From: Haloferax mucosum ATCC BAA-1512
GTDB lineage: Archaea > Halobacteriota > Halobacteria > Halobacteriales > Haloferacaceae
DNA: 64,000 bases
Assembly: GCF_000337815.1 (NCBI RefSeq)
Contig: NZ_AOLN01000018.1
Span: 496,001 to 560,000, forward strand
Reading direction: 5' to 3'
This document shows, in pieces, positions 1 to 64,000 of this stretch. The position numbers and the translations under genes are program-made. Each line of letters starts with the position of its first letter. Position 1 is the first letter of the stretch. The notes beneath the pieces are model-generated. The model worked only from the letters and a program-made list of their open reading frames with translations. It was not told the DNA's origin and searched no databases.

Positions 1-2211
1 GACGTTGCGCTGGCGGAGTTCCGCCCGGAGGTCGCCGTAGGTCGATTCGAGCGTCGAAACCTCGTCGTGGAGCGATTCGAGTGCGTCCACGCGCTCGGCG
101 AGTCCCGCGCGGCGTTCGCGGAGTTCGTCGAGGCGTTCGAGGTCGGCGTTGACGCCGCCAATTTGACTCTGCAGGTCGTCGCGTTGCTCCCGCAAGTCCG
201 GGAGGACCTCGGACTCGACTCGCTGGAGATACGTTTCGGCCTTTTCCTTGCTCGATTTGGCTTGTTCGACCGCCGCTTCATCGACCGTCTCGCGGAGTTC
301 ATCGCGCCGGTTTTGACGCTCTTTGAGATGTTCGCGTCGTTCGCGGTTCACGTCCGCCAGCGTCTCGCGTTTCTCGCGCAGTCGCTCGCGGGCATCGACG
401 GCGTCGGACCGCTCGTCGAGGAGCGATTCGACACGACGCAGTTGCTCCCGTCGCGCATCGAGCGCGTCGAGGTCCGCTTCGAGCGTTTCGACCGTCTCAC
501 GCACCTCCGCCGCGCGCTCGGCCTGCGTGGTCGCGGCTTCGCGTTTCTCTGCCGCCTCGGTTTCGAGGGCTTCGGCCTCGTTGCGTTTCGTTTCGGCCGC
601 CTCGCGCCGCGTTTCGACCGTTTCCTCGTGGTCGGCGATTCGCTCGTCGGCGAGTTCGAGTCTGTCTGCGTGGGAGTCGGCGCGGCTCTCGGCGTCCACC
701 AGTGCTTCCGCTTTCTCGACGGCCGATTCCAGTGCTTCGAGGTCCGATTCGAGCGTGTCCCGCTCGGCTTCGAGAGATGCGATCGCGTCTTCGTGTTCGC
801 TGATCGCGTCCACGTGCGGGGAGCCATCGACCGGCTGGCCGCACTCGGGACATTTCCCCGCGTCGCGGAGTTCCTCGGCTTCGGCGAGTCGCTCGCGGGC
901 GTTTTTCAGTTCGGTCTCTGTCTCGGCGAGTCGCTCGCGGACCGCCGAACGGTCACCCCGACGTTCGTCGAGCAGGGCGGCCGCATCGCCGAGTTCGACG
1001 GGCGCGTCGGCGAACGACACCTCGATAGTTTCGAGCGAGGATTCGATATCCGCTCGGGTTTCGCGGACGGATTCGAGTTCACTCGCCGCTTTCTCCGCGG
1101 TCTGTTCGTCCGCGTCGGCCGCCTCGCGTTTCTCCGCGGCGCGCGCTTCGAGTTCGTCAGCGCGCTCTTCGAGCCGTTCAGCCTGCGCCGAAAGCCCTTG
1201 TGCTCGCGTTCGAGCCTCGGAGAGTTCGTCTCGAATCGCCGCCTCTCGGTCGTCGAGTGCCTCACGACGGGAGGCGATTGCATCCACGTTGGCGTCGGCG
1301 AGGTCCATCTCTTCGACCGCATCCTCGATTGTTCGGTCGAGGTCGTCGATGTCGTCGCCGAGTTCGCGGATGCGCGTCGTGAGTTTGTCGCGCTCGGATT
1401 CGTCCGCCGCGACTTTCGATTTGAGGTCGTCGATGGCGGACTCGACTTCGGCGAGTCGCTCGCGTTTTTCGGCGTGTTCATCCAGCGTCGATTGCGCGGC
1501 GTCGCGGGCCTGCTTGGCTTTGTCTCGTTGGGCCTCATAGTTCTCGATTTTCTCGTCTACGTCGGCGAGTTCGGATTCGAGCGCGTTGAGGCGAGCGTGG
1601 AGGTCCTCGTCTTCTTTCGCCGTGATTTGTGACTCGATATCTTCGAGGACGCTCCGCTTGCTCGTCAACACGTCTTCGACGCCGAGGCGAGCGTTTCCGG
1701 CCCGCTCTCGGTACTGTTCGAGTTTCCCGAGTTGCAGGAGGTCGTCTATCATGTCCTGCCGCTGGGTCGGCGTCGCGTTGATGAGTTTGTTCACCTCACC
1801 TTGCTGGACGTACGCGCAGTTGACGAACGCCTCGGCGTCCATCCGCAGCAGCGACCCGACGTGCCGCCGAACGTCCCGTGCGCCTTCGACGGAGCCGTCC
1901 GGCCCTTCGAGAACGCACTTTGCAGTGGTCGCGCGGTCGCCCGAAATTCGGATTCGACGGTCGATGCGGTACTGACCGCCGTCGTGAACGAATTCGAGCG
2001 AGATTTCGGCGTCGTCAGCGCCCGCCGTCACCACGTCGTCGAGCGTTCCTGCCAGCGCTTTCGACCCGTAGAGAGCGAAGAAACACGCTTCGAGGAGCGA
2101 CGATTTTCCGCTGCCGTTGACGCCGTGAATCACCGTAACGCCGTCTCGGAGGTCGAGTTCGGCATCCTCGTACGGCTTGAAGTTCTGAATACTGATGTGC
2201 GTGAATCTCAT
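1..2211 (-). CDS. rad50: DNA double-strand break repair ATPase Rad50 (C-terminal end outside window)
   Basis: SMC-like ATPase of the Mre11-Rad50 complex, which tethers and processes DNA breaks. The reading frame runs off the left edge, so about 737 N-terminal residues are present and the C-terminal Walker B lobe is missing. Starting at the ATG at 2211 the protein opens [12 protein letters not shown] Walker A motif (GVNGSGKSS) lies near residue 33, long coiled-coil sequence follows, and the zinc hook CPEC sits near residue 450 (DNA about 840-860), as expected for a family of about 890 residues. The start overlaps the mre11 stop as ATGA, so the two are translationally coupled. Identification is firm. 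Confidence 0.95.
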
Positions 2212-3575
2212 GCGAAATCACCCAGTGAACTGTCGCGGTCGACGTCCGGTTCTGAATCGGCGGTCGATTCGGTCGTCTCAGTGGTCGTGTCGGCCTTGTC
2301 GGTACCGTCGGTATCGTCGGCCGGAACCGACTCGCCGTTGGTCGCGGCTTCGCCGTCAGCGCCGACTGAAGCCATCGGTTCGCCGGGGTCGCTCGCGTCG
2401 TCGCGCCCACCGGTTTCGGACGCGTCCGTCGCATCCATGGCGTCCGAGTCAGCGGTTTCGAACGCGCTTCCACGTTCGTCTTCGGACAGAATCGACGTGA
2501 CGCGCTCTCGAACCTCGTCGCGGACGTTCGAGTCGGCGACCTTGCTCGCGCGAACCGTCTCGTCAACGTCGAGTGCGGCGCTCGACAGACCCATCTCGCG
2601 GACCCGTTTTCGGACCGCGTCGTCGGGGTCGGCGAACGACACCTCCGCCGAGAGCGCTTCCTCGTCGTCGAGTTCGCGCCGGTCGTTGACGCGGGCGATG
2701 AGCGCGCCCTGTTCGGCGGCGAACGACTCGACCGCCGCGGGAGTGACCGAATCGCCCTCGCCGATCAGGTCAACGATACTCACGGCGTCTTCGAGGTCGA
2801 ACTCGCGGACGCGCTGGCGCACGCGTTCGATTCCTTCGTCGCCGGAGAGTTCGACTTCGATGAACTCGAAGGGGCGCGTTTCGAGCGTTCGACGGCGGAT
2901 ATCGACCGTCGAGTCGGCGAACTCGACGAGATTGTATCCGCGCGGGTCGCGTTCGCTCGCGCTCGCACGCTCGGTCGAACCACAATAGGTCACCCACGTC
3001 CCGTCGAGGGTCGCCGTATCGGGGACGTGATTGTCACCGAGGAGGACCGCGTCGAACTCGACGTTCGAGTCGGCGAGGACCGTCTCCGTCTCCCAATCGG
3101 CGTGGGCGAACGGCGTGAAGAGACCGTGGCCGACGAGTGCCGCTTGCGATTGGTCGTGTGGTTCGAACTGGTAGTCGAGTTCGTCCCGTCGGGACCGCGG
3201 CACGTGGTCGAGTCCGTAGAACGCCACGTCGCCGACGACGTGCGGCTCGCTTCCGAGTCGCGTCGCCAGTCCGAGTCGTTCAAAGAGGTCGAGCCACTGA
3301 CCGCCGCGCGTCGATTCGTGGTTCCCGACGATGGCCAAGAAGGGGATTCCGGCGTCGTCGAGACGGCGGAGGGCGGCGAGCGTCCCGAGCAGGTCGGGGA
3401 GTTCGGGACGGCGGTCGTGGTAGAGGTCCCCCGCGTGGACGACCGCGTCTACGTCCTCCGAGCGAGCGTCTGCGACGACCTGTTCGAAGGCGTCGAGAAA
3501 GTCCTGGCGGCGCTCCGGCGAGTGGTACTGCTGGTACCCGATGTGGGTGTCGCCGGTGTGTATCACCCGTGTCAT
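2208..3575 (-). CDS. mre11: DNA double-strand break repair nuclease Mre11
   Basis: 455-residue calcineurin-type phosphoesterase that acts with Rad50. The metal-binding motifs are visible in order: GDTHIG near residue 8, HAGDLYHD near 47, GNHE near 84, GHGLF near 150 and GDNH near 177. The C-terminal third is acidic and low in complexity, ending in a D/E/S/T-rich tail typical of haloarchaeal Mre11. The start overlaps the end of the upstream small gene by 4 bases, and its stop overlaps the rad50 start by 4 bases, giving a tight three-gene unit. In Haloferax the complex is known to restrain homologous recombination as well as assist repair. Confidence 0.95.
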
Positions 3576-3931
3576 CTACGTTCGGGTTCGCCGCCACCGC
3601 TCAAAACGGTTGTGCGACGGCGCTGTTCGGAACTGTCTCTGTCGCCGGGCGTCGATTCGACGGTATCGAGCGCCTCACGGAGACGAGAGAGGTCCGAAAG
3701 GAGTTCGCTTCCCTCGCGGGCACAGTCGTCGTGGCCTTCTCGGGCCGCGGCACCGACGGCGCGCCGCAATGTTACTTCGCCGCCGTCGTCGAGAAAGCGG
3801 GCCGCTTCGGAGACGTCGGAAAAAGCGTCGCGTGCGACGGCGATACTCTCGGTCGGCGGTCGTGGCTCGTGGGAAGAGTCCGGGTCGGCGAGTGCTTTGA
3901 GCGCGTGGCCGACGGCGACGGGGTCAGTCAT
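3572..3931 (-). CDS. Small conserved haloarchaeal protein preceding mre11
   Basis: 119-residue acidic helical protein without a domain I can name. Its stop overlaps the mre11 start by 4 bases (ATGA) and it is read in the same direction as mre11-rad50, so it is very likely cotranscribed and translationally coupled with them. The sequence is rich in A, E, D and R, has no membrane segment and ends in an arginine-rich tail. I recall a small uncharacterised protein at this place in other haloarchaea, which supports a real gene. A role beside Mre11-Rad50 is only inferred from position. Confidence 0.75.
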   Translation of the reverse strand: MTDPVAVGHALKALADPDSSHEPRPPTESIAVARDAFSDVSEAARFLDDGGEVTLRRAVGAAAREGHDDCAREGSELLSDLSRLREALDTVESTPGDRDSSEQRRRTTVLSGGGEPERR

Positions 3932-3957
3932 ACGCCGCCGTGGTGCCGTGTTCGCAC

Positions 3958-4227
3958 TTAAAGTTTCAGCGTGTAGAGTCGCTTCCGCGCGTCCGAAAAG
4001 GAAAACCGCGAGTCAACTGCGCCTTCGTCTTCGAGACGCGAGAGGGCGTACCGGACGGTCCGCGGCGGAAGAAGCGACTCCTCGGCGATCTGGCTCTGCG
4101 TGAGCGTGTCCTCGTAATCGAGTATTTTTGCGACTAGCTTCGCGCTCGGTGGCATGTCTCGAACCGTTTCCCACCGGTCGTCAGACTGTGGTTCGGACTC
4201 GTGTTCGACTGCTTCCGTGGTGCTCAT
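3958..4227 (-). CDS. Winged-helix (MarR-like) transcriptional regulator
   Basis: 89-residue DNA-binding protein. A winged helix covers roughly residues 25-85 (AKLVAKILDYEDTLTQSQIA, then PPRTVRYALSRLEDEGAV as recognition helix and wing approach). I chose the ATG at 4227 (MSTTEAVEH) over an in-frame TTG at 4242 because an AT-rich TATA-like element is centred about 30 bases upstream of 4227, the spacing of a leaderless haloarchaeal transcript. It is divergent from panA, 168 bases away, and may regulate itself or panA; that is inference. Its target is unknown. Confidence 0.85.
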   Translation of the reverse strand: MSTTEAVEHESEPQSDDRWETVRDMPPSAKLVAKILDYEDTLTQSQIAEESLLPPRTVRYALSRLEDEGAVDSRFSFSDARKRLYTLKL

Positions 4228-4249
4228 CGTATCAGAACCCAAGGAATGC

Positions 4250-4264
4250 TATTAGATAATATTT
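4250..4264 (-). promoter_or_regulatory. TATA-like element for the HTH gene at 4227
   Basis: On the minus strand this AT-rich stretch reads approximately AAATATTATCTAATA. Its centre is about 30 bases upstream of the ATG at 4227, fitting a leaderless transcript. The surrounding divergent region up to 4290 is unusually AT-rich for this genome. Confidence 0.55.
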
Positions 4265-4395
4265 GCTATCCTGTTTTATTACCATGGTGAATATATGTGA
4301 CGCGCGTCAGACTCGTCATATCCCCTGAAGACGCGCCATAGGCGGTGAATCCCTCACACACCCGAAGCCTCTTATGAACCTGCACCCTATCCCGG

Positions 4396-5616
4396 ATGAT
4401 GACCGACACTGTGGACGACGTCGATCTACCCTACGACAAGGATTCGGCGTCGCAGCAGGAGAAGATCACCGCCCTTCAAGAGCGGCTCGAAGTTCTCGAA
4501 ACGCAAAACGAGGAGATGCGCGACAAACTCCTCGACACGAACGCCGAGAACAACAAGTATCAGCAGAAACTGGAGCGTCTTACCCACGAGAACAAGAAGC
4601 TCAAGCAGTCACCGCTCTTCGTTGCGACGGTACAGGAAATCACCGACGAGGGGGTCATCATCAAGCAACACGGTAACAACCAAGAGGCCCTCACCGAGGT
4701 GACAGACGAGATGCGCGAGGAGTTAGAACCCGACGCGCGTGTCGCCGTGAACAACTCGCTTTCTATCGTCAAGCGACTCGACAAGGAGACCGACGTCCGG
4801 GCGCGTGTCATGCAGGTCGAACACAGCCCCGGGGTCACCTACGAGGACATCGGCGGACTCGAAGAACAGATGCAGGAAGTCCGGGAAACCGTCGAGATGC
4901 CGCTCGACCGCCCCGAGATGTTCGAGAAGGTTGGTATCGACCCGCCGTCCGGCGTGCTTCTCTACGGCCCGCCGGGGACCGGCAAGACCATGCTCGCCAA
5001 GGCCGTCGCCAATCAGACGAACGCTTCGTTCATCAAGATGGCCGGCTCGGAACTCGTACACAAGTTCATCGGCGAGGGTGCCAAACTCGTCCGCGACCTG
5101 TTCGAGGTCGCCCGCGAGAACGAACCCGCCGTCATCTTCATCGACGAGATCGACGCCATCGCGTCGAAGCGGACGGATTCGAAGACCTCCGGCGACGCCG
5201 AGGTCCAGCGGACCATGATGCAACTCCTCGCCGAGATGGACGGCTTCGACGAGCGCGGAAACATCCGCATCATCGCGGCCACGAACCGCTTCGACATGCT
5301 CGACCCCGCCATCCTTCGCCCCGGCCGGTTCGACCGCCTCATCGAGGTTCCCAAGCCGAACGAGGACGGCCGCGAAATCATCTTCAAGATTCACACGCGG
5401 AAGATGAACGTCTCCGACGACGTGGACTTCGTGGAACTCGCCGAGATGGCCGAGAACGCCTCGGGTGCAGACATCAAGGCGATCTGTACGGAAGCCGGGA
5501 TGTTCGCCATCCGCGACGACCGCACGGAGATTTACATGCAGGACTTCCTCGACGCGTGGGAGAAGATTCAGCAGGAAGCGGCGGACGAACCAGACATCTC
5601 ACGCGCGTTCGCGTAA
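4396..5616 (+). CDS. panA: Proteasome-activating nucleotidase PAN-A (AAA+ ATPase)
   Basis: 406-residue regulatory ATPase that unfolds substrates for the 20S proteasome. The order is an N-terminal coiled coil (residues about 20-75), an OB domain (about 75-150), then the AAA+ module with Walker A GPPGTGKT at 191-198, Walker B FIDEID near 248, an arginine-finger region (RPGRFDR near 308) and the C-terminal lid. The start is ATGATG (MMTDT), matching my memory of H. volcanii PanA. The C terminus ends R-A-F-A, so Phe stands where the proteasome-docking HbYX motif normally has Tyr. No proteasome subunit gene is adjacent. Confidence 0.96.
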   Translation: MMTDTVDDVDLPYDKDSASQQEKITALQERLEVLETQNEEMRDKLLDTNAENNKYQQKLERLTHENKKLKQSPLFVATVQEITDEGVIIKQHGNNQEALTEVTDEMREELEPDARVAVNNSLSIVKRLDKETDVRARVMQVEHSPGVTYEDIGGLEEQMQEVRETVEMPLDRPEMFEKVGIDPPSGVLLYGPPGTGKTMLAKAVANQTNASFIKMAGSELVHKFIGEGAKLVRDLFEVARENEPAVIFIDEIDAIASKRTDSKTSGDAEVQRTMMQLLAEMDGFDERGNIRIIAATNRFDMLDPAILRPGRFDRLIEVPKPNEDGREIIFKIHTRKMNVSDDVDFVELAEMAENASGADIKAICTEAGMFAIRDDRTEIYMQDFLDAWEKIQQEAADEPDISRAFA

Positions 5617-5862
5617 CGCGAAGCGGCCCGCGGGACCGTTTCGATTTCGCCGTCGGTTCGAGGTTCGGTTCCGTCGTCGATTCGAGGCTCGAATTCGTTT
5701 TTCGGCCGCTGACTCCGTGAGTGACGACCGTACGAAGACGACGGTGACAGACGGTGATGAATGACGACGGGCGGTGACGGCGAATGGCAGTAAAACAGGG
5801 CGAACGCTACCGGGACAACGACGACAACTCAGAGAGATACGATAGCGTGGACAGCGTTCTGT

Positions 5863-5994
5863 CTACGAAATCACGAGGTACGGGAGAACGAACAGCACGA
5901 CGAACATTCCGGTGAGGATGATTCCGTAGCCGACGAGCGTCGCCGCCGCGGTCAGCCACGCTTCACGACGACCGGGGAGTTCAATCGCAGACAT
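5863..5994 (-). CDS. Small single-span membrane protein (43 aa)
   Basis: Reading from the ATG at 5994 gives MSAIELPGRREAW, then one hydrophobic helix of about 27 residues (LVGYGIILTGMFVVLFVL), ending PYLVIS. An in-frame ATG at 6018 would add eight residues (MDDRDTQT). The TATA-like ATTTATC at 6019-6026 sits about 28-30 bases before 5994, so the shorter form as a leaderless transcript fits better. No function can be assigned. The clean N-in helix, positive-inside start and promoter spacing support a real small gene. Confidence 0.6.
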   Translation of the reverse strand: MSAIELPGRREAWLTAAATLVGYGIILTGMFVVLFVLPYLVIS

Positions 5995-6061
5995 GGTTTG
6001 GGTGTCGCGGTCGTCCATGATAAATCGTTGGTCTTCGTCGTCCGAGAGACTGCAAGCGGCG

Positions 6062-6672
6062 TTACGCCGCGTCCCACTCGAGAGCAGGCAGAGGAGCAGG
6101 AGCCATCAGATAGCCACCGAATCCGAGCGTCCAGAGGAGAATCGGATACGCAACGTACCGCTCGACGCCCCCATCCCGAGGAACGCCAGTGGGTGTGGAA
6201 TGCCGAGCACACCCAACCCGATGAGACTCCCGAGGAACAAGAGGACGAATCCACCGACTGCGGCAGAGAGGTACTTGAACGGCGTCTCGATGACGCGGGA
6301 CGCGACGACCGCCGACACCGCACCGAAAAGAACGTCAGCAGTGCGAATATCTCGTCCATCGGGGCTTCGCTACCGTCGAAGATGCCGACGCCGAGAACAC
6401 CGAGACCGAGCAATCCGAGGGCGAGGGTAATCACGCGGTCACGAAACGTCTGGTGTATGAAGTACGTCGCTCCGAGGTCACTAATCTCCTGTACACCGGC
6501 GTTGTATCCGGGGTAGAACGCCTCGGCGGTGATGATTCCCATGAGTGCGACGAGTCCAAAGAGAAACAACAGCGCGCCAGCGACGAACCGCTGGCGAGCA
6601 ACACCGTAGACGACTCGTTGGCTCCGATGCGTGCTGTGTCGCCTGTGTGTGAGACCGAGTCGGGTTTGTCAT
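6062..6672 (-). pseudogene. DUF998-type membrane protein, broken by apparent frameshifts
   Basis: Three minus-strand frames together give one DUF998-like polytopic protein. One frame encodes RVVYGVARQRF...FLFGLVALMGII up to about 6330. The next carries [20 protein letters not shown] to about 6172. A third carries [20 protein letters not shown] and stops at 6062. Removing one base from the A4 run at 6326-6329 and adding one to the C5 run at 6168-6172 joins the last two breaks. The N-terminal ATG at 6672 is out of frame with the first segment, so a third lesion is likely. The breaks at homopolymers could be true decay or assembly error. Confidence 0.8.
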
Positions 6673-6812
6673 GGAAATCCCCTCACTCAGACAGACGCGC
6701 GGCAGGGAGAGCTTCGGACACGATGGCTCTCAGTCGATGAGAGCCGAAGTGGGACCGTCGGCCGCCCATCGGAACCCGAACGACTGAAATCGAATCGGTC
6801 GTACCCACTGGT

Positions 6813-7496
6813 ATGGGCACGCCACTCGACTCCCGCGAGGCGCAAGCCGAAGAAGTCCTCGACAGATTGTACGAGGAGTACCCGGACACCACCATCTCGC
6901 TTTCCTACTCGAACCGACTCGAACTCCTCATCGCCGTCATGCTCTCCGCGCAGTGTACCGACGAGCGCGTCAACAAGGTCACGGCGACGTTGTTCGAGAA
7001 GTACGACGACGCCGAAGACTACGCGACCGCCGACCAAGACGAGTTGGCCGAGGATATCAACTCCATCACCTACTACAACAACAAGGCGAAGTACATCCGA
7101 AGCGCGTGTTCCGATATCATCGAGAAACACGGCGGCGAGGTCCCTGACACGATGTCCGACCTCACCGACCTCGCCGGTGTCGGCCGAAAGACCGCGAACG
7201 TCGTTCTCCAGCACGGTCACGATATCGTCGAGGGAATCGTCGTCGATACGCACGTTCAGCGCCTCTCCCGTCGGCTCGGTCTCACAGACGAATCGTACCC
7301 AGAACGCATCGAAGAAGACCTCATGCCCGTCGTTCCCGAACGGGACTGGCAACAGTTCACACACTTATTTATCAGTCACGGCCGCGCCGTCTGCGACGCG
7401 CGCAACCCCGACTGCGACGCGTGCGTGCTCGAAGACATCTGTCCTTCTTCGAAACTACAACACGACGTAGACCTCGCCAGCGGCGAGGCTTGGTAG
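6813..7496 (+). CDS. nth: Endonuclease III (DNA glycosylase/AP lyase)
   Basis: 227-residue HhH-GPD base-excision repair enzyme that removes oxidised pyrimidines. The helix-hairpin-helix LAGVGRKTANVVL near residue 125 carries the catalytic lysine, and VVDTHVQRL near 147 carries the catalytic aspartate. The C-terminal 4Fe-4S loop is intact: C-x6-C-x2-C-x5-C in CDARNPDCDACVLEDIC. The length is as usual for archaeal Nth. The gene stands alone, with 140 bases of noncoding DNA before it. Confidence 0.95.
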   Translation: MGTPLDSREAQAEEVLDRLYEEYPDTTISLSYSNRLELLIAVMLSAQCTDERVNKVTATLFEKYDDAEDYATADQDELAEDINSITYYNNKAKYIRSACSDIIEKHGGEVPDTMSDLTDLAGVGRKTANVVLQHGHDIVEGIVVDTHVQRLSRRLGLTDESYPERIEEDLMPVVPERDWQQFTHLFISHGRAVCDARNPDCDACVLEDICPSSKLQHDVDLASGEAW

Positions 7497-7556
7497 CACT
7501 CCCGCGTCTCCGGTCCAGAACCACGGATACTCACGTCTCGCGTGCGGTCGTTCGAA

Positions 7557-8036
7557 TCAAATCAGGTAGCCGGTGACGTAGCGGTAGATGCCGAGGAACC
7601 ACGCGAGAATCCAGAAGATAACGTAGCCGAACACGCCGACCCGAAGTCGCCCGCGCCACGCACCCATATTCTCGTGGAGGTCGTCGAGCGACACCTCTTG
7701 GTCGGGGTCCTGATAGAGATTCGCCTCCCATTTGGCTTGGAAGATACGGACGATTCCCGTGAGCGCGAACACGAGCATCGCGTACGCCTGCAAGCCGAGA
7801 ATCGCGTGGAGTGCGCTGACGCCGTTTAGTTGCTGTAGCAGACGCGGCATCATCCACGTGACGACCGGGACCGTGTTCAACACGAGTCCGGGGAAGATGA
7901 TTTTGAGGTGGTAGACGAGCACGCCCCACGACACCGTCTCGGCGTCGATCATTATCCACGCGCCGTAGATGTAAAACGGGAAACTCGCCGTGACGGTAAT
8001 CGCGGCGAGCGTGGCCAGGGTTGTCTCGTCTGCCAT
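7557..8036 (-). CDS. Conserved haloarchaeal four-helix membrane protein next to the cytochrome b cluster
   Basis: 159-residue integral membrane protein with about four predicted helices (residues about 8-30, 40-62, 76-98 and 132-155). Two histidines in or near helices (VYHLK and SALHAILG) resemble those of small haem or copper-chaperone-like proteins such as DUF420, but I cannot prove cofactor binding. I recall it as one of the DUF73xx families that accompany the haloarchaeal cytochrome bc locus. It is divergent from the cluster that starts at 8248, which supports a shared respiratory role by position only. Confidence 0.8.
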   Translation of the reverse strand: MADETTLATLAAITVTASFPFYIYGAWIMIDAETVSWGVLVYHLKIIFPGLVLNTVPVVTWMMPRLLQQLNGVSALHAILGLQAYAMLVFALTGIVRIFQAKWEANLYQDPDQEVSLDDLHENMGAWRGRLRVGVFGYVIFWILAWFLGIYRYVTGYLI

Positions 8037-8082
8037 CGCACGGCGTTAGCACGCGGGCGGCCTAAAGGGACCGATGCATCCC

Positions 8083-8190
8083 GAACGATTCGAGCGCTAG
8101 ACTACTCACGGGTCCGTTCGAGCGCCGGACCACTCGGATGGGTCGAACACCGGGTGGAAGTCCGAGTTCCGTTCGAGCGCTAGACCAACG
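8083..8190. repeat. Three imperfect copies of a TTCGAGCGC-nn-GACnA motif
   Basis: In the 211-base gap between divergent genes, GATTCGAGCGCTAGACTACTC (near 8087), GTTCGAGCGCCGGACCACTC (near 8114) and GTTCGAGCGCTAGACCAAC (near 8172) are related. Two copies contain the rare tetranucleotide CTAG. Spacing is about 27 and 58 bases. They could be regulator sites for the cytochrome cluster or remnants of repeat expansion. Confidence 0.5.
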
Positions 8191-8247
8191 CCGCCGCACG
8201 GTTCGGGGTCGGAACACGTTTACCGGCGTGGTCCCTATTTCGTGGCG

Positions 8248-9081
8248 ATGCCAGATTCGTCTTCCGCCCCGGCCGACGACTCGCCGTCTCCGGACGCGGA
8301 TACCGACGCCTCGGTGTCCGAGGACGAGCTTGCGGCCCTCCGCCAAGCGGTCGAGTCGAAGTACGACTTCGACAACTTCGGGCCGGCGGACATGGCGAAG
8401 ATGACCGCCGAAGAGTGGGAAGCGGCGTTCGACCCGGATTCGTGGATTGTCGGCGAAGCACTGCTCGACCGCGTCGAACAGGAACTTCGCTACCGGATTG
8501 CGATTCGGGAAGTGTTCGCCGTCCTCGAACGCGTAACCGAAAACGGAGACCCGCGCATTCTCGCGTACTCTGACGAGGGGTACGCGGTCGTCTACCCGGA
8601 CGGAAGCGTCGAGGGTGAGGGAACCGTTCTGCGGGACGTGAAACCGACCGTCGCGCTCTGTTCGATGGACGACTTCGACGTGAACGACGCCCCTGAAACG
8701 GTCCGTCTTCCCGAACCTGAAGAGGTCGCTCAGGGGACCGGCGACTTCGGGAACCGAATGCTCCAAATCGTCGCGTTTGGGCAACTACTCGGTGGTGTCG
8801 CACTCATCGGGGCGTGGATTTACCTCGGTGATTACAAGGAAATTATTGCCCCCGTCGTCGGAATCGGCTTCATTCTGGTCGGTATCTTCCTCTTCGTTGT
8901 CGTAGCGAATGCGCGACTCTCCGACCGGTTCCGGGCCGAAGAGTACCGCAACCGACTCCGCGCGATGGGCGTCGAAGACGGGAGCCGGCCCGAATTCGTC
9001 CCGACGTTCGACGGCGACGAAACTGTCCAGCCCCTCGTCGAGGGACCGAACAGCGAACCCCTTAGTTCTGAGGGGCAGTAA
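8248..9081 (+). CDS. Conserved haloarchaeal protein with two C-terminal membrane helices, first gene of the cytochrome b cluster
   Basis: 277 residues from the ATG at 8248 (MPDSSSAP; a GTG six bases upstream is the alternative). An acidic N-terminal region is followed by a soluble domain (about 30-165) containing AILAYSDEGYAVVYPDGSV-like sequence, then two membrane helices (about 170-192 and 198-220) and an acidic tail. I recall it as a DUF73xx family found only beside halocyanin-cytochrome b genes. It is 84 bases upstream of the halocyanin gene and codirectional. Function is unknown; an accessory subunit or assembly factor is plausible. Confidence 0.85.
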   Translation: MPDSSSAPADDSPSPDADTDASVSEDELAALRQAVESKYDFDNFGPADMAKMTAEEWEAAFDPDSWIVGEALLDRVEQELRYRIAIREVFAVLERVTENGDPRILAYSDEGYAVVYPDGSVEGEGTVLRDVKPTVALCSMDDFDVNDAPETVRLPEPEEVAQGTGDFGNRMLQIVAFGQLLGGVALIGAWIYLGDYKEIIAPVVGIGFILVGIFLFVVVANARLSDRFRAEEYRNRLRAMGVEDGSRPEFVPTFDGDETVQPLVEGPNSEPLSSEGQ

Positions 9082-9165
9082 CGGTCGTTTTTACTCCGCG
9101 GAAAACACCCTCCACGGCGGCATAGTCGGTGGGTTTAAGCGCGTCCCATCCTGACGAACGACCGT

Positions 9166-9816
9166 ATGAAAAGGCGGGAGTTTCTCCGAACGGCTGGCGG
9201 TGCGACAGCCGCCGCGACCGCTGCCGCCGGGACCGCTGCTGCGCAGGAAGGCGGCGGTGGAGCGCAGGTACAACCCGACTTCGGTGGCTATCTCGATGGC
9301 GTCGATGGAGGTTTCCAAGACCTCCGCGGCGAAAGCGAGGTCACCATCGAAGTTGGTGCCGCCGGCAACGGCGGGGACCTGGCGTTCGCACCGGCAGGCA
9401 TCTGGATCGACCCCGGTACGACCGTGACGTGGGAGTGGACCGGCAACGGTGGTGGCCACAACATCAAGATGGAAGAAGGGCCCGCGAGCCTCGACTCCGG
9501 CCCGGCAGTCGCCGAAGCCGGCACCACCTACGAGTACACGTTCGAGGAGGCCGACGCTGGCATCTCGAAATACTACTGTTCGCCGCACCAGTCGCTCGGC
9601 ATGCTCGGCGCAGTCGCTGTCGGCGGCGACGTTGCGACCGTCGAAGTCGGCGGTGGTGGTGGAGAGAAGGAACTCCACGAACTCGGTGTTCCGATTCAGG
9701 CTCACTGGGTCGGTTCGGCGACTATTCTCGGGATTCTCGTCACCATCATCTACACGTTCTTCATCCTGAAGTACGGCGAATCACCCAACACGGGTAACAC
9801 TGGAGGTGGCGAATAA
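9166..9816 (+). CDS. Membrane-anchored halocyanin (blue copper protein) of the cytochrome b cluster
   Basis: 216 residues. A Tat signal (KRREFLRTAGG) leads to a plastocyanin-like domain (about 55-160) with the four type-1 copper ligands visible: His in GGHNIK, then C-x2-H-x4-M in YYCSPHQSLGML. A single C-terminal helix (about 180-203) anchors it on the outer face, where it would accept electrons from or pass them to the cytochrome b complex. Its stop overlaps the next start (TAATG). Positions 9319-9638 are almost identical in DNA to the second halocyanin gene. It occupies the place where a Rieske gene is usual. Confidence 0.93.
   Translation: MKRREFLRTAGGATAAATAAAGTAAAQEGGGGAQVQPDFGGYLDGVDGGFQDLRGESEVTIEVGAAGNGGDLAFAPAGIWIDPGTTVTWEWTGNGGGHNIKMEEGPASLDSGPAVAEAGTTYEYTFEEADAGISKYYCSPHQSLGMLGAVAVGGDVATVEVGGGGGEKELHELGVPIQAHWVGSATILGILVTIIYTFFILKYGESPNTGNTGGGE
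9319..9638 (+). repeat. 320-bp block shared with the second halocyanin gene (copy A)
   Basis: This block aligns without gaps to 25497-25816 at a constant offset of 16178. By eye I find only three mismatches, all synonymous third-position changes, while flanking sequence of the same two genes diverges sharply. It encodes the copper-binding domain. Confidence 0.9.
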
Positions 9817-10205
9817 TGTCTTCAACCGGAAGCACATACGGCGACATTCACCGATACGAACCGGCACGAGAGAGTACCGCGGCGGCCATCGCAATCGTCC
9901 TTCTGACGATTATCGAGGTCGTGTTCGTGTTCCTCTTCACCCTCGGATTCGTTTCCGGGTGGGCGCTGACGGACACGGGTAACATGTTCCTCGGCGCTGT
10001 CCTCGCCGTCATCTTCGTGGACCTCGCGTTCATTCTCGCACTGTACCGCAAGGAGTTCCTCCCCGACGTCATGATCGTCAAGAAACGACGTCGCAAGTGG
10101 GAAGACCTCTACGTCCGCGAGGAAGACGTCGATGGCGTCACTTTCAGCAGCGAGAGTGCGTGGGAACAGGTCAAGCGTGCGGTGTACCCCTACTACAAGC
10201 GATAA
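9816..10205 (+). CDS. Small two-helix membrane protein of the cytochrome b cluster
   Basis: 129 residues with two hydrophobic helices (about 22-48 and 55-78) and a basic C-terminal tail (KKRRRKWEDLY...). The start overlaps the halocyanin stop by one base and the next gene, petB, begins 3 bases after its stop, so it is embedded in the operon. I recall a DUF73xx family at this position in many haloarchaea. It may be a structural subunit of the complex; the sequence itself shows no cofactor motif. Confidence 0.85.
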   Translation: MSSTGSTYGDIHRYEPARESTAAAIAIVLLTIIEVVFVFLFTLGFVSGWALTDTGNMFLGAVLAVIFVDLAFILALYRKEFLPDVMIVKKRRRKWEDLYVREEDVDGVTFSSESAWEQVKRAVYPYYKR

Positions 10206-10208
10206 ACC

Positions 10209-11003
10209 ATGAGTCTCGAACGTAAAGACGAATACGACCACAAGGCCTGGATGAAAAAGAAGGACCTCACACCCATCGAGGCGACCTTCCTCACCACGCT
10301 CATCTGGCTGGATAAACGATTCCGGATCGTTGACTACCTCGAGCTTCTGGAGACGCTCTACTACCGAGTCAACCTCCAGATGCCGAAGAGTCACACCGAG
10401 CAGTACAACCTCGACAACAAGTTCTGGTACTGGTACCCACTGTACACGCTCGGGTTGTTCTCGACGCTTGCGTACGTCGTAGCGGCGATAAGTGGAGCTC
10501 TGCTCGGGTTCTACTACTCCCCCGCGACGACCGGCGATCCGACGACCGCGTACAGCCAAATTGAGTTCATCATGCGCGACCTGCAGTTCGGCTTCATGCT
10601 CCGGTCCGTCCACCGCTGGGCGGCACAGGTCATGGTTGCGGCCGTGTTCCTGCACATGCTCCGTGTCTACTTCACGGGGTCGTACAAGGAACCCCGCGAG
10701 CTGAACTGGCTTCTCGGCATCGTGCTGATCAGCCTGACGATGGTGTTCGGGTACACGGGATACCTTCTCCCGTGGGACCAGCTCGCCTTCTGGGCCGGTC
10801 AGATTGGCGTCGAGATGGCTCGTGCTGTCCCGCTCGCCGGCGAGTGGGTCGCACAGCTCCTGTTCGGCGGCTTTACGCTGAGTCAGGCGACGCTCCAGCG
10901 CATGTACATCATCCACGTGTTCCTGCTCCCGTTCGTCGTGACGACGCTCATTGCGATCCACATCGGCATCGTGTGGGTGCAGGGCATTGCGGAGCCGCAC
11001 TGA
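10209..11003 (+). CDS. petB: Cytochrome b, N-terminal (cytochrome b6-like) subunit
   Basis: 264-residue polytopic protein carrying the four haem-ligand histidines of a bc-type complex. One helix has H-x13-H (HRW...LHML near residues 138-152), the next H-x14-H (IHVF...AIHIG near 238-253). The Gly residues for haem packing and the GYLLPWDQLAFW segment of the Qo region are present. It pairs with the separately encoded C-terminal half at 11014. An extended polar N terminus of about 60 residues precedes the first helix. Quinol oxidation coupled to proton translocation is the expected role. Confidence 0.95.
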   Translation: MSLERKDEYDHKAWMKKKDLTPIEATFLTTLIWLDKRFRIVDYLELLETLYYRVNLQMPKSHTEQYNLDNKFWYWYPLYTLGLFSTLAYVVAAISGALLGFYYSPATTGDPTTAYSQIEFIMRDLQFGFMLRSVHRWAAQVMVAAVFLHMLRVYFTGSYKEPRELNWLLGIVLISLTMVFGYTGYLLPWDQLAFWAGQIGVEMARAVPLAGEWVAQLLFGGFTLSQATLQRMYIIHVFLLPFVVTTLIAIHIGIVWVQGIAEPH

Positions 11004-11013
11004 GGTGACACAC

Positions 11014-11778
11014 ATGAGCGACAACGAACCCGAAAACGAGGAGATTCGAACCGACGGCACGGGCATCGTAGCCCCGGACAACGAGACGCCCACGTGGAGC
11101 GAACGCAAGGCTCGCAAGACTGGGCTCTCCCGGCTCACGTACGAGTACTTCGAGCGCGCACGTCGTGAAGACCAAGACCTGCGGACGGAGTCCGACTACG
11201 TGGAACGCGACGTGCTCGCGTTCCCGACGTGGCCGCACGAGACCGTCCGGAACCTCTCTATCGCGTCGTTCTTCGTCGGGATGATTCTGTTCCTCTCGGC
11301 GACGATGCCGCCCCACATCGGCGCGCCCGCAAACCCGTCCAACACGCCGTCTATCATCCTGCCCGACTGGTATCTCTACTGGTCGTTCGGCCTGCTCAAG
11401 CTCAACGCGCTGAACCCCGAGCTGGCGATTCTCGGCGGGCAGAAGCTGATGGCCGACCGGACGTACGGTGTGCTGGCAAACGGTGTCGTCGTCGGTGCAA
11501 TCGCTATCGTCCCCTTCCTCAACAAGGGGTCCGCACGACGGCCGGTCGAACAGCCGTTCTGGGCGGCCGTGGGCGTCTTCGGCGTGGTACTCGCGCTGAC
11601 GCTCTCACTGCTCGCTATCAAGAACCTCATGCCGATGAACGTCGATCTGCTGTTCGACTTGACGTTCTTCCTGCCGGTCGTCTTCGGGACCGTCACCTAC
11701 GCGGTGCTCAAGACGATGCGCGAGGGCTACATGTACGACCTCAACCGCCGCTACTACCGGCTTCGACCGCCGAAGTAG
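11014..11778 (+). CDS. petD: Cytochrome b, C-terminal (subunit IV-like) subunit
   Basis: 254 residues from the ATG at 11014 (MSDNEPEN), 10 bases after petB. After a polar, charged N terminus of about 75 residues come three to four helices. The Qo-site PEWY motif appears as PDWY (LPDWYLYWSFGLLK). It completes the split cytochrome b. A near-duplicate gene is present at 46548-47372 on the other strand, sharing long identical DNA runs such as 11512-11588. Confidence 0.94.
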   Translation: MSDNEPENEEIRTDGTGIVAPDNETPTWSERKARKTGLSRLTYEYFERARREDQDLRTESDYVERDVLAFPTWPHETVRNLSIASFFVGMILFLSATMPPHIGAPANPSNTPSIILPDWYLYWSFGLLKLNALNPELAILGGQKLMADRTYGVLANGVVVGAIAIVPFLNKGSARRPVEQPFWAAVGVFGVVLALTLSLLAIKNLMPMNVDLLFDLTFFLPVVFGTVTYAVLKTMREGYMYDLNRRYYRLRPPK

Positions 11779-11817
11779 AGCGGAACCACTACCAACCGTC
11801 CCTTCTTAGGATAGCTA

Positions 11818-12207
11818 ATGACAGACAGCGACGCGACCGGTCGAACGGGTGATTCCGACCAGGCGCGAGGAAGCCGTCGCGGCCGACGAGACATCGTCGT
11901 TCCGATGCGACTCTACAAGACGATTACCGTCTTCTCGACGCTTATCGCCGTCGTCAGCGTCGTTCTTGGATTCGTCTTCCTCGACGCCGCGACGCTTCAG
12001 GTGAGCGCGCTCAGAGCGGTCATCGCCAACGTGTTCAGCGCCCTGGGTCTCGGCGTTTCGAACGGACTTTTGAGTACGGGACTCGCGGTCGTCGGACTGA
12101 CCGTCATCGCGTTCGGGGCGGTCGTGTACACACTCGGGACTCGCTTCCGCGCCCAAGGAATGGGAAAGTCTCAAGAGGACTCCGGCGAAGATTCGAACAA
12201 TGGCTGA
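11818..12207 (+). CDS. Small two-helix membrane protein downstream of petD
   Basis: 129 residues: a polar N terminus, two hydrophobic helices (about 36-58 and 80-104) and an acidic tail. It starts 39 bases after petD and overlaps the following gene by 8 bases, so it belongs to the same transcript. It looks like one of the DUF73xx companions of the haloarchaeal cytochrome b locus. There is no motif that indicates redox cofactor binding. Confidence 0.82.
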   Translation: MTDSDATGRTGDSDQARGSRRGRRDIVVPMRLYKTITVFSTLIAVVSVVLGFVFLDAATLQVSALRAVIANVFSALGLGVSNGLLSTGLAVVGLTVIAFGAVVYTLGTRFRAQGMGKSQEDSGEDSNNG

Positions 12208-12481
12208 TGAATTCATCAAGGGGCTGGGTATCCTGTCCGGTTCCGGTCTCGCGTGGATGGTGCTCGCGTCGTGGTACCGGACGAGCAGTTTCGAGAGCAC
12301 GAAACAGCTCATCGAGCCGCTGTCCTCCGGGGCGAGTGAGGGTATCTTCAACCTAATCGCCGTCTCCCTGATGGACGTGTTCCTCTGGTTCGCAATCCTC
12401 GGCGCGCTCACCTTCTGGATACTCATTCCGGCGGGCCGTCAGGTGATGTCCGAACTCGAAAAGCGGCGCAACGCACAATAA
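12200..12481 (+). CDS. Small two-helix membrane protein overlapping the previous gene
   Basis: 93 residues beginning MADEFIKGLGILSGSGLAW, with one short helix near the N terminus and a stronger one at about 52-75 (MDVFLWFAILGALTFWILIP), ending in a basic tail. The 8-base overlap with the upstream gene and the T-rich stretch 10 bases after its stop suggest it is the last gene of the main transcript. Probably an accessory subunit of the complex, by context only. Confidence 0.8.
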   Translation: MADEFIKGLGILSGSGLAWMVLASWYRTSSFESTKQLIEPLSSGASEGIFNLIAVSLMDVFLWFAILGALTFWILIPAGRQVMSELEKRRNAQ

Positions 12482-12490
12482 CGCCCCCAC

Positions 12491-12502
12491 GCGTTTTTCT
12501 TC
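12491..12502 (+). terminator. T-rich terminator after the cytochrome b cluster
   Basis: The sequence GCGTTTTTCTTCT follows the stop at 12481. Archaeal termination commonly uses such T tracts without a hairpin. The next gene has its own AT-rich promoter candidate (GAAAAACTCTAA near 12574-12585). Confidence 0.45.
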
Positions 12503-12609
12503 TCATTTCGGTGGTAGTACGTAAGCACCCACAGCATAGCGGTTCCGACGGTGGGTCGGCCCGCATCGGATTGGAAAAACTCTAATGAGTCTCGCACCGA
12601 CGGTCCTGT

Positions 12610-13053
12610 ATGCAACCACTACAGTTCCTCGTCCCGCTCGACCAGTTGACGGCGGTCGAACCGGTTATTGCTCACGTGGCGTTCGCGTTCGTGCTTGCGA
12701 ACTTTGCGACGCGCTTCCTCGCCCACCGCGCGCACGTCCGGCAGGCGAAGGAAGGTGGCGACGAAGCGGTCTCGCGGTACCTCCCGCACACGCTCACGAC
12801 CGGTGCGCTCATCGTGTCTTCGTTCCTGTTCTTGCTCGTCGAGCCGCACGGTGGCATGGTGCTCACCGTGCTGGTCGTCGGCCTGTTCGTGACCGACTTC
12901 TTCGAGTTCGAAGCGCGGAAGGTCGAAGCCCGAAACGACCGGTCGCTCGACCGGCCGAACGGTTCGCTCGCCGCATCGGTGCTCGTGTTCCTGTACGCCG
13001 CGTACCAGAGTCTCTTCTTCCTCATCGCGGACGTGTGGAACGCCGTCATCTGA
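12610..13053 (+). CDS. Conserved haloarchaeal membrane protein at the end of the cytochrome cluster
   Basis: 147 residues with about four helices (residues about 15-37, 62-80, 84-98 and 120-142) and His-rich polar loops (RFLAHRAHVRQ). A TATA-like element about 30 bases upstream suggests separate leaderless transcription. It sits in the set of DUF73xx membrane proteins that I associate with this locus. Function unknown. Confidence 0.8.
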   Translation: MQPLQFLVPLDQLTAVEPVIAHVAFAFVLANFATRFLAHRAHVRQAKEGGDEAVSRYLPHTLTTGALIVSSFLFLLVEPHGGMVLTVLVVGLFVTDFFEFEARKVEARNDRSLDRPNGSLAASVLVFLYAAYQSLFFLIADVWNAVI

Positions 13054-13107
13054 GACGGCCGCAACGTTGTTTCTTCTCGACCGCACTTCCCCCGAACAGA
13101 CGTGGAA

Positions 13108-13193
13108 CTATAGTAGCGTTTGCAACTGGTGACACATCCGATCAAACGACAGCGGTCGGTCGAGAGTGCAATGACTTACAAACGCTACTATAG
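13108..13193. mobile_element. 86-bp MITE-like element with 15-bp perfect terminal inverted repeats
   Basis: The left end CTATAGTAGCGTTTG at 13108-13122 is matched exactly in inverted form at 13179-13193. The arms continue imperfectly (C/T mismatch, then AA). The 56-base interior has no coding capacity. The ends contain TATA, so a TA target duplication is possible, but no longer flanking direct repeat is visible. Size and structure fit a miniature inverted-repeat element mobilised by an insertion sequence with the same ends, located elsewhere in the genome. Confidence 0.75.
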
Positions 13194-13272
13194 CGTCGGT
13201 ATCGAGCGTGCGACGAGGCATTCGTCGAGCACAGAGCGGTAGCGCTCGTGACGAGACGACGCGAGCCGAAGC

Positions 13273-14019
13273 CTATCCGACGAGAAGAGAGACTGCGTCG
13301 CCTCGTTCGACGACGACGGATTCGAACGGTGCCACTTCGCGGGCGATTTCGGTATCGACAACGAGCGAGACCGGGGCGTCGTCGCGTTCGACCGTGAGCC
13401 GAAGTGGCGGCTGGAAGGCCCACGAGTTCGTCTGTGTCGCGTACGGGGAGACGGGAACGACGGTGACGCCAGCGTCGGGACCGACGACTGCACCGCCTGC
13501 GGCCCGCGCGTAGCCTGAACTCCCGAGCGGCGTTGCGACGACGACGCCGTCGGCGCGGAACTCATCGACCGGCGTCCACGCGTCACCGCCGGGGCCGATG
13601 TCGGCGGAGTCAGAGTCAGTACCGTCCGAGAACGGAACGGCTGTACTCGAACGGGCGACGCCGTATTCGGAGATGTGTGCGGGTTCGCTCGTGACGAGCA
13701 TCGTATCGAAGAGCGCACGGCCGACGCGGTCGCCTTCGACGTGAATCGAGAGCGTCGGATACTCGACGACGCGACCGTTGCCCGCGAGAATAGGAGCGAG
13801 ATGTGCGTCGAGGTCTCGGTGCGAGACCGACCACGGCGTGCCGCAATCGACGGGGACAATCGGACAGTCCCACGTCGAATCGCGTGCGACTTCGGAGACC
13901 GAGGCCTCACCGACCGCGACGACGGCATCGGCATCGTCGCCGTCGGGTGAGACGACCGTCGCGCCGGCGTCTCGAACCGCGGTGCCGACCGACTCGTCAC
14001 CGACGACTGCGAATCTCAT
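13273..14019 (-). CDS. NAD kinase (NADK) family protein, degenerate GGDG motif
   Basis: 248 residues. The C-terminal half has the NADK signature TPLGSSGYARAAGGAVVGP (family TPTGSTAYS..GGP) and later glycine-rich strands. The N-terminal half lacks the canonical GGDG nucleotide-phosphate motif: the corresponding place reads AVVAVGEASV. It is also somewhat short. It may therefore be a divergent kinase or a non-catalytic homologue. I recall H. volcanii carrying more than one NADK-like gene. It lies head-to-tail with the M28 peptidase upstream, 94 bases apart. Confidence 0.8.
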   Translation of the reverse strand: MRFAVVGDESVGTAVRDAGATVVSPDGDDADAVVAVGEASVSEVARDSTWDCPIVPVDCGTPWSVSHRDLDAHLAPILAGNGRVVEYPTLSIHVEGDRVGRALFDTMLVTSEPAHISEYGVARSSTAVPFSDGTDSDSADIGPGGDAWTPVDEFRADGVVVATPLGSSGYARAAGGAVVGPDAGVTVVPVSPYATQTNSWAFQPPLRLTVERDDAPVSLVVDTEIAREVAPFESVVVERGDAVSLLVG

Positions 14020-14113
14020 CGTCGTCCACCTCCGGCGAGCACCGGTAACATCGTGCCGTGCTACGCCGCCCCGAATAAAAGCACTCGTGGTTCGCGCCAG
14101 CGATGCGCGCAGT

Positions 14114-15421
14114 TCAGAAGGGCCAGTCGCCGGTGACTTTCATCCCTTCGGCTTGGTCTTCGGCTTCGAGCGCCGCCGCGATGTCGTCGGGGTCGGCGTG
14201 CGGAATCTCGCGGTCGTCGCGGGTGAGTTCGACAGTGAGTTCCGTCAGCAGAATCGCCTGCTCGCGGAGCGTCCGCGATTCGAGTTTCTCGATGGTGTCA
14301 GCGTGGGTGTGGCCCCATCCGCGGCCGCGACCTTCCTTGACGCTACCCACCATGTAGGCGGGGACGCCGTGGGCGACAAACGACCAGTGGTCGCTGTGGG
14401 GGAGTTGCTCAGGTATCGTCGAGATGTCGTGGTCGAAGCGGTCCGAGACGGTTTCTGCGACGGCTTCGAGTTCGTCGAACCCGTGTGTGTGGAGTTTGAG
14501 CGTTCGCCCCGCGACGACGCCATCGTTATTGACGATGGCTTTCACGTTCGAACGCTCTGCGTCCAGCCGGTCAGCTTCGTATTCGGACCCGACGAGACCG
14601 ACTTCTTCCGCGCCGAAACAGACGAATCGGACGCGCGTTTCGAGTTCGTCTTCGCGGGCGGCGAGCGCGCGGGCGAGTTCGACGACCATCGCGGTGCCCG
14701 CACCGTTGTCCATCGCTCCCTCGGCGATATCGTGGGCGTCGAGGTGGCTCGTGACGAGGACTTCGTCGTCGGTCTTGGGACCGAGTTCGGCGTGAACGTT
14801 TCCGCTGTCCGTCTCGGGAGCCTCACAGGTCACGTCGAGGGTCACCTCGTCGCCTTCGAACCGGCGGCCGAGTCGCGCGCCGACTTCCTTGCTCACGCCG
14901 ACGGCGGGGATGTCACCGATGGGTGCGTCCGCGGTGCCGACGCTCCCCGTCGGCGGAAGTTGCCCGGGGACGTGATTGGCGAAGATGAATCCCGCCGCGC
15001 CCGCTTCGACGGCGTAGTAGTACTTCTCGCGGCGGTGGATGAACCGGTCGTAGTGGTCCGGAACGGTCGACGAGACGACGACGACTTTCCCCGAGAGGTC
15101 GCGGTCGAAATCCTCGGGAAGGCCGTATCCGAGGTCAACGAGTTCGCCGGAGGTCGTTCCAGCGGGACTTCGCGGGAGCGCGATACACGATTGGGTCGTG
15201 TCGCGGGCGTAGATGGCGCTGTCGCCGCGAACCCACCCTTGAATCTCGAAGGGGTCGATGCGGGCGTTGCGTGCGCCGACGCGTTCGAGCGCGTCGCGCG
15301 TTGCTTCCATCGCTTCGCGCTCGCCGGGTGACCCGGCCATCCGGTTGCCGATATCGACCAGCGTTTCGAGGTGCGTCCAACCGACCTCGCTCGTGAATGT
15401 GTCACTAATCCAGTCGCTCAT
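14114..15421 (-). CDS. M28 family metallopeptidase with PA domain
   Basis: 435-residue zinc aminopeptidase-like enzyme without a signal peptide, hence probably cytoplasmic. A PA (protease-associated) domain lies at about 100-210. The di-zinc site residues of M28 are visible: SHLDAHD near 230, MDNGAGT, the catalytic pair in GAEEVG near 270, NNDG near 295, and the final His in GHTHADT near 377. The length is normal for the family. It is divergent from the thiolase gene and probably monocistronic. Confidence 0.92.
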   Translation of the reverse strand: MSDWISDTFTSEVGWTHLETLVDIGNRMAGSPGEREAMEATRDALERVGARNARIDPFEIQGWVRGDSAIYARDTTQSCIALPRSPAGTTSGELVDLGYGLPEDFDRDLSGKVVVVSSTVPDHYDRFIHRREKYYYAVEAGAAGFIFANHVPGQLPPTGSVGTADAPIGDIPAVGVSKEVGARLGRRFEGDEVTLDVTCEAPETDSGNVHAELGPKTDDEVLVTSHLDAHDIAEGAMDNGAGTAMVVELARALAAREDELETRVRFVCFGAEEVGLVGSEYEADRLDAERSNVKAIVNNDGVVAGRTLKLHTHGFDELEAVAETVSDRFDHDISTIPEQLPHSDHWSFVAHGVPAYMVGSVKEGRGRGWGHTHADTIEKLESRTLREQAILLTELTVELTRDDREIPHADPDDIAAALEAEDQAEGMKVTGDWPF

Positions 15422-15574
15422 ACTCGTGGGGTCTCCCGATGCGGTGGTAACGATTGCGGTGACGGAAGGGCCGACCGGATGACCGCAGGGCCGACCGGCG
15501 ATGCGACGTCGGCGTTGCGCGGCGGCCGCCCTCGTTCGGCAGGTTCAAGGCACATCTATCACGTACGTTCATCC

Positions 15575-16741
15575 ATGAAAGACGTGCGAATCGCCGGGGT
15601 CGGACTGACCAAGTTCGGAAGCTACCCCGAGCGGACCGGCCGGGACCTGTTCGCCGAAGCGGCTCTCGCCGCCCGTGAGGACGCCGGTGTCTCCCGGGAC
15701 GATTACGAGGAAATCTACTACGGCAACTTCATGGGCGAGTTGGCCGAGAGTCAGGGCCACCAAGGACCAGTCATGGCCGAAGCCGCGGGTCTGTCGTGTC
15801 CCGCGACTCGGTACGAACAGGCCTGCGCGTCCGCGGGTGTCGCCTTCCGACAAGCCGTCCGGACGATTCGAAGTGGTGCCGCCGACGTGGTACTCGCCGG
15901 CGGGATGGAACGGATGAACAATCTCGGCACAGCCAAGGTCACCCAGTCGCTCGCCATCGCGGCCGACGAACTGTTCGAAGTCCGCGCGGGCGTCACGTTC
16001 CCCGGGGCCTACGCACTCATGGCGCGCGCCTACTTCGACGAGTTCGGCGGCGACACCGAGGACCTCGCCCACATCGCGGTGAAGAACCACGCCAACGCGA
16101 TGTCGAACGAGTACGCGCAGTTCCACCGCGAAATCGCCGTCGAAGACGTGATGGAAAGCGCGGTCGTCGCCGACCCGCTTCGACTCTACGACGCCTGCCC
16201 CATCACCGACGGTGCGAGCGCTATCGTCCTCGTCAGCGACGACTACGCCGAGAAACACGGTCTCGACGCGCCCGTCTCGGTCGCCGGAACGGGCCAAGGT
16301 GGCGACAAGGCGGCGCTACAGGACCGCGAATACCTCGCACGAACGCCCGCGGCGACGAAAGCCGCCGAGGAAGCCTACGCCGACGCCGGTATCTCGCCGG
16401 ACGACATCGACGTGGCCGAGGTCCACGACTGCTTTACCATCGCCGAGGTGCTGGCGCTGGAATCGCTCGGTCTCTACGACCACGGCGAGGGAATCGGTGC
16501 GGCCGCCCGCGGTGAAACGACCCGCGACGGGGACCTGCCGGTGAACCTCTCGGGCGGTCTCAAGGCGAAAGGACACCCGGTCGGCGCGACCGGAACGGCA
16601 CAACTCGTCGAGATGACAAAACTTCTGCGCGGCGACCACACCAACAGTGACGCCGTCTCTGACGCGGAAATCGGTATCACCCACAACGCCGGTGGAACCG
16701 TCTCAAGCGCCGTCGTCCACGTACTGGAGGTGATGAACTGA
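15575..16741 (+). CDS. Thiolase family protein (SCP-x type acyl-CoA acetyltransferase)
   Basis: 388 residues from the ATG at 15575 (MKDVRIAGVG). The acyl-accepting cysteine lies in YEQACASAG near residue 86, the active-site His in GGLKAKGHPVGATG near 337, and the C-terminal HNAGG motif replaces the CxG of classical thiolases, as in SCP2-type and archaeal HMG-CoA-pathway thiolases. The stop overlaps the start of the Zn-ribbon/OB partner (TGATG). Such pairs form a complex in archaea where the small protein bridges thiolase and HMG-CoA synthase, or act in fatty acid breakdown. Confidence 0.93.
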   Translation: MKDVRIAGVGLTKFGSYPERTGRDLFAEAALAAREDAGVSRDDYEEIYYGNFMGELAESQGHQGPVMAEAAGLSCPATRYEQACASAGVAFRQAVRTIRSGAADVVLAGGMERMNNLGTAKVTQSLAIAADELFEVRAGVTFPGAYALMARAYFDEFGGDTEDLAHIAVKNHANAMSNEYAQFHREIAVEDVMESAVVADPLRLYDACPITDGASAIVLVSDDYAEKHGLDAPVSVAGTGQGGDKAALQDREYLARTPAATKAAEEAYADAGISPDDIDVAEVHDCFTIAEVLALESLGLYDHGEGIGAAARGETTRDGDLPVNLSGGLKAKGHPVGATGTAQLVEMTKLLRGDHTNSDAVSDAEIGITHNAGGTVSSAVVHVLEVMN

Positions 16742-17121
16742 TGACGGACACCGGCTACGACGAATGGATGGCCGCCATCGGCGACGGTGAGGGCTATTAC
16801 CTCGCCTGTCCGGACGGTCACGGGTCGCTCCCGCCGCGTCACACCTGCCCGCACTGCGGTACAGCAGAACTGACCGAGACGGCGCTTCCGGAGACGGGAG
16901 AAATCGTCACGTTCACCGAGGTCAACGTCCCCGCGCCGACCTTCGCGGACGAAGCCCCGTACGTGACGGCGGTCGTCTCGTTCGGTCCCGTCAAACTCAC
17001 CGGCGTCGTCCGCGACGTGCCGAACGACGACGTCGAACTCGGCGCGACAGTCACCGCAGACGTTGACGTGAACGCGACGACCGACGAGAAACTCCTCGTG
17101 TTCCGCCCGGCGGACGCGTAA
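16741..17121 (+). CDS. Zn-ribbon OB-fold (DUF35) protein, thiolase partner
   Basis: 126 residues. A rubredoxin-like zinc ribbon sits near the N terminus (Cys in ACPDGHGS and CPHCG around 23-41) and an OB fold fills the rest (about 50-115). It overlaps the thiolase stop by one base, and pairs of this kind are a conserved unit in archaea, where the DUF35 protein holds thiolase together with a partner enzyme and channels the acyl-CoA intermediate. Confidence 0.92.
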   Translation: MTDTGYDEWMAAIGDGEGYYLACPDGHGSLPPRHTCPHCGTAELTETALPETGEIVTFTEVNVPAPTFADEAPYVTAVVSFGPVKLTGVVRDVPNDDVELGATVTADVDVNATTDEKLLVFRPADA

Positions 17122-17191
17122 CTCCCGGCTCCGGAGGCGGGGCCGAAGAGAGTCCGAACCCGCGGTTTCGTTTTCTTCGGTGCGACACCGT

Positions 17192-17314
17192 TTAGTCGAT
17201 GAACTCGCTCGGCCGCGGCCAGCCGAGGGTGTACACGCCGAGCATCCATACCCAAAACCCGAGCGCGAGAAGCGCGATAGCGGCGTACAAAAGGAGCGAT
17301 ATCGAGTCGAGCAT
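17192..17314 (-). CDS. 40-residue single-span membrane protein
   Basis: From the ATG at 17314 the frame reads MLDSISLLLYAAIALLALG, continues through FWVWMLGVYTLGW and ends with PRPSEFID and TAA. One helix covers nearly the first 30 residues. It lies 32 bases downstream of the stop-codon side of no other gene on its strand except the alpha/beta hydrolase, whose start is not adjacent, so it could follow that gene in the same transcript (hydrolase stop 17347). I recall similar tiny haloarchaeal membrane proteins. Function unknown. Confidence 0.6.
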   Translation of the reverse strand: MLDSISLLLYAAIALLALGFWVWMLGVYTLGWPRPSEFID

Positions 17315-17346
17315 GGGGCGAGACGAGTGTCTGCGTTCGAGAGTCG

Positions 17347-18273
17347 TTACGCGAGTGCGTCGTTGACGGTATCGACGAATGCGTTCGGGAACTCGACGTG
17401 CGGGAGGAGCATCGCGTCGTCGAAGACGACGAGCGTGCAGTCGGCGTCGTCGGCGAGTTCACGGCCGCGCTTCAACGGCGTCACGTCGCTTTCACGGCCC
17501 CACACGAGCGTCGTGGGCACGTCGAGGTCCGAAAGCGCCGCACCGAGGTCGATGTCGGTGTTGAGGTACCCTGAGATGAATGACGCCGGTGCGAACCGTG
17601 CACCGTCCTGATGGGCCGTCCGCCACTCGTACTCCTGCCACTCTGCGCCCGCTTTCGAGGGGTCGTAGTAGCCGTGGTCGGCGTTGAAGTAGCGAATCGA
17701 CGGGCGGGAGGCGATGAGATTGAACAGGCCCTCGCCGACGACGGGGGCGCGGACGAGTTCGCGGAGCCACTCTTTCGGGTCGGGACCGCCGCGCACGGTA
17801 GGACAGATGAGAACGAACCGCGAGACCGACACGTCGTCGCGGGACGCGGCGGCAACCGTGTACGCCGCGGTGAGCGACGAGGCGATAACGGCCGGGTCGT
17901 CGTACTCGGCAAGGAAGTCGCCCACGAAATCCTCGTAGAGCGCCGGTGAGTAGTACAGCGACGGGCGGTCCGAAAGACCGAATCCGGGGAGGTCGGGGGC
18001 GACGACGTGATAGTCCTCGGCGAGTTCGTCGAAGATTTCGCGGAACTCACCGGACGACCCCGCCGCGTTGACGCCGTGGAGGAACACGAGCGTCTGGGCG
18101 TCTTCGTCGCCCGCTTCGACGTACGAGACGTCCATCCCGCGCCAGCGGTAGGTTCGGTGGTCCCCGTCGAGCGGCGGTTCGAGGGGTCCCACGCGTTTCG
18201 AGAGGGCGGCGTTGGTGGCGGCGGCGAGACCGACACCGGCGGCGGCCAGACCAATGGCTCGTCGGAACTTCAT
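17347..18273 (-). CDS. Alpha/beta hydrolase
   Basis: 308 residues. A short hydrophobic N terminus (RRAIGLAAAGVGLAAATNAA) could be a membrane anchor or uncleaved signal. The oxyanion region FLHGVNAAG lies near 66. The nucleophile elbow reads IASSLTAAY, so the usual G-x-S-x-G is A-S-S-L-T, with the acid in GRESDVTP and the histidine in LLPHVEFP near 290. Resembles haloarchaeal hydrolases annotated as esterase or haloperoxidase-like. Substrate unknown. Confidence 0.87.
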   Translation of the reverse strand: MKFRRAIGLAAAGVGLAAATNAALSKRVGPLEPPLDGDHRTYRWRGMDVSYVEAGDEDAQTLVFLHGVNAAGSSGEFREIFDELAEDYHVVAPDLPGFGLSDRPSLYYSPALYEDFVGDFLAEYDDPAVIASSLTAAYTVAAASRDDVSVSRFVLICPTVRGGPDPKEWLRELVRAPVVGEGLFNLIASRPSIRYFNADHGYYDPSKAGAEWQEYEWRTAHQDGARFAPASFISGYLNTDIDLGAALSDLDVPTTLVWGRESDVTPLKRGRELADDADCTLVVFDDAMLLPHVEFPNAFVDTVNDALA

Positions 18274-18360
18274 GTCACGTAGATAGCGCGCGGAGACCTT
18301 AATTCGCCCGCCCGTGGCGGGGTGTGCGAGTCGATTCCGAGTCGAACGTGCGCGCTCGTC

Positions 18361-19512
18361 TCAGTCTTCGAAACACTCTCGAATCGGTTCGAGTACGTCC
18401 TCGGCGACCGCATACGGGTCGGTCTGCTTTTCGACGACGGCGTCCACGAACGCCTCGATACCGCCTCGCCGTTCGAGTTCGGCTTCGAGAAGTTGGTTGA
18501 CGTCGCTTCGGAGCAGTTGCCGAATCTCCTCGCTCGCGCGCTGACGGGCTTTCACCGTCAACTTGCCCGACTCGGCGAGGTACGCGTAGTGCTCGTCGAG
18601 TGCCTCGACGAGCGTGTCGATTCCCTCGCCGGTCGTAGCGACGGTTTGGATGACTTCGGGCGTCCACACGGCGGGCGTGTCGTCCTTCCCGTCTTCCCCC
18701 GCCTCCCCGTCGGTGTCGCCGTCGTGGTGTCCGTGACCCGCGTCGCCGCTCTCGTGACCGCCGTCGTGGTGTCCGTGGCCGTTGCCACCGCTTCCGTGGC
18801 CGCCCGACCCGCCGAACGCGCCAGCGCCGTGGTGGCCCGTATCGAGATTCGCTCGCGGGTCGTCGCGGAGGTGAATCATCTCCTGTAACTCGGAGACGGT
18901 CCGCGAGGCACCTTCCATGTCGGCTTTGTTCACGACGAACACGTCGCCGATTTCGAGGATGCCGGCTTTGAGCATCTGCACGTCGTCGCCGCTTCCGGGT
19001 TGGACGAGGACGACGACCGTATCGGCCGTCTTCACCACGTCAACTTCGTTTTGTCCCGCGCCGACCGTCTCGATGATGATGCGGTCTTTTCCGAACGCGT
19101 CGAGGGCTTTCACGGCATCCGCGGTCGCGGTCGAAAGCCCGCCGAGTTGCCCGCGGGCGCTCATCGACCGGAAGAACACGTCCATGTCGCCGACGTTCGA
19201 AGCCATGCGAATACGGTCGCCGAGGACCGCACCGCCGGTGTAGGGCGACGACGGGTCAACGCCGATGATGCCGACGGTCTCGCCTTGGTCGCGGTAGTGT
19301 TTGGCGAGTTTGTCCACGAGCGTCGATTTCCCGGCACCGGGACTGCCCGTGATGCCGACGACTGAGGCGTTGCCGGTGTGCGCGTGAATCTCCGAGACGA
19401 GGTCTCTGTAGCCGGGCGTCTGCGATTCGATTTTCGTGATGACACGTGCGAGCGCTCGGTGCTCGCCGTCGAGGAGTCGCTCGACGAGGTCGGATTCGAC
19501 CGCCCGATTCAT
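18361..19512 (-). CDS. meaB: Methylmalonyl-CoA mutase-associated GTPase MeaB with His-rich insertion
   Basis: 383-residue G3E-family GTPase that guards and reloads the B12 enzyme methylmalonyl-CoA mutase. The start at 19512 (MNRAVESD) lies 2 bases after the stop of the B12-subunit gene. The P loop GSPGAGKST is near residue 50, the switch ETVGAGQNEVD near 143 and NKAD near 184. Between about 210 and 250 (DNA about 18715-18841) there is a Gly/His-rich insert with ten histidines (GHGHHDGGH, GHGHHDGD) that ordinary MeaB lacks; it makes the protein about 55 residues longer than usual. The histidine tract suggests metal binding. Confidence 0.95.
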   Translation of the reverse strand: MNRAVESDLVERLLDGEHRALARVITKIESQTPGYRDLVSEIHAHTGNASVVGITGSPGAGKSTLVDKLAKHYRDQGETVGIIGVDPSSPYTGGAVLGDRIRMASNVGDMDVFFRSMSARGQLGGLSTATADAVKALDAFGKDRIIIETVGAGQNEVDVVKTADTVVVLVQPGSGDDVQMLKAGILEIGDVFVVNKADMEGASRTVSELQEMIHLRDDPRANLDTGHHGAGAFGGSGGHGSGGNGHGHHDGGHESGDAGHGHHDGDTDGEAGEDGKDDTPAVWTPEVIQTVATTGEGIDTLVEALDEHYAYLAESGKLTVKARQRASEEIRQLLRSDVNQLLEAELERRGGIEAFVDAVVEKQTDPYAVAEDVLEPIRECFED

Positions 19513-19514
19513 CG

Positions 19515-19934
19515 TCACGTTCGCTCGGGGGCGTTTTCCTTCACGAAGTCGATGGTCTCCTGCATCGGCGTCCCGGGACCGAAGATCGCATCGACGCCCT
19601 CTTCGAGCAGTCCGGGGCGGTCTTCTTCGGGGATGATACCGCCGACGATGACGAGCGTGTCGTCGAGTGCGCCGTACTCTTCGAGTCCCGCCATAACCTT
19701 CGGGACGAGCGTGTTGTGTGCGCCCGAGAGGATCGAAATCCCGAGCACGTTCACGTCCTCTTGGACCGTCGCTTGAATGATTTCGTCGGGGGCACGGTGA
19801 AGTCCGGAGTAGATGACTTCGAATCCTGCGTCGCGGAAGGCACGCGAGATGACGTGCGCACCGCGGTCGTGGCCGTCGAGTCCCACCTTGGCGATGAGAC
19901 ACCGGATCGTTCGCTGTTCGGAGTCCGCGCTCAT
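19515..19934 (-). CDS. mcmA2: Methylmalonyl-CoA mutase, B12-binding subunit
   Basis: 139-residue cobalamin-binding domain encoded alone, as usual for archaeal split mutases. The start at 19934 (MSADSEQR) was chosen because it begins the domain and upstream in-frame sequence looks noncoding. The B12 motif D-x-H-x2-G appears as DGHDRG near residue 18, followed by SILSGAH near 63 and VGG near 92. The catalytic large subunit is not in this window. The pair with meaB is translationally close (2-base gap). Confidence 0.93.
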   Translation of the reverse strand: MSADSEQRTIRCLIAKVGLDGHDRGAHVISRAFRDAGFEVIYSGLHRAPDEIIQATVQEDVNVLGISILSGAHNTLVPKVMAGLEEYGALDDTLVIVGGIIPEEDRPGLLEEGVDAIFGPGTPMQETIDFVKENAPERT

Positions 19935-20004
19935 GGACAGAGCTTCGGTGTGCCGTGGTTTGACTCTAACGGAAGATAAGGAAGTTTCGACCGCTTCGAT
20001 GCGG

Positions 20005-20454
20005 TTAGTTCTGTTCGCGGACGACGACAGTTCCAGCGAGTCGGTCGCCGACGCGCTGTCGTTTGTCGCTAATAGCCATCGAAATGAATCCGATGAGGTA
20101 GTAGAAGAACCCATCAATGATTCGAAGGAGATTCCGCATCAGCGACGACCCGATATCGCAGGCGGAACCGTCTTCTTTCACGACTTTGATTCCGAAGAGG
20201 CGCTTACCAACGGTTTGACCGTCCCACAGCCCTTCGAGCAGGAAGAAGTAACCAACAAACGTCACAAACGCGACAAGAAATCCGAGGAAAGCAATTCCAC
20301 CCGAACCACCAACCGCACTGTCAACTGCACCGAAGGGTATCAATACGAGATACGAGAGGATGATACCGACGATGGTATCAACGATTTGTGCGCCAATTCT
20401 TGAACCGAGGACATCGGTGTCGTCACGATCAGGTCTACGATCATAGCCCTCCAT
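20005..20454 (-). CDS. RDD family membrane protein
   Basis: 149 residues from the ATG at 20454 (MEGYDRRP). The RDD domain has three hydrophobic helices (about 20-45, 52-80 and 108-128), the characteristic basic motif GQTVGKRLFGIKVV near 85, and SDKRQRVGDRLAGT at the end. RDD proteins are thought to transport ions or small solutes, or to be sodium/proton antiporter-like. The codon use in this gene is less GC-rich than its neighbours, with more A/T third positions and several ATA and TAT codons, which may mark later acquisition. Confidence 0.9.
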   Translation of the reverse strand: MEGYDRRPDRDDTDVLGSRIGAQIVDTIVGIILSYLVLIPFGAVDSAVGGSGGIAFLGFLVAFVTFVGYFFLLEGLWDGQTVGKRLFGIKVVKEDGSACDIGSSLMRNLLRIIDGFFYYLIGFISMAISDKRQRVGDRLAGTVVVREQN

Positions 20455-20568
20455 TTGCAAGGGAAAGAGAAATTCACACTAGATAAACATTTTCATCGAA
20501 TTTCGTCTCTGATACTCACTGACTAAACTGACTCAAGCTGGGCAAAATCAAAGGGAAGAAAATCCCAC

Positions 20569-22371
20569 TTAGACGAACTCGTCGAGGAAGTCGGCGATTT
20601 GCGAGTACGCCTCGATGCGATTCTCTAATTTGGAAAAGCCGTGCCCCTCGTCGTCGAAAATAAGTTCGCGGACGTGTGCGTGTTCGCGCGCTTCCGCCAC
20701 GAGTTGGTGTGCCTCACTGACGGGCACGCGCGGGTCGTTTTCGCCGTGGAGGACGAACAACGGCGCGCGAATCTTCTCGATGTTGTTGAGCGGCGAGATG
20801 GATTCGAGGAATTCGCGGTCGTCTTCGAGCGAGCCGTATTCGGCCTCGCGGAGTTCGCGCCGCCAGTCGCCGGTGTTTTCGAGGAACGTGACGAAGTTGG
20901 CGATACCGACGACGTCGATACCAGCGGCCCAGAGGTCCGGATATTCTGTCATCGACGCGAGAACCATGAACCCGCCGTACGAGCCGCCCATCGCCACGAT
21001 TTTGTCTGGGTTGACCGCGGGATGGTCGTAGAGCCACTCGACTGCCGCCTCGATGTCGGCGACCGAATCCATCCGATTTTCCACGTCGTCGAGGTGGCCG
21101 TACGCTTTCCCGTAGCCCGCAGAGCCGCGGACGTTCGGTTCGAAGTAGGCGTAACCGCGCGAGAGGAAGTACTGTTTGACCGCCGAAAACGACGGGCGTC
21201 GCTGTGACTCGGGACCACCGTGAATGTCAACGATAACCGGCGTCTCGCCCTCAGGTGACTCCTCGGGGAGCGTGAAAAACGCTGGAATGTTGCGGCCGTC
21301 GAACGTCGGGTAATGGACGAGTTCGGGCGGGACGAAGGTGTCTTGTGGGATGCCCGCCGTCGCCGCGCGCGTCCAGTGCGTCGTCTCACCGGTCCGCAAC
21401 TCGACGACGTAAACGTTGGCCGTGTCGGCGCTGGCGGTGACAGTGACGGCCGCTTTGTTCCCGTCCGGCGAAAACGAGACGCCGCCGGCGACGCCGTCTG
21501 GAAGGTCCGGTTCGGGGAACGCGTCGATTTCGCCCGACGCGGTGAGTTCGCCGAAGGTGAGTTCGGTGTAGCCCTCGACGTTCCGCGCGTAGGCGAGGCG
21601 GCGCGACTCGTGGTCGATGCTGACGCCGTCGAGTTCGTAGTCGCCGCCGGATTCGACGACGGTGAAACCACCGTCTTCGAGGTCGTACCGGACGAGTTCG
21701 AGCGTGTCGCTTCCGCGGTCAGTCACCATGTAGACGTGCTCGCCGTCCGGTCCCCACTCGGGACTCTGGAACCGAACGGTTCCCTGATGAGGCGTGATGT
21801 GTGTCACCTCGCCGGTTTCGAGGTCGAGGACCGAGACGTCTTGGTCGAAGTTCGAGTATGCTTCCTGGACGATGAGTCTCGAATCGTCGGGCGACCAGCC
21901 ACCGAGAGTGAGCCACCCGTCGCCCTCGTGGACGAGGTCGGCGTCCGTTCCGGTTTCGTCGCGGGCCTGTACGTACACGTCGAAGACGGCGTTGTCGCGG
22001 CGGTTCGAGGTGAACGCGAACCGCTCGCCGTCGTGGCTCCATCCGCCCCACCGGTGTTTGGCGTCGGGGTGTTCCGTCAGGTTCTCGATGACGCCGGTAC
22101 CGGGTTCGAGACGAAACAACTGTTCGCGTTCGTTGCCGCCTTTGTCCATCCCGAAAAGCACCTCCGCGCGCTCGGGCGACCACGACGCGAACGTGACGCG
22201 CTCTTCGTAGAAGGTCCGCTGTTCGGGCCAGACACCGGGACCATCGACCGTCCACACTTGCGGGACGCCCGTCGTGTCCATGAGAAATGAGAGTCGGTCG
22301 CCGTCCGGGGCGAATGAGGCACCGTAGGCGCTCCTGATATTCAGGTAGCGCTCGATATCGTACGTTCTCAT
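20569..22371 (-). CDS. S9 family prolyl oligopeptidase-like serine peptidase
   Basis: 600 residues from the ATG at 22371 (MRTYDIERYL). An N-terminal seven-bladed beta propeller (about 15-340, WD/TolB-like repeats such as PDGDRLSF, SHDGERFAF, SPDGNKAAV) precedes an alpha/beta hydrolase domain. The catalytic triad is visible: Ser464 in GGSYGG, Asp546 in ENDPRVP and His577 in EGHGF. No signal peptide, so cytoplasmic. Family members cleave short peptides or acyl-amino acids. Confidence 0.95.
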   Translation of the reverse strand: MRTYDIERYLNIRSAYGASFAPDGDRLSFLMDTTGVPQVWTVDGPGVWPEQRTFYEERVTFASWSPERAEVLFGMDKGGNEREQLFRLEPGTGVIENLTEHPDAKHRWGGWSHDGERFAFTSNRRDNAVFDVYVQARDETGTDADLVHEGDGWLTLGGWSPDDSRLIVQEAYSNFDQDVSVLDLETGEVTHITPHQGTVRFQSPEWGPDGEHVYMVTDRGSDTLELVRYDLEDGGFTVVESGGDYELDGVSIDHESRRLAYARNVEGYTELTFGELTASGEIDAFPEPDLPDGVAGGVSFSPDGNKAAVTVTASADTANVYVVELRTGETTHWTRAATAGIPQDTFVPPELVHYPTFDGRNIPAFFTLPEESPEGETPVIVDIHGGPESQRRPSFSAVKQYFLSRGYAYFEPNVRGSAGYGKAYGHLDDVENRMDSVADIEAAVEWLYDHPAVNPDKIVAMGGSYGGFMVLASMTEYPDLWAAGIDVVGIANFVTFLENTGDWRRELREAEYGSLEDDREFLESISPLNNIEKIRAPLFVLHGENDPRVPVSEAHQLVAEAREHAHVRELIFDDEGHGFSKLENRIEAYSQIADFLDEFV

Positions 22372-22412
22372 ACCACAATGATTGACGCGGTGACGAGAAA
22401 TCGGTTTGGGTG

Positions 22413-23135
22413 TCAGAAGTCCGAGAGCCGTGTGTCTGCTCTGTCGTCCCACCCGCGCATCTTCGCGTACGCGTCGGGGTTGGTGGGGACGCCTTCGGTG
22501 TTCAGCAGGCGATCGGGGAACAGTTCGAAGGCGATACCGATGAGTTGGTACTCCAGTTCTTCGAGATACGGGTGTGTGTCGGGGTATGGTCCCTCGGTGC
22601 CGACCGTCCACGGCTCGACCCAGAAGTAGACCGGCTCGCGGAGTCGCGGCGGGTCGGTGGCATCGAAGAGTTCCGCGACCCAGTTCGCGTATTTTTCAGG
22701 CCCGTCGTCGCCGAAGACGGCCGCCGAGAGGTCGCCGAAGTGGTAGTAGCGTCCGTACCCCCACCGCGCGAGCTTTCCGTTGTTGGTCTCGACGTTCCGG
22801 AGGTTGCTGTTGAGGTCGGTCCCCGACGCGCCGAACTTGCCACACTTGCCGATGTATCGCGGTACGACCTCGTCGGCGTCGAGGGTGTACATCATGTAGA
22901 CGAGTCCCTCGTAGCGACCGTCTCGACGCTCGTGGTCGGTGACGACTGTCCCGCCGGCTTCGCGGAGCGTACGCTCCATCCGTCGGCCTCGGCGGAGGAC
23001 CGGACGCCCGGAACGGCCGTACTCGATACGTTCGACTGTTCCGTCGCTGGTCGTCTCGAAAAGTGGTGTCGGGTCGGCGGTATCGACGAAGCGGTCGATC
23101 CAGCGTTCCCAGAGTGTGCGTTTCGTATCCGTCAC
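22413..23135 (-). CDS. Uncharacterised haloarchaeal protein with GIY-YIG-like segment
   Basis: 240 residues. I do not recognise a named family with certainty. The central part (about 75-130) reads EGLVYMMYTLDAD, then PRYIGKCGKFG and later NLRN, which resembles the GIY-YIG nuclease core (two strands, Tyr...Tyr, then Y-I/V-G and an R). The remainder is rich in aromatic residues (GYGRYYHFGD, VYFWVEPWT). No membrane segments. It is codirectional with the MTH865 gene upstream, 16 bases apart. A nuclease role is a guess from the short motif; the catalytic Glu is not obvious. Confidence 0.75.
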   Translation of the reverse strand: MTDTKRTLWERWIDRFVDTADPTPLFETTSDGTVERIEYGRSGRPVLRRGRRMERTLREAGGTVVTDHERRDGRYEGLVYMMYTLDADEVVPRYIGKCGKFGASGTDLNSNLRNVETNNGKLARWGYGRYYHFGDLSAAVFGDDGPEKYANWVAELFDATDPPRLREPVYFWVEPWTVGTEGPYPDTHPYLEELEYQLIGIAFELFPDRLLNTEGVPTNPDAYAKMRGWDDRADTRLSDF

Positions 23136-23150
23136 GGCGTGGTGCCGTGA

Positions 23151-23408
23151 TTAGAGCATGCCTTCCGCCTTCAGTCCCTCGATGATGTCGTCAACGAGGG
23201 TTTCGGCGTCTTCGTACGGGAAGTCCTGGTGTTTACCGAGCTTTGCGGCGAGTTCCATCGCCGTGATGGTGGTGTCACCAGCTTCGAACTTCGTGCCCGG
23301 ACCGTTCGGGAGCGCGGGGACGAGGGACATCTGGTTTTTGACGGGAAAGCTCGCGTTCGAGAAGGCGTCCATGAACTGTTCGCGGAGTTGAGATTCGGCG
23401 TCTGACAT
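23151..23408 (-). CDS. MTH865 family protein
   Basis: 85-residue small helical protein, matching the archaeal MTH865 family in length and in features such as the NASFPVKNQMSLVPALPNGP stretch and the acidic helical C terminus (DDIIEGLKAEG). The structure of the archetype is a small EF-hand-like helical bundle with unknown function. It lies 16 bases upstream of the GIY-YIG-like gene and probably shares its transcript. Confidence 0.88.
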   Translation of the reverse strand: MSDAESQLREQFMDAFSNASFPVKNQMSLVPALPNGPGTKFEAGDTTITAMELAAKLGKHQDFPYEDAETLVDDIIEGLKAEGML

Positions 23409-23600
23409 ACTATCTATCTACGCATTGATGTGGAAAAATATTCCGGAACAACCAAAAACAGATTGGTAGTTTTTCGGCCAACGGCGTTACGGGCGGACTT
23501 CGAACAGCGCCGGAACACGAGCGGTGACTCGAGCGGAAGCGATTGCAACCGGCCGGCTACGAGAAACACATTTATGGCGTTGAAGTGTCATTCTTTGGAT

Positions 23601-24044
23601 GTGTCCCTCTTCCGGTCACTCCACAGCACGCTCACGTCTCATCCGTGGGCGTATGCGCTCCCTATCGGCGGCGTCTGTGCGTGGTACGTGTTCGTCACGT
23701 CCTGGCAGTCGTCTCCGGGGAGTCTCCCGCTCGGTCCCGTGCTCCTCGCCAGTTTCGTCGGTGGACTCCTGTTCGAACGCGGGTCGGGCAACGTCTCGGG
23801 CGTCGGGTTCCGAACCGGGATTGTCGGGGCGCTCCCACTCGTCTGGTATTCGTATCGAGCGTTCCCGTACATCGCCGGATTAGACCAGCCGTCGTGGTTC
23901 GGCGTCGTGCAAACGATGCTGATACTCTTCGTCATTGTCGCCATGGTCGTTCTCGCTGGAGTGTTCGGAAAGCTCGGAGCGCTCGTCGGTAGCTGGGTCG
24001 CTACCAAAGCGTCTCGGCGCGGTCCCGCCGTGACCGCGGAGTAA
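23601..24044 (+). CDS. Four-helix membrane protein (DUF5518-like)
   Basis: 147 residues from the GTG at 23601 (read as MSLFRSLHST). I prefer this over the ATG at 23574 because the TATA-like CATTTATG at 23569-23576 overlaps that ATG and lies 28 bases before 23601, fitting leaderless transcription. About four hydrophobic helices (about 17-35, 45-62, 72-90 and 105-128) with a GGLLFERGSGNVSGVGFRTG loop resemble haloarchaeal DUF5518 proteins. Function unknown. Confidence 0.8.
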   Translation: MSLFRSLHSTLTSHPWAYALPIGGVCAWYVFVTSWQSSPGSLPLGPVLLASFVGGLLFERGSGNVSGVGFRTGIVGALPLVWYSYRAFPYIAGLDQPSWFGVVQTMLILFVIVAMVVLAGVFGKLGALVGSWVATKASRRGPAVTAE

Positions 24045-24197
24045 CCCGATAGACACCCGACGACGGCGGTTGTGAGACAGCACTCGGAGTCACCGTACCG
24101 ACCGTTCGTCAGAATCGCGGCCACCGCCGTTCCGCGAGAGGCGGCACGGTCGCCCGGGACTGATGGACTTATCTACAACGGCAATTCATGCAAATTC

Positions 24198-25244
24198 ATG
24201 GACTTTGATTTCGACCGACTGAAGCAACTCACCGAGACCAGCGGCGTCCCCGGCTACGAAGACCGTATCCGCGCGCTCGTCCGCGAGGACCTCGAAGCGA
24301 CGACCGACGAAGTTCGCGTGGACGCGATGGGCAACGTCGTCGGCACCATCGAAGGAACGAGCGACTTCGAAGTCGCCGTCGCCGCCCACATGGACGAAAT
24401 CGGCTTCATGGTCCGCCACATCAACGACGACGGCTTCGTACAACTCGACGCGCTCGGTGGCTGGGACCCTCGCGTGCTCAAAGCACAGCGCGTCACTATC
24501 CACACCGAAGACGAGGACCTCACGGGCGTTATCGGCTCTGTCCCACCGCACACGCTCACGGAAGAACAGAAGAAGAAGGACCCGAAGGTCGAAGACGTGT
24601 ACGTCGATGTCGGCCTGCCCGCTGAGACCGTCGAAGAGACTGTCTCCGTCGGCGACCTCGTGACGATGGAACAGACCACCGTCGAGATGGGCGACCACGT
24701 CACTGGCAAGGCCATCGACGACCGCGTCTGTCTGTTCGCCATGCTCGAAGCCGCCCGGCGCATCGAAAACCCCGAAGTCACCATCCACTTCGCGGCGACG
24801 GTACAGGAAGAAGTCGGTCTCCGCGGCGCACAAGCGCTCGGTGTTGACCTCAACCCCGACCTCGCGCTCGGTCTCGACACGACCGTTGCAAACGACGTGC
24901 CCGGCTTCGACCCGGCCGACTTCGTGACCGAACTCGGCGAGGGTGCGGGTATCAAACTGAAAGACTCCAGTGCCATCGCCAACCCCAAAGTCCACCGTCG
25001 CCTGCGCGACGTAGCCGAGGAGCACGAAATCGACTACCAGATGGAACTGCTCCCCGCGGGCGGCACGGACACCGGCGGCTTCCAGAACACCTACGGCGCA
25101 AAGCCGGTCGGCGCGGTTTCGATGCCGACGCGCTATCTCCACACCGTCACCGAGAGCGTCCACAAAGACGACGTGGTCGCCTACATCGACCTGCTGACGG
25201 CGTTCTTGGAGAGCGAAACGGGCGATTTCGACTACACGCTCTGA
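24198..25244 (+). CDS. M42 family metallopeptidase (aminopeptidase/endoglucanase type)
   Basis: 348 residues from the ATG at 24198 (MDFDFDRL). The di-metal site is readable: His in VAAHMDEIG near 67, Asp in AIDDR near 177, catalytic Glu pair in QEEVGLRGA near 209, Asp in LGLDTT near 232, and His in RYLHTVTESVH near 317. M42 enzymes form large tetrahedral aminopeptidases that finish peptide degradation after the proteasome. A TTAT-containing TATA element near 24167-24174 is 27 bases upstream, so leaderless. Confidence 0.94.
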   Translation: MDFDFDRLKQLTETSGVPGYEDRIRALVREDLEATTDEVRVDAMGNVVGTIEGTSDFEVAVAAHMDEIGFMVRHINDDGFVQLDALGGWDPRVLKAQRVTIHTEDEDLTGVIGSVPPHTLTEEQKKKDPKVEDVYVDVGLPAETVEETVSVGDLVTMEQTTVEMGDHVTGKAIDDRVCLFAMLEAARRIENPEVTIHFAATVQEEVGLRGAQALGVDLNPDLALGLDTTVANDVPGFDPADFVTELGEGAGIKLKDSSAIANPKVHRRLRDVAEEHEIDYQMELLPAGGTDTGGFQNTYGAKPVGAVSMPTRYLHTVTESVHKDDVVAYIDLLTAFLESETGDFDYTL

Positions 25245-25343
25245 ATCGAGCGACGGGTTACCCCGCCAAATTGAGGCATGGGTCGCTCCGAGTGGCGGAC
25301 GCGAACCAAAGTATTCACTACAGGCCCACACTAAGCGGCGGAC

Positions 25344-25970
25344 ATGACCGACGGCAACGTGGATATGTCTCGGCGGGCGTTCCTCGGGGCGGCCGCTGGC
25401 GGCGCGGCGGTCGCCGCCACTTCCGGCACGGCCGCGGCGCAGACAGAAGAGCCTGACTTCGGCGGCTATCTCGATGGCATCGACGGCGGGTACGAAGACC
25501 TCCGCGGCGAAAGCGAGGTCACCATCGAAGTTGGTGCCGCCGGCAACGGTGGGGACCTGGCGTTCGCACCGGCAGGCATCTGGATCGACCCCGGTACGAC
25601 CGTGACGTGGGAGTGGACCGGCAACGGTGGTGGCCACAACATCAAGATGGAAGAAGGGCCCGCGAGCCTCGACTCCGGCCCGGCAGTCGCCGAAGCCGGC
25701 ACCACCTACGAGTACACGTTCGAGGAGGCCGACGCCGGCATCTCGAAATACTACTGTTCGCCGCACCAGTCGCTCGGCATGCTCGGCGCAGTCGCCGTCG
25801 GCGGCGACGTTGCGACGATTACCAACGAACCAGAGGGCGGCTCGAACCTCCCGCAGGTTCCCGACAGCGCGAAGGCGCTCGGCGTGGCAACGAGCTTTGC
25901 GATGGTCGCAACGCTCGGTCTCGCGTACTTCTTCATGAAGTACGGCGGCGACTACGACATCCAAGAGTAA
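25344..25970 (+). CDS. Second membrane-anchored halocyanin (blue copper protein)
   Basis: 208 residues with a Tat signal (MSRRAFLGAAAGG) after a short polar start, a plastocyanin-like domain and a C-terminal helix (about 178-200) followed by KYGGDYDIQE. Copper ligands His (GGHNIK) and C-x2-H-x4-M (CSPHQSLGM) are intact. DNA 25497-25816 is almost identical to the halocyanin of the cytochrome b cluster, but the signal and anchor regions differ. It stands alone. It may serve a different partner such as a terminal oxidase. Confidence 0.92.
   Translation: MTDGNVDMSRRAFLGAAAGGAAVAATSGTAAAQTEEPDFGGYLDGIDGGYEDLRGESEVTIEVGAAGNGGDLAFAPAGIWIDPGTTVTWEWTGNGGGHNIKMEEGPASLDSGPAVAEAGTTYEYTFEEADAGISKYYCSPHQSLGMLGAVAVGGDVATITNEPEGGSNLPQVPDSAKALGVATSFAMVATLGLAYFFMKYGGDYDIQE
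25497..25816 (+). repeat. 320-bp block shared with the first halocyanin gene (copy B)
   Basis: Gap-free counterpart of 9319-9638 with three synonymous differences seen by eye. Abrupt loss of similarity on both sides suggests gene conversion rather than simple duplication. Confidence 0.9.
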
Positions 25971-26127
25971 GCTCGCCGTTTCGTTCTCCGATTTTTATCG
26001 ACGCCGAGCGGTTGCGCTGTCGTTCGAGTGGATTCGCCGGTGTCTGCTGTCACGTCGTCGTCCGAGTGGAGGTTGCGATTTCCGACCGGACACACTGGTT
26101 CGGCTCGTATCGTCGGCCCTGTAAATA

Positions 26128-26195
26128 GCCGGTGGCCAGGGATAGGCAGTGGCCACGGATAGTCGGTGACCGCGGGTGGTCGGCGACCGCGGCCG
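26128..26195. repeat. Four degenerate tandem 17-bp repeats
   Basis: Consecutive 17-base units read GCCGGTGGCCAGGGATA, GGCAGTGGCCACGGATA, GTCGGTGACCGCGGGTG and GTCGGCGACCGCGGCCG. They fill the gap between the halocyanin and glycosyltransferase stops. A shared core GTCGGYGACC also occurs, inverted, in the 20-bp repeats at 36776. Probably noncoding repeat expansion; a protein-binding role is possible. Confidence 0.7.
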
Positions 26196-26202
26196 TCACC
26201 GT

Positions 26203-27261
26203 TCAGAAAAAGCCGTAGTCGTCGATTTCGGCGTCGTACACTGTTTCGTACTCATCGACGATATGTCGGAAGTCGTAGCGGGCGAAGTCATCGTCAATCG
26301 TGCAGTGGTCGAACCCGCGTGCGGCGACGATTTCGTCCGCGAGTTCCTGCGGGCTCGTCACGAGCGACCCGCGTTCTCTCCCCTCGACGAGTTCGTGGGC
26401 GGACGACCGAGCTTGGTACTCGACGATGCTCACACAACCGCACGCGAGCCCCCAAAGCAGGTTCGTCGCAAACGGCTCCACCGTGGCCGTCTGCGCGAAG
26501 ACGTGTGCGCCTTTCATAATCGGCACCGCCTCGTCGGCCGGGAGTTCGCCGAGGAACTCCACGCGGTCGTCGATGCGGAGGTCTCGGGCGGTCTGCTCTG
26601 CGGTCGAGCGTTCCGGCCCGTCACCGATGACGGCCGCAGACCAGCCCTTGTCGCGGAGTTCCGCGAGCGCGAGCAGGAAGCTCTCGACGTTCGCGTGCTC
26701 GTCGAGTTCGCGCGAGTACACCACGTCGGCGCGCTCTTCGACCGAGGAATCCCGGACGAGACCCATGTTGATCGGTTCGGGGACGACCTGCGTCGCGGAC
26801 ACGGACGTGCCCAACTCGCGGACCTGCGTCCGAACCATCTCGGAGGGGACCAAGACGGCGTTGGGCGCTTTGGCCGCGCGCTTGTACGCCCGCGACCCGC
26901 CTCGCTTGTCGCGGTTCCACCAGTCGGCGATGACGGGCGTTCGGAGGAATCGCGCCGCGGTTTTGACCGCGGTGACGTGCGACGGCGGATAGCTCGCCAC
27001 CTGTATCACGTCGGGTGAAATTTCGCGGAGGATGAAGGGGATTTTCGAAGCGAACCGGCCGGACGACGGCGTTTCGGTCACGCGGTAGTAAGTCACGTCG
27101 TTCTGTTTGAACTCGGCAACCTCGCCGCCCCACCACTGGGCACAGCAGACGAACACGTCGTGATCGCGCTCGGCGAGGAGTTCCGCCGTCCGTCGCAACC
27201 GCCTCGTCGCTCCCGTCTCTTCGTGGTGTGTCGTGTACATCGAGACGAGCGCGACTCGCAT
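26203..27261 (-). CDS. GT4 family glycosyltransferase
   Basis: 352 residues from the ATG at 27261 (MRVALVSMY). GT-B fold: the N-terminal Rossmann-like half has TGATRRLRRTAELLAERDHDV, and the C-terminal half has PSEMVRTQVRELG, VPEPINMG, VIGDGPER, VEFLGELP and the E-x7-E region (VEPFATNLLWGLACG, with Glu and a Cys-rich turn). It transfers a sugar from an NDP-sugar to an unknown acceptor. No other glycosylation genes are adjacent, so pathway membership is open. Confidence 0.88.
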   Translation of the reverse strand: MRVALVSMYTTHHEETGATRRLRRTAELLAERDHDVFVCCAQWWGGEVAEFKQNDVTYYRVTETPSSGRFASKIPFILREISPDVIQVASYPPSHVTAVKTAARFLRTPVIADWWNRDKRGGSRAYKRAAKAPNAVLVPSEMVRTQVRELGTSVSATQVVPEPINMGLVRDSSVEERADVVYSRELDEHANVESFLLALAELRDKGWSAAVIGDGPERSTAEQTARDLRIDDRVEFLGELPADEAVPIMKGAHVFAQTATVEPFATNLLWGLACGCVSIVEYQARSSAHELVEGRERGSLVTSPQELADEIVAARGFDHCTIDDDFARYDFRHIVDEYETVYDAEIDDYGFF

Positions 27262-27345
27262 AGTCGCCGCCACTACGTGCCGGAATAAAAATCCACAGTT
27301 TTCGTGCCCGCAGTTCGAGACCGGAGCCTGGATTCGCGGCCGAGT

Positions 27346-27978
27346 TCAGATGCCGACGACAGGCGTGACGAGCGCGCTCGCCGCGGAAGCGACGTACTCC
27401 CACCCGTAGAGGTGGTTGAGAAGCAGATAGGTCACGACGCCGAGCGCGAGCGAGAGAAGCCACGAGCCGGCCGCGATACGGCCGACCTTCCGGTGTGGGG
27501 TCTCGGTCCGGAGTTCACGCTCCGAGTGCGTAAGTCCGAGGACGAGCGCGTAGAGGACGACCGGCACCGACACGATAGAGAGGATGATGTGAATCGCCAG
27601 CATCGCCAAGTACGGATAGTACGCGAACGCCGGGCCGACGAACTCCTTGGTGCCGCCGCCGCCGATTTTCGTGAGGTACATCACGAGGAACACGAGGATG
27701 AGCGCGAACGACGTGACCATCGCGGCGGCGTGCTTTCGGACTTCGTCGCGTCGAATCCAGCGCCACCCCGCCGCGATGACGAGGACGTTGATGGTGTTAA
27801 CGACGGCAATCGCGTCCGAAAGGAGGTTCACCTGTTCGAGCGAGAGGTCGGGGAAAATCTGACCGGGGACGAGTCCGAGGAAGGTTCCGACGACGACAGT
27901 GTAGCCGACCACCGAGAGGACGGCCGTCACGGCCAACGGGTGTTCCTTCAGCGGATTGTCGGCGCTCGCAGTTGCCAT
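27346..27978 (-). CDS. DUF420 family membrane protein (oxidase-assembly-like)
   Basis: 210 residues with about five hydrophobic helices. The conserved histidines (VRKHAAAM near 83, YLAMLAIHIILS near 128, PHRKVGRIA near 162) match the DUF420/CtaM pattern, a family implicated in maturation of haem-copper oxidases. This suits an organism using halocyanins as electron carriers. The specific role is inferred. Confidence 0.88.
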   Translation of the reverse strand: MATASADNPLKEHPLAVTAVLSVVGYTVVVGTFLGLVPGQIFPDLSLEQVNLLSDAIAVVNTINVLVIAAGWRWIRRDEVRKHAAAMVTSFALILVFLVMYLTKIGGGGTKEFVGPAFAYYPYLAMLAIHIILSIVSVPVVLYALVLGLTHSERELRTETPHRKVGRIAAGSWLLSLALGVVTYLLLNHLYGWEYVASAASALVTPVVGI

Positions 27979-28071
27979 AGCCGGGAGTTAGGAAGACGCT
28001 GTATTCCATCTTCGGGTTCCGGACGACGTTCGACCGTCGGACCCTTCGGGGAGACGGAGACGAGAGTCCAG

Positions 28072-29118
28072 TCAGATGACGCCCGTGATGGTTGCCGCTT
28101 CGATAGCCGCGTCTTCGCTCACGCCGTCGCCGAGGATGGTGTAGCGGTCTCGAATCTCGTGTGCCGTCGTCAACGCCTCGATGACGGTCTCGTCGTCGAT
28201 ACCGAGTTCGTCGGCGGTCGTCGGCGCGCCCATGGTCGAAAGCGCGTCGCGGATGTCCATCCACTCGCCGCGTGCGCCGCTGTGGAAGTACTCGGTCAGG
28301 ATAGACCCGACGCCGACCTGATGGCCGTGGAGCGCGCTTCCGGGGGCGATACGGTCCAACTGGTGCGAAAAGAGGTGTTCGGCTCCGGAGGCCGGCCGTG
28401 ACGACCCGGCAATCGACATGGCGACACCGGAGGAGACGAGCGCCTTCGTCACAATCCACGCGGACTCTTCGAGACCCGGTTTGATGGAGTCGGCGCTTCC
28501 GACGAGCATCTCGGCGGTCATCTGCGAGAGCGCACCCGCGTACTCGGAGTACTCGACGTTCTTCAGGCGGTGTGCGAGTTCCCAGTCTTTGACCGCGGTG
28601 TAGTTCGAGATGATGTCCGCACAGCCGGCGGTCGTGAGTTCCCACGGGGCCTCGGCGAGCAGTTCAGTGTCGGCGACGACTGCCAGCGGCGGGTCGGCGG
28701 CGACCGAGTGCCGCGTGTCGCCTTCGGGAATCGACGACCGACCGGAGACGATACCGTCGTGACTGGCCGCCGTCGGGACGGAGACGAACCCGCAGTCGAG
28801 GTGGTCCGAGGCCATCTTCGCCACGTCGATTGGCTTGCCGCCGCCGAGCGCGATGAGGTAGCCGACGTCCTTCTCGCGCGCGATTTCGACGACGCGCTCG
28901 ACCGATTCGAAGCTCGCGCGGTCGAGCGAGACCGAAGAGATGCCGTCGAACTGCGCGCGAATCCGGTCGCCGGCGATTCGTTCGGGGGTTGGACTTGTGA
29001 CGAGAAGTGGGTTCCCCGAGAGGTACAACTCGGCGACCGCGTCCGCGAGGTCGTCGAGCACGCCGTGGCCCTGGAGAACGTTCCGCGGGAGCTTAATCCA
29101 CGTCGATTTGTCGAACAT
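28072..29118 (-). CDS. egsA: sn-Glycerol-1-phosphate dehydrogenase
   Basis: 348-residue NAD(P)-dependent enzyme making the archaeal lipid backbone sn-glycerol-1-phosphate from dihydroxyacetone phosphate. The cofactor loop GGGKPIDVAKMA lies near 94. The zinc ligands are visible as Asp in AASHDGIVSG, His in EHLFSHQLD and His in LHGHQVGVG. I chose the ATG at 29118 (MFDKSTWIKLP), which matches the family N terminus; an in-frame ATG at 29145 would add nine residues. The gene is divergent from the secreted hydrolase. Confidence 0.95.
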   Translation of the reverse strand: MFDKSTWIKLPRNVLQGHGVLDDLADAVAELYLSGNPLLVTSPTPERIAGDRIRAQFDGISSVSLDRASFESVERVVEIAREKDVGYLIALGGGKPIDVAKMASDHLDCGFVSVPTAASHDGIVSGRSSIPEGDTRHSVAADPPLAVVADTELLAEAPWELTTAGCADIISNYTAVKDWELAHRLKNVEYSEYAGALSQMTAEMLVGSADSIKPGLEESAWIVTKALVSSGVAMSIAGSSRPASGAEHLFSHQLDRIAPGSALHGHQVGVGSILTEYFHSGARGEWMDIRDALSTMGAPTTADELGIDDETVIEALTTAHEIRDRYTILGDGVSEDAAIEAATITGVI

Positions 29119-29250
29119 ACGCGGGAATCGGCTACGATGGTTCATAGTGTTTCTCGTCTCGATGGGGCGGCAATCGGGGGCTGTGGGAACTATTCGGCTA
29201 CATATCAGACCGTAGTTTGATTTATGTCCCCTCGGTGCGCACAAAATCTC

Positions 29251-29268
29251 ACCCGCGACCACGCGGGT
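29251..29268. promoter_or_regulatory. Perfect 7-bp inverted repeat just before the secreted hydrolase start
   Basis: ACCCGCG-acca-CGCGGGT ends ten bases upstream of the ATG at 29278, downstream of the TATA-like GATTTATG near 29219-29226. It would form a hairpin in the 5' leader or serve as an operator near the transcription start. Confidence 0.5.
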
Positions 29269-29277
29269 TGACAACCC

Positions 29278-30150
29278 ATGGCAAGCAGACGACGATTCCT
29301 CACGGCGACAGCAGCAGCACTCTCCGGAGCCTCGGTTTTCGGTGCCGCTCCGGCGACCGCCGCGTCGGTTCCGTACGTCTCGACGCGCGACCACTTCGAT
29401 GGAAACGGCAACCTCACGTCCGGACACACCGCCCGAGGCTACGACACCTCCGGCGACGTACCCGTCGTTGATACCGGTCGTGTCTCCGACTTAACCGTGT
29501 TCGTCCACGGATGGGACAAAAATGGGTCCGACCCCGAACAGCGCGCACTCGACAAGATTTCGAAGGCCGATGCCGAACTCACCGGGAGTGGATACGGTGG
29601 GGCGGTCGTCGGCTACACGTGGGACAACGACAAGGGCGGCGGTTGGGACTTCGGATGGGACGTGTCACAGGGCATCGCTCAGCAGAACGGCCGGAAACTC
29701 GCGCAGTTCGCCCTCGACGTCAAACAGTCGTCTCCCGGAACGACGCTTCGGTTCGTCAGCCACTCGCTCGGAGCGCAAGTCATCTTCAGTACGCTTCGGA
29801 CACTCGACGGCCGCAGTGCGTGGACCTCGTCGGGCTACACCATCGAGACGATGCACCCGCTCGGTGCCGCCACCGACAACGAAGTGCCCGGAAAAGAAGA
29901 GGGCCGCGCGACCTACGACGCGATTCGGAATCAGGCCGGAGTCGTCCACAACTACCACAACGCCGCCGACGACGTCCTCCAGTGGGTCTACAACACCATC
30001 GAGTTCGACCAAGCACTCGGCGAGACCGGCGTCGAAAGCGGCGATACGCCGCCAGCCAACTACACCGACCACGACGTCGAAAATCAGGTCGGCGACGACC
30101 ATAGCAACTACCTCAACACCGTTGCCGACGATGTCGTCGGCGACATGTAG
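29278..30150 (+). CDS. Tat-secreted alpha/beta hydrolase (lipase/esterase-like)
   Basis: 290 residues. A Tat signal (SRRRFLTATAAAL, cleavage near residue 28) exports it folded. The hydrolase core shows FVHGWDKNG near 77 (oxyanion hole) and the nucleophile elbow SHSLGAQ near 160, with His in VVHNYHNAADD as candidate base. The C-terminal part is acidic (HDVENQVGDDHSN). It resembles haloarchaeal secreted DUF900-type or lipase-like proteins. Substrate unknown. Confidence 0.85.
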   Translation: MASRRRFLTATAAALSGASVFGAAPATAASVPYVSTRDHFDGNGNLTSGHTARGYDTSGDVPVVDTGRVSDLTVFVHGWDKNGSDPEQRALDKISKADAELTGSGYGGAVVGYTWDNDKGGGWDFGWDVSQGIAQQNGRKLAQFALDVKQSSPGTTLRFVSHSLGAQVIFSTLRTLDGRSAWTSSGYTIETMHPLGAATDNEVPGKEEGRATYDAIRNQAGVVHNYHNAADDVLQWVYNTIEFDQALGETGVESGDTPPANYTDHDVENQVGDDHSNYLNTVADDVVGDM

Positions 30151-30179
30151 GTCGTCGGGAGACGATTTCCACAAACCCG

Positions 30180-30190
30180 CTCGTTTTTTA
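30180..30190 (+). terminator. T6 tract after the secreted hydrolase
   Basis: CTCGTTTTTTAG follows the stop at 30150 by about 30 bases, and the convergent LysE gene ends at 30228. A plausible archaeal T-tract terminator. Confidence 0.4.
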
Positions 30191-30227
30191 GATAGATGCG
30201 GACGGTGTGAGAGCGGTGGCTCGTGAT

Positions 30228-30911
30228 TCAGAAGGCGAGCGACTGCGCGGCGTCCCAGATAAAGGCGACTCCGAACCCGCCGAGGACGAGCGCACTGAGC
30301 GCGGCGACCGCCGGTGCGAACGAGTCAACCCGCTGTTCGGCCGCGACGAGCGCCGCGGGAAAGCCGGTGGCCCAGAGGATGAGACCGGCGAAGAATCCGA
30401 GGATGAGAGCCGGGCTTCCAGTCTGGACGACGAGGAAGTTCGACAGCGACTCGCCGAGGTACGGCATGTGCGAAAGCACGTCAACGGTCCCGGTTTCGAG
30501 CAGACCGACGCCGATGGTAAGCCAGAAGAGAATCTGGTACGGGTTCGTCAACGCGAGAATAAAGGCCTTCGAGAAGCCGGAACTGTCGGCGTCGGGGTCG
30601 GCGGCCTCGCGGAAGGTCGTGTCCATCTCTCGGGCCGCGCCGTAGGCGAAATACAGCATGAGAACGCCGCCGACGCCGATCATCAACGCCTGCACCGTCG
30701 GGAACTGGTTGACAAACGCCACGAGACCGAGCGCCGCGAGCACGAAGAAGATAGCGTCGGCGCTCATGGCACCGAGTCCGGCGCGAGCACCGGCCGCCCA
30801 CCCGCGGACGACACTTTCCTCTGCGATGACGGCGTTCATCGGTCCCGGAGGCGCGGCGAGCGCGAGGCCGAAGACCACCCCGGCACCGAGGGAGGGTAAG
30901 ACGGAAGACAT
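30228..30911 (-). CDS. LysE family amino-acid exporter
   Basis: 227 residues, six hydrophobic helices. The start region APPGPMNAVIAEESVVRGW is the LysE/RhtB signature (P-G-P near residues 22-24), and NPYQILFWLTIG near 121 matches the second half's N-P motif. Members export lysine, threonine, homoserine or other small solutes. It is codirectional with the GDT1-like gene but about 65 bases downstream of its stop. Confidence 0.92.
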   Translation of the reverse strand: MSSVLPSLGAGVVFGLALAAPPGPMNAVIAEESVVRGWAAGARAGLGAMSADAIFFVLAALGLVAFVNQFPTVQALMIGVGGVLMLYFAYGAAREMDTTFREAADPDADSSGFSKAFILALTNPYQILFWLTIGVGLLETGTVDVLSHMPYLGESLSNFLVVQTGSPALILGFFAGLILWATGFPAALVAAEQRVDSFAPAVAALSALVLGGFGVAFIWDAAQSLAF

Positions 30912-30976
30912 GAATCAGTCTTAGGCGAGAATCCGTGAAAAACGCCGCGAAATCGACAAGGAACGTCTAAAGCGGC

Positions 30977-31672
30977 TTAGAATAAGCTGAGGACGACATC
31001 GCTTACGGTCCCGACTATCGCCTCCCAAATCGAGATGCCGGTGAAGATGCTGAGAGTCGTATCGAAGGCGAAAAAGCCGAAGAGGGCCGCCGCACCGAGG
31101 TACGCTTTCCTCGTGTTGAAATTGTCGTAAAACCGGTGGAAGAAATACGCGTTGGCAATACTCACGGGGATGATTGCGAGCATTTCGCCGACCCAAATAC
31201 CGGGGTGTGCGCCGTACTGAACTGCGAGACCAATCGTGACGAACTGCGTCTTGTCTCCGAACTCGCCGGCCGCCATCATCGCAAAGATCGGAAAGAAACC
31301 ACCAAACCGTTGTTCGGAGAGTTCGTGACCGAATACGGTCAGGGAGGGGGCTGACTCTGCAACGCCACCATCGGCGAGTTCGGCGGCGGCACCGCTCGAC
31401 GGCGCGGCACGGTACAGGAGCACCGCAAACAGCGCGAACAGCGCGGCAGTAATCGCGTCGAGAACGGCCGCCGGAAACGCGTTCTTGAGCGTCATGCCGA
31501 GGACGATTTCGAGGGCCGTCCAGCCGGCGAACGCCGACCCGGCCGCGGCGACGACGACCTTCGGGTCGTATCGTGTCGAAAGCCCGGCGATGATAAATTG
31601 AACTTTCTCGCCGGGAAGCACCGCGAGTTGCGAGACGAACGCGATAATGACGACTTCCGTCCAGCCAGTCAA
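30977..31672 (-). CDS. GDT1/TMEM165 (UPF0016) family cation transporter
   Basis: 231 residues with six to seven helices. Family members move Mn2+ or Ca2+ and carry two E-x-G-D-[KR]-[ST] motifs. The second is perfect (GEFGDKTQ near residue 148) while the first is degenerate (VLPGEKVQF near 21). The start overlaps the stop of the MntR-like regulator by 4 bases, which points strongly to manganese, and to control by that regulator. Likely a Mn2+ efflux protein. Confidence 0.92.
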   Translation of the reverse strand: MTGWTEVVIIAFVSQLAVLPGEKVQFIIAGLSTRYDPKVVVAAAGSAFAGWTALEIVLGMTLKNAFPAAVLDAITAALFALFAVLLYRAAPSSGAAAELADGGVAESAPSLTVFGHELSEQRFGGFFPIFAMMAAGEFGDKTQFVTIGLAVQYGAHPGIWVGEMLAIIPVSIANAYFFHRFYDNFNTRKAYLGAAALFGFFAFDTTLSIFTGISIWEAIVGTVSDVVLSLF

Positions 31673-32367
31673 GCAGGCGACACCTCTTCGTTATCGCAGG
31701 GTTCGTCGGGCGGTCGTACGCGAATCGTTCGGGCGACTGACTCGGGAAGACTCTGTTCGCGGTCGTTGTCAACGACTCGAACCGTGACCATGCCGAACGG
31801 TGCGATATCGGTTATTTCGATGGTCGTTCCGGGCGTGACGCCCGCTTCGGAGAGGTACTCTAACTCCGCCGGGTCGCGGTCGCTCACGCGAGAGACGACG
31901 AGGCGGTCGCCGACGCCATGGTCCGTCAGCGCCGAGGTATCTGACGAGTCGGGTGGCGTAAGGTCGGCGCTCGGAATCGGGTCGCCGTGGGGGTCAACCT
32001 CGGGTTCGCCGAGCGCGGCGGCGACGCGGCGTTCGAACTCCTCGCTGATGTGGTGTTCGAGGGCGTCGGCCTCGTCGTGGACCTCGCTCCACGAGTAATC
32101 GAGATGCTCGGTGAGGTACGCCTCCAAGAGCCGGTGGTGTCGAAGCACTTCGAGCGCGACAGTTTCGCCCTCGTCGGTCAGTTCGACCCCCTTGTACTTC
32201 TCGCGGTCGAGAAGCCCGCGGTCTTCGAGTTTGCCGACCATGCTCGTTACCGTCGGCGGCGTCTTACCGAGGTACTCCGCGATGTCGGAGGTCGAGACTG
32301 GTGGGCCGTGTTCCAGTTGGAGTGTGTAGATAGCCTTCAGATAGTCCTCCATCACGTCGCTCAACAT
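31669..32367 (-). CDS. mntR: MntR/DtxR family metal-dependent regulator
   Basis: 232 residues: an N-terminal winged helix (about 1-65, STSDIAEYLGKTPPTVTSMV), a dimerisation and metal-binding domain (about 70-145, with VLRHHRLLEAYL, DALEHHISEEF) and a C-terminal FeoA/SH3-like domain (about 160-220). Metal-ligand residues of the family (Met6, Glu/Asp, His) are plausible: M-E-D near 6-8 and HH/H later. The downstream gene, overlapping by 4 bases, is a Mn-type transporter. A palindrome overlaps its own promoter, so it probably represses its own operon. Confidence 0.93.
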   Translation of the reverse strand: MLSDVMEDYLKAIYTLQLEHGPPVSTSDIAEYLGKTPPTVTSMVGKLEDRGLLDREKYKGVELTDEGETVALEVLRHHRLLEAYLTEHLDYSWSEVHDEADALEHHISEEFERRVAAALGEPEVDPHGDPIPSADLTPPDSSDTSALTDHGVGDRLVVSRVSDRDPAELEYLSEAGVTPGTTIEITDIAPFGMVTVRVVDNDREQSLPESVARTIRVRPPDEPCDNEEVSPA

Positions 32368-32372
32368 ACCCC

Positions 32373-32392
32373 GGATTAGACGTGTCTAAACC
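32373..32392. promoter_or_regulatory. Palindromic operator in the mntR promoter
   Basis: GG-A-TTAGAC-GT-GTCTAA-A-CC: perfect 6-bp arms TTAGAC/GTCTAA around a 2-base centre, extended by matching GG/CC ends. It lies 6-25 bases before the ATG at 32367, between it and the TATA-like CTATTTGG (minus strand, 32391-32398), where a bound repressor would block initiation. Confidence 0.75.
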
Positions 32393-32494
32393 AAATAGCT
32401 GATGGAGACGTTCGACGGTCGGAAGCACCGTCACCGCCGAATGCGGAAAGTCACCGCCTGTGCGGGTCCGAACGACCCGCAGTTCGAACCCGTG

Positions 32495-33661
32495 TTAGAT
32501 TCCCTGTCCCATCAGATGACTGCGGAGGATGTCGGCGTTTTTCGTTCCGGATTCGGTGTTGACGGCGACGACCGTCTCGTCGTCGAACTCGTCCGCGAGG
32601 TCCCAAACGGCCGCCAGAGCGACGCCGCCGGCCGGGCCGACTTCGACACCGGCGGTCTGTGCGGCGGTGACCGCCGATTCGAGGGCGTCGTCGTCGCTGA
32701 CGGCCACCGCGAGTCCGTCGGACTCGTCGAGTGCGCGGAGCGCGAGCGACCCCCCAGTGGGGTCTGTGACCTCTAATTCGCCGACGATAGTATCCGGTTG
32801 GTTCCACGGTTCGTGGGCGTCGCTTCCGGCCTGCCACGCGGTTACGACGGGCGAGCAACCGGCGGACTGTGCGGCGACGAGGCGGGGCACGTCGTCAACG
32901 AGTCCCATCTCGGTGAGGTCGCAAAAGCCCTTGTAGACGCCGTAGATGAGTTCGCCGGTGGCAACGGGAACGACCACCCAGTCCGGCACCGACCAGTCGA
33001 GGCGTTCGGCGATTTCGTAGGCGATGGTCTTCGCGCCGTCGTGGCGGTAGGGATTGTCGAACTCTTGGAGCGTGAACCAGTCGCTTTTCAGTTGCTCGTG
33101 GAGCGCCGAGAGCGCGTCGGGGTAGCGCCCGCCGACGACCTTCATCTGGCCGCCGTGGACGTTCACCATCGCCTTGTTGGGGAAGGGCGTCCGCGAGGGG
33201 ACGAAGCCGTAAGAGCGTACGTCCACGAGACCGGCGTACGACGCCGCGGACTGCGCGCCGTTGCCTGGCGATGCGTGCGCGACGACCTCGGCATCGGCCT
33301 CGCGTGCGGCGGTGACCGCGAGCGAGAAGCCCCGGTCGAGGAACGTGCCGGTTGGGTTCCGACCTTCGTCTTTGATGAGCAGGCTCTCGACACCGGCCTC
33401 CTCGCCGAGCGCCGCGGCCTCGACGAGCGGCGTCGCGCCCTCGTTCGCCGTCACCGGGTCCGAAAAGGCAAGGAGTTCGCGGTAGCGCCACATCGTATCG
33501 AAGGGTCGTTCCGCGAGCGTTTCGGCGTCCCACTCGACCGCGTCGAGGTCGTAGGAAGGGTCGAGCGGCGCGTCCGCGTCACTCGATCCGGTTGCGGCGG
33601 CGTCGTATTCGTCGCCGGTTTCCGTACACACCAGCCCTGAGAACGTGTCGGAAGTTCGCAT
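32495..33661 (-). CDS. Threonine synthase family protein lacking the PLP lysine
   Basis: 388 residues with the fold-type II architecture. The N terminus includes a short CTETGDEYD segment like the zinc-ribbon-like start of threonine synthases. IKDEGRNPTG is followed by T-F-L-D-R-G where the family has S-F-K-D-R-G: Leu108 (codon CTC, 33338-33340) replaces the lysine that binds pyridoxal phosphate. The substrate loop ASPGNGAQSAASYAG and the GxGG-like late motif are otherwise in place. Either a non-catalytic homologue or an enzyme with altered chemistry. It stands alone. Confidence 0.9.
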   Translation of the reverse strand: MRTSDTFSGLVCTETGDEYDAAATGSSDADAPLDPSYDLDAVEWDAETLAERPFDTMWRYRELLAFSDPVTANEGATPLVEAAALGEEAGVESLLIKDEGRNPTGTFLDRGFSLAVTAAREADAEVVAHASPGNGAQSAASYAGLVDVRSYGFVPSRTPFPNKAMVNVHGGQMKVVGGRYPDALSALHEQLKSDWFTLQEFDNPYRHDGAKTIAYEIAERLDWSVPDWVVVPVATGELIYGVYKGFCDLTEMGLVDDVPRLVAAQSAGCSPVVTAWQAGSDAHEPWNQPDTIVGELEVTDPTGGSLALRALDESDGLAVAVSDDDALESAVTAAQTAGVEVGPAGGVALAAVWDLADEFDDETVVAVNTESGTKNADILRSHLMGQGI

Positions 33662-33755
33662 TGGCGGTCCTTACGGGGGGAGTAACTAAGCCCTTCCCGT
33701 CGGGCGATGGCCGCCACCCGCAGGGGCTTTGTGTCACCCGTCCGAGAGAGGCGGT

Positions 33756-35036
33756 ATGGACGATAGCCACATCGTTGTCGTCGGCGCGGGACTCGCGGGC
33801 CTCGTCGCCGCACGACACCTCGCCGTCGATGGGGCCGACGTGACCGTCATCGAACGGCGGGACGACGTCGGCGGCCGAGTCAGAACCCGGACGAACGACG
33901 GTTTTATACTCGACCGTGGATTCCAGGTTCTTTTCACCGGCTACCCCGCGGTCCGCCGAGAACTCGACCTCGACGCCCTCGACCTCCGGCGATTTACGCC
34001 CGGCGCAACCATCTGTCGGCCGAGTCGGCGGTCTGTCCTCTCCGACCCGTTGCGCGACATCGATGGCCTGTTCGACTCCCTCCGAAACCCGGAGGTGACG
34101 ACGAGCGACAAACTCCGGACGCTGGCGCTCAGACAGGACCTGAGCACGCGCGACGAAGACGAGATATTCGACTCGCCGGACCAGACCATCCGCGCGTACC
34201 TCCGGGACTGGGGTTTTTCCGAGGACTACATCGAGCACTTCGTCGCGCCGTTCTACGGCGGCATCACGCTCGACCGGTCGCTTTCCTCCTCGAAGCGCGT
34301 GTTCGAATACACCTTCAAGATGCTCTCGACCGGCCACACGGCGGTTCCCGCCACCGGAATGCAGGCGGTTCCCGAGCAACTCGCGGCGACCGCCCGCGAC
34401 GAAGGCGTGACGATTCGGCTGGGCGAGCGCGTCGAGTCGATTCAACACGATTCGGACGGCGCGGTCGTCACGACGGGCGACGAGTCGGTCGAAGCCGACG
34501 CGGTCGTCGTCGCCGCCGACCCCAAAGAGTCCCGCCGCCTGACGGGCGTCGAGTCGATTCCGACGACCGCCAAGGGCTGTGTCACCCAGTACTACACGCT
34601 CCCGACCGAGAGCGGACTCGACGCGGGCAAACGTATCATGCTCAATGCCTCGAACCCAGACCCCAACACCATCGCCCCGCTATCGACGGTTGCACCGGAG
34701 TACGCGCCGCCGGGGAAAGAACTCATCAGCGCGACGTTCCTCGGGGCGAGCGCGCTCGACGAATCCGACGACGAACACTTCGAGAAGACGCGGCGGACGC
34801 TTGAAGCGTGGTATCCCGAGCGCCACTTCGACCACCTCGAACTGCTTCACACTGACACCATCGCGTTCGCGCAGTTCGCCCAACCGCCGGGCATCCACGA
34901 CGCGCTCCCCGACTGCCGCGACCCGTCGGGCCGGGCGTACCTCGCGGGGGATTACACCGCGTGGTCGTCGATTCAGGGCGCGATACGGAGTGGCAAAGAG
35001 GCGGCTGACGTCGTCCGCGACGACCTCCCGACGTAG
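33756..35036 (+). CDS. FAD-dependent amine-oxidase/desaturase family oxidoreductase
   Basis: 426 residues from the ATG at 33756 (MDDSHIVVVG). The FAD-binding GxGxxG (VVGAGLAGLVAARHLA) with DVTVIERRDDVGGRVRT follows the start, and the C-terminal FAD motif is YLAGDYTAWSSIQGAIRSGKEAA. The intermediate region (GFQVLFTGYPAVRREL) resembles NAD(P)/FAD amine oxidases and carotenoid desaturase-like proteins. Substrate unknown. The gene starts 95 bases after the divergent threonine-synthase-like start. Confidence 0.9.
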   Translation: MDDSHIVVVGAGLAGLVAARHLAVDGADVTVIERRDDVGGRVRTRTNDGFILDRGFQVLFTGYPAVRRELDLDALDLRRFTPGATICRPSRRSVLSDPLRDIDGLFDSLRNPEVTTSDKLRTLALRQDLSTRDEDEIFDSPDQTIRAYLRDWGFSEDYIEHFVAPFYGGITLDRSLSSSKRVFEYTFKMLSTGHTAVPATGMQAVPEQLAATARDEGVTIRLGERVESIQHDSDGAVVTTGDESVEADAVVVAADPKESRRLTGVESIPTTAKGCVTQYYTLPTESGLDAGKRIMLNASNPDPNTIAPLSTVAPEYAPPGKELISATFLGASALDESDDEHFEKTRRTLEAWYPERHFDHLELLHTDTIAFAQFAQPPGIHDALPDCRDPSGRAYLAGDYTAWSSIQGAIRSGKEAADVVRDDLPT

Positions 35037-35072
35037 TTCGGAAGAACGCGACACACCCGCGACCATTGTTGG

Positions 35073-35116
35073 CCGACACAGAGTGTTGACAGTTGACCGA
35101 CACAGAGTGCGTTGAC
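35073..35116. repeat. Direct repeat of CCGACACAGAGTG..TTGACA
   Basis: Copy one is CCGACACAGAGTGTTGACA (35073-35091) and copy two is CCGACACAGAGTGCGTTGACA (35097-35117 approx.), separated by 5 bases, in the gap between the convergent FAD oxidoreductase and phosphoesterase genes. Confidence 0.65.
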
Positions 35117-35120
35117 AAAC

Positions 35121-35902
35121 TCAGAGGTGTCGCCGAAGCGCTCCGAGCGGGGGGAACGTGAGCGTCTCACCGGCGTTTTCGTCCCGAACGAGCGGGCGGA
35201 AACGACTCGCGTCGCGGACGAGCGGCGACTGAAAATCGGCCGCTCGCATGCGGTTTACCTCGACGCCACCGGCGAGACGGGTGAACGCCGGGAGCATCAA
35301 CACGTCGGCACCGCGGTACGCGTCGGGACCGTAGAGGGCGCACGGTCGCGTCCGCCCCTCGATGGTAATCGTCGGGTGGTCGTGTCCGACGACGTGCAAC
35401 TGCGACTCGCCGTCTGGATGGCGATGACCGTGCGAGACGAGCGTCCCGTCGTCCAGCGCGAACTCGTCGTAGACCGTGCCAGCCCACGCTTCGACGAGCA
35501 TCGTGTCGTGGTTGCCGGCGACGAACACCGGGGTCGCGCCGACGTCGGAACACGCCGCTTCGAGAGCCGAAAGGGCCGTCTCAGAGCGCTCGGTCACGCG
35601 GTCGAATCGGTGGAGCACGTCGCCCGCGAAGACGACCGTCTCCGGGTCGAACTCGTCGCAAAGTGCGGCCAGTCGCTCGGTGAGGTCGGCGCGTTCGCCG
35701 AGCGGGAACTCGACGGTGGAGGCGTCGGCGCGGCCGACGTGGAGGCGTCGGCGCGGCCGACGTGGAGGTCGGCGAGGACGAGCGCGTCGCCGTCGGGGAG
35801 GAAGACGGCGCGGTCGCGGACGGTGACGCGTGGCACAGAAGAGACGACGGTCGGAACAGACAAAGCCCCACCGACCGCCCGAATGCGACCCTCGACTGTC
35901 AC
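35121..35902 (-). pseudogene. Calcineurin-like metallophosphoesterase, broken by a 23-bp tandem duplication
   Basis: The N-terminal frame (GTG start at 35902) encodes VFLPDGDALVLADLHVGRADAST and then turns to nonsense. The remaining enzyme continues in another frame (AGDVLHRF, FVAGNHDTM, VGHDHPTI) to the stop at 35121. The cause is an exact 23-bp duplication at 35719-35741 and 35742-35764; deleting one copy restores a continuous protein reading ADASTVEFPLGERADL. Metal motifs ADLHVG, GDVLH, GNHD and GHDHP would then be complete. The gene is divergent from the HTH gene at 35958. Confidence 0.9.
35719..35764. repeat. Exact 23-bp tandem duplication inside the phosphoesterase gene
   Basis: Unit gaggcgtcggcgcggccgac plus gtg occurs twice without a gap, followed by the first four bases of a third copy. 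23 is not a multiple of three, so the duplication shifts the frame. Confidence 0.95.
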
Positions 35903-35926
35903 GAACAGAGGCGAGAGAGCGGGGGC

Positions 35927-35935
35927 CTTTTTACT
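35927..35935 (+). promoter_or_regulatory. TATA-like element for the HTH gene at 35958
   Basis: CCTTTTTAC lies about 27 bases before the ATG at 35958, the spacing of a leaderless transcript. Confidence 0.5.
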
Positions 35936-35957
35936 CGGTGCGCCCTACTTCTATGAC

Positions 35958-36737
35958 ATGACCGGCGCCCTGGAGGACAAGCGCACCGCGACCCGTTTTC
36001 GCATCCTCGCCGAGATTGCCGACCGGCAACCGGCAGTGAGCCAAGGAGAGATAGCCGTTTCGGTCGGCGTGACGAGTCAGGCCGTCTCCGAGTACATCCG
36101 CGACCTCGTCGAAGACGGACTCGTCGAGAAGGAAGCCCGCTCGCGCTACCGCGTGACCAAGGAAGGCGTCGATTGGCTCTTTCAGGAGGCGCGGTCCCTC
36201 CAGCGATTCGCCGAGCACGTCACCGGCGACGTGTTAGAGAGCGTCAACGAGGACGCGGCCATCGCCACCGAAGCCGTGTCGTCCGGCGAAACGGTGACGC
36301 TCTCGCTCCGCGACGGACTGCTTCACGTCACGCCCGGCGACGACGGCCCGGCAATCGGCGTCTCGACCGTCGAAGCCGAGGCGGGCGACGACACCAGCGT
36401 CACCGGTTTCGAGGGCGTCATCGAGATGGACCCGGGTTCCGTCCACGTCTTACAGGTCCCACCGTCTCGACTCGGCGGCGGAAGCGACGTTGACGCCGAG
36501 GCGCTGGCCGAGGCGTGCGCGGATGCGGACATCATCACCGCCAGCGGCGTGGAAGCCGTCGTCGCTTGCCGCCGCGCCGACGTGGACCTGCTGACGTGGT
36601 TCGCACCGGGTGAAGTCGCGGCCGACGCCGCCGCTCGCGGATTAGAGGCCGTCGTCGTCGCCAGCACCGACGCCGCCGGACGCGTCATCGACGCACTCCG
36701 AGACGCGGGCGTGATGTTCGAAGTCACAGAGCCGTAA
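35958..36737 (+). CDS. Winged-helix regulator with C-terminal sensor-like domain
   Basis: 259 residues from the ATG at 35958 (MTGALEDKRTATRF). A MarR-like winged helix covers about 8-70 (QGEIAVSVGVTSQAVSEYIRDLVEDGL). The rest (about 90-259) forms an alpha/beta domain with SVHVLQVPPSRLGGGS and repeated GVEAVVACRRADVD / GLEAVVVASTDAAG, like a ligand- or nucleotide-binding fold. I recall this architecture as a conserved haloarchaeal regulator family. Target unknown. Confidence 0.87.
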   Translation: MTGALEDKRTATRFRILAEIADRQPAVSQGEIAVSVGVTSQAVSEYIRDLVEDGLVEKEARSRYRVTKEGVDWLFQEARSLQRFAEHVTGDVLESVNEDAAIATEAVSSGETVTLSLRDGLLHVTPGDDGPAIGVSTVEAEAGDDTSVTGFEGVIEMDPGSVHVLQVPPSRLGGGSDVDAEALAEACADADIITASGVEAVVACRRADVDLLTWFAPGEVAADAAARGLEAVVVASTDAAGRVIDALRDAGVMFEVTEP

Positions 36738-36775
36738 CGTCGGCGTCTTCGCCGTCGGTCACCAGTCTGAGACCC

Positions 36776-36835
36776 CAGTCGCCGACCCCCCACACCAGTC
36801 GCCGACGTTCCCTGCCAGTCGCCGGTCGAGGATTT
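36776..36835. repeat. Three 20-bp tandem repeats starting CAGTCGCCG
   Basis: CAGTCGCCGAC starts at 36776 and 36796, and CAGTCGCCGGTC at 36816, giving an exact 20-base period. The array fills the gap between convergent genes. Its core is the reverse complement of the GTCGGYGAC core of the 26128 repeats. Confidence 0.75.
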
Positions 36836-36914
36836 CCGGTGACGACCACAGGGTGCCTTCAAGCGCGCCAGACGTGAGAACAGAGTTCTATTTTCACGGG
36901 CACGTTCGTCAGTT

Positions 36915-37541
36915 CTAGTCTTCGGCGTGTTCTCGTGCCATCGTGTACGCCTCTCGAAGCTCTCGGAAACGTTCTCTGTTACCGCCGTGGTCAGGGTGGA
37001 CGTGTTTCACTCGCTTGCGGTAGGCGTCGCGGACCGCGTCGGACGAGGCGTCCGCCGAAAGGCCGAGTCGGTCGAACGCCGCCGAGATAGGGTCGTCGAG
37101 GTCGGCCAGTTCCGGTTCGAGTTCGGGCACGTCGAATGGTAGTCGCCGACCGAGGTGTCCGCCCGGCATCTCGTGTTCACACAGGACGGCGAAGACGCCC
37201 GCGCGTTCGAGGCGGAAAAACGCCTGCGCGTCGAACGTGATTGCGACACCGCGGTCGGGCAGGTAGAACGCGACCGTCTCGCCGTGAATCGGCCGGTCTT
37301 CGGCGAATCGCTCGTCGATTGCGGAGAGATACTCGCGGATTTCGGCGCGACGGCGATTCACCCCGTCGATGCGCGGGCCGCGCGAGACCTCACGGTCCGG
37401 GAACAGACGGCCTCCAACGACGAAGACGCCAGCGACGACCACAGAGGCAATTGCACCCACCACGAGGCCGAGGACGAGCCACGAAGGGAGGAGCGAGACC
37501 CACTCCGGAAGCACGGTAGAAACCACGTGACGAGTGACCAT
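36915..37541 (-). CDS. Membrane-anchored J-domain protein
   Basis: 208 residues from the ATG at 37541 (MVTRHVVSTV). One membrane helix (about 17-42) is followed by a soluble middle domain (about 60-145) and a C-terminal J domain (about 150-205) with the Hsp70-stimulating HPD tripeptide in KHVHPDHGG. It would recruit DnaK to the membrane. The ATG four codons after an upstream alternative reading was chosen because it precedes the helix directly. Confidence 0.9.
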   Translation of the reverse strand: MVTRHVVSTVLPEWVSLLPSWLVLGLVVGAIASVVVAGVFVVGGRLFPDREVSRGPRIDGVNRRRAEIREYLSAIDERFAEDRPIHGETVAFYLPDRGVAITFDAQAFFRLERAGVFAVLCEHEMPGGHLGRRLPFDVPELEPELADLDDPISAAFDRLGLSADASSDAVRDAYRKRVKHVHPDHGGNRERFRELREAYTMAREHAED

Positions 37542-37736
37542 GAACCCCTCGCTGGCCAACCTCGATTGCCGCCGGGACTGCACCGCTCTTTGGGGATGGC
37601 TGACCCGGAATATGTTCTTGAAACGTCACTTTTTCGGTCGCACTCGAACGACGTTGAAAACTTCCCGCGGTCGGTATGTCGGAAACCGCCGTATAGCGAT
37701 TCGAGCGGCCGTCTTTTGGATGATGCAACAATTTCA

Positions 37737-37752
37737 TACTCACCTCCGAGTG
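37737..37752 (+). promoter_or_regulatory. TrmB-like site upstream of ppsA
   Basis: TACT-CACCTCC-GAGTG, containing the palindrome ACTC-N6-GAGT. It matches the published Halobacterium TrmB motif TACT-N7/8-GAGTA except in the last base. It is about 45 bases upstream of the ppsA TATA box, a position suited to activation. Confidence 0.6.
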
Positions 37753-37787
37753 AGTTTTCATTCACTCGCTCCCCGTTCGCAAACTTC

Positions 37788-37795
37788 TTTATTGG
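37788..37795 (+). promoter_or_regulatory. TATA box of ppsA
   Basis: TTTATTGG lies 27-32 bases before the ATG at 37820, consistent with a leaderless transcript. Confidence 0.65.
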
Positions 37796-37819
37796 TGTGG
37801 GGGACCATACAGATACCAC

Positions 37820-40090
37820 ATGGCTGTAGTCTGGCTGGACGACGTACGGGCCGACGACCTCGACTTGGTCGGCGGCAAGGGCGCGTCGCTGGGCGAACTC
37901 ACCGGTGCGGGACTCCCCGTCCCGCCGGGATTCGTCGTGACGGCGAACACGTACCGCGCCTTCATCGAAAACGCGGGAATCGACGACGAACTCTTTTCTG
38001 CGGTCGAAGTTGACCACGAGGACTCCGCGGCACTGAAAGAAGCCCACGAGACGGCCCACGACCTCATCATGGGCACGCCGATGCCGGCGGAAGTCCGCGA
38101 GGAGATTCTCGACGCCTACCGGAGCACCGGTGAGGGCGACGCCTTCGTCGCCGTTCGGTCGTCTGCGACCGCAGAGGACCTGCCGGACGCCTCCTTTGCG
38201 GGCCAACAGGAGACGTTCCTCAACGTCACCGAAGAAGAACTCTTAGAGCGCGTCAAGGAGTGTTGGGCCTCGCTGTTCTCCGAGCGCGCCATCTACTACC
38301 GCAACCGCAAGGGCTTCCCACACGACAAAGTCGATATCGCCGTGGTCGTCCAGCAGATGGTCGATTCGGAGAAGTCGGGCGTGATGTTCACCCGTCACCC
38401 CTCGACCGGCGACAAGAAGATCATCATCGAGGCCGCGTGGGGACTCGGCGAGGCAGTCGTCTCCGGAACCGTCTCCCCCGACAACTACGTCGTCAGCCGC
38501 GACACCGGCGAGGTCGAAACCGCGACCATCGCAGACAAGAAGACGATGTGCGTCCGCGACGAGGAGACGGGCGAGACCGTCATGCGCGACGTGCCGAACG
38601 ACCGCCGCCACGACCGCGTTCTCACAGACGGTGAAGTCGATCGACTCCTCGAACTGGGTGAACTGGTCGAAGACCACTACGAATCGCCGCAGGACGTCGA
38701 GTGGGCCGTCTACGACGGCGAGGTGTACATGCTCCAGTCGCGTCCCATCACGACCATCTCCGAAGACGGTGGCGCCGACTCGACGGAGACCAAGACCGCG
38801 AGCGCGACCAATGTGGGCGACGACGTCATCATGCGCGGCCTCGGCGCGAGTCCGGGCATCGCCTCCGGACGCGCCCGCATCGTGACGAAACTCGACCACC
38901 TCGACCAAGTCGCCGAAGGCGACATCATCGTCACCGAGATGACGATGCCCGACATGGTACCCGCGATGAAACGCGCCGCCGGCATCGTCACCGACGAGGG
39001 CGGCATGACCTCCCACGCGGCCATCGTCTCGCGCGAACTCGGCGTTCCCGCGGTCGTCGGTACCGGTGACGCGACCACGACGTTCGAAGACGGCGAGGTC
39101 ATCACCATCGACGGCGACAAAGGGACCATCCGCGAGGGCGAAGAACCCGAAGAGAACCAGCGTCAACCGGTCGAAGAAGCTCGTCCCAAGACGCCGGTCA
39201 AGCCCATGACCGCGACGGAGGTCAAGGTCAACGTCTCCATCCCCGAAGCGGCCGAACGCGCCGCGGCGACGGGCGCAGACGGCGTCGGTCTCCTCCGCAT
39301 CGAACACATGGTGCTCACGCTCGGCAAGACGCCGGAGCGCTTCATCGAGCAGAACGGCGAGCGCGCCTACGTTGACGAAATCGTCTCGGGCGTCCGCGAG
39401 GTCGCAGAGGAGTTCTACCCGCGGCCGGTCCGCGTCCGCACGCTCGACGCGCCGACAGACGAGTTCCGACAGCTCGAAGGCGGCGAGAACGAACCCCGCG
39501 AACACAACCCGATGCTCGGGTACCGCGGCATCCGTCGTGGTCTCGACAACCCGAACACTTTCCGCCTCGAACTGCAGGCGTTCCGCCGCCTGTTCGACAT
39601 GGGCTACGACAACGTCGAGGTCATGTTCCCGCTCGTCAACGACGCGGAAGACGTGTTGCAGGCCAAAGAGCACATGATCGAAGCTGGCATCGACCCCGAA
39701 AAACGCGAGTGGGGCGTCATGATAGAGACGCCTGCGGCCGCGCTGAGCATCCGCGAACTGGCCGACTCGGGCATCGACTTCGCTTCCTTCGGCACGAACG
39801 ACCTGACGCAGTACACGCTGGCGGTCGACCGAAACAACGAGCACGTCGCCAACATTTACGACGAACTCCACCCGGCCGTGCTCAAGCTCATCGGCGACAC
39901 CATCGAGACGTGCCGCGAGGTCGGCGTGAAGACGAGTATCTGCGGACAGGCCGGGTCGAAGCCCAAGATGGTCCAGTTCCTCGTCGATAACGGCGTCAGT
40001 TCCATCTCGGCCAACATCGACGCCGTCCGCGACGTGCAACACGAGGTCAAACGCGTCGAACAGCGACTCCTCCTCGATTCCGTTCGCTGA
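37820..40090 (+). CDS. ppsA: Phosphoenolpyruvate synthase
   Basis: 756 residues. It converts pyruvate and ATP to PEP for gluconeogenesis. The N-terminal ATP-grasp domain (about 1-330) has GGKGASLGEL and VRSSATAEDLPDASFAGQQETFLN. The swivelling phosphohistidine domain carries His399 in GGMTSHAAIVSREL. The C-terminal PEP-binding barrel has the expected SFGTNDLTQYTL and the catalytic Cys in TSICGQAGSKP. The charged EEPEENQRQPVEE linker separates the domains. Opposes pyruvate kinase at 47549; both have the same upstream site. Confidence 0.97.
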   Translation: MAVVWLDDVRADDLDLVGGKGASLGELTGAGLPVPPGFVVTANTYRAFIENAGIDDELFSAVEVDHEDSAALKEAHETAHDLIMGTPMPAEVREEILDAYRSTGEGDAFVAVRSSATAEDLPDASFAGQQETFLNVTEEELLERVKECWASLFSERAIYYRNRKGFPHDKVDIAVVVQQMVDSEKSGVMFTRHPSTGDKKIIIEAAWGLGEAVVSGTVSPDNYVVSRDTGEVETATIADKKTMCVRDEETGETVMRDVPNDRRHDRVLTDGEVDRLLELGELVEDHYESPQDVEWAVYDGEVYMLQSRPITTISEDGGADSTETKTASATNVGDDVIMRGLGASPGIASGRARIVTKLDHLDQVAEGDIIVTEMTMPDMVPAMKRAAGIVTDEGGMTSHAAIVSRELGVPAVVGTGDATTTFEDGEVITIDGDKGTIREGEEPEENQRQPVEEARPKTPVKPMTATEVKVNVSIPEAAERAAATGADGVGLLRIEHMVLTLGKTPERFIEQNGERAYVDEIVSGVREVAEEFYPRPVRVRTLDAPTDEFRQLEGGENEPREHNPMLGYRGIRRGLDNPNTFRLELQAFRRLFDMGYDNVEVMFPLVNDAEDVLQAKEHMIEAGIDPEKREWGVMIETPAAALSIRELADSGIDFASFGTNDLTQYTLAVDRNNEHVANIYDELHPAVLKLIGDTIETCREVGVKTSICGQAGSKPKMVQFLVDNGVSSISANIDAVRDVQHEVKRVEQRLLLDSVR

Positions 40091-40111
40091 CACTCCGGAA
40101 ACCGGTCAGAC

Positions 40112-40122
40112 GCGCGTCTTTT
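40112..40122 (+). terminator. T-rich terminator after ppsA
   Basis: GCGTCTTTTTCTCC, about 22 bases after the ppsA stop, is a typical archaeal T tract. Confidence 0.4.
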
Positions 40123-40165
40123 TCTCCGTTCCGCCCGTCTCACTACGCGAGGGTTCTGATTCAGT

Positions 40166-40909
40166 ATGTCCGTCGCACCCGATAGGTCACAGACTCCGCG
40201 GGCGAGTGTGGTCGCGCAACTCCGCGCCGTCCTCGTCGCGGTCGGGGTCGTCGTCGCCGCGGTCCTCCTCGGTGCTGTCTTCACCATCGCCGTGTTCGTC
40301 CCGCTCATCGCGGTCGGGGCCGTGCCGGAGACGGCCACGTCGATAGTCGTGATTGCGGCGTTAATTCCGTCCCAACTCGCTTTCGCGGCCGTCGGTCTCC
40401 TCGTCATGGTCGTCCTCCTCGGCGACGTCTCGGTCCGCCTTCCGACTCGAACCGACGCCACGTGGGTCGCACTCGGTCTCGGCGGAAGCTTTAGCGCCGT
40501 CGTGTTGCTCCTCGTCGCCTCGACGGTCGTAGACCTCACCCCGGTTCAGTCGGTTGTCGGCGAGGCGGCAACGGTTGACCCGATGGTTCTCGTCGCGCTC
40601 GCGGTCCTGTCCGTCCTCGTCATCGCGCCCGCAGAGGAGTTCCTGTTTCGCGGGGCCGTCCAAGGCCGCTTGCGACAGACGTTCGGCCCGGTCGGTGCCG
40701 TGGGCATTGCGAGCGCCATCTTCGCCTCGCTTCACGTGTTCAACTTCATCGGCGGCGGAATCGTCGTCCTCGTGCCAGTGACGGTGCTGTTTGTCGTCGG
40801 CTCAGTCCTCGGCTACGTCTACGAGCGAACCGGGAACCTCGTCGTCCCCATCGCGGTACACGCGCTCTACAACGCGACGTTGTTCCTCTCGTCGTTCGTG
40901 GTCGGATGA
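40166..40909 (+). CDS. CPBP family intramembrane metalloprotease
   Basis: 247 residues with about seven helices. The three family motifs are present: EEFLFRGAVQGRL (E-E-x3-R) near 156, FASLHVFN near 188 (His) and HALYNATLF near 231 (His-x3-Asn). Related to CAAX prenyl proteases and bacteriocin-processing enzymes, but the archaeal substrates are unknown. Confidence 0.93.
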   Translation: MSVAPDRSQTPRASVVAQLRAVLVAVGVVVAAVLLGAVFTIAVFVPLIAVGAVPETATSIVVIAALIPSQLAFAAVGLLVMVVLLGDVSVRLPTRTDATWVALGLGGSFSAVVLLLVASTVVDLTPVQSVVGEAATVDPMVLVALAVLSVLVIAPAEEFLFRGAVQGRLRQTFGPVGAVGIASAIFASLHVFNFIGGGIVVLVPVTVLFVVGSVLGYVYERTGNLVVPIAVHALYNATLFLSSFVVG

Positions 40910-41019
40910 GTTCGTCCGCCGAGGACACATTCATTCGAATTCGAGTACCAATTTGCGCGTGAGAGCGCGCGTCGCACTGGAGCGGAACCGATATACTGGG
41001 TGTGGTTTTACACAGAGTC

Positions 41020-42093
41020 ATGCAGCGCGCGGCACCGCAGGAGTTCGACCGCGTCCTCTCTTCGATGTGTACCCAGCCGCACCCGGCCGCCCGCGAGGCC
41101 GCAGAGCGGTTTTTGGCCACCAACCCCGGCGACCCCGCAACCTATCAGGCCGTCGCCGCCCTCGAAGAAGACGCCCTCTCGTACCTCGGCGAAATCACCG
41201 GGCTTTCGGCCCCCCACGGCTACATCGCCAGCGGTGGGACTGAAGCCAATATTCAGGCCATCCGCGCCGCGCGGAACCACGCCCGCGACGACGACCCGAA
41301 CGTCGTCGCACCCGAGAGCATTCACTTCAGTTTCCAGAAAGCCGCCGACGTACTCGACGTAGAGTTGCGAATCGTCCCCGTCGATTCGGACTATCGCGCG
41401 AGTATCGGTGCGGTCCGAGAAGCCACAGACGACAACACGATTCTCGTCGCCGGCGTCGCCGGAACGACCGAGTTCGGTCGCGTTGACCCGATTCCGGAAC
41501 TGACGGCTATCGCCCACGACGTCGGCGCGCTGATGCACGTCGATGCCGCGTGGGGCGGCTTCATTCTCCCCTTTACCGACCACGAGTGGTCGTTCGCCCA
41601 CGCTCCCGTCGACTCGCTGACTATCGACCCGCACAAGTACGGACAGGCGGTCGTCCCCGCGGGCGGACTCTTGTTCCGCGACAAGGAGGTCGTCGATTCG
41701 CTCGCCGTCGATACGCCGTATCTCGAATCCGCGTCGCAGGCGAGTCTCACCGGCACACGAAGCGGTGCCGGCGTCGCCTCCGCGGCCGCCGCGATGCGCG
41801 AACTCTGGCCCGACGGCTACCGCGACGTGTACGAACGCCAGCAAGCAAACGCCGACTGGCTCTACCGCGAACTCCGCGCCCGCGGCTACGACGCCGTCGA
41901 ACCGGAACTCCCGCTCGTCGCCGCTGACCTCCCCGATTCGGAGTTCGCGTCGCTCCGCGACCTCGGATGGCGAATCTCGCGGACGGCGACTGGCGAACTC
42001 CGAATCGTCTGTATGCCCCACGTCACCCGCGAGTCGCTTCGGGCGTTTCTTTCGGACCTCGACGACGTGCGAACGGACCCGGCGCGAAACTGA
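41020..42093 (+). CDS. mfnA: L-aspartate/L-tyrosine decarboxylase MfnA (PLP, group II)
   Basis: 357 residues from the ATG at 41020 (MQRAAPQEF). The PLP lysine lies in DPHKYGQAV near 207, the aspartate contacting the pyridine nitrogen in [10 protein letters not shown] near 179, and [10 protein letters not shown] near 69 holds the phosphate. In halophiles without bacterial PanD this enzyme is thought to make beta-alanine for coenzyme A. A TATA-like ATATAC at 40990-40996 lies about 27 bases upstream, so the in-frame GTG at 41002 is unlikely as start. Confidence 0.93.
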
Positions 42094-42150
42094 TCAGTGC
42101 GGTCGTCCCGAACCTGAAAACTTACAACTGACTGGCTTCGACCCTCCCTT

Positions 42151-42717
42151 GTGTCCCTGACTGCGCTCGCACCGCTCGCCGACCTGCCTCTCAGCCTGTT
42201 TCCTGACTTCTCGTGGCTCTCGTCGCTCGTCGAGACCGCGACGGGGTGGCTCGGGTTGGTCGTCATCTTCGTGTATTCGTTCCTCATCGCCTTCGCCCTC
42301 CCCGGAGTGAGCGAAATCGTCCTCGCGGCACCCCTCGACCTCGGTCTCTCGCGCGGCGCGCGCCTCGCGCTCATCATCCTCATCAGCGGGGCCGGTAAGT
42401 CCGCAGGAAGCGTCTTCGCGTTCCACATCGGTCACCAGACCAAGGAGTCCGGCTACTTCGAGAAGGCGCTCGCTCGCCTCCCGGTTGACGTGATGGGCTG
42501 GACCGAACGCAAGGCCGTTACAATCGCACAAGATTGGGGCTTCGCGGGACTCGCGGCCGCACTCTGTGTCCCCGGCTTCCCCGACACGCTCTCGATTTAC
42601 GCCTTTTCGGTTCTCGAAGACGACTACTTCAAGTTCGCGGCCGCGACGTTCGTCGGTTCCTGCGGCCGCCTCATCGTGACGCTCGTCGGTATCGAAGCCG
42701 TCCTCACGTTCCTCTGA
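42151..42717 (+). CDS. VTT-domain (DedA/YqaA-like) membrane protein
   Basis: 188 residues from a GTG. Several helices and the VTT-type sequence FALPGVSEIVLAAPLDLG ... SGAGKSAGSVFAFHIGHQTK, CVPGFPDTLSIYAF resemble YqaA/DedA proteins that scramble lipids or move ions. A TATA-like AACTTACA lies about 28 bases before the GTG, which supports that start. Confidence 0.87.
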   Translation: MSLTALAPLADLPLSLFPDFSWLSSLVETATGWLGLVVIFVYSFLIAFALPGVSEIVLAAPLDLGLSRGARLALIILISGAGKSAGSVFAFHIGHQTKESGYFEKALARLPVDVMGWTERKAVTIAQDWGFAGLAAALCVPGFPDTLSIYAFSVLEDDYFKFAAATFVGSCGRLIVTLVGIEAVLTFL

Positions 42718-42760
42718 GTGAACGCTCGGAGTGCGCGTTCTCCGGCGACGCGATTAGTTC

Positions 42761-42784
42761 GGTGATTCGGTGATTCGGTGATGT
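42761..42784 (+). repeat. Short tandem repeat GGTGATTC x3
   Basis: GGTGATTC, GGTGATTC and GGTGATGT follow one another between 42761 and 42784 in the gap before the LiaF-like gene. Probably replication slippage. Confidence 0.6.
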
Positions 42785-42824
42785 GGCCCACGTGGTGACG
42801 GGGTCCACTTAGTGAGGAGGTCAC

Positions 42825-43436
42825 GTGGCGACAAAGCCCGGTACGTTACTCACTAGTCGATTTCTCCTCCGGTACGTTCCGTCGCTTTTCGTTCTCGCGG
42901 GGCTGTACGCACTCGTCGCCAGCAGCTTTCGGAACGTCGGTGGCCCGCTACTTCTCGTCGCCGTCGCAGGCGCGTGGCAAGCCGTCGCGCTCGACCCCGT
43001 CACCGGGTCGCAGATGATTTCGCTCTGGCCGACGCTCCTCATCATCCTCGGGCAATCAATCACCGTCGGACGCATCAGGTCGTCCATCGAGCTGATTACC
43101 GGGGACCGCGTGGACCTCATGGCCGTCTTCGGCGGCCGCGACGCTCGCGCGACGACCGGTCGCGTCACCGGCGGCGACGTGACGGTCCTCTTCGGCGGTG
43201 TCGAGTTGGACCTCCGCGACGTCGTCGAACTCGACCAGCCCGCTCGAATCAACACCACGTCGATTTTCGGCGGGGTAGACATCACCGTCCCGCGCGATTG
43301 GAACGTGCAACTGGACGTGTTGCCGGTGTTGGGCACGGCCGAAGACGAACGCCCGCGGCGCGAGGCGGAACACGTCACTGTTGACCTCGTCGTCTCCGGC
43401 TTCTGTGCGTTCGGCGGCGTCACGGTCAAGGACTGA
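42825..43436 (+). CDS. LiaF/DUF2154-like membrane protein
   Basis: 203 residues from a GTG at 42825, which is preceded by a clear Shine-Dalgarno sequence (GAGGAGGTCAC), unusual among the leaderless genes here. Two to three helices (about 15-35, 40-58 and 62-78) precede a beta-rich C-terminal domain (about 90-200) with repeated VFGGVELDLRD, IFGGVDITVPRDWNV and CAFGGVTVKD, the LiaF/VvgG-type beta-helix that senses envelope stress in bacteria. Function in archaea unknown. Confidence 0.87.
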   Translation: MATKPGTLLTSRFLLRYVPSLFVLAGLYALVASSFRNVGGPLLLVAVAGAWQAVALDPVTGSQMISLWPTLLIILGQSITVGRIRSSIELITGDRVDLMAVFGGRDARATTGRVTGGDVTVLFGGVELDLRDVVELDQPARINTTSIFGGVDITVPRDWNVQLDVLPVLGTAEDERPRREAEHVTVDLVVSGFCAFGGVTVKD

Positions 43437-43534
43437 TGCCGAAAGCCGCGTCTTTTATATTCGTCCTCGCACTCACTATCGGTGTGACCGCGATGGGTCT
43501 CCCCGACAACATGCGTATGCGTGTTTCCTTTTAG
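43436..43534 (+). CDS. Possible 32-residue hydrophobic peptide downstream of the LiaF-like gene
   Basis: The ATG overlaps the preceding TGA (TGATG), giving MPKAASFIFVLALTIGVTAM and ending GLPDNMRMRVSF. It would be one hydrophobic segment, translationally coupled to the LiaF-like protein. TTTATATT near 43450-43458 could alternatively be a promoter for a transcript starting near 43480. Weak support; no homology known to me. Confidence 0.3.
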   Translation: MPKAASFIFVLALTIGVTAMGLPDNMRMRVSF

Positions 43535-43641
43535 CCACGGGTGGACCCCGCTTTCGACCGTCGTCTCGGTAACGCGAGGCGAGGCCGAACCCGGCGAACC
43601 TCGGGGCGATTGTGTATCGACCGACAGACACATCCGAAACG

Positions 43642-43658
43642 GCGGGCTTTAGGCCCGC
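43642..43658. promoter_or_regulatory. Inverted repeat around the metG TATA region
   Basis: GCGGGC-TTTAG-GCCCGC: perfect 6-bp arms. The loop holds the AT-rich TTTAG about 27-30 bases before the ATG at 43679, so the palindrome brackets the likely TATA element and could be a regulator site. Confidence 0.5.
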
Positions 43659-43678
43659 ATCTGAGATAGACGACACAT

Positions 43679-45772
43679 ATGAGTCACGAGGACTTTCCCA
43701 CGGAACACCCGGCAGTGGTGACGTGTGGGTTGCCGTACGCGAACGGCGACCTCCACATCGGTCACCTCAGAACGTACGTCGGCGGCGACATCTACAGTCG
43801 CTCGCTTCGAACACTCGGCCAAGAGACGACCTTCGTCAGCGGTTCGGACATGCACGGGACGCCCGTCGCCGTCAACGCCGAAAAAGAGGGCGTCACGCCC
43901 GAGGAGTTCGCGCTCCGGCACCACGAGAAGTACGAAGCGACGTTCCCCAGGTTCAACATCGAGTTCGACAACTACGGCCACACCCACGACGAGACGAACA
44001 CCGAACTCACCCAAGAAATCGTCAGAATACTCGAATCGGAGGGATACGTCTACGAGAAGGTAATTCAGGTCGCCTACGACCCCGACGCCGACCAGTGGCT
44101 TCCAGACCGGTTCGTCGAGGGTACCTGTCCGTACTGCGGCGCGCACGCCCGCGGCGACGAGTGTGACGAAGGCTGTGGTCGCCACCTCGAACCCGGCGAA
44201 ATCGAGAACCCGACCTCGGTTCGGACCGGAAACCGCGCCGAATACCGCGAGCGCGAACACAAGTTCTTCGCCGTCTCCGACCTCCAAGAGTACCTTCAGG
44301 AGTTCATCGACCGCCTCGAAGGGACCTCGAACGCGCAGAACCAGCCCCGCGAGTGGATCGAAGGCGAACTGCAAGACTGGTGTATCACCCGCGATATGGA
44401 CTGGGGCATCGACTACCCCGACGGCGGCGAAGAGGACTTCGTTCTCTACGTCTGGGTCGATGCGCCTATCGAGTACATCGCCTCGACGAAGCAGTACACA
44501 GAACGCGTCGGTTCCGATACCTTCGACTGGGAGCAGGCGTGGCGCACGGAAGGCGACATCGTCCACATCATCGGCCGCGACATCATCCAGCACCACACCG
44601 TCTTCTGGCCGGCGATGCTCCGAGCCGCGGGCTACGTCGAACCGCGTGCGGTCATGGCCTCCGGGTTCATCACGCTCAACGGGAAGGGCTTTTCCACGTC
44701 GCGCAACCGCGCCGTCTGGGCCGACGAGTACCTCGACGAGGGCTTCCATCCCGACCTGCTTCGGTACTATCTCGCCACGAACGGCGGGTTCCAGCAGGAC
44801 GTTGACTTCTCGTGGTCGAAGTTCAGAGAGCGCGTGAACAGCGAACTCGTCGGGACGGTCGGCAACTTCCTCTACCGGTCGATGCTCTTTGCGTACCGCA
44901 ACTTCGAGGGCACCCCGGACACGGACACCTCCGAGGAAGTCGAATCCCGTATCGAGGAGGCGGTCGCTGAGTTCCAAGCCGGTGTCAACGACTACTCGGT
45001 CCGCAAATCCGGTAACGCGGTCGTCCGACTCGCCCAGTTCGGCAACGAGTACATCCAGCGGAACGAACCGTGGAGACTCACCGACGAGGACCCCGAAGCG
45101 GCCGCACAGGTTATCCGCGACTGCGTCCAGATTGCGAAGGCCATCGCGGTCCTGTTTTATCCGGTCACTCCCGGCAAGATGCAGGCGCTCTGGGAGCAAC
45201 TCAGCGAAGACGGCGCTGTGGCCGACACGGGCGTCGATGACGCCTTCGAAGCACCCGCCGACACCTTCAGTGAACCCGAGGCGCTGTTCGAGAAAATCGA
45301 AGACGAGCGCGTCGAAGAACTCAACGAGAAACTCGCCGAGCGCGTCGCGGCCACGGCGTCCGAAGACGAAAGTGAAAGCGAAAGCGACGAGTCCACTGCC
45401 GACTCCGAAGAGAGTATGGACGACGCAGACCTCGAATTCGAAGCCATCGCCGACGACCGCATCTCCTTCGAGGAGTTCCAGAACCTCGACCTTCGCGTCG
45501 GCGAAATCGTCGCCGCCGAGGGTATCGACGGCGCGGACAAACTCGCCAAGTTGACCGTCGATATCGGCGTCGAAGAGCGTCAAATCGTCGCCGGCATCAA
45601 GCAACTCCACGACCTCGAATCGCTCCCGGGCACGAAAGCTATCATCGTCGCCAACCTCGAACAGGCCGAACTGTTCGGCGTCGAGTCCAACGGCATGCTC
45701 CTCGCCGCCGGCGACGAGGCGGACATCCTGACGACTCACGGCGACGCGGTTCCGGGCACGAAGGTCCAGTAA
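43679..45772 (+). CDS. metG: Methionyl-tRNA synthetase
   Basis: 697 residues. Class Ia catalytic core with the HIGH motif (LHIGHL near residue 23), a zinc knuckle CPYCGAHARGDECDEGC near 145-161 and the KMSKS-equivalent GKGFSTSRN near 340. An anticodon-binding helical domain follows (about 390-550), then an acidic linker (SEDESESES...) and a C-terminal OB tRNA-binding domain (about 595-697, FEEFQNLDLRVGEIV, VGVE... region). The length is normal for archaeal MetRS with appended OB domain. Confidence 0.96.
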   Translation: MSHEDFPTEHPAVVTCGLPYANGDLHIGHLRTYVGGDIYSRSLRTLGQETTFVSGSDMHGTPVAVNAEKEGVTPEEFALRHHEKYEATFPRFNIEFDNYGHTHDETNTELTQEIVRILESEGYVYEKVIQVAYDPDADQWLPDRFVEGTCPYCGAHARGDECDEGCGRHLEPGEIENPTSVRTGNRAEYREREHKFFAVSDLQEYLQEFIDRLEGTSNAQNQPREWIEGELQDWCITRDMDWGIDYPDGGEEDFVLYVWVDAPIEYIASTKQYTERVGSDTFDWEQAWRTEGDIVHIIGRDIIQHHTVFWPAMLRAAGYVEPRAVMASGFITLNGKGFSTSRNRAVWADEYLDEGFHPDLLRYYLATNGGFQQDVDFSWSKFRERVNSELVGTVGNFLYRSMLFAYRNFEGTPDTDTSEEVESRIEEAVAEFQAGVNDYSVRKSGNAVVRLAQFGNEYIQRNEPWRLTDEDPEAAAQVIRDCVQIAKAIAVLFYPVTPGKMQALWEQLSEDGAVADTGVDDAFEAPADTFSEPEALFEKIEDERVEELNEKLAERVAATASEDESESESDESTADSEESMDDADLEFEAIADDRISFEEFQNLDLRVGEIVAAEGIDGADKLAKLTVDIGVEERQIVAGIKQLHDLESLPGTKAIIVANLEQAELFGVESNGMLLAAGDEADILTTHGDAVPGTKVQ

Positions 45773-45865
45773 GCGCCGAGAGTCGGTATCGACGCGCGAC
45801 CACTATTTTTCGGATACCAGACGCGGACCACAGCGAATAACTGCGCCGACTCCCGAGCGTCGCCC

Positions 45866-46171
45866 ATGCGAATCGGAGGACGGGAAGCAATCGGAATCGT
45901 CGTCGCGCTCGCGGCCATCGTGGGTGTCGTTGCCGCCGTCACCGGCGGCGGCGCAGGAACGCTGACCGTCGAGCGAGTCGAGACGCTCCCACAGGGACAA
46001 GGGGCAGTCGCCTTCGGGAACCTCGACCCCGGCCAGCGAGCGACGTTCGAGAAAGCCGTCTCGACAGGCGAGCGCGTCCAAGTCCCGAACGAAGCCGCGA
46101 GAAACGAATTCGTCGAACCCGGCTACGTCCGTTATGACGGCGGTATCTACCGGACGACCGTCTCGTCTTGA
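45866..46171 (+). CDS. Small N-terminally anchored exported protein, paralogue 1
   Basis: 101 residues: an N-terminal helix (about 8-28, IGIVVALAAIVGVVAAVT) and an exported domain of about 70 residues ending GYVRYDGGIYRTTVSS. The second half is clearly related to the next gene (LPQGQGAVAFGNLDPGQ / LPQGEGAVSYANLSPDQ and YVRYDGGIYRTTV), so the two arose by tandem duplication. Unknown function; I recall a haloarchaeal DUF family of this type. Confidence 0.8.
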   Translation: MRIGGREAIGIVVALAAIVGVVAAVTGGGAGTLTVERVETLPQGQGAVAFGNLDPGQRATFEKAVSTGERVQVPNEAARNEFVEPGYVRYDGGIYRTTVSS

Positions 46172-46245
46172 GTCGGGGGCGCTCTACGTCTCGAACGTCA
46201 CGGCGCAACCGGAGTCACTTTGAGTAGCTACTCTGAGCACCGTCT

Positions 46246-46539
46246 ATGCGATACAGCATCGTACTCGCCGTGGCACTCGTCGTCCTCTCGACGGGCTGTC
46301 TCGGCGGAAGCAACGGCACGGGATATCTAACGGTCGAACACGTCGAGGAACTCCCGCAAGGCGAAGGGGCAGTCTCGTACGCTAACCTCTCGCCGGACCA
46401 ACAAGCAGTGTTTCACCGGGCGCTCGACGAGGGTGGACGCGTGACACTGGAAAAGCGGACCGACCGAAACGAGTTCATCGACCCCGGCTACGTCCGTTAC
46501 GACGGCGGTATCTACCGGACAACCGTCGAAGTGCCCTGA
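46246..46539 (+). CDS. Small lipoprotein, paralogue 2
   Basis: 97 residues with a lipobox (LSTGC near residue 19) after a hydrophobic signal, then the same domain as the preceding gene (LPQGEGAVSYANLSPDQQAV..., GYVRYDGGIYRTTV). One paralogue is thus a transmembrane form and the other a lipoprotein. The gene converges with the orphan petD whose stop is 8 bases away. Confidence 0.82.
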   Translation: MRYSIVLAVALVVLSTGCLGGSNGTGYLTVEHVEELPQGEGAVSYANLSPDQQAVFHRALDEGGRVTLEKRTDRNEFIDPGYVRYDGGIYRTTVEVP

Positions 46540-46547
46540 GATGCGGA

Positions 46548-47372
46548 CTACCTCGGCGGCCGAAGCCGGTAGTAGCGGCGGTTGAGGTTGTACATGTAGC
46601 CCTCGCGCATCGTCTTGAGCACCGCGTAGGTGACGATGCCGAACACCACCGGTAAGAGGAACGTCAGGTCGAACAGCAAGCCGACGTTCATCGGCATGAG
46701 GTTCTGGATGGCGATGAGCGAGAGCGTCAGCGCGAACACCACGCCGAAGACGCCCACGGCCGCCCAGAACGGCTGTTCGACCGGCCGTCGTGCGGACCCC
46801 TTGTTGAGGAAGGGAACGATGGCGATGACGCCGACAACGACACCGTTTGCAAGCACGCCGAACGTCCGGTCGGCCATCAGCTTCTGCCCGCCGAGAATCG
46901 CCAGCTCGGGGTTCAGCGGTTCGAGTTTGAGCAGACCGAACGACCAGTAGAGGTACCAGTCCGGCAGGATGATAGCCGGCGTATCGGACGGATTCGCGGG
47001 TTCGCCGATGTGGGGTGGCATCGTCGCCGAGAGGAACAGAATCATCCCGACGAAGAACGCCGCGATAGAGAGGTTTCGAACGGTCTCGTGCGGCCACGTC
47101 GGGAACGCGAGCACGTCGCGTTCGATGTAGTCGGATGATTGTCGGAGCGTCTGGTCTTCGTACCGAGAGCGCTCGAAGTACTCGTAGGTCAGGCGGGCGA
47201 GTCCAGTCCGGCGGGCCTTCCGCTCGTAGAACGTCGGTGTCTCGTCGTCCGGCGGAACTGGACCCACCGGCGCACCACCATCGACGGCGGGACCCACCGT
47301 TCCACCAGCGGCACCGCTCTCAGTTTCTTCCCCACCATCCGTCCGTCGTGGATGGTCGTCAGTCGGACACAT
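46548..47372 (-). CDS. Orphan second cytochrome b C-terminal (PetD-like) subunit
   Basis: 274 residues from the ATG at 47372 (MCPTDDHPRR). Apart from a longer Gly/Pro-rich N terminus (about 45 residues) it is close to the petD product at 11014: FPTWPHETVRNLSIAAFFVG, PDWYLYWSFGLLK, and LNRRYYRLRPPR. There is no petB, Rieske or halocyanin next to it. Shared DNA runs of more than 70 identical bases suggest gene conversion. It is divergent from pykA; an AT-rich stretch at 47430-47445 and a T-rich one near 47398 may drive it. Confidence 0.9.
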   Translation of the reverse strand: MCPTDDHPRRTDGGEETESGAAGGTVGPAVDGGAPVGPVPPDDETPTFYERKARRTGLARLTYEYFERSRYEDQTLRQSSDYIERDVLAFPTWPHETVRNLSIAAFFVGMILFLSATMPPHIGEPANPSDTPAIILPDWYLYWSFGLLKLEPLNPELAILGGQKLMADRTFGVLANGVVVGVIAIVPFLNKGSARRPVEQPFWAAVGVFGVVFALTLSLIAIQNLMPMNVGLLFDLTFLLPVVFGIVTYAVLKTMREGYMYNLNRRYYRLRPPR

Positions 47373-47492
47373 ACCTGTACATTGGGCTGAGGGAGCAAAA
47401 ATCGTGCTGTGTGCCCACATGGACCAAACCCAATATTTATTATGATGTTTTGGCGTCGCAGTCGGCTACATAGACTACGTATGTGAACCTCT

Positions 47493-47508
47493 TACTCGAC
47501 ACCGAGTT
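47493..47508 (+). promoter_or_regulatory. TrmB-like site upstream of pykA
   Basis: TACT-CGACACC-GAGTT with the palindrome ACTC-N6-GAGT, the same architecture as the site before ppsA. It lies about 23 bases upstream of the TATA-like TTTTTTATT (47520-47528). Confidence 0.6.
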
Positions 47509-47548
47509 CATCATCGGGCTTTTTTATTCATCACTCGTAGGTCGGGCT

Positions 47549-49306
47549 ATGCGAAACGCAAAAATCGTCTGTACACTCGGTCCGGCATCGTTCGACCGGG
47601 AGACGATTCGTGATCTCGCGGACGCCGGGATGAGCGTTGCCCGAATGAACGCGAGTCACGGAAACGTCGAACACCGGTCCGAGGTCATCGACAGTATCCG
47701 CGCCGTTGATGACGCGACCAAAGACCCGCTCGCGGCCATGCTCGACCTGCAAGGTCCCGAAGTACGAACCGCCCCCATCGAGGAGGATATCTACCTCGAA
47801 ACGGGAAGCGAGGTTCGGTTCTACGAGGGTGACGACGCCACGCCCGAAGCGGTCGGTCTCTCGTACTCTATCGCGGCCGCAGAATCCGGTGACACTATTC
47901 TCCTCGACGACGGCCGCATCGAAGCGACCGTCAAACGCGTCGAAGACGGGACCGTCTTCACGCGCATCAACTCCGGCGGGCAACTCGGCGCGCGCAAGGG
48001 CGTGAACGTCCCCGGCGTCGACCTCGATATCGACCTCATCACCGATTCGGACTACGAGAACCTGAAACTCGCCGCCGAGAAGGAAGTCGATTTCGTCGCC
48101 GCCTCGTTCATCCGCGACGCCGACGACGTGTACACCATCAGCGACACGCTCGAAAGTCTCGGCGCTGAGATTCCCATCATCGCCAAAATCGAGCGCGCCG
48201 GTGCCGTCGAAAACCTCGACGAGATTATTCAGGCGGCTCACGGCGTGATGGTCGCTCGCGGCGACCTCGGCGTCGAGTGCCCGCTCGAAGAAGTGCCGAT
48301 TATCCAGAAGCGCACCATCCGCAAAGCGCAGGCCGCTGGCGTGCCGGTCATCACCGCGACCGAGATGCTCGACTCGATGGTTCGGTCCCGTCGGCCAACC
48401 CGCGCCGAAGCCTCCGACGTCGCCAACGCCGTCCTCGACGGCACCGACGCCGTGATGCTCTCGGGCGAGACGGCCGTCGGCGACCACCCGGCCCGCGTCG
48501 TCGGGACGATGTCCCGGATCGTCAAGGAAATCGAAAACAGCCCCGAGTACGACGAGAGCCAAGAACAGCGCGTCCCGACCGCAGACGAAGGCTCCCGAAC
48601 CGAGGCGCTCGCTCGCTCCGCGCGCTACCTCGCACGCGACGTGAACGCCGCGGCCGTCGTCGCCGTCTCCGAATCCGGTTACACCGCCCGAAAGACCGCG
48701 AAGTTCCGCCCCGGCGTTCCGGTCGTCGCGGTCACGCCGAACGACCGGACGCGACGCCAACTCGCCGTCTCGTGGGGTGTTTCCGCCGAGTACTGCGACT
48801 ACAGTTCGAGCGTCGAAGCCGTGATGGACGACGCCGTCACCGCCGCGCTCGACGCTGGCGTCGCCGAATCCGGCGACACAATCGTCGTCCTCTCCGGCAT
48901 GATGACGGAACTCGAAGGGACGAACACGACGAACATGCTCAAGGTCCACGTCGCCGCCGAGCCGATCGCCACCGGTCGCAAAATCGTTAGCGGCCGCGTT
49001 GCAGGTCCGCTCTACCGAACCGAAGACGGCGACCTCTCGGACGTTCCCGAGGGCGCTGTACTCGCGCTCTCGGCCGAATTCGACGGCGAGTTTGACGGCG
49101 ACGCTGACAAACTCGCGGGCATCATCGACGCTCGCGCCGGTATGACCGGCTACCCGGCGCTCGTCGCACGCGAACTCGACATCCCGATGATCTCCGGCGC
49201 GCCGCTTCCGAAGGTCGTCGAGGAAGGCGCGCTCGTCACGCTCCACGCGGAACGCGGCATCGTCTACGAAGGCGACGTCATCAGCTACAACCGCGGCAGT
49301 CGGTAA
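47549..49306 (+). CDS. pykA: Pyruvate kinase with C-terminal PEP-utilising-type domain
   Basis: 585 residues from the ATG at 47549 (MRNAKIVCTLGP). The TIM-barrel catalytic core has the metal and substrate motifs MARGDLGVE near 250 and VITATEMLDSMV near 278, a B domain lid (about 65-160) and an allosteric C domain. A carboxy-terminal extension (about 480-585, EGAVLALSAEF..MISGAPLP..GIVYEGD) resembles the PEP-utilising-enzyme mobile domain found in some bacterial pyruvate kinases. A GTG 22 codons upstream (47483) overlaps the TATA and the TrmB-like site and is unlikely to be the start. Confidence 0.95.
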   Translation: MRNAKIVCTLGPASFDRETIRDLADAGMSVARMNASHGNVEHRSEVIDSIRAVDDATKDPLAAMLDLQGPEVRTAPIEEDIYLETGSEVRFYEGDDATPEAVGLSYSIAAAESGDTILLDDGRIEATVKRVEDGTVFTRINSGGQLGARKGVNVPGVDLDIDLITDSDYENLKLAAEKEVDFVAASFIRDADDVYTISDTLESLGAEIPIIAKIERAGAVENLDEIIQAAHGVMVARGDLGVECPLEEVPIIQKRTIRKAQAAGVPVITATEMLDSMVRSRRPTRAEASDVANAVLDGTDAVMLSGETAVGDHPARVVGTMSRIVKEIENSPEYDESQEQRVPTADEGSRTEALARSARYLARDVNAAAVVAVSESGYTARKTAKFRPGVPVVAVTPNDRTRRQLAVSWGVSAEYCDYSSSVEAVMDDAVTAALDAGVAESGDTIVVLSGMMTELEGTNTTNMLKVHVAAEPIATGRKIVSGRVAGPLYRTEDGDLSDVPEGAVLALSAEFDGEFDGDADKLAGIIDARAGMTGYPALVARELDIPMISGAPLPKVVEEGALVTLHAERGIVYEGDVISYNRGSR

Positions 49307-49370
49307 TCGAAGCGAACGTGACGAACGGAGTGCGGTAGCCCTTTCCCACCGCATCTCGTATCCGTAACTA

Positions 49371-49589
49371 ATGTCCCGCGGTCCCGCCTCCGAAACAGAC
49401 GACGAGATACGAAGCGGAGAGGAGTGGCGAGACGACGAATCCGGTCCTGCCGACACCGAACAGTCGCCGGCGGTCGAACAACTGCCGATTGAACCGGGGT
49501 CGCCACAGACCGAGAACATCGTTTTCGTGCTCCTCGGCGTGCTCCTCGCAACGAGCCTCATCGCAATTACGATCTTCCCGACAGGATAG
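49371..49589 (+). CDS. Small tail-anchored membrane protein
   Basis: 72 residues: an acidic, polar N-terminal 47 residues (DDEIRSGEEWRDDESG) followed by one helix (about 48-70, ENIVFVLLGVLLATSLIAIT) near the C terminus. It begins 64 bases after pykA and may share its transcript. I recall similar small proteins in haloarchaea. Function unknown. Confidence 0.72.
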   Translation: MSRGPASETDDEIRSGEEWRDDESGPADTEQSPAVEQLPIEPGSPQTENIVFVLLGVLLATSLIAITIFPTG

Positions 49590-49734
49590 CGACCGACCGA
49601 GTCTGATTCGGAAGCCGGAGACGCCGCCGAGTCGGAGGAATTCCGACGCCAACTTTACATTTTGATAATCGGGCCTATTGGTTTATGTAACCGCGACGGG
49701 AACCACCGCCAACTCCCCAACTGGGATATACGAA

Positions 49735-51480
49735 ATGAGTTACGCAGCCCGCGCACCCCCCGTGTTGGCCGCCGCGTTGATTCTCTTCGCGGCGCTCTGG
49801 GTTCCGACGCCCGCAGTCGCGGCCGACGAGCCGACTGCTTCGTTCGACCAAGACGTCACTACCGTCACGCGTGGTGACGTCGTCGAGATACGTGTCTCGC
49901 ACTCAGAGCCGGGCACGCTCCACATTGGCGGCGACGATTACGGCTACCATCTGGCCGTCAACCTCTCCGGGTCGGGAACGACGACCATCACTATCGACAC
50001 CTACAACTCGACCGGAGCGCCCGAGACGTACGTCTCCGGCGGCGGGAACAAGACCCTCCACACCGCCGAGCTTCGGCGGCCTCTCGAACCGGCAACGTAC
50101 ATGATGAACGTGACAATCGGCGGCGTCGAGCGCGCTATCGGGCAACTCGAAGTCGAGACCCGCGGCAACTCGTCGGCGACGACCAACGCCGCACCCGCGA
50201 GTGTGAACGAGTCCGACTCGAAGCCGAAGCCCGAAGACATCCGCGAACTCCTCACGCCCCGAGAGAAGGTCGCAAAGGGTGACCTCGCGGTTATCCAACT
50301 CAACGAGAGCGGTCTCGAATCGGCGCTGAATCCCAACGACGTGTCCGGCGGGGCGAACGCGAGCGGTATCGAACTCTCGTTGAACCAGCTCGAAGTCCGA
50401 CCGAATCACGAACAAAAGACGTTCATCGCCACTCCCGAAAACGGGACGACGGTCGTTCCCGACTTCGACAACGACGTCGTCTACGTCCTCTGGGACACCA
50501 CAGACCTCCCGATTGAGGGCGACGAGGAGACCTACGAGGCGCGGTTGACGCTCAACGGAAATCACAGTGATTTCGTCGAGGAAGACACCATCACGGCTCG
50601 GTCTCGGGTTCGTCTCGTGGAATCGACTGTCTCGCTGAACGTCGATAACGAGACAGTCTACCCGTGGGAATCGCTCCGAGTTGACGTAAACGGGAAGACG
50701 ACACTCGCACCCGGCACGACAATCGAACTCCGGGCGCGCGAACCCGGGGAACCGTTCTTGAAACTCGTCCCCATCACGGTCGAGAAAGACGGGACGTTCA
50801 AACAAAATCTCACGTTCGCACCCAAGGACCGCGGACAGTCGTTCCCGATGTGGATTCGTGACTACCGCGACGAGACCGAACGAACGATGCGACTCCTCGA
50901 AGCCGACGCGAACCTCCGGTTTGTTGATCAGGAGACGGACGGGACGTTCGTGACGATTAGCCAGGTGAACCTCTCTGTCGGCGGCTTCGTCACCGTCGAA
51001 ACCGCAGACGAAGAGCAGTTGGGAACGAGTTCGTACCTCCCACCGGGGTCGCACAAGAACGTCGTCGTCGATTTCGACCGTCGCCAATTAACCGACAGCG
51101 GTCTGCTCGCAATCGCCTACGCCGACCGCAACCGCGACGAGAACTTCTCGCGGGCGTTCGACGCGCCGTACCGAACGGGCGGGTTCAACGTGACCAACAC
51201 GACGAACACGACGGATTCGACCAACGTGACGAACGAAAGCGCCGGAACCATCGTCGCAGACGACGCGCTGGTTCGTCTCGAACCCGGCGCGAAGACGCCA
51301 ACACCGACGCCGACGGCCGAACCGACTTCGACAACGACGCCGACCGCGACGCCCTATCCGGTCGTCGAGCGGACAGCGCTGGACCCCGACGACTCCGGGA
51401 CCAACGCCGGCATTCCGCTGTCACCCGGACTCGCGGTCGTCGCGCTACTACTGACGGGGCTTTTGGCACGACGACTGTGA
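49735..51480 (+). CDS. Secreted surface glycoprotein with C-terminal sorting-type anchor
   Basis: 581 residues from the ATG at 49735. A Sec signal (about 1-28, ending AVAADEP) precedes beta-rich modules (DUF7282/BGTF-like repeats). There are many N-glycosylation sequons (NLS, NKT, NVT, NGT, NHS, NFS, NTT). A Thr/Pro-rich stretch (TPTPTPTAEPTSTTT) leads to a C-terminal hydrophobic helix with SPGLAVVALLLTGLLARRL. The SPGL and LARR ends resemble the PGF-CTERM tripartite signal processed by archaeosortase, with PGL in place of PGF. Likely an S-layer-associated protein. Confidence 0.87.
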   Translation: MSYAARAPPVLAAALILFAALWVPTPAVAADEPTASFDQDVTTVTRGDVVEIRVSHSEPGTLHIGGDDYGYHLAVNLSGSGTTTITIDTYNSTGAPETYVSGGGNKTLHTAELRRPLEPATYMMNVTIGGVERAIGQLEVETRGNSSATTNAAPASVNESDSKPKPEDIRELLTPREKVAKGDLAVIQLNESGLESALNPNDVSGGANASGIELSLNQLEVRPNHEQKTFIATPENGTTVVPDFDNDVVYVLWDTTDLPIEGDEETYEARLTLNGNHSDFVEEDTITARSRVRLVESTVSLNVDNETVYPWESLRVDVNGKTTLAPGTTIELRAREPGEPFLKLVPITVEKDGTFKQNLTFAPKDRGQSFPMWIRDYRDETERTMRLLEADANLRFVDQETDGTFVTISQVNLSVGGFVTVETADEEQLGTSSYLPPGSHKNVVVDFDRRQLTDSGLLAIAYADRNRDENFSRAFDAPYRTGGFNVTNTTNTTDSTNVTNESAGTIVADDALVRLEPGAKTPTPTPTAEPTSTTTPTATPYPVVERTALDPDDSGTNAGIPLSPGLAVVALLLTGLLARRL

Positions 51481-51551
51481 CATCGATTGATATTCGCGGC
51501 GGTAGGTTTAATTTCGACCCTGCACGCCGATTCGACGAACACGAACGCGAT

Positions 51552-51602
51552 ATGACCACACAGGACGGACTCGGACCGAACGCGATGGGGGGAGAACAGT
51601 GA
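51552..51602 (+). CDS. Possible 16-residue leader peptide before the nuclease-like gene
   Basis: ATG at 51552 opens MTTQDGLGPNAMGGEQ and its TGA overlaps the downstream GTG (GTGA). A TATA-like GGTTTAAT near 51505-51512 lies about 40 bases before it. The purine-rich GGGGGGAG within the leader lies 5 bases before the GTG and acts as a Shine-Dalgarno sequence. This could be translational coupling or simply an upstream start; weak evidence. Confidence 0.35.
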   Translation: MTTQDGLGPNAMGGEQ

Positions 51603-52717
51603 CGGTGCTTACCGAACTCGAAGGGACGAAATTCGTTCGCTTCCTCTCGGACCTCTGGACGCAACGAAACTGGCAGACCAACATACAACCCCGCGGAGAC
51701 GGTCGCTACCTCGTGCAGGGACAACGTAGCGATGGCTCGAAGGGGATGATGCTGGTGCTTCCCGCCGTCGAGATGACGGTCGAAAAAGAGCACGTCAAGG
51801 GGTTCGTCGCGCACGCGAAGAAGCGACAGATAGACGTTATCGTCGTTGCAACCCAAGGCGAGTTTGCAGACGAAGTTCGGGGCTTCGCAACGAACCACGA
51901 CATAACCCTGTTCGACCGGGAATCGCTCGGGGAGACGGTCGCCGAAGAGGGTCTCGAAGAGACGGTCCGACAGCACACCGACGGCGACGTCTTCGAGACC
52001 GCCGAGGTCGAATTCGAATTGCCGTTCGACCTCCCCGAACCGGTAGCGAATGCGCTGGCTTCGCTTCCAATCGAGGCGATCCGCGACCGACTCTCGGGAC
52101 TCACGGGCGACGGCGACGGGGGGGGAGACACCCCACTCCGGGAGCGATTGCCGTCTTCCATCGACGACCTCAAATCCGGGTCGCCGCCGAGCGTCCGCGT
52201 CGTCGTGGTCGCCGTCCTGCTTCTCGTCCTCGCACTCGGGTCGGTCGCCGCGCTCGGGCCGATGGTTGATGGACTCGGCGGGTCCAGTAGTGCCGGCGGC
52301 GTCGGTATCTCAGCCCTCTCAAGCGCACCCAGCGACTCGGCGACGATGGTCGCGCGGTGGAACGCGAAACCGACCGACTCCGTACAGGTCGGCAACAACT
52401 CGTACACCGCACCCGATGGCGAGCAGTTCGTCGTCGTTGCGCTCAACGTGACGACACAACAGGCCGCGCCGGGGTCGCTTTCACAGTCCTCGCTCGTCTT
52501 CGAATCCGACGGGGTCCGATACGCCCATCAACCGCTTTCGAACACGACCGGGTTCGCAAACGGCGGGCTGTTCGCACCGAACGAAACCGAGACCGTCTGG
52601 ACCGTCTTTACCGTCCCGAAGAACGCGAGCACCGGAACGGTGCTCGTCCGCGAAGCGAACAACGACACCGTGGCGTTCGTCCACGACGAGTCGGTCGCGG
52701 CCGAACCGAGCGTTTAA
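51599..52717 (+). CDS. Restriction-endonuclease-like domain fused to membrane helix and extracellular domain
   Basis: 372 residues from a GTG. The N-terminal 115 residues (LEGTKFVRFLSDLWTQRNWQ, GDGRYLVQGQRSDGSKG, IDVIVVATQGEFADEV) have the alpha/beta pattern of Mrr-type restriction-endonuclease-like proteins, though the catalytic D-ExK residues are not clear. A linker with a G9 run (DGDGGGD) follows, then one helix (about 198-225, VVVVAVLLLVLALGSVAALGP), and an outside domain (about 260-365) like DUF4352/telomeric-repeat-type beta sandwiches. Topology would place the nuclease-like domain in the cytoplasm. Confidence 0.8.
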   Translation: MTVLTELEGTKFVRFLSDLWTQRNWQTNIQPRGDGRYLVQGQRSDGSKGMMLVLPAVEMTVEKEHVKGFVAHAKKRQIDVIVVATQGEFADEVRGFATNHDITLFDRESLGETVAEEGLEETVRQHTDGDVFETAEVEFELPFDLPEPVANALASLPIEAIRDRLSGLTGDGDGGGDTPLRERLPSSIDDLKSGSPPSVRVVVVAVLLLVLALGSVAALGPMVDGLGGSSSAGGVGISALSSAPSDSATMVARWNAKPTDSVQVGNNSYTAPDGEQFVVVALNVTTQQAAPGSLSQSSLVFESDGVRYAHQPLSNTTGFANGGLFAPNETETVWTVFTVPKNASTGTVLVREANNDTVAFVHDESVAAEPSV

Positions 52718-52777
52718 GCCGGGGCTGAGAGCCGCCAGACCCTCAACCCTTAATCAGGCGACGGCCCTAGGGCCGGT

Positions 52778-53389
52778 ATGGAACTCCCGCTGTTCGCGTT
52801 GCAGACCGGTCTCATCACTCCCGAGACGTTGCCGTTGCTCTTGGTACTCGCCGGTCTTGGTCTCTCTCTCGCAGAGGCGTTCGCGCCGGGCGCACACTTC
52901 GTCGTTCTCGGCGTTTCCCTCCTCGCCGCAGGACTCGTCGGACTGCTCCTTGGACCGTTTGCGAGTCCGCTCATTCTCGGCTTGCTCGTCTTCGTCTTCG
53001 GCGGACTCGCCCTGTACGGCTACCGCGAGTTCGATCTCTACGGCGGCAAAGGACAAGAACAGACGAGCGATTCGGACGCGCTGACCGGAAAAATCGGACG
53101 TGTCACGGAGCGCGTCACCCCGACGAACGGCGAAGTAAAACTCGACGAAGGCGGCTTCAACCCGTACTACGCCGCTCGGTCGGTTCACGGGGAATTAGAA
53201 GAAGGAAGCGAGGTGGTCGTCGTTGACCCCGGCGGTGGAAACGTCGTAACCGTCGAGGGAATCGGGCCGGGCGAAGACGAAATCGACCGCGAACTTGCGA
53301 GAGAACGGGCGCGTCGCCGACGCGAGCAACTCGAAGAAAACCGAGAACGCGAACGAGGGCGAGAACAAGAAGACCCAGAGCAGGCGTAG
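52778..53389 (+). CDS. NfeD family membrane protein
   Basis: 203 residues: several hydrophobic helices (about 15-90) then a soluble OB-like C-terminal domain (about 100-150, LTGKIGRVTERVTPTNGEVKL..VHGELEEGSEVVVVDPGGGNVVTVEGI), and a charged tail rich in E and R. NfeD proteins are partners of stomatin/SPFH proteins, exactly the neighbouring gene, and together form membrane microdomain complexes. Confidence 0.92.
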   Translation: MELPLFALQTGLITPETLPLLLVLAGLGLSLAEAFAPGAHFVVLGVSLLAAGLVGLLLGPFASPLILGLLVFVFGGLALYGYREFDLYGGKGQEQTSDSDALTGKIGRVTERVTPTNGEVKLDEGGFNPYYAARSVHGELEEGSEVVVVDPGGGNVVTVEGIGPGEDEIDRELARERARRRREQLEENRERERGREQEDPEQA

Positions 53390-53463
53390 AGCGATACAGC
53401 GTGGGGGTTCGACCGCCGTGAGTGGTGAAAACCGTCGGACGTGACGAGCTCATCACACTAATA

Positions 53464-53471
53464 CTTATCAT
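53464..53471 (+). promoter_or_regulatory. TATA-like element for the stomatin gene
   Basis: CTTATCAT lies about 28 bases before the ATG at 53494 and so suggests a leaderless transcript even though the NfeD gene is just upstream. Confidence 0.5.
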
Positions 53472-53493
53472 ACGGCCAACCCTAGACCGAGTT

Positions 53494-54753
53494 ATGGAAC
53501 TACTAGCTCTCCAAGCACTGGGATTCGGAGGAGTCGTCGCCGGCTTCCTCGTTCTCATCCTCGCCATCGTAATCGTGTACCAGATGGTGGAAATCGTAGA
53601 CGCATACGAGAAGAAGACACTCACCGTCTTCGGGGAGTACCGACGCCTCCTCGAACCCGGTATCAACTTCATTCCGCCGTTCGTCTCTCGGACGTACCCG
53701 TTCGATATGCGGACACAGACTCTCGACGTTCCCCGTCAAGAGGCCATCACCCGCGACAACTCGCCCGTGACCGCCGACGCCGTCGTCTACATCAAGGTCA
53801 TGGACGCGAAGAAGGCGTTCCTCGAAGTCGATGACTACAAACGCGCTGTTTCGAACCTCGCACAGACGACGCTCCGCGCCGTCCTCGGCGACATGGAACT
53901 CGACGACACGCTCAACAAGCGTCAAGAAATCAACGCGCGCATCCGCAAAGAACTCGACGAGCCGACCGACGAGTGGGGTGTTCGCGTCGAGTCCGTCGAA
54001 GTCCGCGAAGTCAACCCGAGCGCCGACGTGCAACAGGCGATGGAGCAACAGACGTCCGCCGAGCGCCGTCGCCGTGCCATGATTCTCGAAGCGCAGGGTG
54101 AACGCCGCTCCGCCGTCGAGACGGCCGAAGGTGAAAAGCAGTCCAACATCATCCGTGCGCAGGGTGAAAAGCAGTCGCAGATTCTCGAAGCACAGGGTGA
54201 CGCAATCTCGACCGTCCTTCGCGCGAAATCCGCCGAATCGATGGGCGAGCGCGCCATCATCGACAAGGGGATGGAGACGCTCGAACGCATCGGTCAGGGC
54301 GAGTCCACAACGTTCGTCCTCCCGCAGGAACTCACCTCGCTCGTGGGACGCTACGGGAAGCAACTGACCGGCTCTGACGTACAGGACATGGAAGGTCTCT
54401 CCAGCATGGAGTTCGACAAAGAGACGCGCGAACTCCTCGGTCTCGACGACATCGACGACATCCTCGGCCAAATCGACGAGGCGGCCGAGATGAACGTCGA
54501 GCAACTCGAACAGGAAGCAGAGGCCATCAAGGCCGGTGCCGAAGTTAACGACATCAAGTCACCCGACGAGGTCATCGCCGAAGCCGACGAGGAAGAAGAA
54601 CCCATCAAGTCGCCTGACGAAGTCGTCTCCGAAGGCGAATCGCAAGACGGAGCGGCCGACGAGATGTCCGCGAACAACGGACAACAAAGCGACGACACGG
54701 ACGACGACGGCGACGGCGAAGCCGAGATGTCGTTCGAAAAAGACCTCGAATAG
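53494..54753 (+). CDS. Stomatin/prohibitin-like SPFH-domain protein
   Basis: 419 residues from the ATG at 53494 (MELLALQALG). An N-terminal membrane helix (about 10-30), the SPFH domain (about 30-190, VDAYEKKTLTVFGEYRRLLEPGINFIPPFVS) and a long helical region (about 190-290) with repeated GERRSAVETAEGEKQSN / GEKQSQILEAQGDA form the ring-building segment. The C-terminal tail is acidic with two copies of IKSPDEV. Partner of the NfeD gene 105 bases upstream. Confidence 0.95.
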   Translation: MELLALQALGFGGVVAGFLVLILAIVIVYQMVEIVDAYEKKTLTVFGEYRRLLEPGINFIPPFVSRTYPFDMRTQTLDVPRQEAITRDNSPVTADAVVYIKVMDAKKAFLEVDDYKRAVSNLAQTTLRAVLGDMELDDTLNKRQEINARIRKELDEPTDEWGVRVESVEVREVNPSADVQQAMEQQTSAERRRRAMILEAQGERRSAVETAEGEKQSNIIRAQGEKQSQILEAQGDAISTVLRAKSAESMGERAIIDKGMETLERIGQGESTTFVLPQELTSLVGRYGKQLTGSDVQDMEGLSSMEFDKETRELLGLDDIDDILGQIDEAAEMNVEQLEQEAEAIKAGAEVNDIKSPDEVIAEADEEEEPIKSPDEVVSEGESQDGAADEMSANNGQQSDDTDDDGDGEAEMSFEKDLE

Positions 54754-54875
54754 GCCACCCGGTCCTCGTTTTACGGCCCGCAGTTCGAACCTGTCGCATC
54801 GACAGACCGTCTTTGTTTTCAGACGATTGATATGCCGAAGCGTTTTTCTTTAACCCGTCTCCTATGTGAGAGTAG

Positions 54876-55502
54876 ATGTCGAACCGCCGGATAGACGAAG
54901 ACAAGCGGGCCACACTCCGCCGCTTCGCCGCACTCGGAGCCGCCACGCCGTTGGTCGGTCTCGGAGCGAGTGACGACGAAGACGACGGCTCCGGCTCCTC
55001 CTCCAGTGATACCCGGGATGCGATTATCGGCTACCTCGCCGCCACACCGGGCGCGCACTTCTCCAAAGTACGCGACGATTTGCAGTTAGGAACGGGAGAG
55101 ACGCAGTATCACCTCCGGAACCTCGTCGACGAGGGAACGCTCGACGTTCGCCGTGACGGAGACTACAAACGGTTTTTCCCCGCGAGTCGATTCTCCGACT
55201 TCGAACAGGTCGCACTCGGCTATCTCCGACGTGAGACGCCGCGTGGGATGCTCATTCACCTCCTCCGCGACCCCGACGCGACGGGGAGCGCACTCGCCGA
55301 CAAACTCGGTGTCTCGCGGGCGACGGTGAGCACGTACGCGAAGAAATTAGACGCCGTTGGACTGCTCTCACGCGAAAACGGCTACGAAGTCCGCAATCCA
55401 GAGACAGTCATCACGCTGTTGATTCGGTACGCCGACTCTTTTGGCTCCGACGCCGCGTCGTTTGCCAACGACGCCGCCGGGTTCATTCGATTCGAACCCT
55501 AA
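54876..55502 (+). CDS. Double winged-helix regulator with a Tat-like N terminus
   Basis: 208 residues. The N terminus reads RATLRRFAALGAATPLVGLGAS, like a Tat signal or short hydrophobic anchor, before an acidic linker (DDEDDGSGSSSSD). Two winged-helix units follow (about 45-108, QYHLRNLVDEGTLDVRRDGDYKRFF; about 108-180, GSALADKLGVSRATVSTYAKKLDAVGLL). A membrane-attached transcription factor is conceivable. A TTTAACC TATA element near 54849-54855 is about 24 bases before the start. Confidence 0.85.
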   Translation: MSNRRIDEDKRATLRRFAALGAATPLVGLGASDDEDDGSGSSSSDTRDAIIGYLAATPGAHFSKVRDDLQLGTGETQYHLRNLVDEGTLDVRRDGDYKRFFPASRFSDFEQVALGYLRRETPRGMLIHLLRDPDATGSALADKLGVSRATVSTYAKKLDAVGLLSRENGYEVRNPETVITLLIRYADSFGSDAASFANDAAGFIRFEP

Positions 55503-55558
55503 TTCGTCGCGGAGACCAGTTCCGCTTTTCGAGGCTGTGCTGTTCCGTTCCACTCTGT

Positions 55559-55610
55559 TCCGCCTGCTCCGACCCGCTCCGTTCTGTCCCGCCCGTTTTG
55601 TCCCGTCTTC
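55559..55610. repeat. Degenerate short repeat (TGYYCCG units) in an intergenic region
   Basis: Units of the type TGTTCCG, TCTGTTCC, GCTCCG, TGTCCCG recur between about 55535 and 55610 in the 263-base gap between convergent HTH genes. No gene is visible there. Probably slippage-derived. Confidence 0.4.
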
Positions 55611-55765
55611 GTCGTTTCACTTGAGCGACGACTGGCAACGCTGTGTACTTCGGCAGTCACGAGCGACGCCGCTGGTCGTCGATGAAAACCCGAAAAGCGG
55701 GGGGAACGCGAAGTGGGAGACGACGGCGTTCCGGTGTGATGGCGCTGTTACAGCGTCAGGAGGAT

Positions 55766-56035
55766 TCAGACGGTGACTTTCCACGTCGTTCCAGACGAGT
55801 AGCCCCACTTTTCGACGGTCACGTCGAAGTCGCCGTCGAGGATGGGGCGCATGTTCGCACCGACTTCCTTCGCCGAGAGGTCGAGGTCTTCGGCGATGAG
55901 GCGCGATTTGAAGTACGTCTGCGTGCCGGCGTTGGTTCGGAGGTATTCGAGGATGCGGCGCTGTTTCTCGGAGAGGTTTCCTGCGGCATCGAGGACGTCG
56001 CCCTCGACCGCGGATGTGGTGGCGGTCGTGCTCAT
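55766..56035 (-). CDS. Small HTH-like protein (DUF7123-type)
   Basis: 89 residues from the ATG at 56035 (MSTTATTSAVEG). The helix-turn-helix-like segment (LSEKQRRILEYLRTNAGTQTY, SRLIAEDLDLSAKEVGANM) fills the middle. The C terminus (EKWGYSSGTTWKVTV) is beta-rich. I recall it as a widespread haloarchaeal small regulator family. Target unknown. Confidence 0.85.
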   Translation of the reverse strand: MSTTATTSAVEGDVLDAAGNLSEKQRRILEYLRTNAGTQTYFKSRLIAEDLDLSAKEVGANMRPILDGDFDVTVEKWGYSSGTTWKVTV

Positions 56036-56297
56036 ATCTACACACAGGAGCGAGACGACTATCAGGGGTTTGGTACGGGAGGTTAACACGGCGCTGTCTT
56101 GCGATTTCCGTCGATGAAAGGCGCTTCGCAGGGGGTGCGTACACCACCGCAGGTACAGTCGCCTAACAGGGTGTGTACTGTGACGACTCCCGGCAATTGT
56201 CTCTGGTGGACGAACGGTGAGAAACTGCCAGAGAACCAGTCGCGTTCGACGACGCGAGACAGAAAATACATACGCAGATAGCGGCCATACGACGACA

Positions 56298-58172
56298 ATG
56301 GGTCGCCCGACAGACCGACGCTCGCCCGACATCGCGTCGGCCGGCGTCGAAGTGAGCGTCGTCCTCCCCGCGTACAACGAGGCGCAGACCGTCGAGAACA
56401 CGGTCCGCGTCACGGTCGAGACGCTCGAATGGTTCCTCCCGTCCGACGCGTTCGAGGTTATCGTCGCCGAGGACGGCTGTGACGACGAGACGCCGGCGAT
56501 TGCCGACCGGCTGGCCGCCGAAGACGACCGAATTCGCCACTATCACAGCGACGAACGGCTCGGTCGCGGCGGCGCGCTCGAACGCGCGTTCGAAGCCGCC
56601 GACGGCGACACGCTCGTCTACTTTGATACCGACCTCGCAACGGACATGCGACACCTCGAAGAACTGGTCGAATGCGTTCGCTCCGGCGAGTACGACGTGG
56701 CGACCGGCTCCCGCTGGATGCCCGAGAACGTCGCGGACCGGCCGTCGAAACGCGGGGTCCCGAGCCGCGCCTACAACGGGCTGGTTCGGTTTTTCCTCCG
56801 GTCGGACCTCCGCGACCACCAGTGCGGATTCAAGGCGTTCAGTAGAGAGGTGTTCGAAACGCTCCGCGACGACGTCGAAGACAACCACTGGTTTTGGGAC
56901 ACCGAGATGCTCGTCCGCGCACAGCGCGGCGGGTTCCGCGTCGCCGAGTTCCCGGTCGATTGGGAACCGAAAGGCGACACGAAGGTCGATCTCGTCCGCG
57001 ACATCCTCGGGATGGGAAGCCAAATCATGCGCACGTGGTGGCAACTGTCGGTTCGGCCGCGAATCACCCGCCGGGTGACCATCGTCGCCAGCTTGCTCCT
57101 CACTGTCGCCGCACTCGCGTTGATGACGCTCTACATCGACCCGAGCGAGGTTCTGGCGGTTCTGAGCGGTGCTGACCCGACGCTCGTCGCGGTCGCCGCA
57201 GTCGTCTATCTCGCGTCGTGGCCGCTCCGCGGCGTCCGCTACCGCGACATCCTCAGAGAACTCGGCTACCGCGAAAAATCGGGGTTCCTCACTGGCGCAA
57301 TCTTTATCAGCCAGACCGGAAATCTCGTGTTTCCAGCCCGCGCGGGCGACGCCGTCCGCGCGTACGTGGTGAAAGCCAGACGCGGCATCCCGTATCCGTC
57401 CGGTTTCGCCTCGCTCGCCGTCGAGCGCGTCTTCGACCTGCTCACTATCGCTGGCCTCGCTGGCGTCGTCCTCATCGGTCTCGCCGCGACCGGCGGTCTC
57501 GAAGACATCGCAACCGTCCTCGCAACCGGCGTGAGCGGCGGCAGTGTTGACGTGTCCGCTGAGGACGTGCGGACGGTCGCCTACGTCGCCTCCGGCGTCG
57601 GCGTCGTCGCCATCCTCGGCGTCCTCGGCATCGCGCTGTCGGCGCGGGCGGACCGCAACGTCGTCCGGGCGTTCGTCGGCCGGTTCTCCTCCGACTCCTA
57701 CGTCGAGTACGTCGCGGGCGTCATCGAGCAGTTCGTCTCCGACCTACAGGCGGTCGCGGGCAACCGAAGCGCCTTCGGACGCGTCGGCCTGACGAGCCTC
57801 GCCATCTGGACGATCGACGTCGTGACGGCCGTCGTGGTTCTCCTCGCGCTCGGCGTTTCTATCGACCCGGTGCTCCTCGTCGGCGTCTCCTTTTTCGCCG
57901 TGAGCGTCGGGAATCTCGCAAAGGTGCTCCCACTCTCACCGGGTGGCGTCGGACTCTACGAAATCGCCTTCACCGTCTTCATGGCGGCGTTGGCCCCGGT
58001 CGCACCGCCCGCGGCGCTCGCCGCGGCGGTACTCGACCACGCGGTGAAAAACGGCGTCACCATCGTCGGCGGCGTCGCCTCGATGCTCTCGCTCAACGTC
58101 TCGCTGACGACAGCAGTCGAAGAGAGCGCTGACGTTCGAGACCGCGAACACGAACTCGCAGAATCAGAGTAG
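56298..58172 (+). CDS. aglD: Glycosyltransferase AglD (GT2 domain fused to flippase-like membrane domain)
   Basis: 624 residues from the ATG at 56298 (MGRPTDRRSP). The N-terminal GT2 domain (about 15-260) has D110 and D112 in YFDTDLAT, R139, D173 (DHQCGFK), D195 and D201 (FWDTEM), the same positions I recall as tested in H. volcanii AglD, so the identification is strong. The C-terminal half has about eight helices and belongs to the UPF0104 lysyl-phosphatidylglycerol-synthase-like family. AglD adds the last hexose of the S-layer N-glycan via a dolichol-phosphate carrier. Confidence 0.95.
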   Translation: MGRPTDRRSPDIASAGVEVSVVLPAYNEAQTVENTVRVTVETLEWFLPSDAFEVIVAEDGCDDETPAIADRLAAEDDRIRHYHSDERLGRGGALERAFEAADGDTLVYFDTDLATDMRHLEELVECVRSGEYDVATGSRWMPENVADRPSKRGVPSRAYNGLVRFFLRSDLRDHQCGFKAFSREVFETLRDDVEDNHWFWDTEMLVRAQRGGFRVAEFPVDWEPKGDTKVDLVRDILGMGSQIMRTWWQLSVRPRITRRVTIVASLLLTVAALALMTLYIDPSEVLAVLSGADPTLVAVAAVVYLASWPLRGVRYRDILRELGYREKSGFLTGAIFISQTGNLVFPARAGDAVRAYVVKARRGIPYPSGFASLAVERVFDLLTIAGLAGVVLIGLAATGGLEDIATVLATGVSGGSVDVSAEDVRTVAYVASGVGVVAILGVLGIALSARADRNVVRAFVGRFSSDSYVEYVAGVIEQFVSDLQAVAGNRSAFGRVGLTSLAIWTIDVVTAVVVLLALGVSIDPVLLVGVSFFAVSVGNLAKVLPLSPGGVGLYEIAFTVFMAALAPVAPPAALAAAVLDHAVKNGVTIVGGVASMLSLNVSLTTAVEESADVRDREHELAESE

Positions 58173-58691
58173 GTACAAGTCACAACGGAACGGCGCGAGC
58201 GCGCCCGTGACCGCGGCTTCGAGCGCGTCCGTCCGGGTAACTCGCCCGCCGGTGAACACGCCCGCCGCGCCCTCTTTTTTGGCGATTTCGTCAGTCCCGA
58301 GCACGTCGTCCATCACCGGACCGAGTTCTTCGCCCGCGCGGATTCTGTCGGCGATACGGTCCGGAAGGAGGAAGCTCGGGCCGGCCGCGCGGCCGACTCG
58401 CTCACCGTCGGTGACGGCCGCCCACATGACGAGGTAGCGGTCACTCTCGGACGTGTCCGTGCTATCGGAAAACGTCGAAACGCCGCCTTCGATGCCGACG
58501 CCGAGGTCGGAGTCCGTCTCAGACCGGGCGCGACGCGCTCGGTTCACCGCACCCGTGATCGTTTCGTCGTGGCCCGTCGGTTGCTCCGAGACGCCCGAAT
58601 CGACTGCGACTGCCACGACACTCGCATCGGGACAGGTTCGTTCGACCGCGCGTCGCTTTACCGGGTTGCCGCTTCCGACCGCGATGTCCAT
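58164..58691 (-). CDS. yjjX: Inosine/xanthosine triphosphatase (YjjX/NTPase family)
   Basis: 175 residues. Features of the non-canonical NTPase include the N-terminal SGNPVKRRAVE near 7, GVGIEGGVS near 64, and TGGRVTRTDALE near 147. It hydrolyses deaminated purine nucleotides. Its 3' end overlaps the aglD 3' end by nine bases in convergent orientation, and the upstream BtuF-like gene is only 21 bases away. Confidence 0.92.
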   Translation of the reverse strand: MDIAVGSGNPVKRRAVERTCPDASVVAVAVDSGVSEQPTGHDETITGAVNRARRARSETDSDLGVGIEGGVSTFSDSTDTSESDRYLVMWAAVTDGERVGRAAGPSFLLPDRIADRIRAGEELGPVMDDVLGTDEIAKKEGAAGVFTGGRVTRTDALEAAVTGALAPFRCDLYLL

Positions 58692-58712
58692 ATCGTCACG
58701 GCGTCGCGGCGG

Positions 58713-59501
58713 TCATATCTCTCCATCGGATTCCGTTTCGGTCGGCGGTGACCACTGCGCCGGGAGGTCGGCGTCGGGGTGGAAGAGACGCGCGAGCGTG
58801 TCCACGCCGGACATGAGTGCGGGACTCGGCTGATTGAGAAGCGAGTCATCGACCGCGTGAACCGCGGCATCGACATCCCATTCGCGGGCGGCAAACGCCG
58901 CCGGGTCGCCACGCTCGCCTTTTCCGCACGGGTGGAGCACCACGTGGTCGGGGTCGGCGGCCGCAACGTCGTCGGCGGTGACCTCGCGGGAACGCACGCC
59001 AGCGTCGAGGAACGGGTAGGAGCCACCAGCGGCGCGAACAACGTCCGGAACCCAGTTACCCGCGGCCATCGGCGGGTCGGCCCACTCTTCGCAGTAGACC
59101 GACGGTCGAGAGGCGCTCTCGACGGCCGCGGCGACGCGGTCGAGATGTGCGCGACAATCGACTGCGAGCGCCGCACCAGCGGTTGCGTCGCCAGCGGCGT
59201 CGCAGACGACGGCGAACGTGTCGAGAACGTCGTCGAGTGTCTCGGGAGTGACGTGGACGACGTCGAAGCCGCGGTCGCGGGCGTCCGCCGCGACGTCCGA
59301 CTGGAGGTCGTCGCAGGTACAGAGCGCGTCCGGTTCGAGCGCCGCAATTCGTTCGAAATCGGGGTTCAACCAGCCGCCGACGGCGGGGCGGTCCAACGGT
59401 GAGTGAACGGTCGCCCCGACGACGCGCGATGCGAGCCCGGCGGCGTCGAGGATGGCCGTCGCGCTCGGAGCAAGAGAGACGATACGCGGAGTCCCGGTCA
59501 T
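58713..59501 (-). CDS. BtuF-like cobalamin-binding protein without signal peptide
   Basis: 262 residues from the ATG at 59501 (MTGTPRIVSL). Bacterial-type periplasmic binding fold: IVSLAPSATAILDAAGL, LEPDALCTCDD and VYCEEWADPP are shared with vitamin B12 binding proteins. No signal peptide or lipobox is visible, so it may be cytoplasmic, as for the haloarchaeal BtuF-type proteins of cobalamin salvage. It precedes yjjX by 21 bases and may be cotranscribed. Confidence 0.87.
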   Translation of the reverse strand: MTGTPRIVSLAPSATAILDAAGLASRVVGATVHSPLDRPAVGGWLNPDFERIAALEPDALCTCDDLQSDVAADARDRGFDVVHVTPETLDDVLDTFAVVCDAAGDATAGAALAVDCRAHLDRVAAAVESASRPSVYCEEWADPPMAAGNWVPDVVRAAGGSYPFLDAGVRSREVTADDVAAADPDHVVLHPCGKGERGDPAAFAAREWDVDAAVHAVDDSLLNQPSPALMSGVDTLARLFHPDADLPAQWSPPTETESDGEI

Positions 59502-59647
59502 ACGTACACCGCAGAACGAACGGCCGTGAAAAATAGGTGTCGCGTCCGCGCGTTGGGCTTTGTAACTACGTTTCGTACGAACCTCAATTATCCCGTGCGA
59601 CCGGCTCACACGTGCAAATATCGCCGACCGACGAGACCGATACCAAA

Positions 59648-59656
59648 CCATTTATG
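59648..59656 (+). promoter_or_regulatory. TATA-like element of the tfb gene
   Basis: CATTTATGC would place the transcript start near 59678, leaving a 5' leader of about 65 bases before the ATG at 59745, unlike most genes here. CTAG at 59700-59703 lies in this leader. Confidence 0.5.
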
Positions 59657-59744
59657 CGTTCGTCTGCGGTCGTTCGTGTTACGGACCGCATCCGGGATTC
59701 TAGTCACCTCTAATCCATCTCCCGGAGCACCCGCCGTCGTATCC

Positions 59745-60752
59745 ATGAGTGAACGAATCTGGACCCGAAACCCCGGCGCACAGGAACGCAACCAAGAACA
59801 GCAGAACGGCCGACAGCAGAGCGAAAGCGAACAGGAGTCCACGAAGGGCGACAGCCTCGAATGCCCCGAATGTGGCGGTCACGTCGTCACCGACGACGAA
59901 CACGGCGAAACCGTCTGTAACGACTGCGGTCTCGTCGTCACCGCAGACTCCGTTGACCGCGGCCCGGAATGGCGCGCGTTCGACGCCCGCGAGAAGGACG
60001 AAAAATCCCGCGTCGGTGCACCGACGACGAACACGATGCACGACAAGGGGCTTTCGACCAACATCGACTGGCGCGACCGCGACGCGTACGGGAACTCGCT
60101 CGGCGCACGCCAGCGACAGAAGATGCAACGACTCCGCAAGTGGAACGAGCGGTTCCGCACCCGCGACTCCAAGGAACGGAACCTGAAGCAGGCGCTCGGC
60201 GAAATCGACCGCATGGCGTCCGCGCTCGGTCTCCCCGAGAACGTCCGCGAAACGGCTTCGGTCATCTACCGCCGCGCGCTCGACGACGACCTGCTCCCCG
60301 GCCGTTCCATCGAGGGCGTCGCCACGTCGTGTACCTACGCCGCCGCCCGCATGGCCGGCGTTCCACGCTCGCTTGACGAGATTGCGGAAGTCTCGCGCGT
60401 CGAAAAGAGCGAAGTCGCCCGCACGTACCGCTACATCGCGCGCGAACTCTCGCTGGAAGTCAAGCCCGCCGACCCCGAACAGTACGTGCCGCGGTTCGCC
60501 AGCGAACTCGGTCTCTCCGACGAGTCGAAGATGCGCGCCCGCAAACTCCTGAAGAACGCCAAAGAAAAGGGCGTCCACTCGGGTAAGTCGCCGGTCGGTC
60601 TCGCGGCCGCCGCGGTCTACGCGGCCGCCCTTCTCACCAACGAGAAGACGACGCAGGCCGCCGTCAGCGACGTCGCAGACATCTCCGAAGTGACCATCCG
60701 CAACCGCTACCACGAACTCCTCGAAGCCGAAGAGAACCTCGGACTCGTCTGA
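59745..60752 (+). CDS. tfb: Transcription initiation factor TFB
   Basis: 335 residues from the ATG at 59745 (MSERIWTRNP). A zinc ribbon with Cys40, Cys43, Cys58 and Cys61 (CPECGG, CNDCGL) recruits RNA polymerase. The B-finger/linker follows (about 70-120), then two cyclin-like repeats (about 135-225 and 230-330: SIEGVATSCTYAAARMAGVP; SPVGLAAAAVYAAALL) that bind TBP and the BRE. Haloarchaea encode several TFBs; this is one of the general types. The N-terminal 35 residues are Gln/Glu-rich. Confidence 0.96.
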   Translation: MSERIWTRNPGAQERNQEQQNGRQQSESEQESTKGDSLECPECGGHVVTDDEHGETVCNDCGLVVTADSVDRGPEWRAFDAREKDEKSRVGAPTTNTMHDKGLSTNIDWRDRDAYGNSLGARQRQKMQRLRKWNERFRTRDSKERNLKQALGEIDRMASALGLPENVRETASVIYRRALDDDLLPGRSIEGVATSCTYAAARMAGVPRSLDEIAEVSRVEKSEVARTYRYIARELSLEVKPADPEQYVPRFASELGLSDESKMRARKLLKNAKEKGVHSGKSPVGLAAAAVYAAALLTNEKTTQAAVSDVADISEVTIRNRYHELLEAEENLGLV

Positions 60753-60958
60753 GCAACGACCACTCGACGGCGGCGCGAATCAGTTACGGCCGTTCAAACG
60801 TGATTTGATTTTGCGAAACAAAGACCGCATCACCACCGAGAGCGACGCTCTCGGTCGATAGCGGCGTCTTTCGACGACCGGAGCGACGCGAACGCGGTTG
60901 GTCGGAGACATCGCCACCGAGGCGAACCATTTTGTCGCGGGGCGAACACCTCCGTACG

Positions 60959-62128
60959 ATGCGCACGAAGCACACCCTCAGGGTGGGCGATGCCGCCGAC
61001 ACCGGACTCCCCGACGAGAGCGTGAACCTCGTCGTCACCTCACCGCCGTATCCCATGATAGAGATGTGGGATAGTCTCTTTGCGACCCGCGACGAGGGAG
61101 TCGCAGACGCACTCGATTCGGGTGACGGCGACGCCGCGTTCGAGGCGATGCACGAGCAACTCGACGCGGTGTGGGCAGAAGTCGAGCGCGTTCTCGCGCC
61201 CGGCGGGATTGCGTGTGTGAACGTCGGCGACGCGACGCGGAGCCTCGACGGGTCGTTCCAGCAGTACTCCAATCACGCGCGCGTCCTGACGGCACTCTCC
61301 GAGTGCGGGTTGACGCCGCTTCCGGACGCCATCTGGCGAAAGCCGACGAACCGACTCACGAAGTTCATGGGGTCAGGGACGTTGCCGCCGAACGCCTACG
61401 TCACGCTCGAACACGAGTACGTCCTCGTCGTGCGCAAAGGCGACTCGCGGTCGTTCCCGCCGGGTGACGAGAGACGCTACGAGAGCGCCTTCTTTTGGGA
61501 GGAACGAAATCGCTGGTTTTCGGACCTCTGGGAGTTCGCCGGCACCGACCAACAACTCGACGCGGGAGCGGGAGCCAGAGAGCGCTCGGCGGCGTTCCCG
61601 GTCGAACTCCCGCTTCGCCTGATTCGAATGTACTCCGTCTACGGGGACACCGTCTTCGACCCGTTTACCGGGACAGGGACGACGACGCTGGCGGCGATGC
61701 TTGCAGGGCGAGGCTCGGTCGGATACGACCTCGACGCCGACCTCGTCGCGGCGTTCGAAGACAGGCTCGACGGCATCGAATCGCGGTCGATCGCGGAAGT
61801 CAGTCGCCGCCTCGATGCGCATCGGTCGTTCGTCGCCGACCGCGACGAAACACCGGGACACGACGCCGAATACTACGACTTCCCCGTCGTCACGAAACAA
61901 GAGCGAAATATCCGTCTCTACGCCGTCTCGTCTGTCACGCGGTCTCCGGACGACGCCGACAGCGAACTCGGAGCCAACAGGGCTGGTGACGACGGTGAAG
62001 ACCGAGCGTTCACCGTCGAACACGAGCCGGTGGACACCTCCGCTGAAGGAGTAGACGTTCCTCCGGCCGCAGGGACCGGCGATGCTTCCGACAGTACCGC
62101 GGCGTCAGACCCTCAAACGACCGACTGA
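60959..62128 (+). CDS. zim: N4-cytosine DNA methyltransferase (CTAG-type, Zim)
   Basis: 389 residues from the ATG at 60959 (MRTKHTLRVG). Beta-class order: the catalytic motif TSPPYPM lies at about 27-33, the target-recognition region in the middle, and the AdoMet motif FDPFTGTGTTTLAA near 232. SPPY is typical of N4-cytosine methylases. It is not next to a nuclease. I recall this orphan gene of H. volcanii as the one methylating CTAG, and CTAG is strikingly rare in the whole window. A long acidic tail (about 320-389) is not needed for catalysis. Confidence 0.93.
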   Translation: MRTKHTLRVGDAADTGLPDESVNLVVTSPPYPMIEMWDSLFATRDEGVADALDSGDGDAAFEAMHEQLDAVWAEVERVLAPGGIACVNVGDATRSLDGSFQQYSNHARVLTALSECGLTPLPDAIWRKPTNRLTKFMGSGTLPPNAYVTLEHEYVLVVRKGDSRSFPPGDERRYESAFFWEERNRWFSDLWEFAGTDQQLDAGAGARERSAAFPVELPLRLIRMYSVYGDTVFDPFTGTGTTTLAAMLAGRGSVGYDLDADLVAAFEDRLDGIESRSIAEVSRRLDAHRSFVADRDETPGHDAEYYDFPVVTKQERNIRLYAVSSVTRSPDDADSELGANRAGDDGEDRAFTVEHEPVDTSAEGVDVPPAAGTGDASDSTAASDPQTTD

Positions 62129-62191
62129 CGGCGACGACGCCTCAATTGCAGGCACGGACACCGATTTACTGCCGGAGACACAGAGACGGGT

Positions 62192-62887
62192 ATGAACCTC
62201 TCGTTCGACTCGTTCGTCCTCGCGGCGAGCACCGCGGACCTCGACGACGAACCCGCCGCCCGAGGCGTCGCGGACGCGGTCGAGTTCCGAATGGACCTCG
62301 CGGCCGACCCGCTCGGCGCACTCGACGCGTACGACGGTGCGCTTCCGGTTCTCGCAACGAACCGTGCCGAATGGGAAGGCGGCGACGCCGACGGCGACGA
62401 GGACGACCGCCTCGACGCGCTCGTTTCGGCCGCCGAAAACGACGCCGTCGCCGCGGTCGATATCGAACTCGAAAGCCTCCGTACCGAACGCGGCGGTGAC
62501 GCCGCCGAGCGCGCTCGTGCCGCGGGCGCAACCGTCGTCGCGTCCGCGCACGACTTCGAGCAAACGCCCGCGCGGTCGGAACTGGTTCGTCTCCTACACG
62601 ACGCGGCGACACTCGGCGATGTCGGGAAACTCGCCGTCACCGCCGAAACGCACGCCGACGCGCTCCGGGTGCTCGACGTGACGCGCGCCGCGACGGCGTG
62701 GGACGACGCGGTAGCGACGATGGCGATGGGCGAGGCCGGACGACACACGCGGGCCGTCGCGCCGGTGTACGGTTCGAAAGTCGGCTACGCACCCGTCGAA
62801 CCCGCTGACGCAACGGCTCCGGGGCAGTACGACGCGAAGACGCTCCGGTCGCTCGTCTCAAACCTGTCGCACAATCCAGACGTTTAA
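62192..62887 (+). CDS. aroD: 3-Dehydroquinate dehydratase, type I
   Basis: 231 residues of the class I aldolase-type barrel. Schiff-base lysine in GKLAVTAE near 150 (VGKLAV), catalytic His in ASAHDFEQ near 120 and Glu in VEFRMDL near 30. Third step of the shikimate pathway. The neighbour after next on the other strand makes 3-dehydroquinate by the archaeal route, so the two consecutive steps are encoded within 1.5 kb. Confidence 0.95.
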   Translation: MNLSFDSFVLAASTADLDDEPAARGVADAVEFRMDLAADPLGALDAYDGALPVLATNRAEWEGGDADGDEDDRLDALVSAAENDAVAAVDIELESLRTERGGDAAERARAAGATVVASAHDFEQTPARSELVRLLHDAATLGDVGKLAVTAETHADALRVLDVTRAATAWDDAVATMAMGEAGRHTRAVAPVYGSKVGYAPVEPADATAPGQYDAKTLRSLVSNLSHNPDV

Positions 62888-62914
62888 GAGTGCGGGCGAC
62901 GACGCCAACGCACG

Positions 62915-63331
62915 ATGCCGGATGCTCGTCGTCGCGCGGTTGTCGCGGCCCTCGTCGGAGTCGTTGGTGCGTCTCTCGGAATCGCCGGTGCAGGGCACGT
63001 CTATCTCCGGGAGTGGCGACGCGCAATCGCGTGGTTCACGTTCGTACTCGGCGCCGTTCTCGTCCTCATTTCCCGGTCTGCCGCGCAGATATCGGTAGAA
63101 GCACTCACCACGGTCGAGTCGCTCAGTTCGCTCCCGAACGAAGTGACCATCCCTATCGTCGGTCTCCTGTTTCTCAGCGCGCTCGACGCGTACCGCGTCG
63201 GCATGCGGAGCCGCCGCTACAACGCCAACGGCAACCCTACCTGCCCGGTCTGCGGGGGCGAACTCGACCAGCAACTCGAATTCTGTCCTTGGTGTGCGAC
63301 CGAACTCGAATGGTTCACCGTCGAGGAGTAA
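62915..63331 (+). CDS. Membrane protein with C-terminal zinc ribbon
   Basis: 138 residues: two or three hydrophobic helices (about 8-28, 38-58 and 72-92) followed by a zinc-ribbon CPVCGG...CPWCATELEW near 108-128. The N-terminal part resembles TM2-type or DUF7575 proteins of haloarchaea. It starts 27 bases after aroD and likely shares the transcript. Function unknown. Confidence 0.85.
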   Translation: MPDARRRAVVAALVGVVGASLGIAGAGHVYLREWRRAIAWFTFVLGAVLVLISRSAAQISVEALTTVESLSSLPNEVTIPIVGLLFLSALDAYRVGMRSRRYNANGNPTCPVCGGELDQQLEFCPWCATELEWFTVEE

Positions 63332-63451
63332 ACTACATTCCAGCCGTTTCACGCGGCAGAACGAGTCGAAAGCCAGCGCTCGAACGCGTTACCCCCGAAG
63401 TATTCGACAACTCCGAAGTGTTCGACAATCCAACCGGGAGCGCGGGCGACG

Positions 63452-64000
63452 CTACTTTTCGATGATGCTCTCTTCGACCGCTTCGCCGAAGTGCCGCGCG
63501 GTATCTTCGTAGTAGATGAGCATCTCGTCGCCGGGTTCGAGGTCGGTGACGGCGGTTCGGCCATCACGGGTGTGGACCTTGATGGTCTCGGCGTTCTGTA
63601 GGAGCGTCGTTACCTTGTCGCCGTCGTAGTCGGCGGAGACGCGGAACATCGGTCGCTTTTCGATTTTGACGCGGCCGACGATGGCGTCGCGGGTTCGGCC
63701 GTTCGTATCGACGAGTTGCACTTGGTCGCCGCTTTCGAGTTCCGAGAGGTAGGTCGTCCCACCGTCGGGAGTCCGCGCGTAGGCGTGGACCGCGCCCGCG
63801 TTGACCCTGAAAGGACGCGACGCGACGTAGGGAGACTCGGCGGTTTCGGCGTGGACGAAAAAGAGACCGCGAGACATCGACCCGACGAGCATCCCCTCGT
63901 CGTGGTCCATAATCGACCCGGTATCGACGCAGACGCGGTCGGCCATCCCCGTCCGTTCGACTTCTTGGACTTCTGCCCACACGAGGTCGAGCGATTCGCG
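63452..64000 (-). CDS. 3-Dehydroquinate synthase II (archaeal), N terminus outside window
   Basis: The open frame runs off the right edge; about 182 C-terminal residues are present. The sequence MADRVCVDTGSIMDHDEG, VGSMSRGLFFVHAE, RPFRVNAGAVHAY and GDEMLIYYEDTARHFG matches archaeal DHQ synthase II, which makes 3-dehydroquinate from the aldol product without the bacterial route. Its catalytic lysines are N-terminal and off-window. Convergent with the Zn-ribbon gene and close to aroD. Confidence 0.93.
   Translation of the reverse strand, partial: RESLDLVWAEVQEVERTGMADRVCVDTGSIMDHDEGMLVGSMSRGLFFVHAETAESPYVASRPFRVNAGAVHAYARTPDGGTTYLSELESGDQVQLVDTNGRTRDAIVGRVKIEKRPMFRVSADYDGDKVTTLLQNAETIKVHTRDGRTAVTDLEPGDEMLIYYEDTARHFGEAVEESIIEK

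Follow-up and report, generated by a model that had tools for sequence, protein, structure and literature searches.

Nearly all MeaB GTPases of haloarchaea carry a loop, most often with a conserved GHHG core, followed in Haloferax mucosum by a His-rich tandem repeat

A 64,000-nucleotide stretch of the Haloferax mucosum ATCC BAA-1512 genome (contig NZ_AOLN01000018.1, positions 496,001 to 560,000; the window) contains a G3E GTPase gene, meaB, whose product is interrupted by a Gly/Asp-rich insert studded with histidines, raising the question of whether this protein handles a metal or uses its histidines in some other way. An earlier note on this DNA took the insert for a device that stores or delivers a metal, perhaps cobalt, for the B12-dependent mutase. 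The ten histidines on which that proposal was built are confirmed: minus-strand positions 18715-18841 encode MeaB residues 224-266, which include exactly ten His (227, 228, 239, 246, 248, 249, 253, 260, 262, and 263). The motif GHGHHDG is likewise present twice, at residues 245 and 259, but the part of the insert that relatives conserve is a different one, GHHG, which lies upstream of it in the protein.

The gene product is a bona fide MeaB. It scores 327 bits against TIGR00750, for which the curated cutoff is 240.75 bits, and 291 bits against PF03308 (23.1 bits), and comparison of its AF2 model with solved structures returns MeaB and MMAA as the nearest. With the characterized MeaB/ArgK/MMAA proteins (TIGR00750; M. 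extorquens MeaB, 2QM7 and 8DPB; human MMAA, 2WWW and 8GJU), it shares the family score, the overall fold, the P-loop, the ETVGxGQ and NKAD motifs, the spacing of the switch III Asp/Gln/Lys residues, and the genomic pairing with a mutase B12 subunit. ETVGAGQ, NKAD, D176, Q179, and K182 are invariant in our MeaB alignment and spaced as in M. extorquens, in which the switch III residues are D182, Q185, and K188 (PMC9974510); the protein thus has both the G3E motifs and the switch III residues that mark membership in the family. The stop codon of the B12 subunit gene lies 2 nt upstream of the meaB start, and by coordinates the two genes are also neighbors in the other haloarchaea checked, so that the genomic association of meaB with methylmalonyl-CoA mutase holds. 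The genome encodes two paralogous mutase large subunits (C1:361787-363325 and C18:455179-456759), neither of which adjoins meaB, and two such paralogs occur in nearly all haloarchaea checked. A Natrinema zhouii plasmid (L399) carries a cluster of a second mutase large subunit, a B12 subunit, and a meaB encoding a protein in which the loop is short and acidic and lacks HH. The family profile search also picked up the MeaB of Haloferax volcanii.

Table 1. Positions in the window of meaB, its neighbor, and the parts of the insert
Feature	Coordinates	Strand	Remarks
meaB	18361..19512	-	383 aa, methylmalonyl-CoA mutase-associated G3E GTPase; PF03308 6.8e-87, TIGR00750 8.2e-98
Methylmalonyl-CoA mutase cobalamin-binding subunit, separate gene	19515..19934	-	TIGR00640 3.4e-50, PF02310
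Helix, residues 202-217, after NKAD; the insert exits from here	18862..18909	-	AF2 secondary structure
Insert, residues 218-281 (~64 residues), predicted disordered	18670..18861	-	pLDDT <50 for residues 224-273
GHHG core, residues 226-229	18826..18837	-	HH in 191/201 insert-bearing haloarchaeal MeaBs; G226, H227, H228, and G229 at least 90% conserved in alignments
42-nt repeat copy 1 (coding order), GHGSGGNGHGHHDG	18759..18800	-	
42-nt repeat copy 2, GHESGDAGHGHHDG	18717..18758	-	

The insert is placed between the helix that follows NKAD and the strand leading to the G5 region (residues 286-291). Seven bacterial MeaBs and the solved homologues have a loop of ≈5-17 residues at this site, with neither an HH dyad nor a His-rich run; solved and plasmid-borne bacterial MeaBs thus contrast, in their short and His-less loop, with the ≈64 residues bearing GHHG and a His-rich repeat found here. 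In the AF2 model of the Haloferax protein, pLDDT falls to ≈32-47 across the insert, values that are no more than suggestive of disorder, since our two models were built on shallow alignments of 53 and 67 related sequences. The GHHG segment also stays below a pLDDT of 50 in the model of a short-insert homologue, for which the mean is 77.

We compared 209 distinct haloarchaeal MeaBs with 35 from other archaea of the same phylum, counting an insert as present when it reached at least 20 residues. It is found in 201 of the 209, with lengths from 28 to 93 residues, and in all 15 Haloferax genomes. The HH dyad occurs in 191 of these 201 inserts, nearly always as GHHG, against a mean of 50 and a maximum of 65 when the residues of each insert are shuffled. 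Its start lies exactly 14 residues into the loop in 124 of the 191, the most frequent position; the dyad is retained across all insert lengths, and is encoded by a mixture of CAC and CAT codons, even though the insert outside GHHG is hardly alignable among haloarchaea. The haloarchaeal MeaB with a conserved GHHG loop is therefore a real, class-wide variant of the family, one for which we found no description in the open literature searched. In a quick tree built without the insert, with one support measure and some long branches, GHHG is present in L284, the deepest branch of the haloarchaea, and the members with short loops sit in nested positions, suggesting that the insert was probably ancestral in haloarchaea and lost several times later, in family f2 and elsewhere.

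Loss of HH, whether together with the insert or within it, is seen in seven family f2 sequences, in Halolamina, and at L187, L190, L226, L288, and L295. Halolamina and its genus-mates (L062, L066, L067, L221, L229, and L232) read TGGFEKPDHPD where Halorubrum reads TGHHGFEVPDHPD, which resembles a precise loss of both histidines. The HH-less lineages retain the mutase B12 subunit, where checked, and an adenosyltransferase, so the dyad is not essential. Several simple correlates were also considered. The idea that the insert tethers MeaB to a split mutase was rejected as the sole cause because a separate B12 subunit is also found in lineages with short loops (family f2 and the archaeal families f21 and f28). 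Presence of HH does not follow the adenosyltransferase, since all 33 genomes examined, whether they have HH or not, contain the PduO type; nor does it follow the number of mutase large-subunit paralogs, for genome G093 (L190, with an insert lacking any His) has one and other HH-less genomes have two.

Outside haloarchaea, a comparable loop occurs in the family f12 MeaBs (loci L122-L147), which we take to be from Archaeoglobaceae. These proteins have 27-42 residues at the site of the haloarchaeal insert, and the tenth and fifteenth loop residues, Leu and His, are invariant in 27 of 27; without gaps, they fall in register with the haloarchaeal Leu10 and the second His of the dyad. This loop (THADE) differs from the haloarchaeal one in being conserved over its full length, in having one His rather than a dyad, and in lacking the Gly/Asp/His tail. 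One loop histidine may thus be older than the haloarchaea, with the caveat that homology of such short segments is unproven.

Because the HH segment has low confidence even in the better, short-insert model, packing within the monomer does not explain its conservation, and the models suggest that the dyad probably binds something outside the MeaB monomer. We take helix 202-217, from which the insert emerges, to be the counterpart of MMAA helix 7, a placement made by hand from the MMAA sequence. It agrees with the positions quoted for D292, D340, and D344 of the human protein (PMC10356863). In human MMAA bound to the mutase, helix 7 (residues 296-311) shifts by ≈23 Å, and R300, R301, S308, S336, D340, and D344 touch the substrate domain of the mutase (PMC10356863). 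On this correspondence, the loop should hang beside the mutase that MeaB has wedged open, and by homology the insert should adjoin the mutase whenever MeaB is docked.

In one reading, GHHG would bind a protein surface, either that of the mutase large subunit or that of the adenosyltransferase; the contacts would be hydrogen bonds and stacking, metal would play no part, and the tail would be irrelevant. The proximity of the motif to mutase-contacting helices, its character as a short conserved motif within a predicted disordered loop, and the Archaeoglobaceae loop, in which one His is conserved within a segment of greater regularity, all point this way; for a docking motif it would, however, be unusual to have HH between Gly residues and no hydrophobic or charged residues alongside, and covariation of HH with residues of the B12 subunit was weak and scattered over positions, none of it convincing. 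We consider this metal-free reading somewhat unlikely. In the other, which we prefer, the histidines would act as ligands. The losses of HH, the same lack of convincing covariation with the B12 subunit, the shallow model alignments, and the fact that an adjacent His pair alone makes a weak metal site count against that reading as well.

The remainder of the insert behaves quite differently from its core. Its 42-nt unit is present in 2.1 tandem copies that are 79% identical, so the two GHGHHDG motifs are not independent, both having been made by one tandem duplication; a pattern search found no second occurrence of the GHGHHDG-coding DNA in the genome. Among the 191 dyad-bearing inserts, 90 have no His beyond the dyad, and extra His amount to a median of 2%. 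The number of extra His ranges from 0 to 11 across the 15 Haloferax genomes, one Haloferax species (L013) having none, and a state of at least four extra His requires 12 parsimony changes. To judge from these comparisons, the His-rich tail has arisen repeatedly (in Haloferax, Halorubrum, and others) within a variable Asp/Gly tail and is dispensable in evolution, and the repeat of this species looks lineage specific. Against the refutation test of the earlier note, which asks among other things whether close relatives lack the insert or its His, the outcome is thus split: all 15 Haloferax have the insert, but its His-rich part is not conserved.

These features might suggest that the whole loop is an acidic Gly/Asp linker which the protein tolerates and its His-rich part the functionless product of slippage in a GC-rich repeat, a reading favored by the 42-nt duplication, by the free variation of the tail in length and sequence, by the many inserts without tail His, and by the single base that separates Asp (GAC) from His (CAC). 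It leaves the near-universal dyad unexplained, though, and histidine is rare in comparable sequence: in flanking haloarchaeal genes, 67 of 77 other Asp/Gly linkers have at most one His per 40 residues. At the 1.7% His rate of those linkers, finding eight His among the 53 residues that follow the dyad has a probability of ≈3e-6, and at the bulk His rate ≈5e-5; the null set came from pattern searches and 508 ORFs in the flanks, of which a few are apparently in the wrong frame, making the comparison conservative because such ORFs inflate His in the null. Moreover, none of the nine differences that separate the repeat copies lies in a shared 19 nt that encodes most of GHGHHDG (P 0.0018), a clustering that hints at constraint unless the true unit is simply shorter. 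As tail His varies while other Asp/Gly linkers are His-poor, the loop appears to be a favored, but not obligatory, place for histidine, and we regard the purely neutral account as unlikely.

HypB- and UreG-type nickel sites contain cysteine. A nickel site of this type between protomers has been described (PMC7689651). No cysteine is found in the G domain of Haloferax MeaB, whose only Cys is residue 380, and the protein lacks the CxCC metal motif of COG0523 metallochaperones. The likeness to His-tract G3E GTPases drawn by the earlier note consequently stands only in part. MeaB shares with COG0523/CobW, HypB, and UreG the G3E GTPase domain and a flexible Gly/Asp/His-rich tract, and it contains a formal His stretch, HxHxHxH with 0-4 residues between the histidines, which has been proposed as a marker of metallochaperone activity among G3E proteins (PMC2770081). 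H246, H248, H249, and H253 form the stretch here; one is present in 20 of the 209 haloarchaeal MeaBs (Haloferax, Halorubrum, and a few others) and in 0 of 35 outgroup sequences. In the metallochaperones, however, such stretches lie at the termini or near the C-terminal domain (PMC2770081), whereas the stretch of MeaB sits within the G domain, after G4 and before G5, and is accompanied by neither CxCC nor another Cys site.

The client of MeaB also differs, because it takes a preformed cofactor: MeaB acts on finished AdoCbl, and there is no sign that MeaB binds AdoCbl (PMC9164220, PMC9974510). That the loop is a true metallochaperone element, storing or delivering cobalt (or Ni or Zn) for B12 or the mutase in the manner of CobW, HypB, or UreG, is accordingly very improbable in our estimation, despite the His stretch and the comparable tract in another GTPase of this genome. 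This protein, the sole other CobW-family GTPase found in the genome, is of the COG0523 type, with GCICC and a Gly/Asp/His-rich tract, HGDGDDSHRHGHGHNTSH, before its C-terminal domain (L354, C11:522300-524400), so that a COG0523 protein with CxCC is already present. The cobalt storage and delivery claimed by the earlier note is unsupported, given the finished cofactor, the missing Cys sites, and a tail that is absent or weak in most haloarchaea and dispensable in evolution.

Metal binding as such is a separate matter. Co and Ni resins retain Haloferax proteins through His-rich stretches that these proteins natively carry (PMC5746218, PMC8576121), among them the His-rich linker of PitA, for which an ortholog with fewer His can substitute (PMC5746218, PMC8576121, PMC11169840). 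Like MeaB, PitA of Haloferax volcanii is a haloarchaeal protein that belongs to a cofactor pathway and natively bears a flexible, His-rich linker, yet it has an unrelated fold (ChdC fused to an ABM-like domain), and its linker joins two domains instead of forming a GTPase loop. By analogy with this precedent, metal binding by the MeaB insert is plausible. We found no account of a His-rich MeaB or of metal binding by MeaB in the open literature searched. Elsewhere in the genome, a MoaB-like molybdopterin-binding protein (MoCF_biosynth, PF00994; L352, C13:115300-117300), also a cofactor-pathway protein, has a very Asp/His-rich N-terminal tail of ≈75 residues, and HGHxxxH tracts occur in a small DUF7550 protein (L353, C18:319800-321800) and a DUF5810 protein (L355, C7:65200-67200).

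With moderate to low confidence, we consider it most likely that the insert contributes to the surface facing the mutase a conserved histidine motif that acts as a ligand or in docking, and that the repeat is an auxiliary metal binder, probably a weak one. The best explanation as a whole, with a probability of roughly 0.4, is more specific: GHHG would be a His ligand motif at that surface, tuning docking or gating, with the His tail as an auxiliary. The flexible loop would have been an ancestral haloarchaeal addition, grown from the end of the mutase-facing helix. Its working part would be GHHG, a short His motif that is exposed and that persists while the sequence around it drifts. Once MeaB docks on the mutase, both histidines would serve as ligands, either for a partner or for a divalent metal that the two protomers of a MeaB dimer might share, and would in this way tune docking or the gating of AdoCbl loading. 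The GHGHHDG tail arose by in-frame tandem duplication where the loop tolerates change; its affinity for Ni, Co, or Zn is probably real but weak and multivalent, and its role would be auxiliary or dispensable, not that of a cobalt store. A bolder version seems to us highly unlikely: the conserved HH of the loop would reach inside the mutase once it has opened and become a transient ligand of the cobalt in a cobalamin that is arriving or damaged, or else of a metal that bridges the two MeaB protomers.

The literature examined contains no report of a MeaB or MMAA that binds either the cofactor or a transition metal. A His dyad conserved throughout the class, in a loop that is predicted to be disordered and would lie next to the docking face for the mutase, would add a new regulatory or ligand element to B12 trafficking. 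Were the dyad to ligate the cobalt of cobalamin, haloarchaeal MeaB would touch its cofactor directly, something not known of any MeaB. When Haloferax proteins are purified by Ni or Co affinity, His-rich MeaB may also turn up as a contaminant, like PitA and Cdc48d. Haloferax volcanii offers a genetic model in which the role of the dyad is testable.
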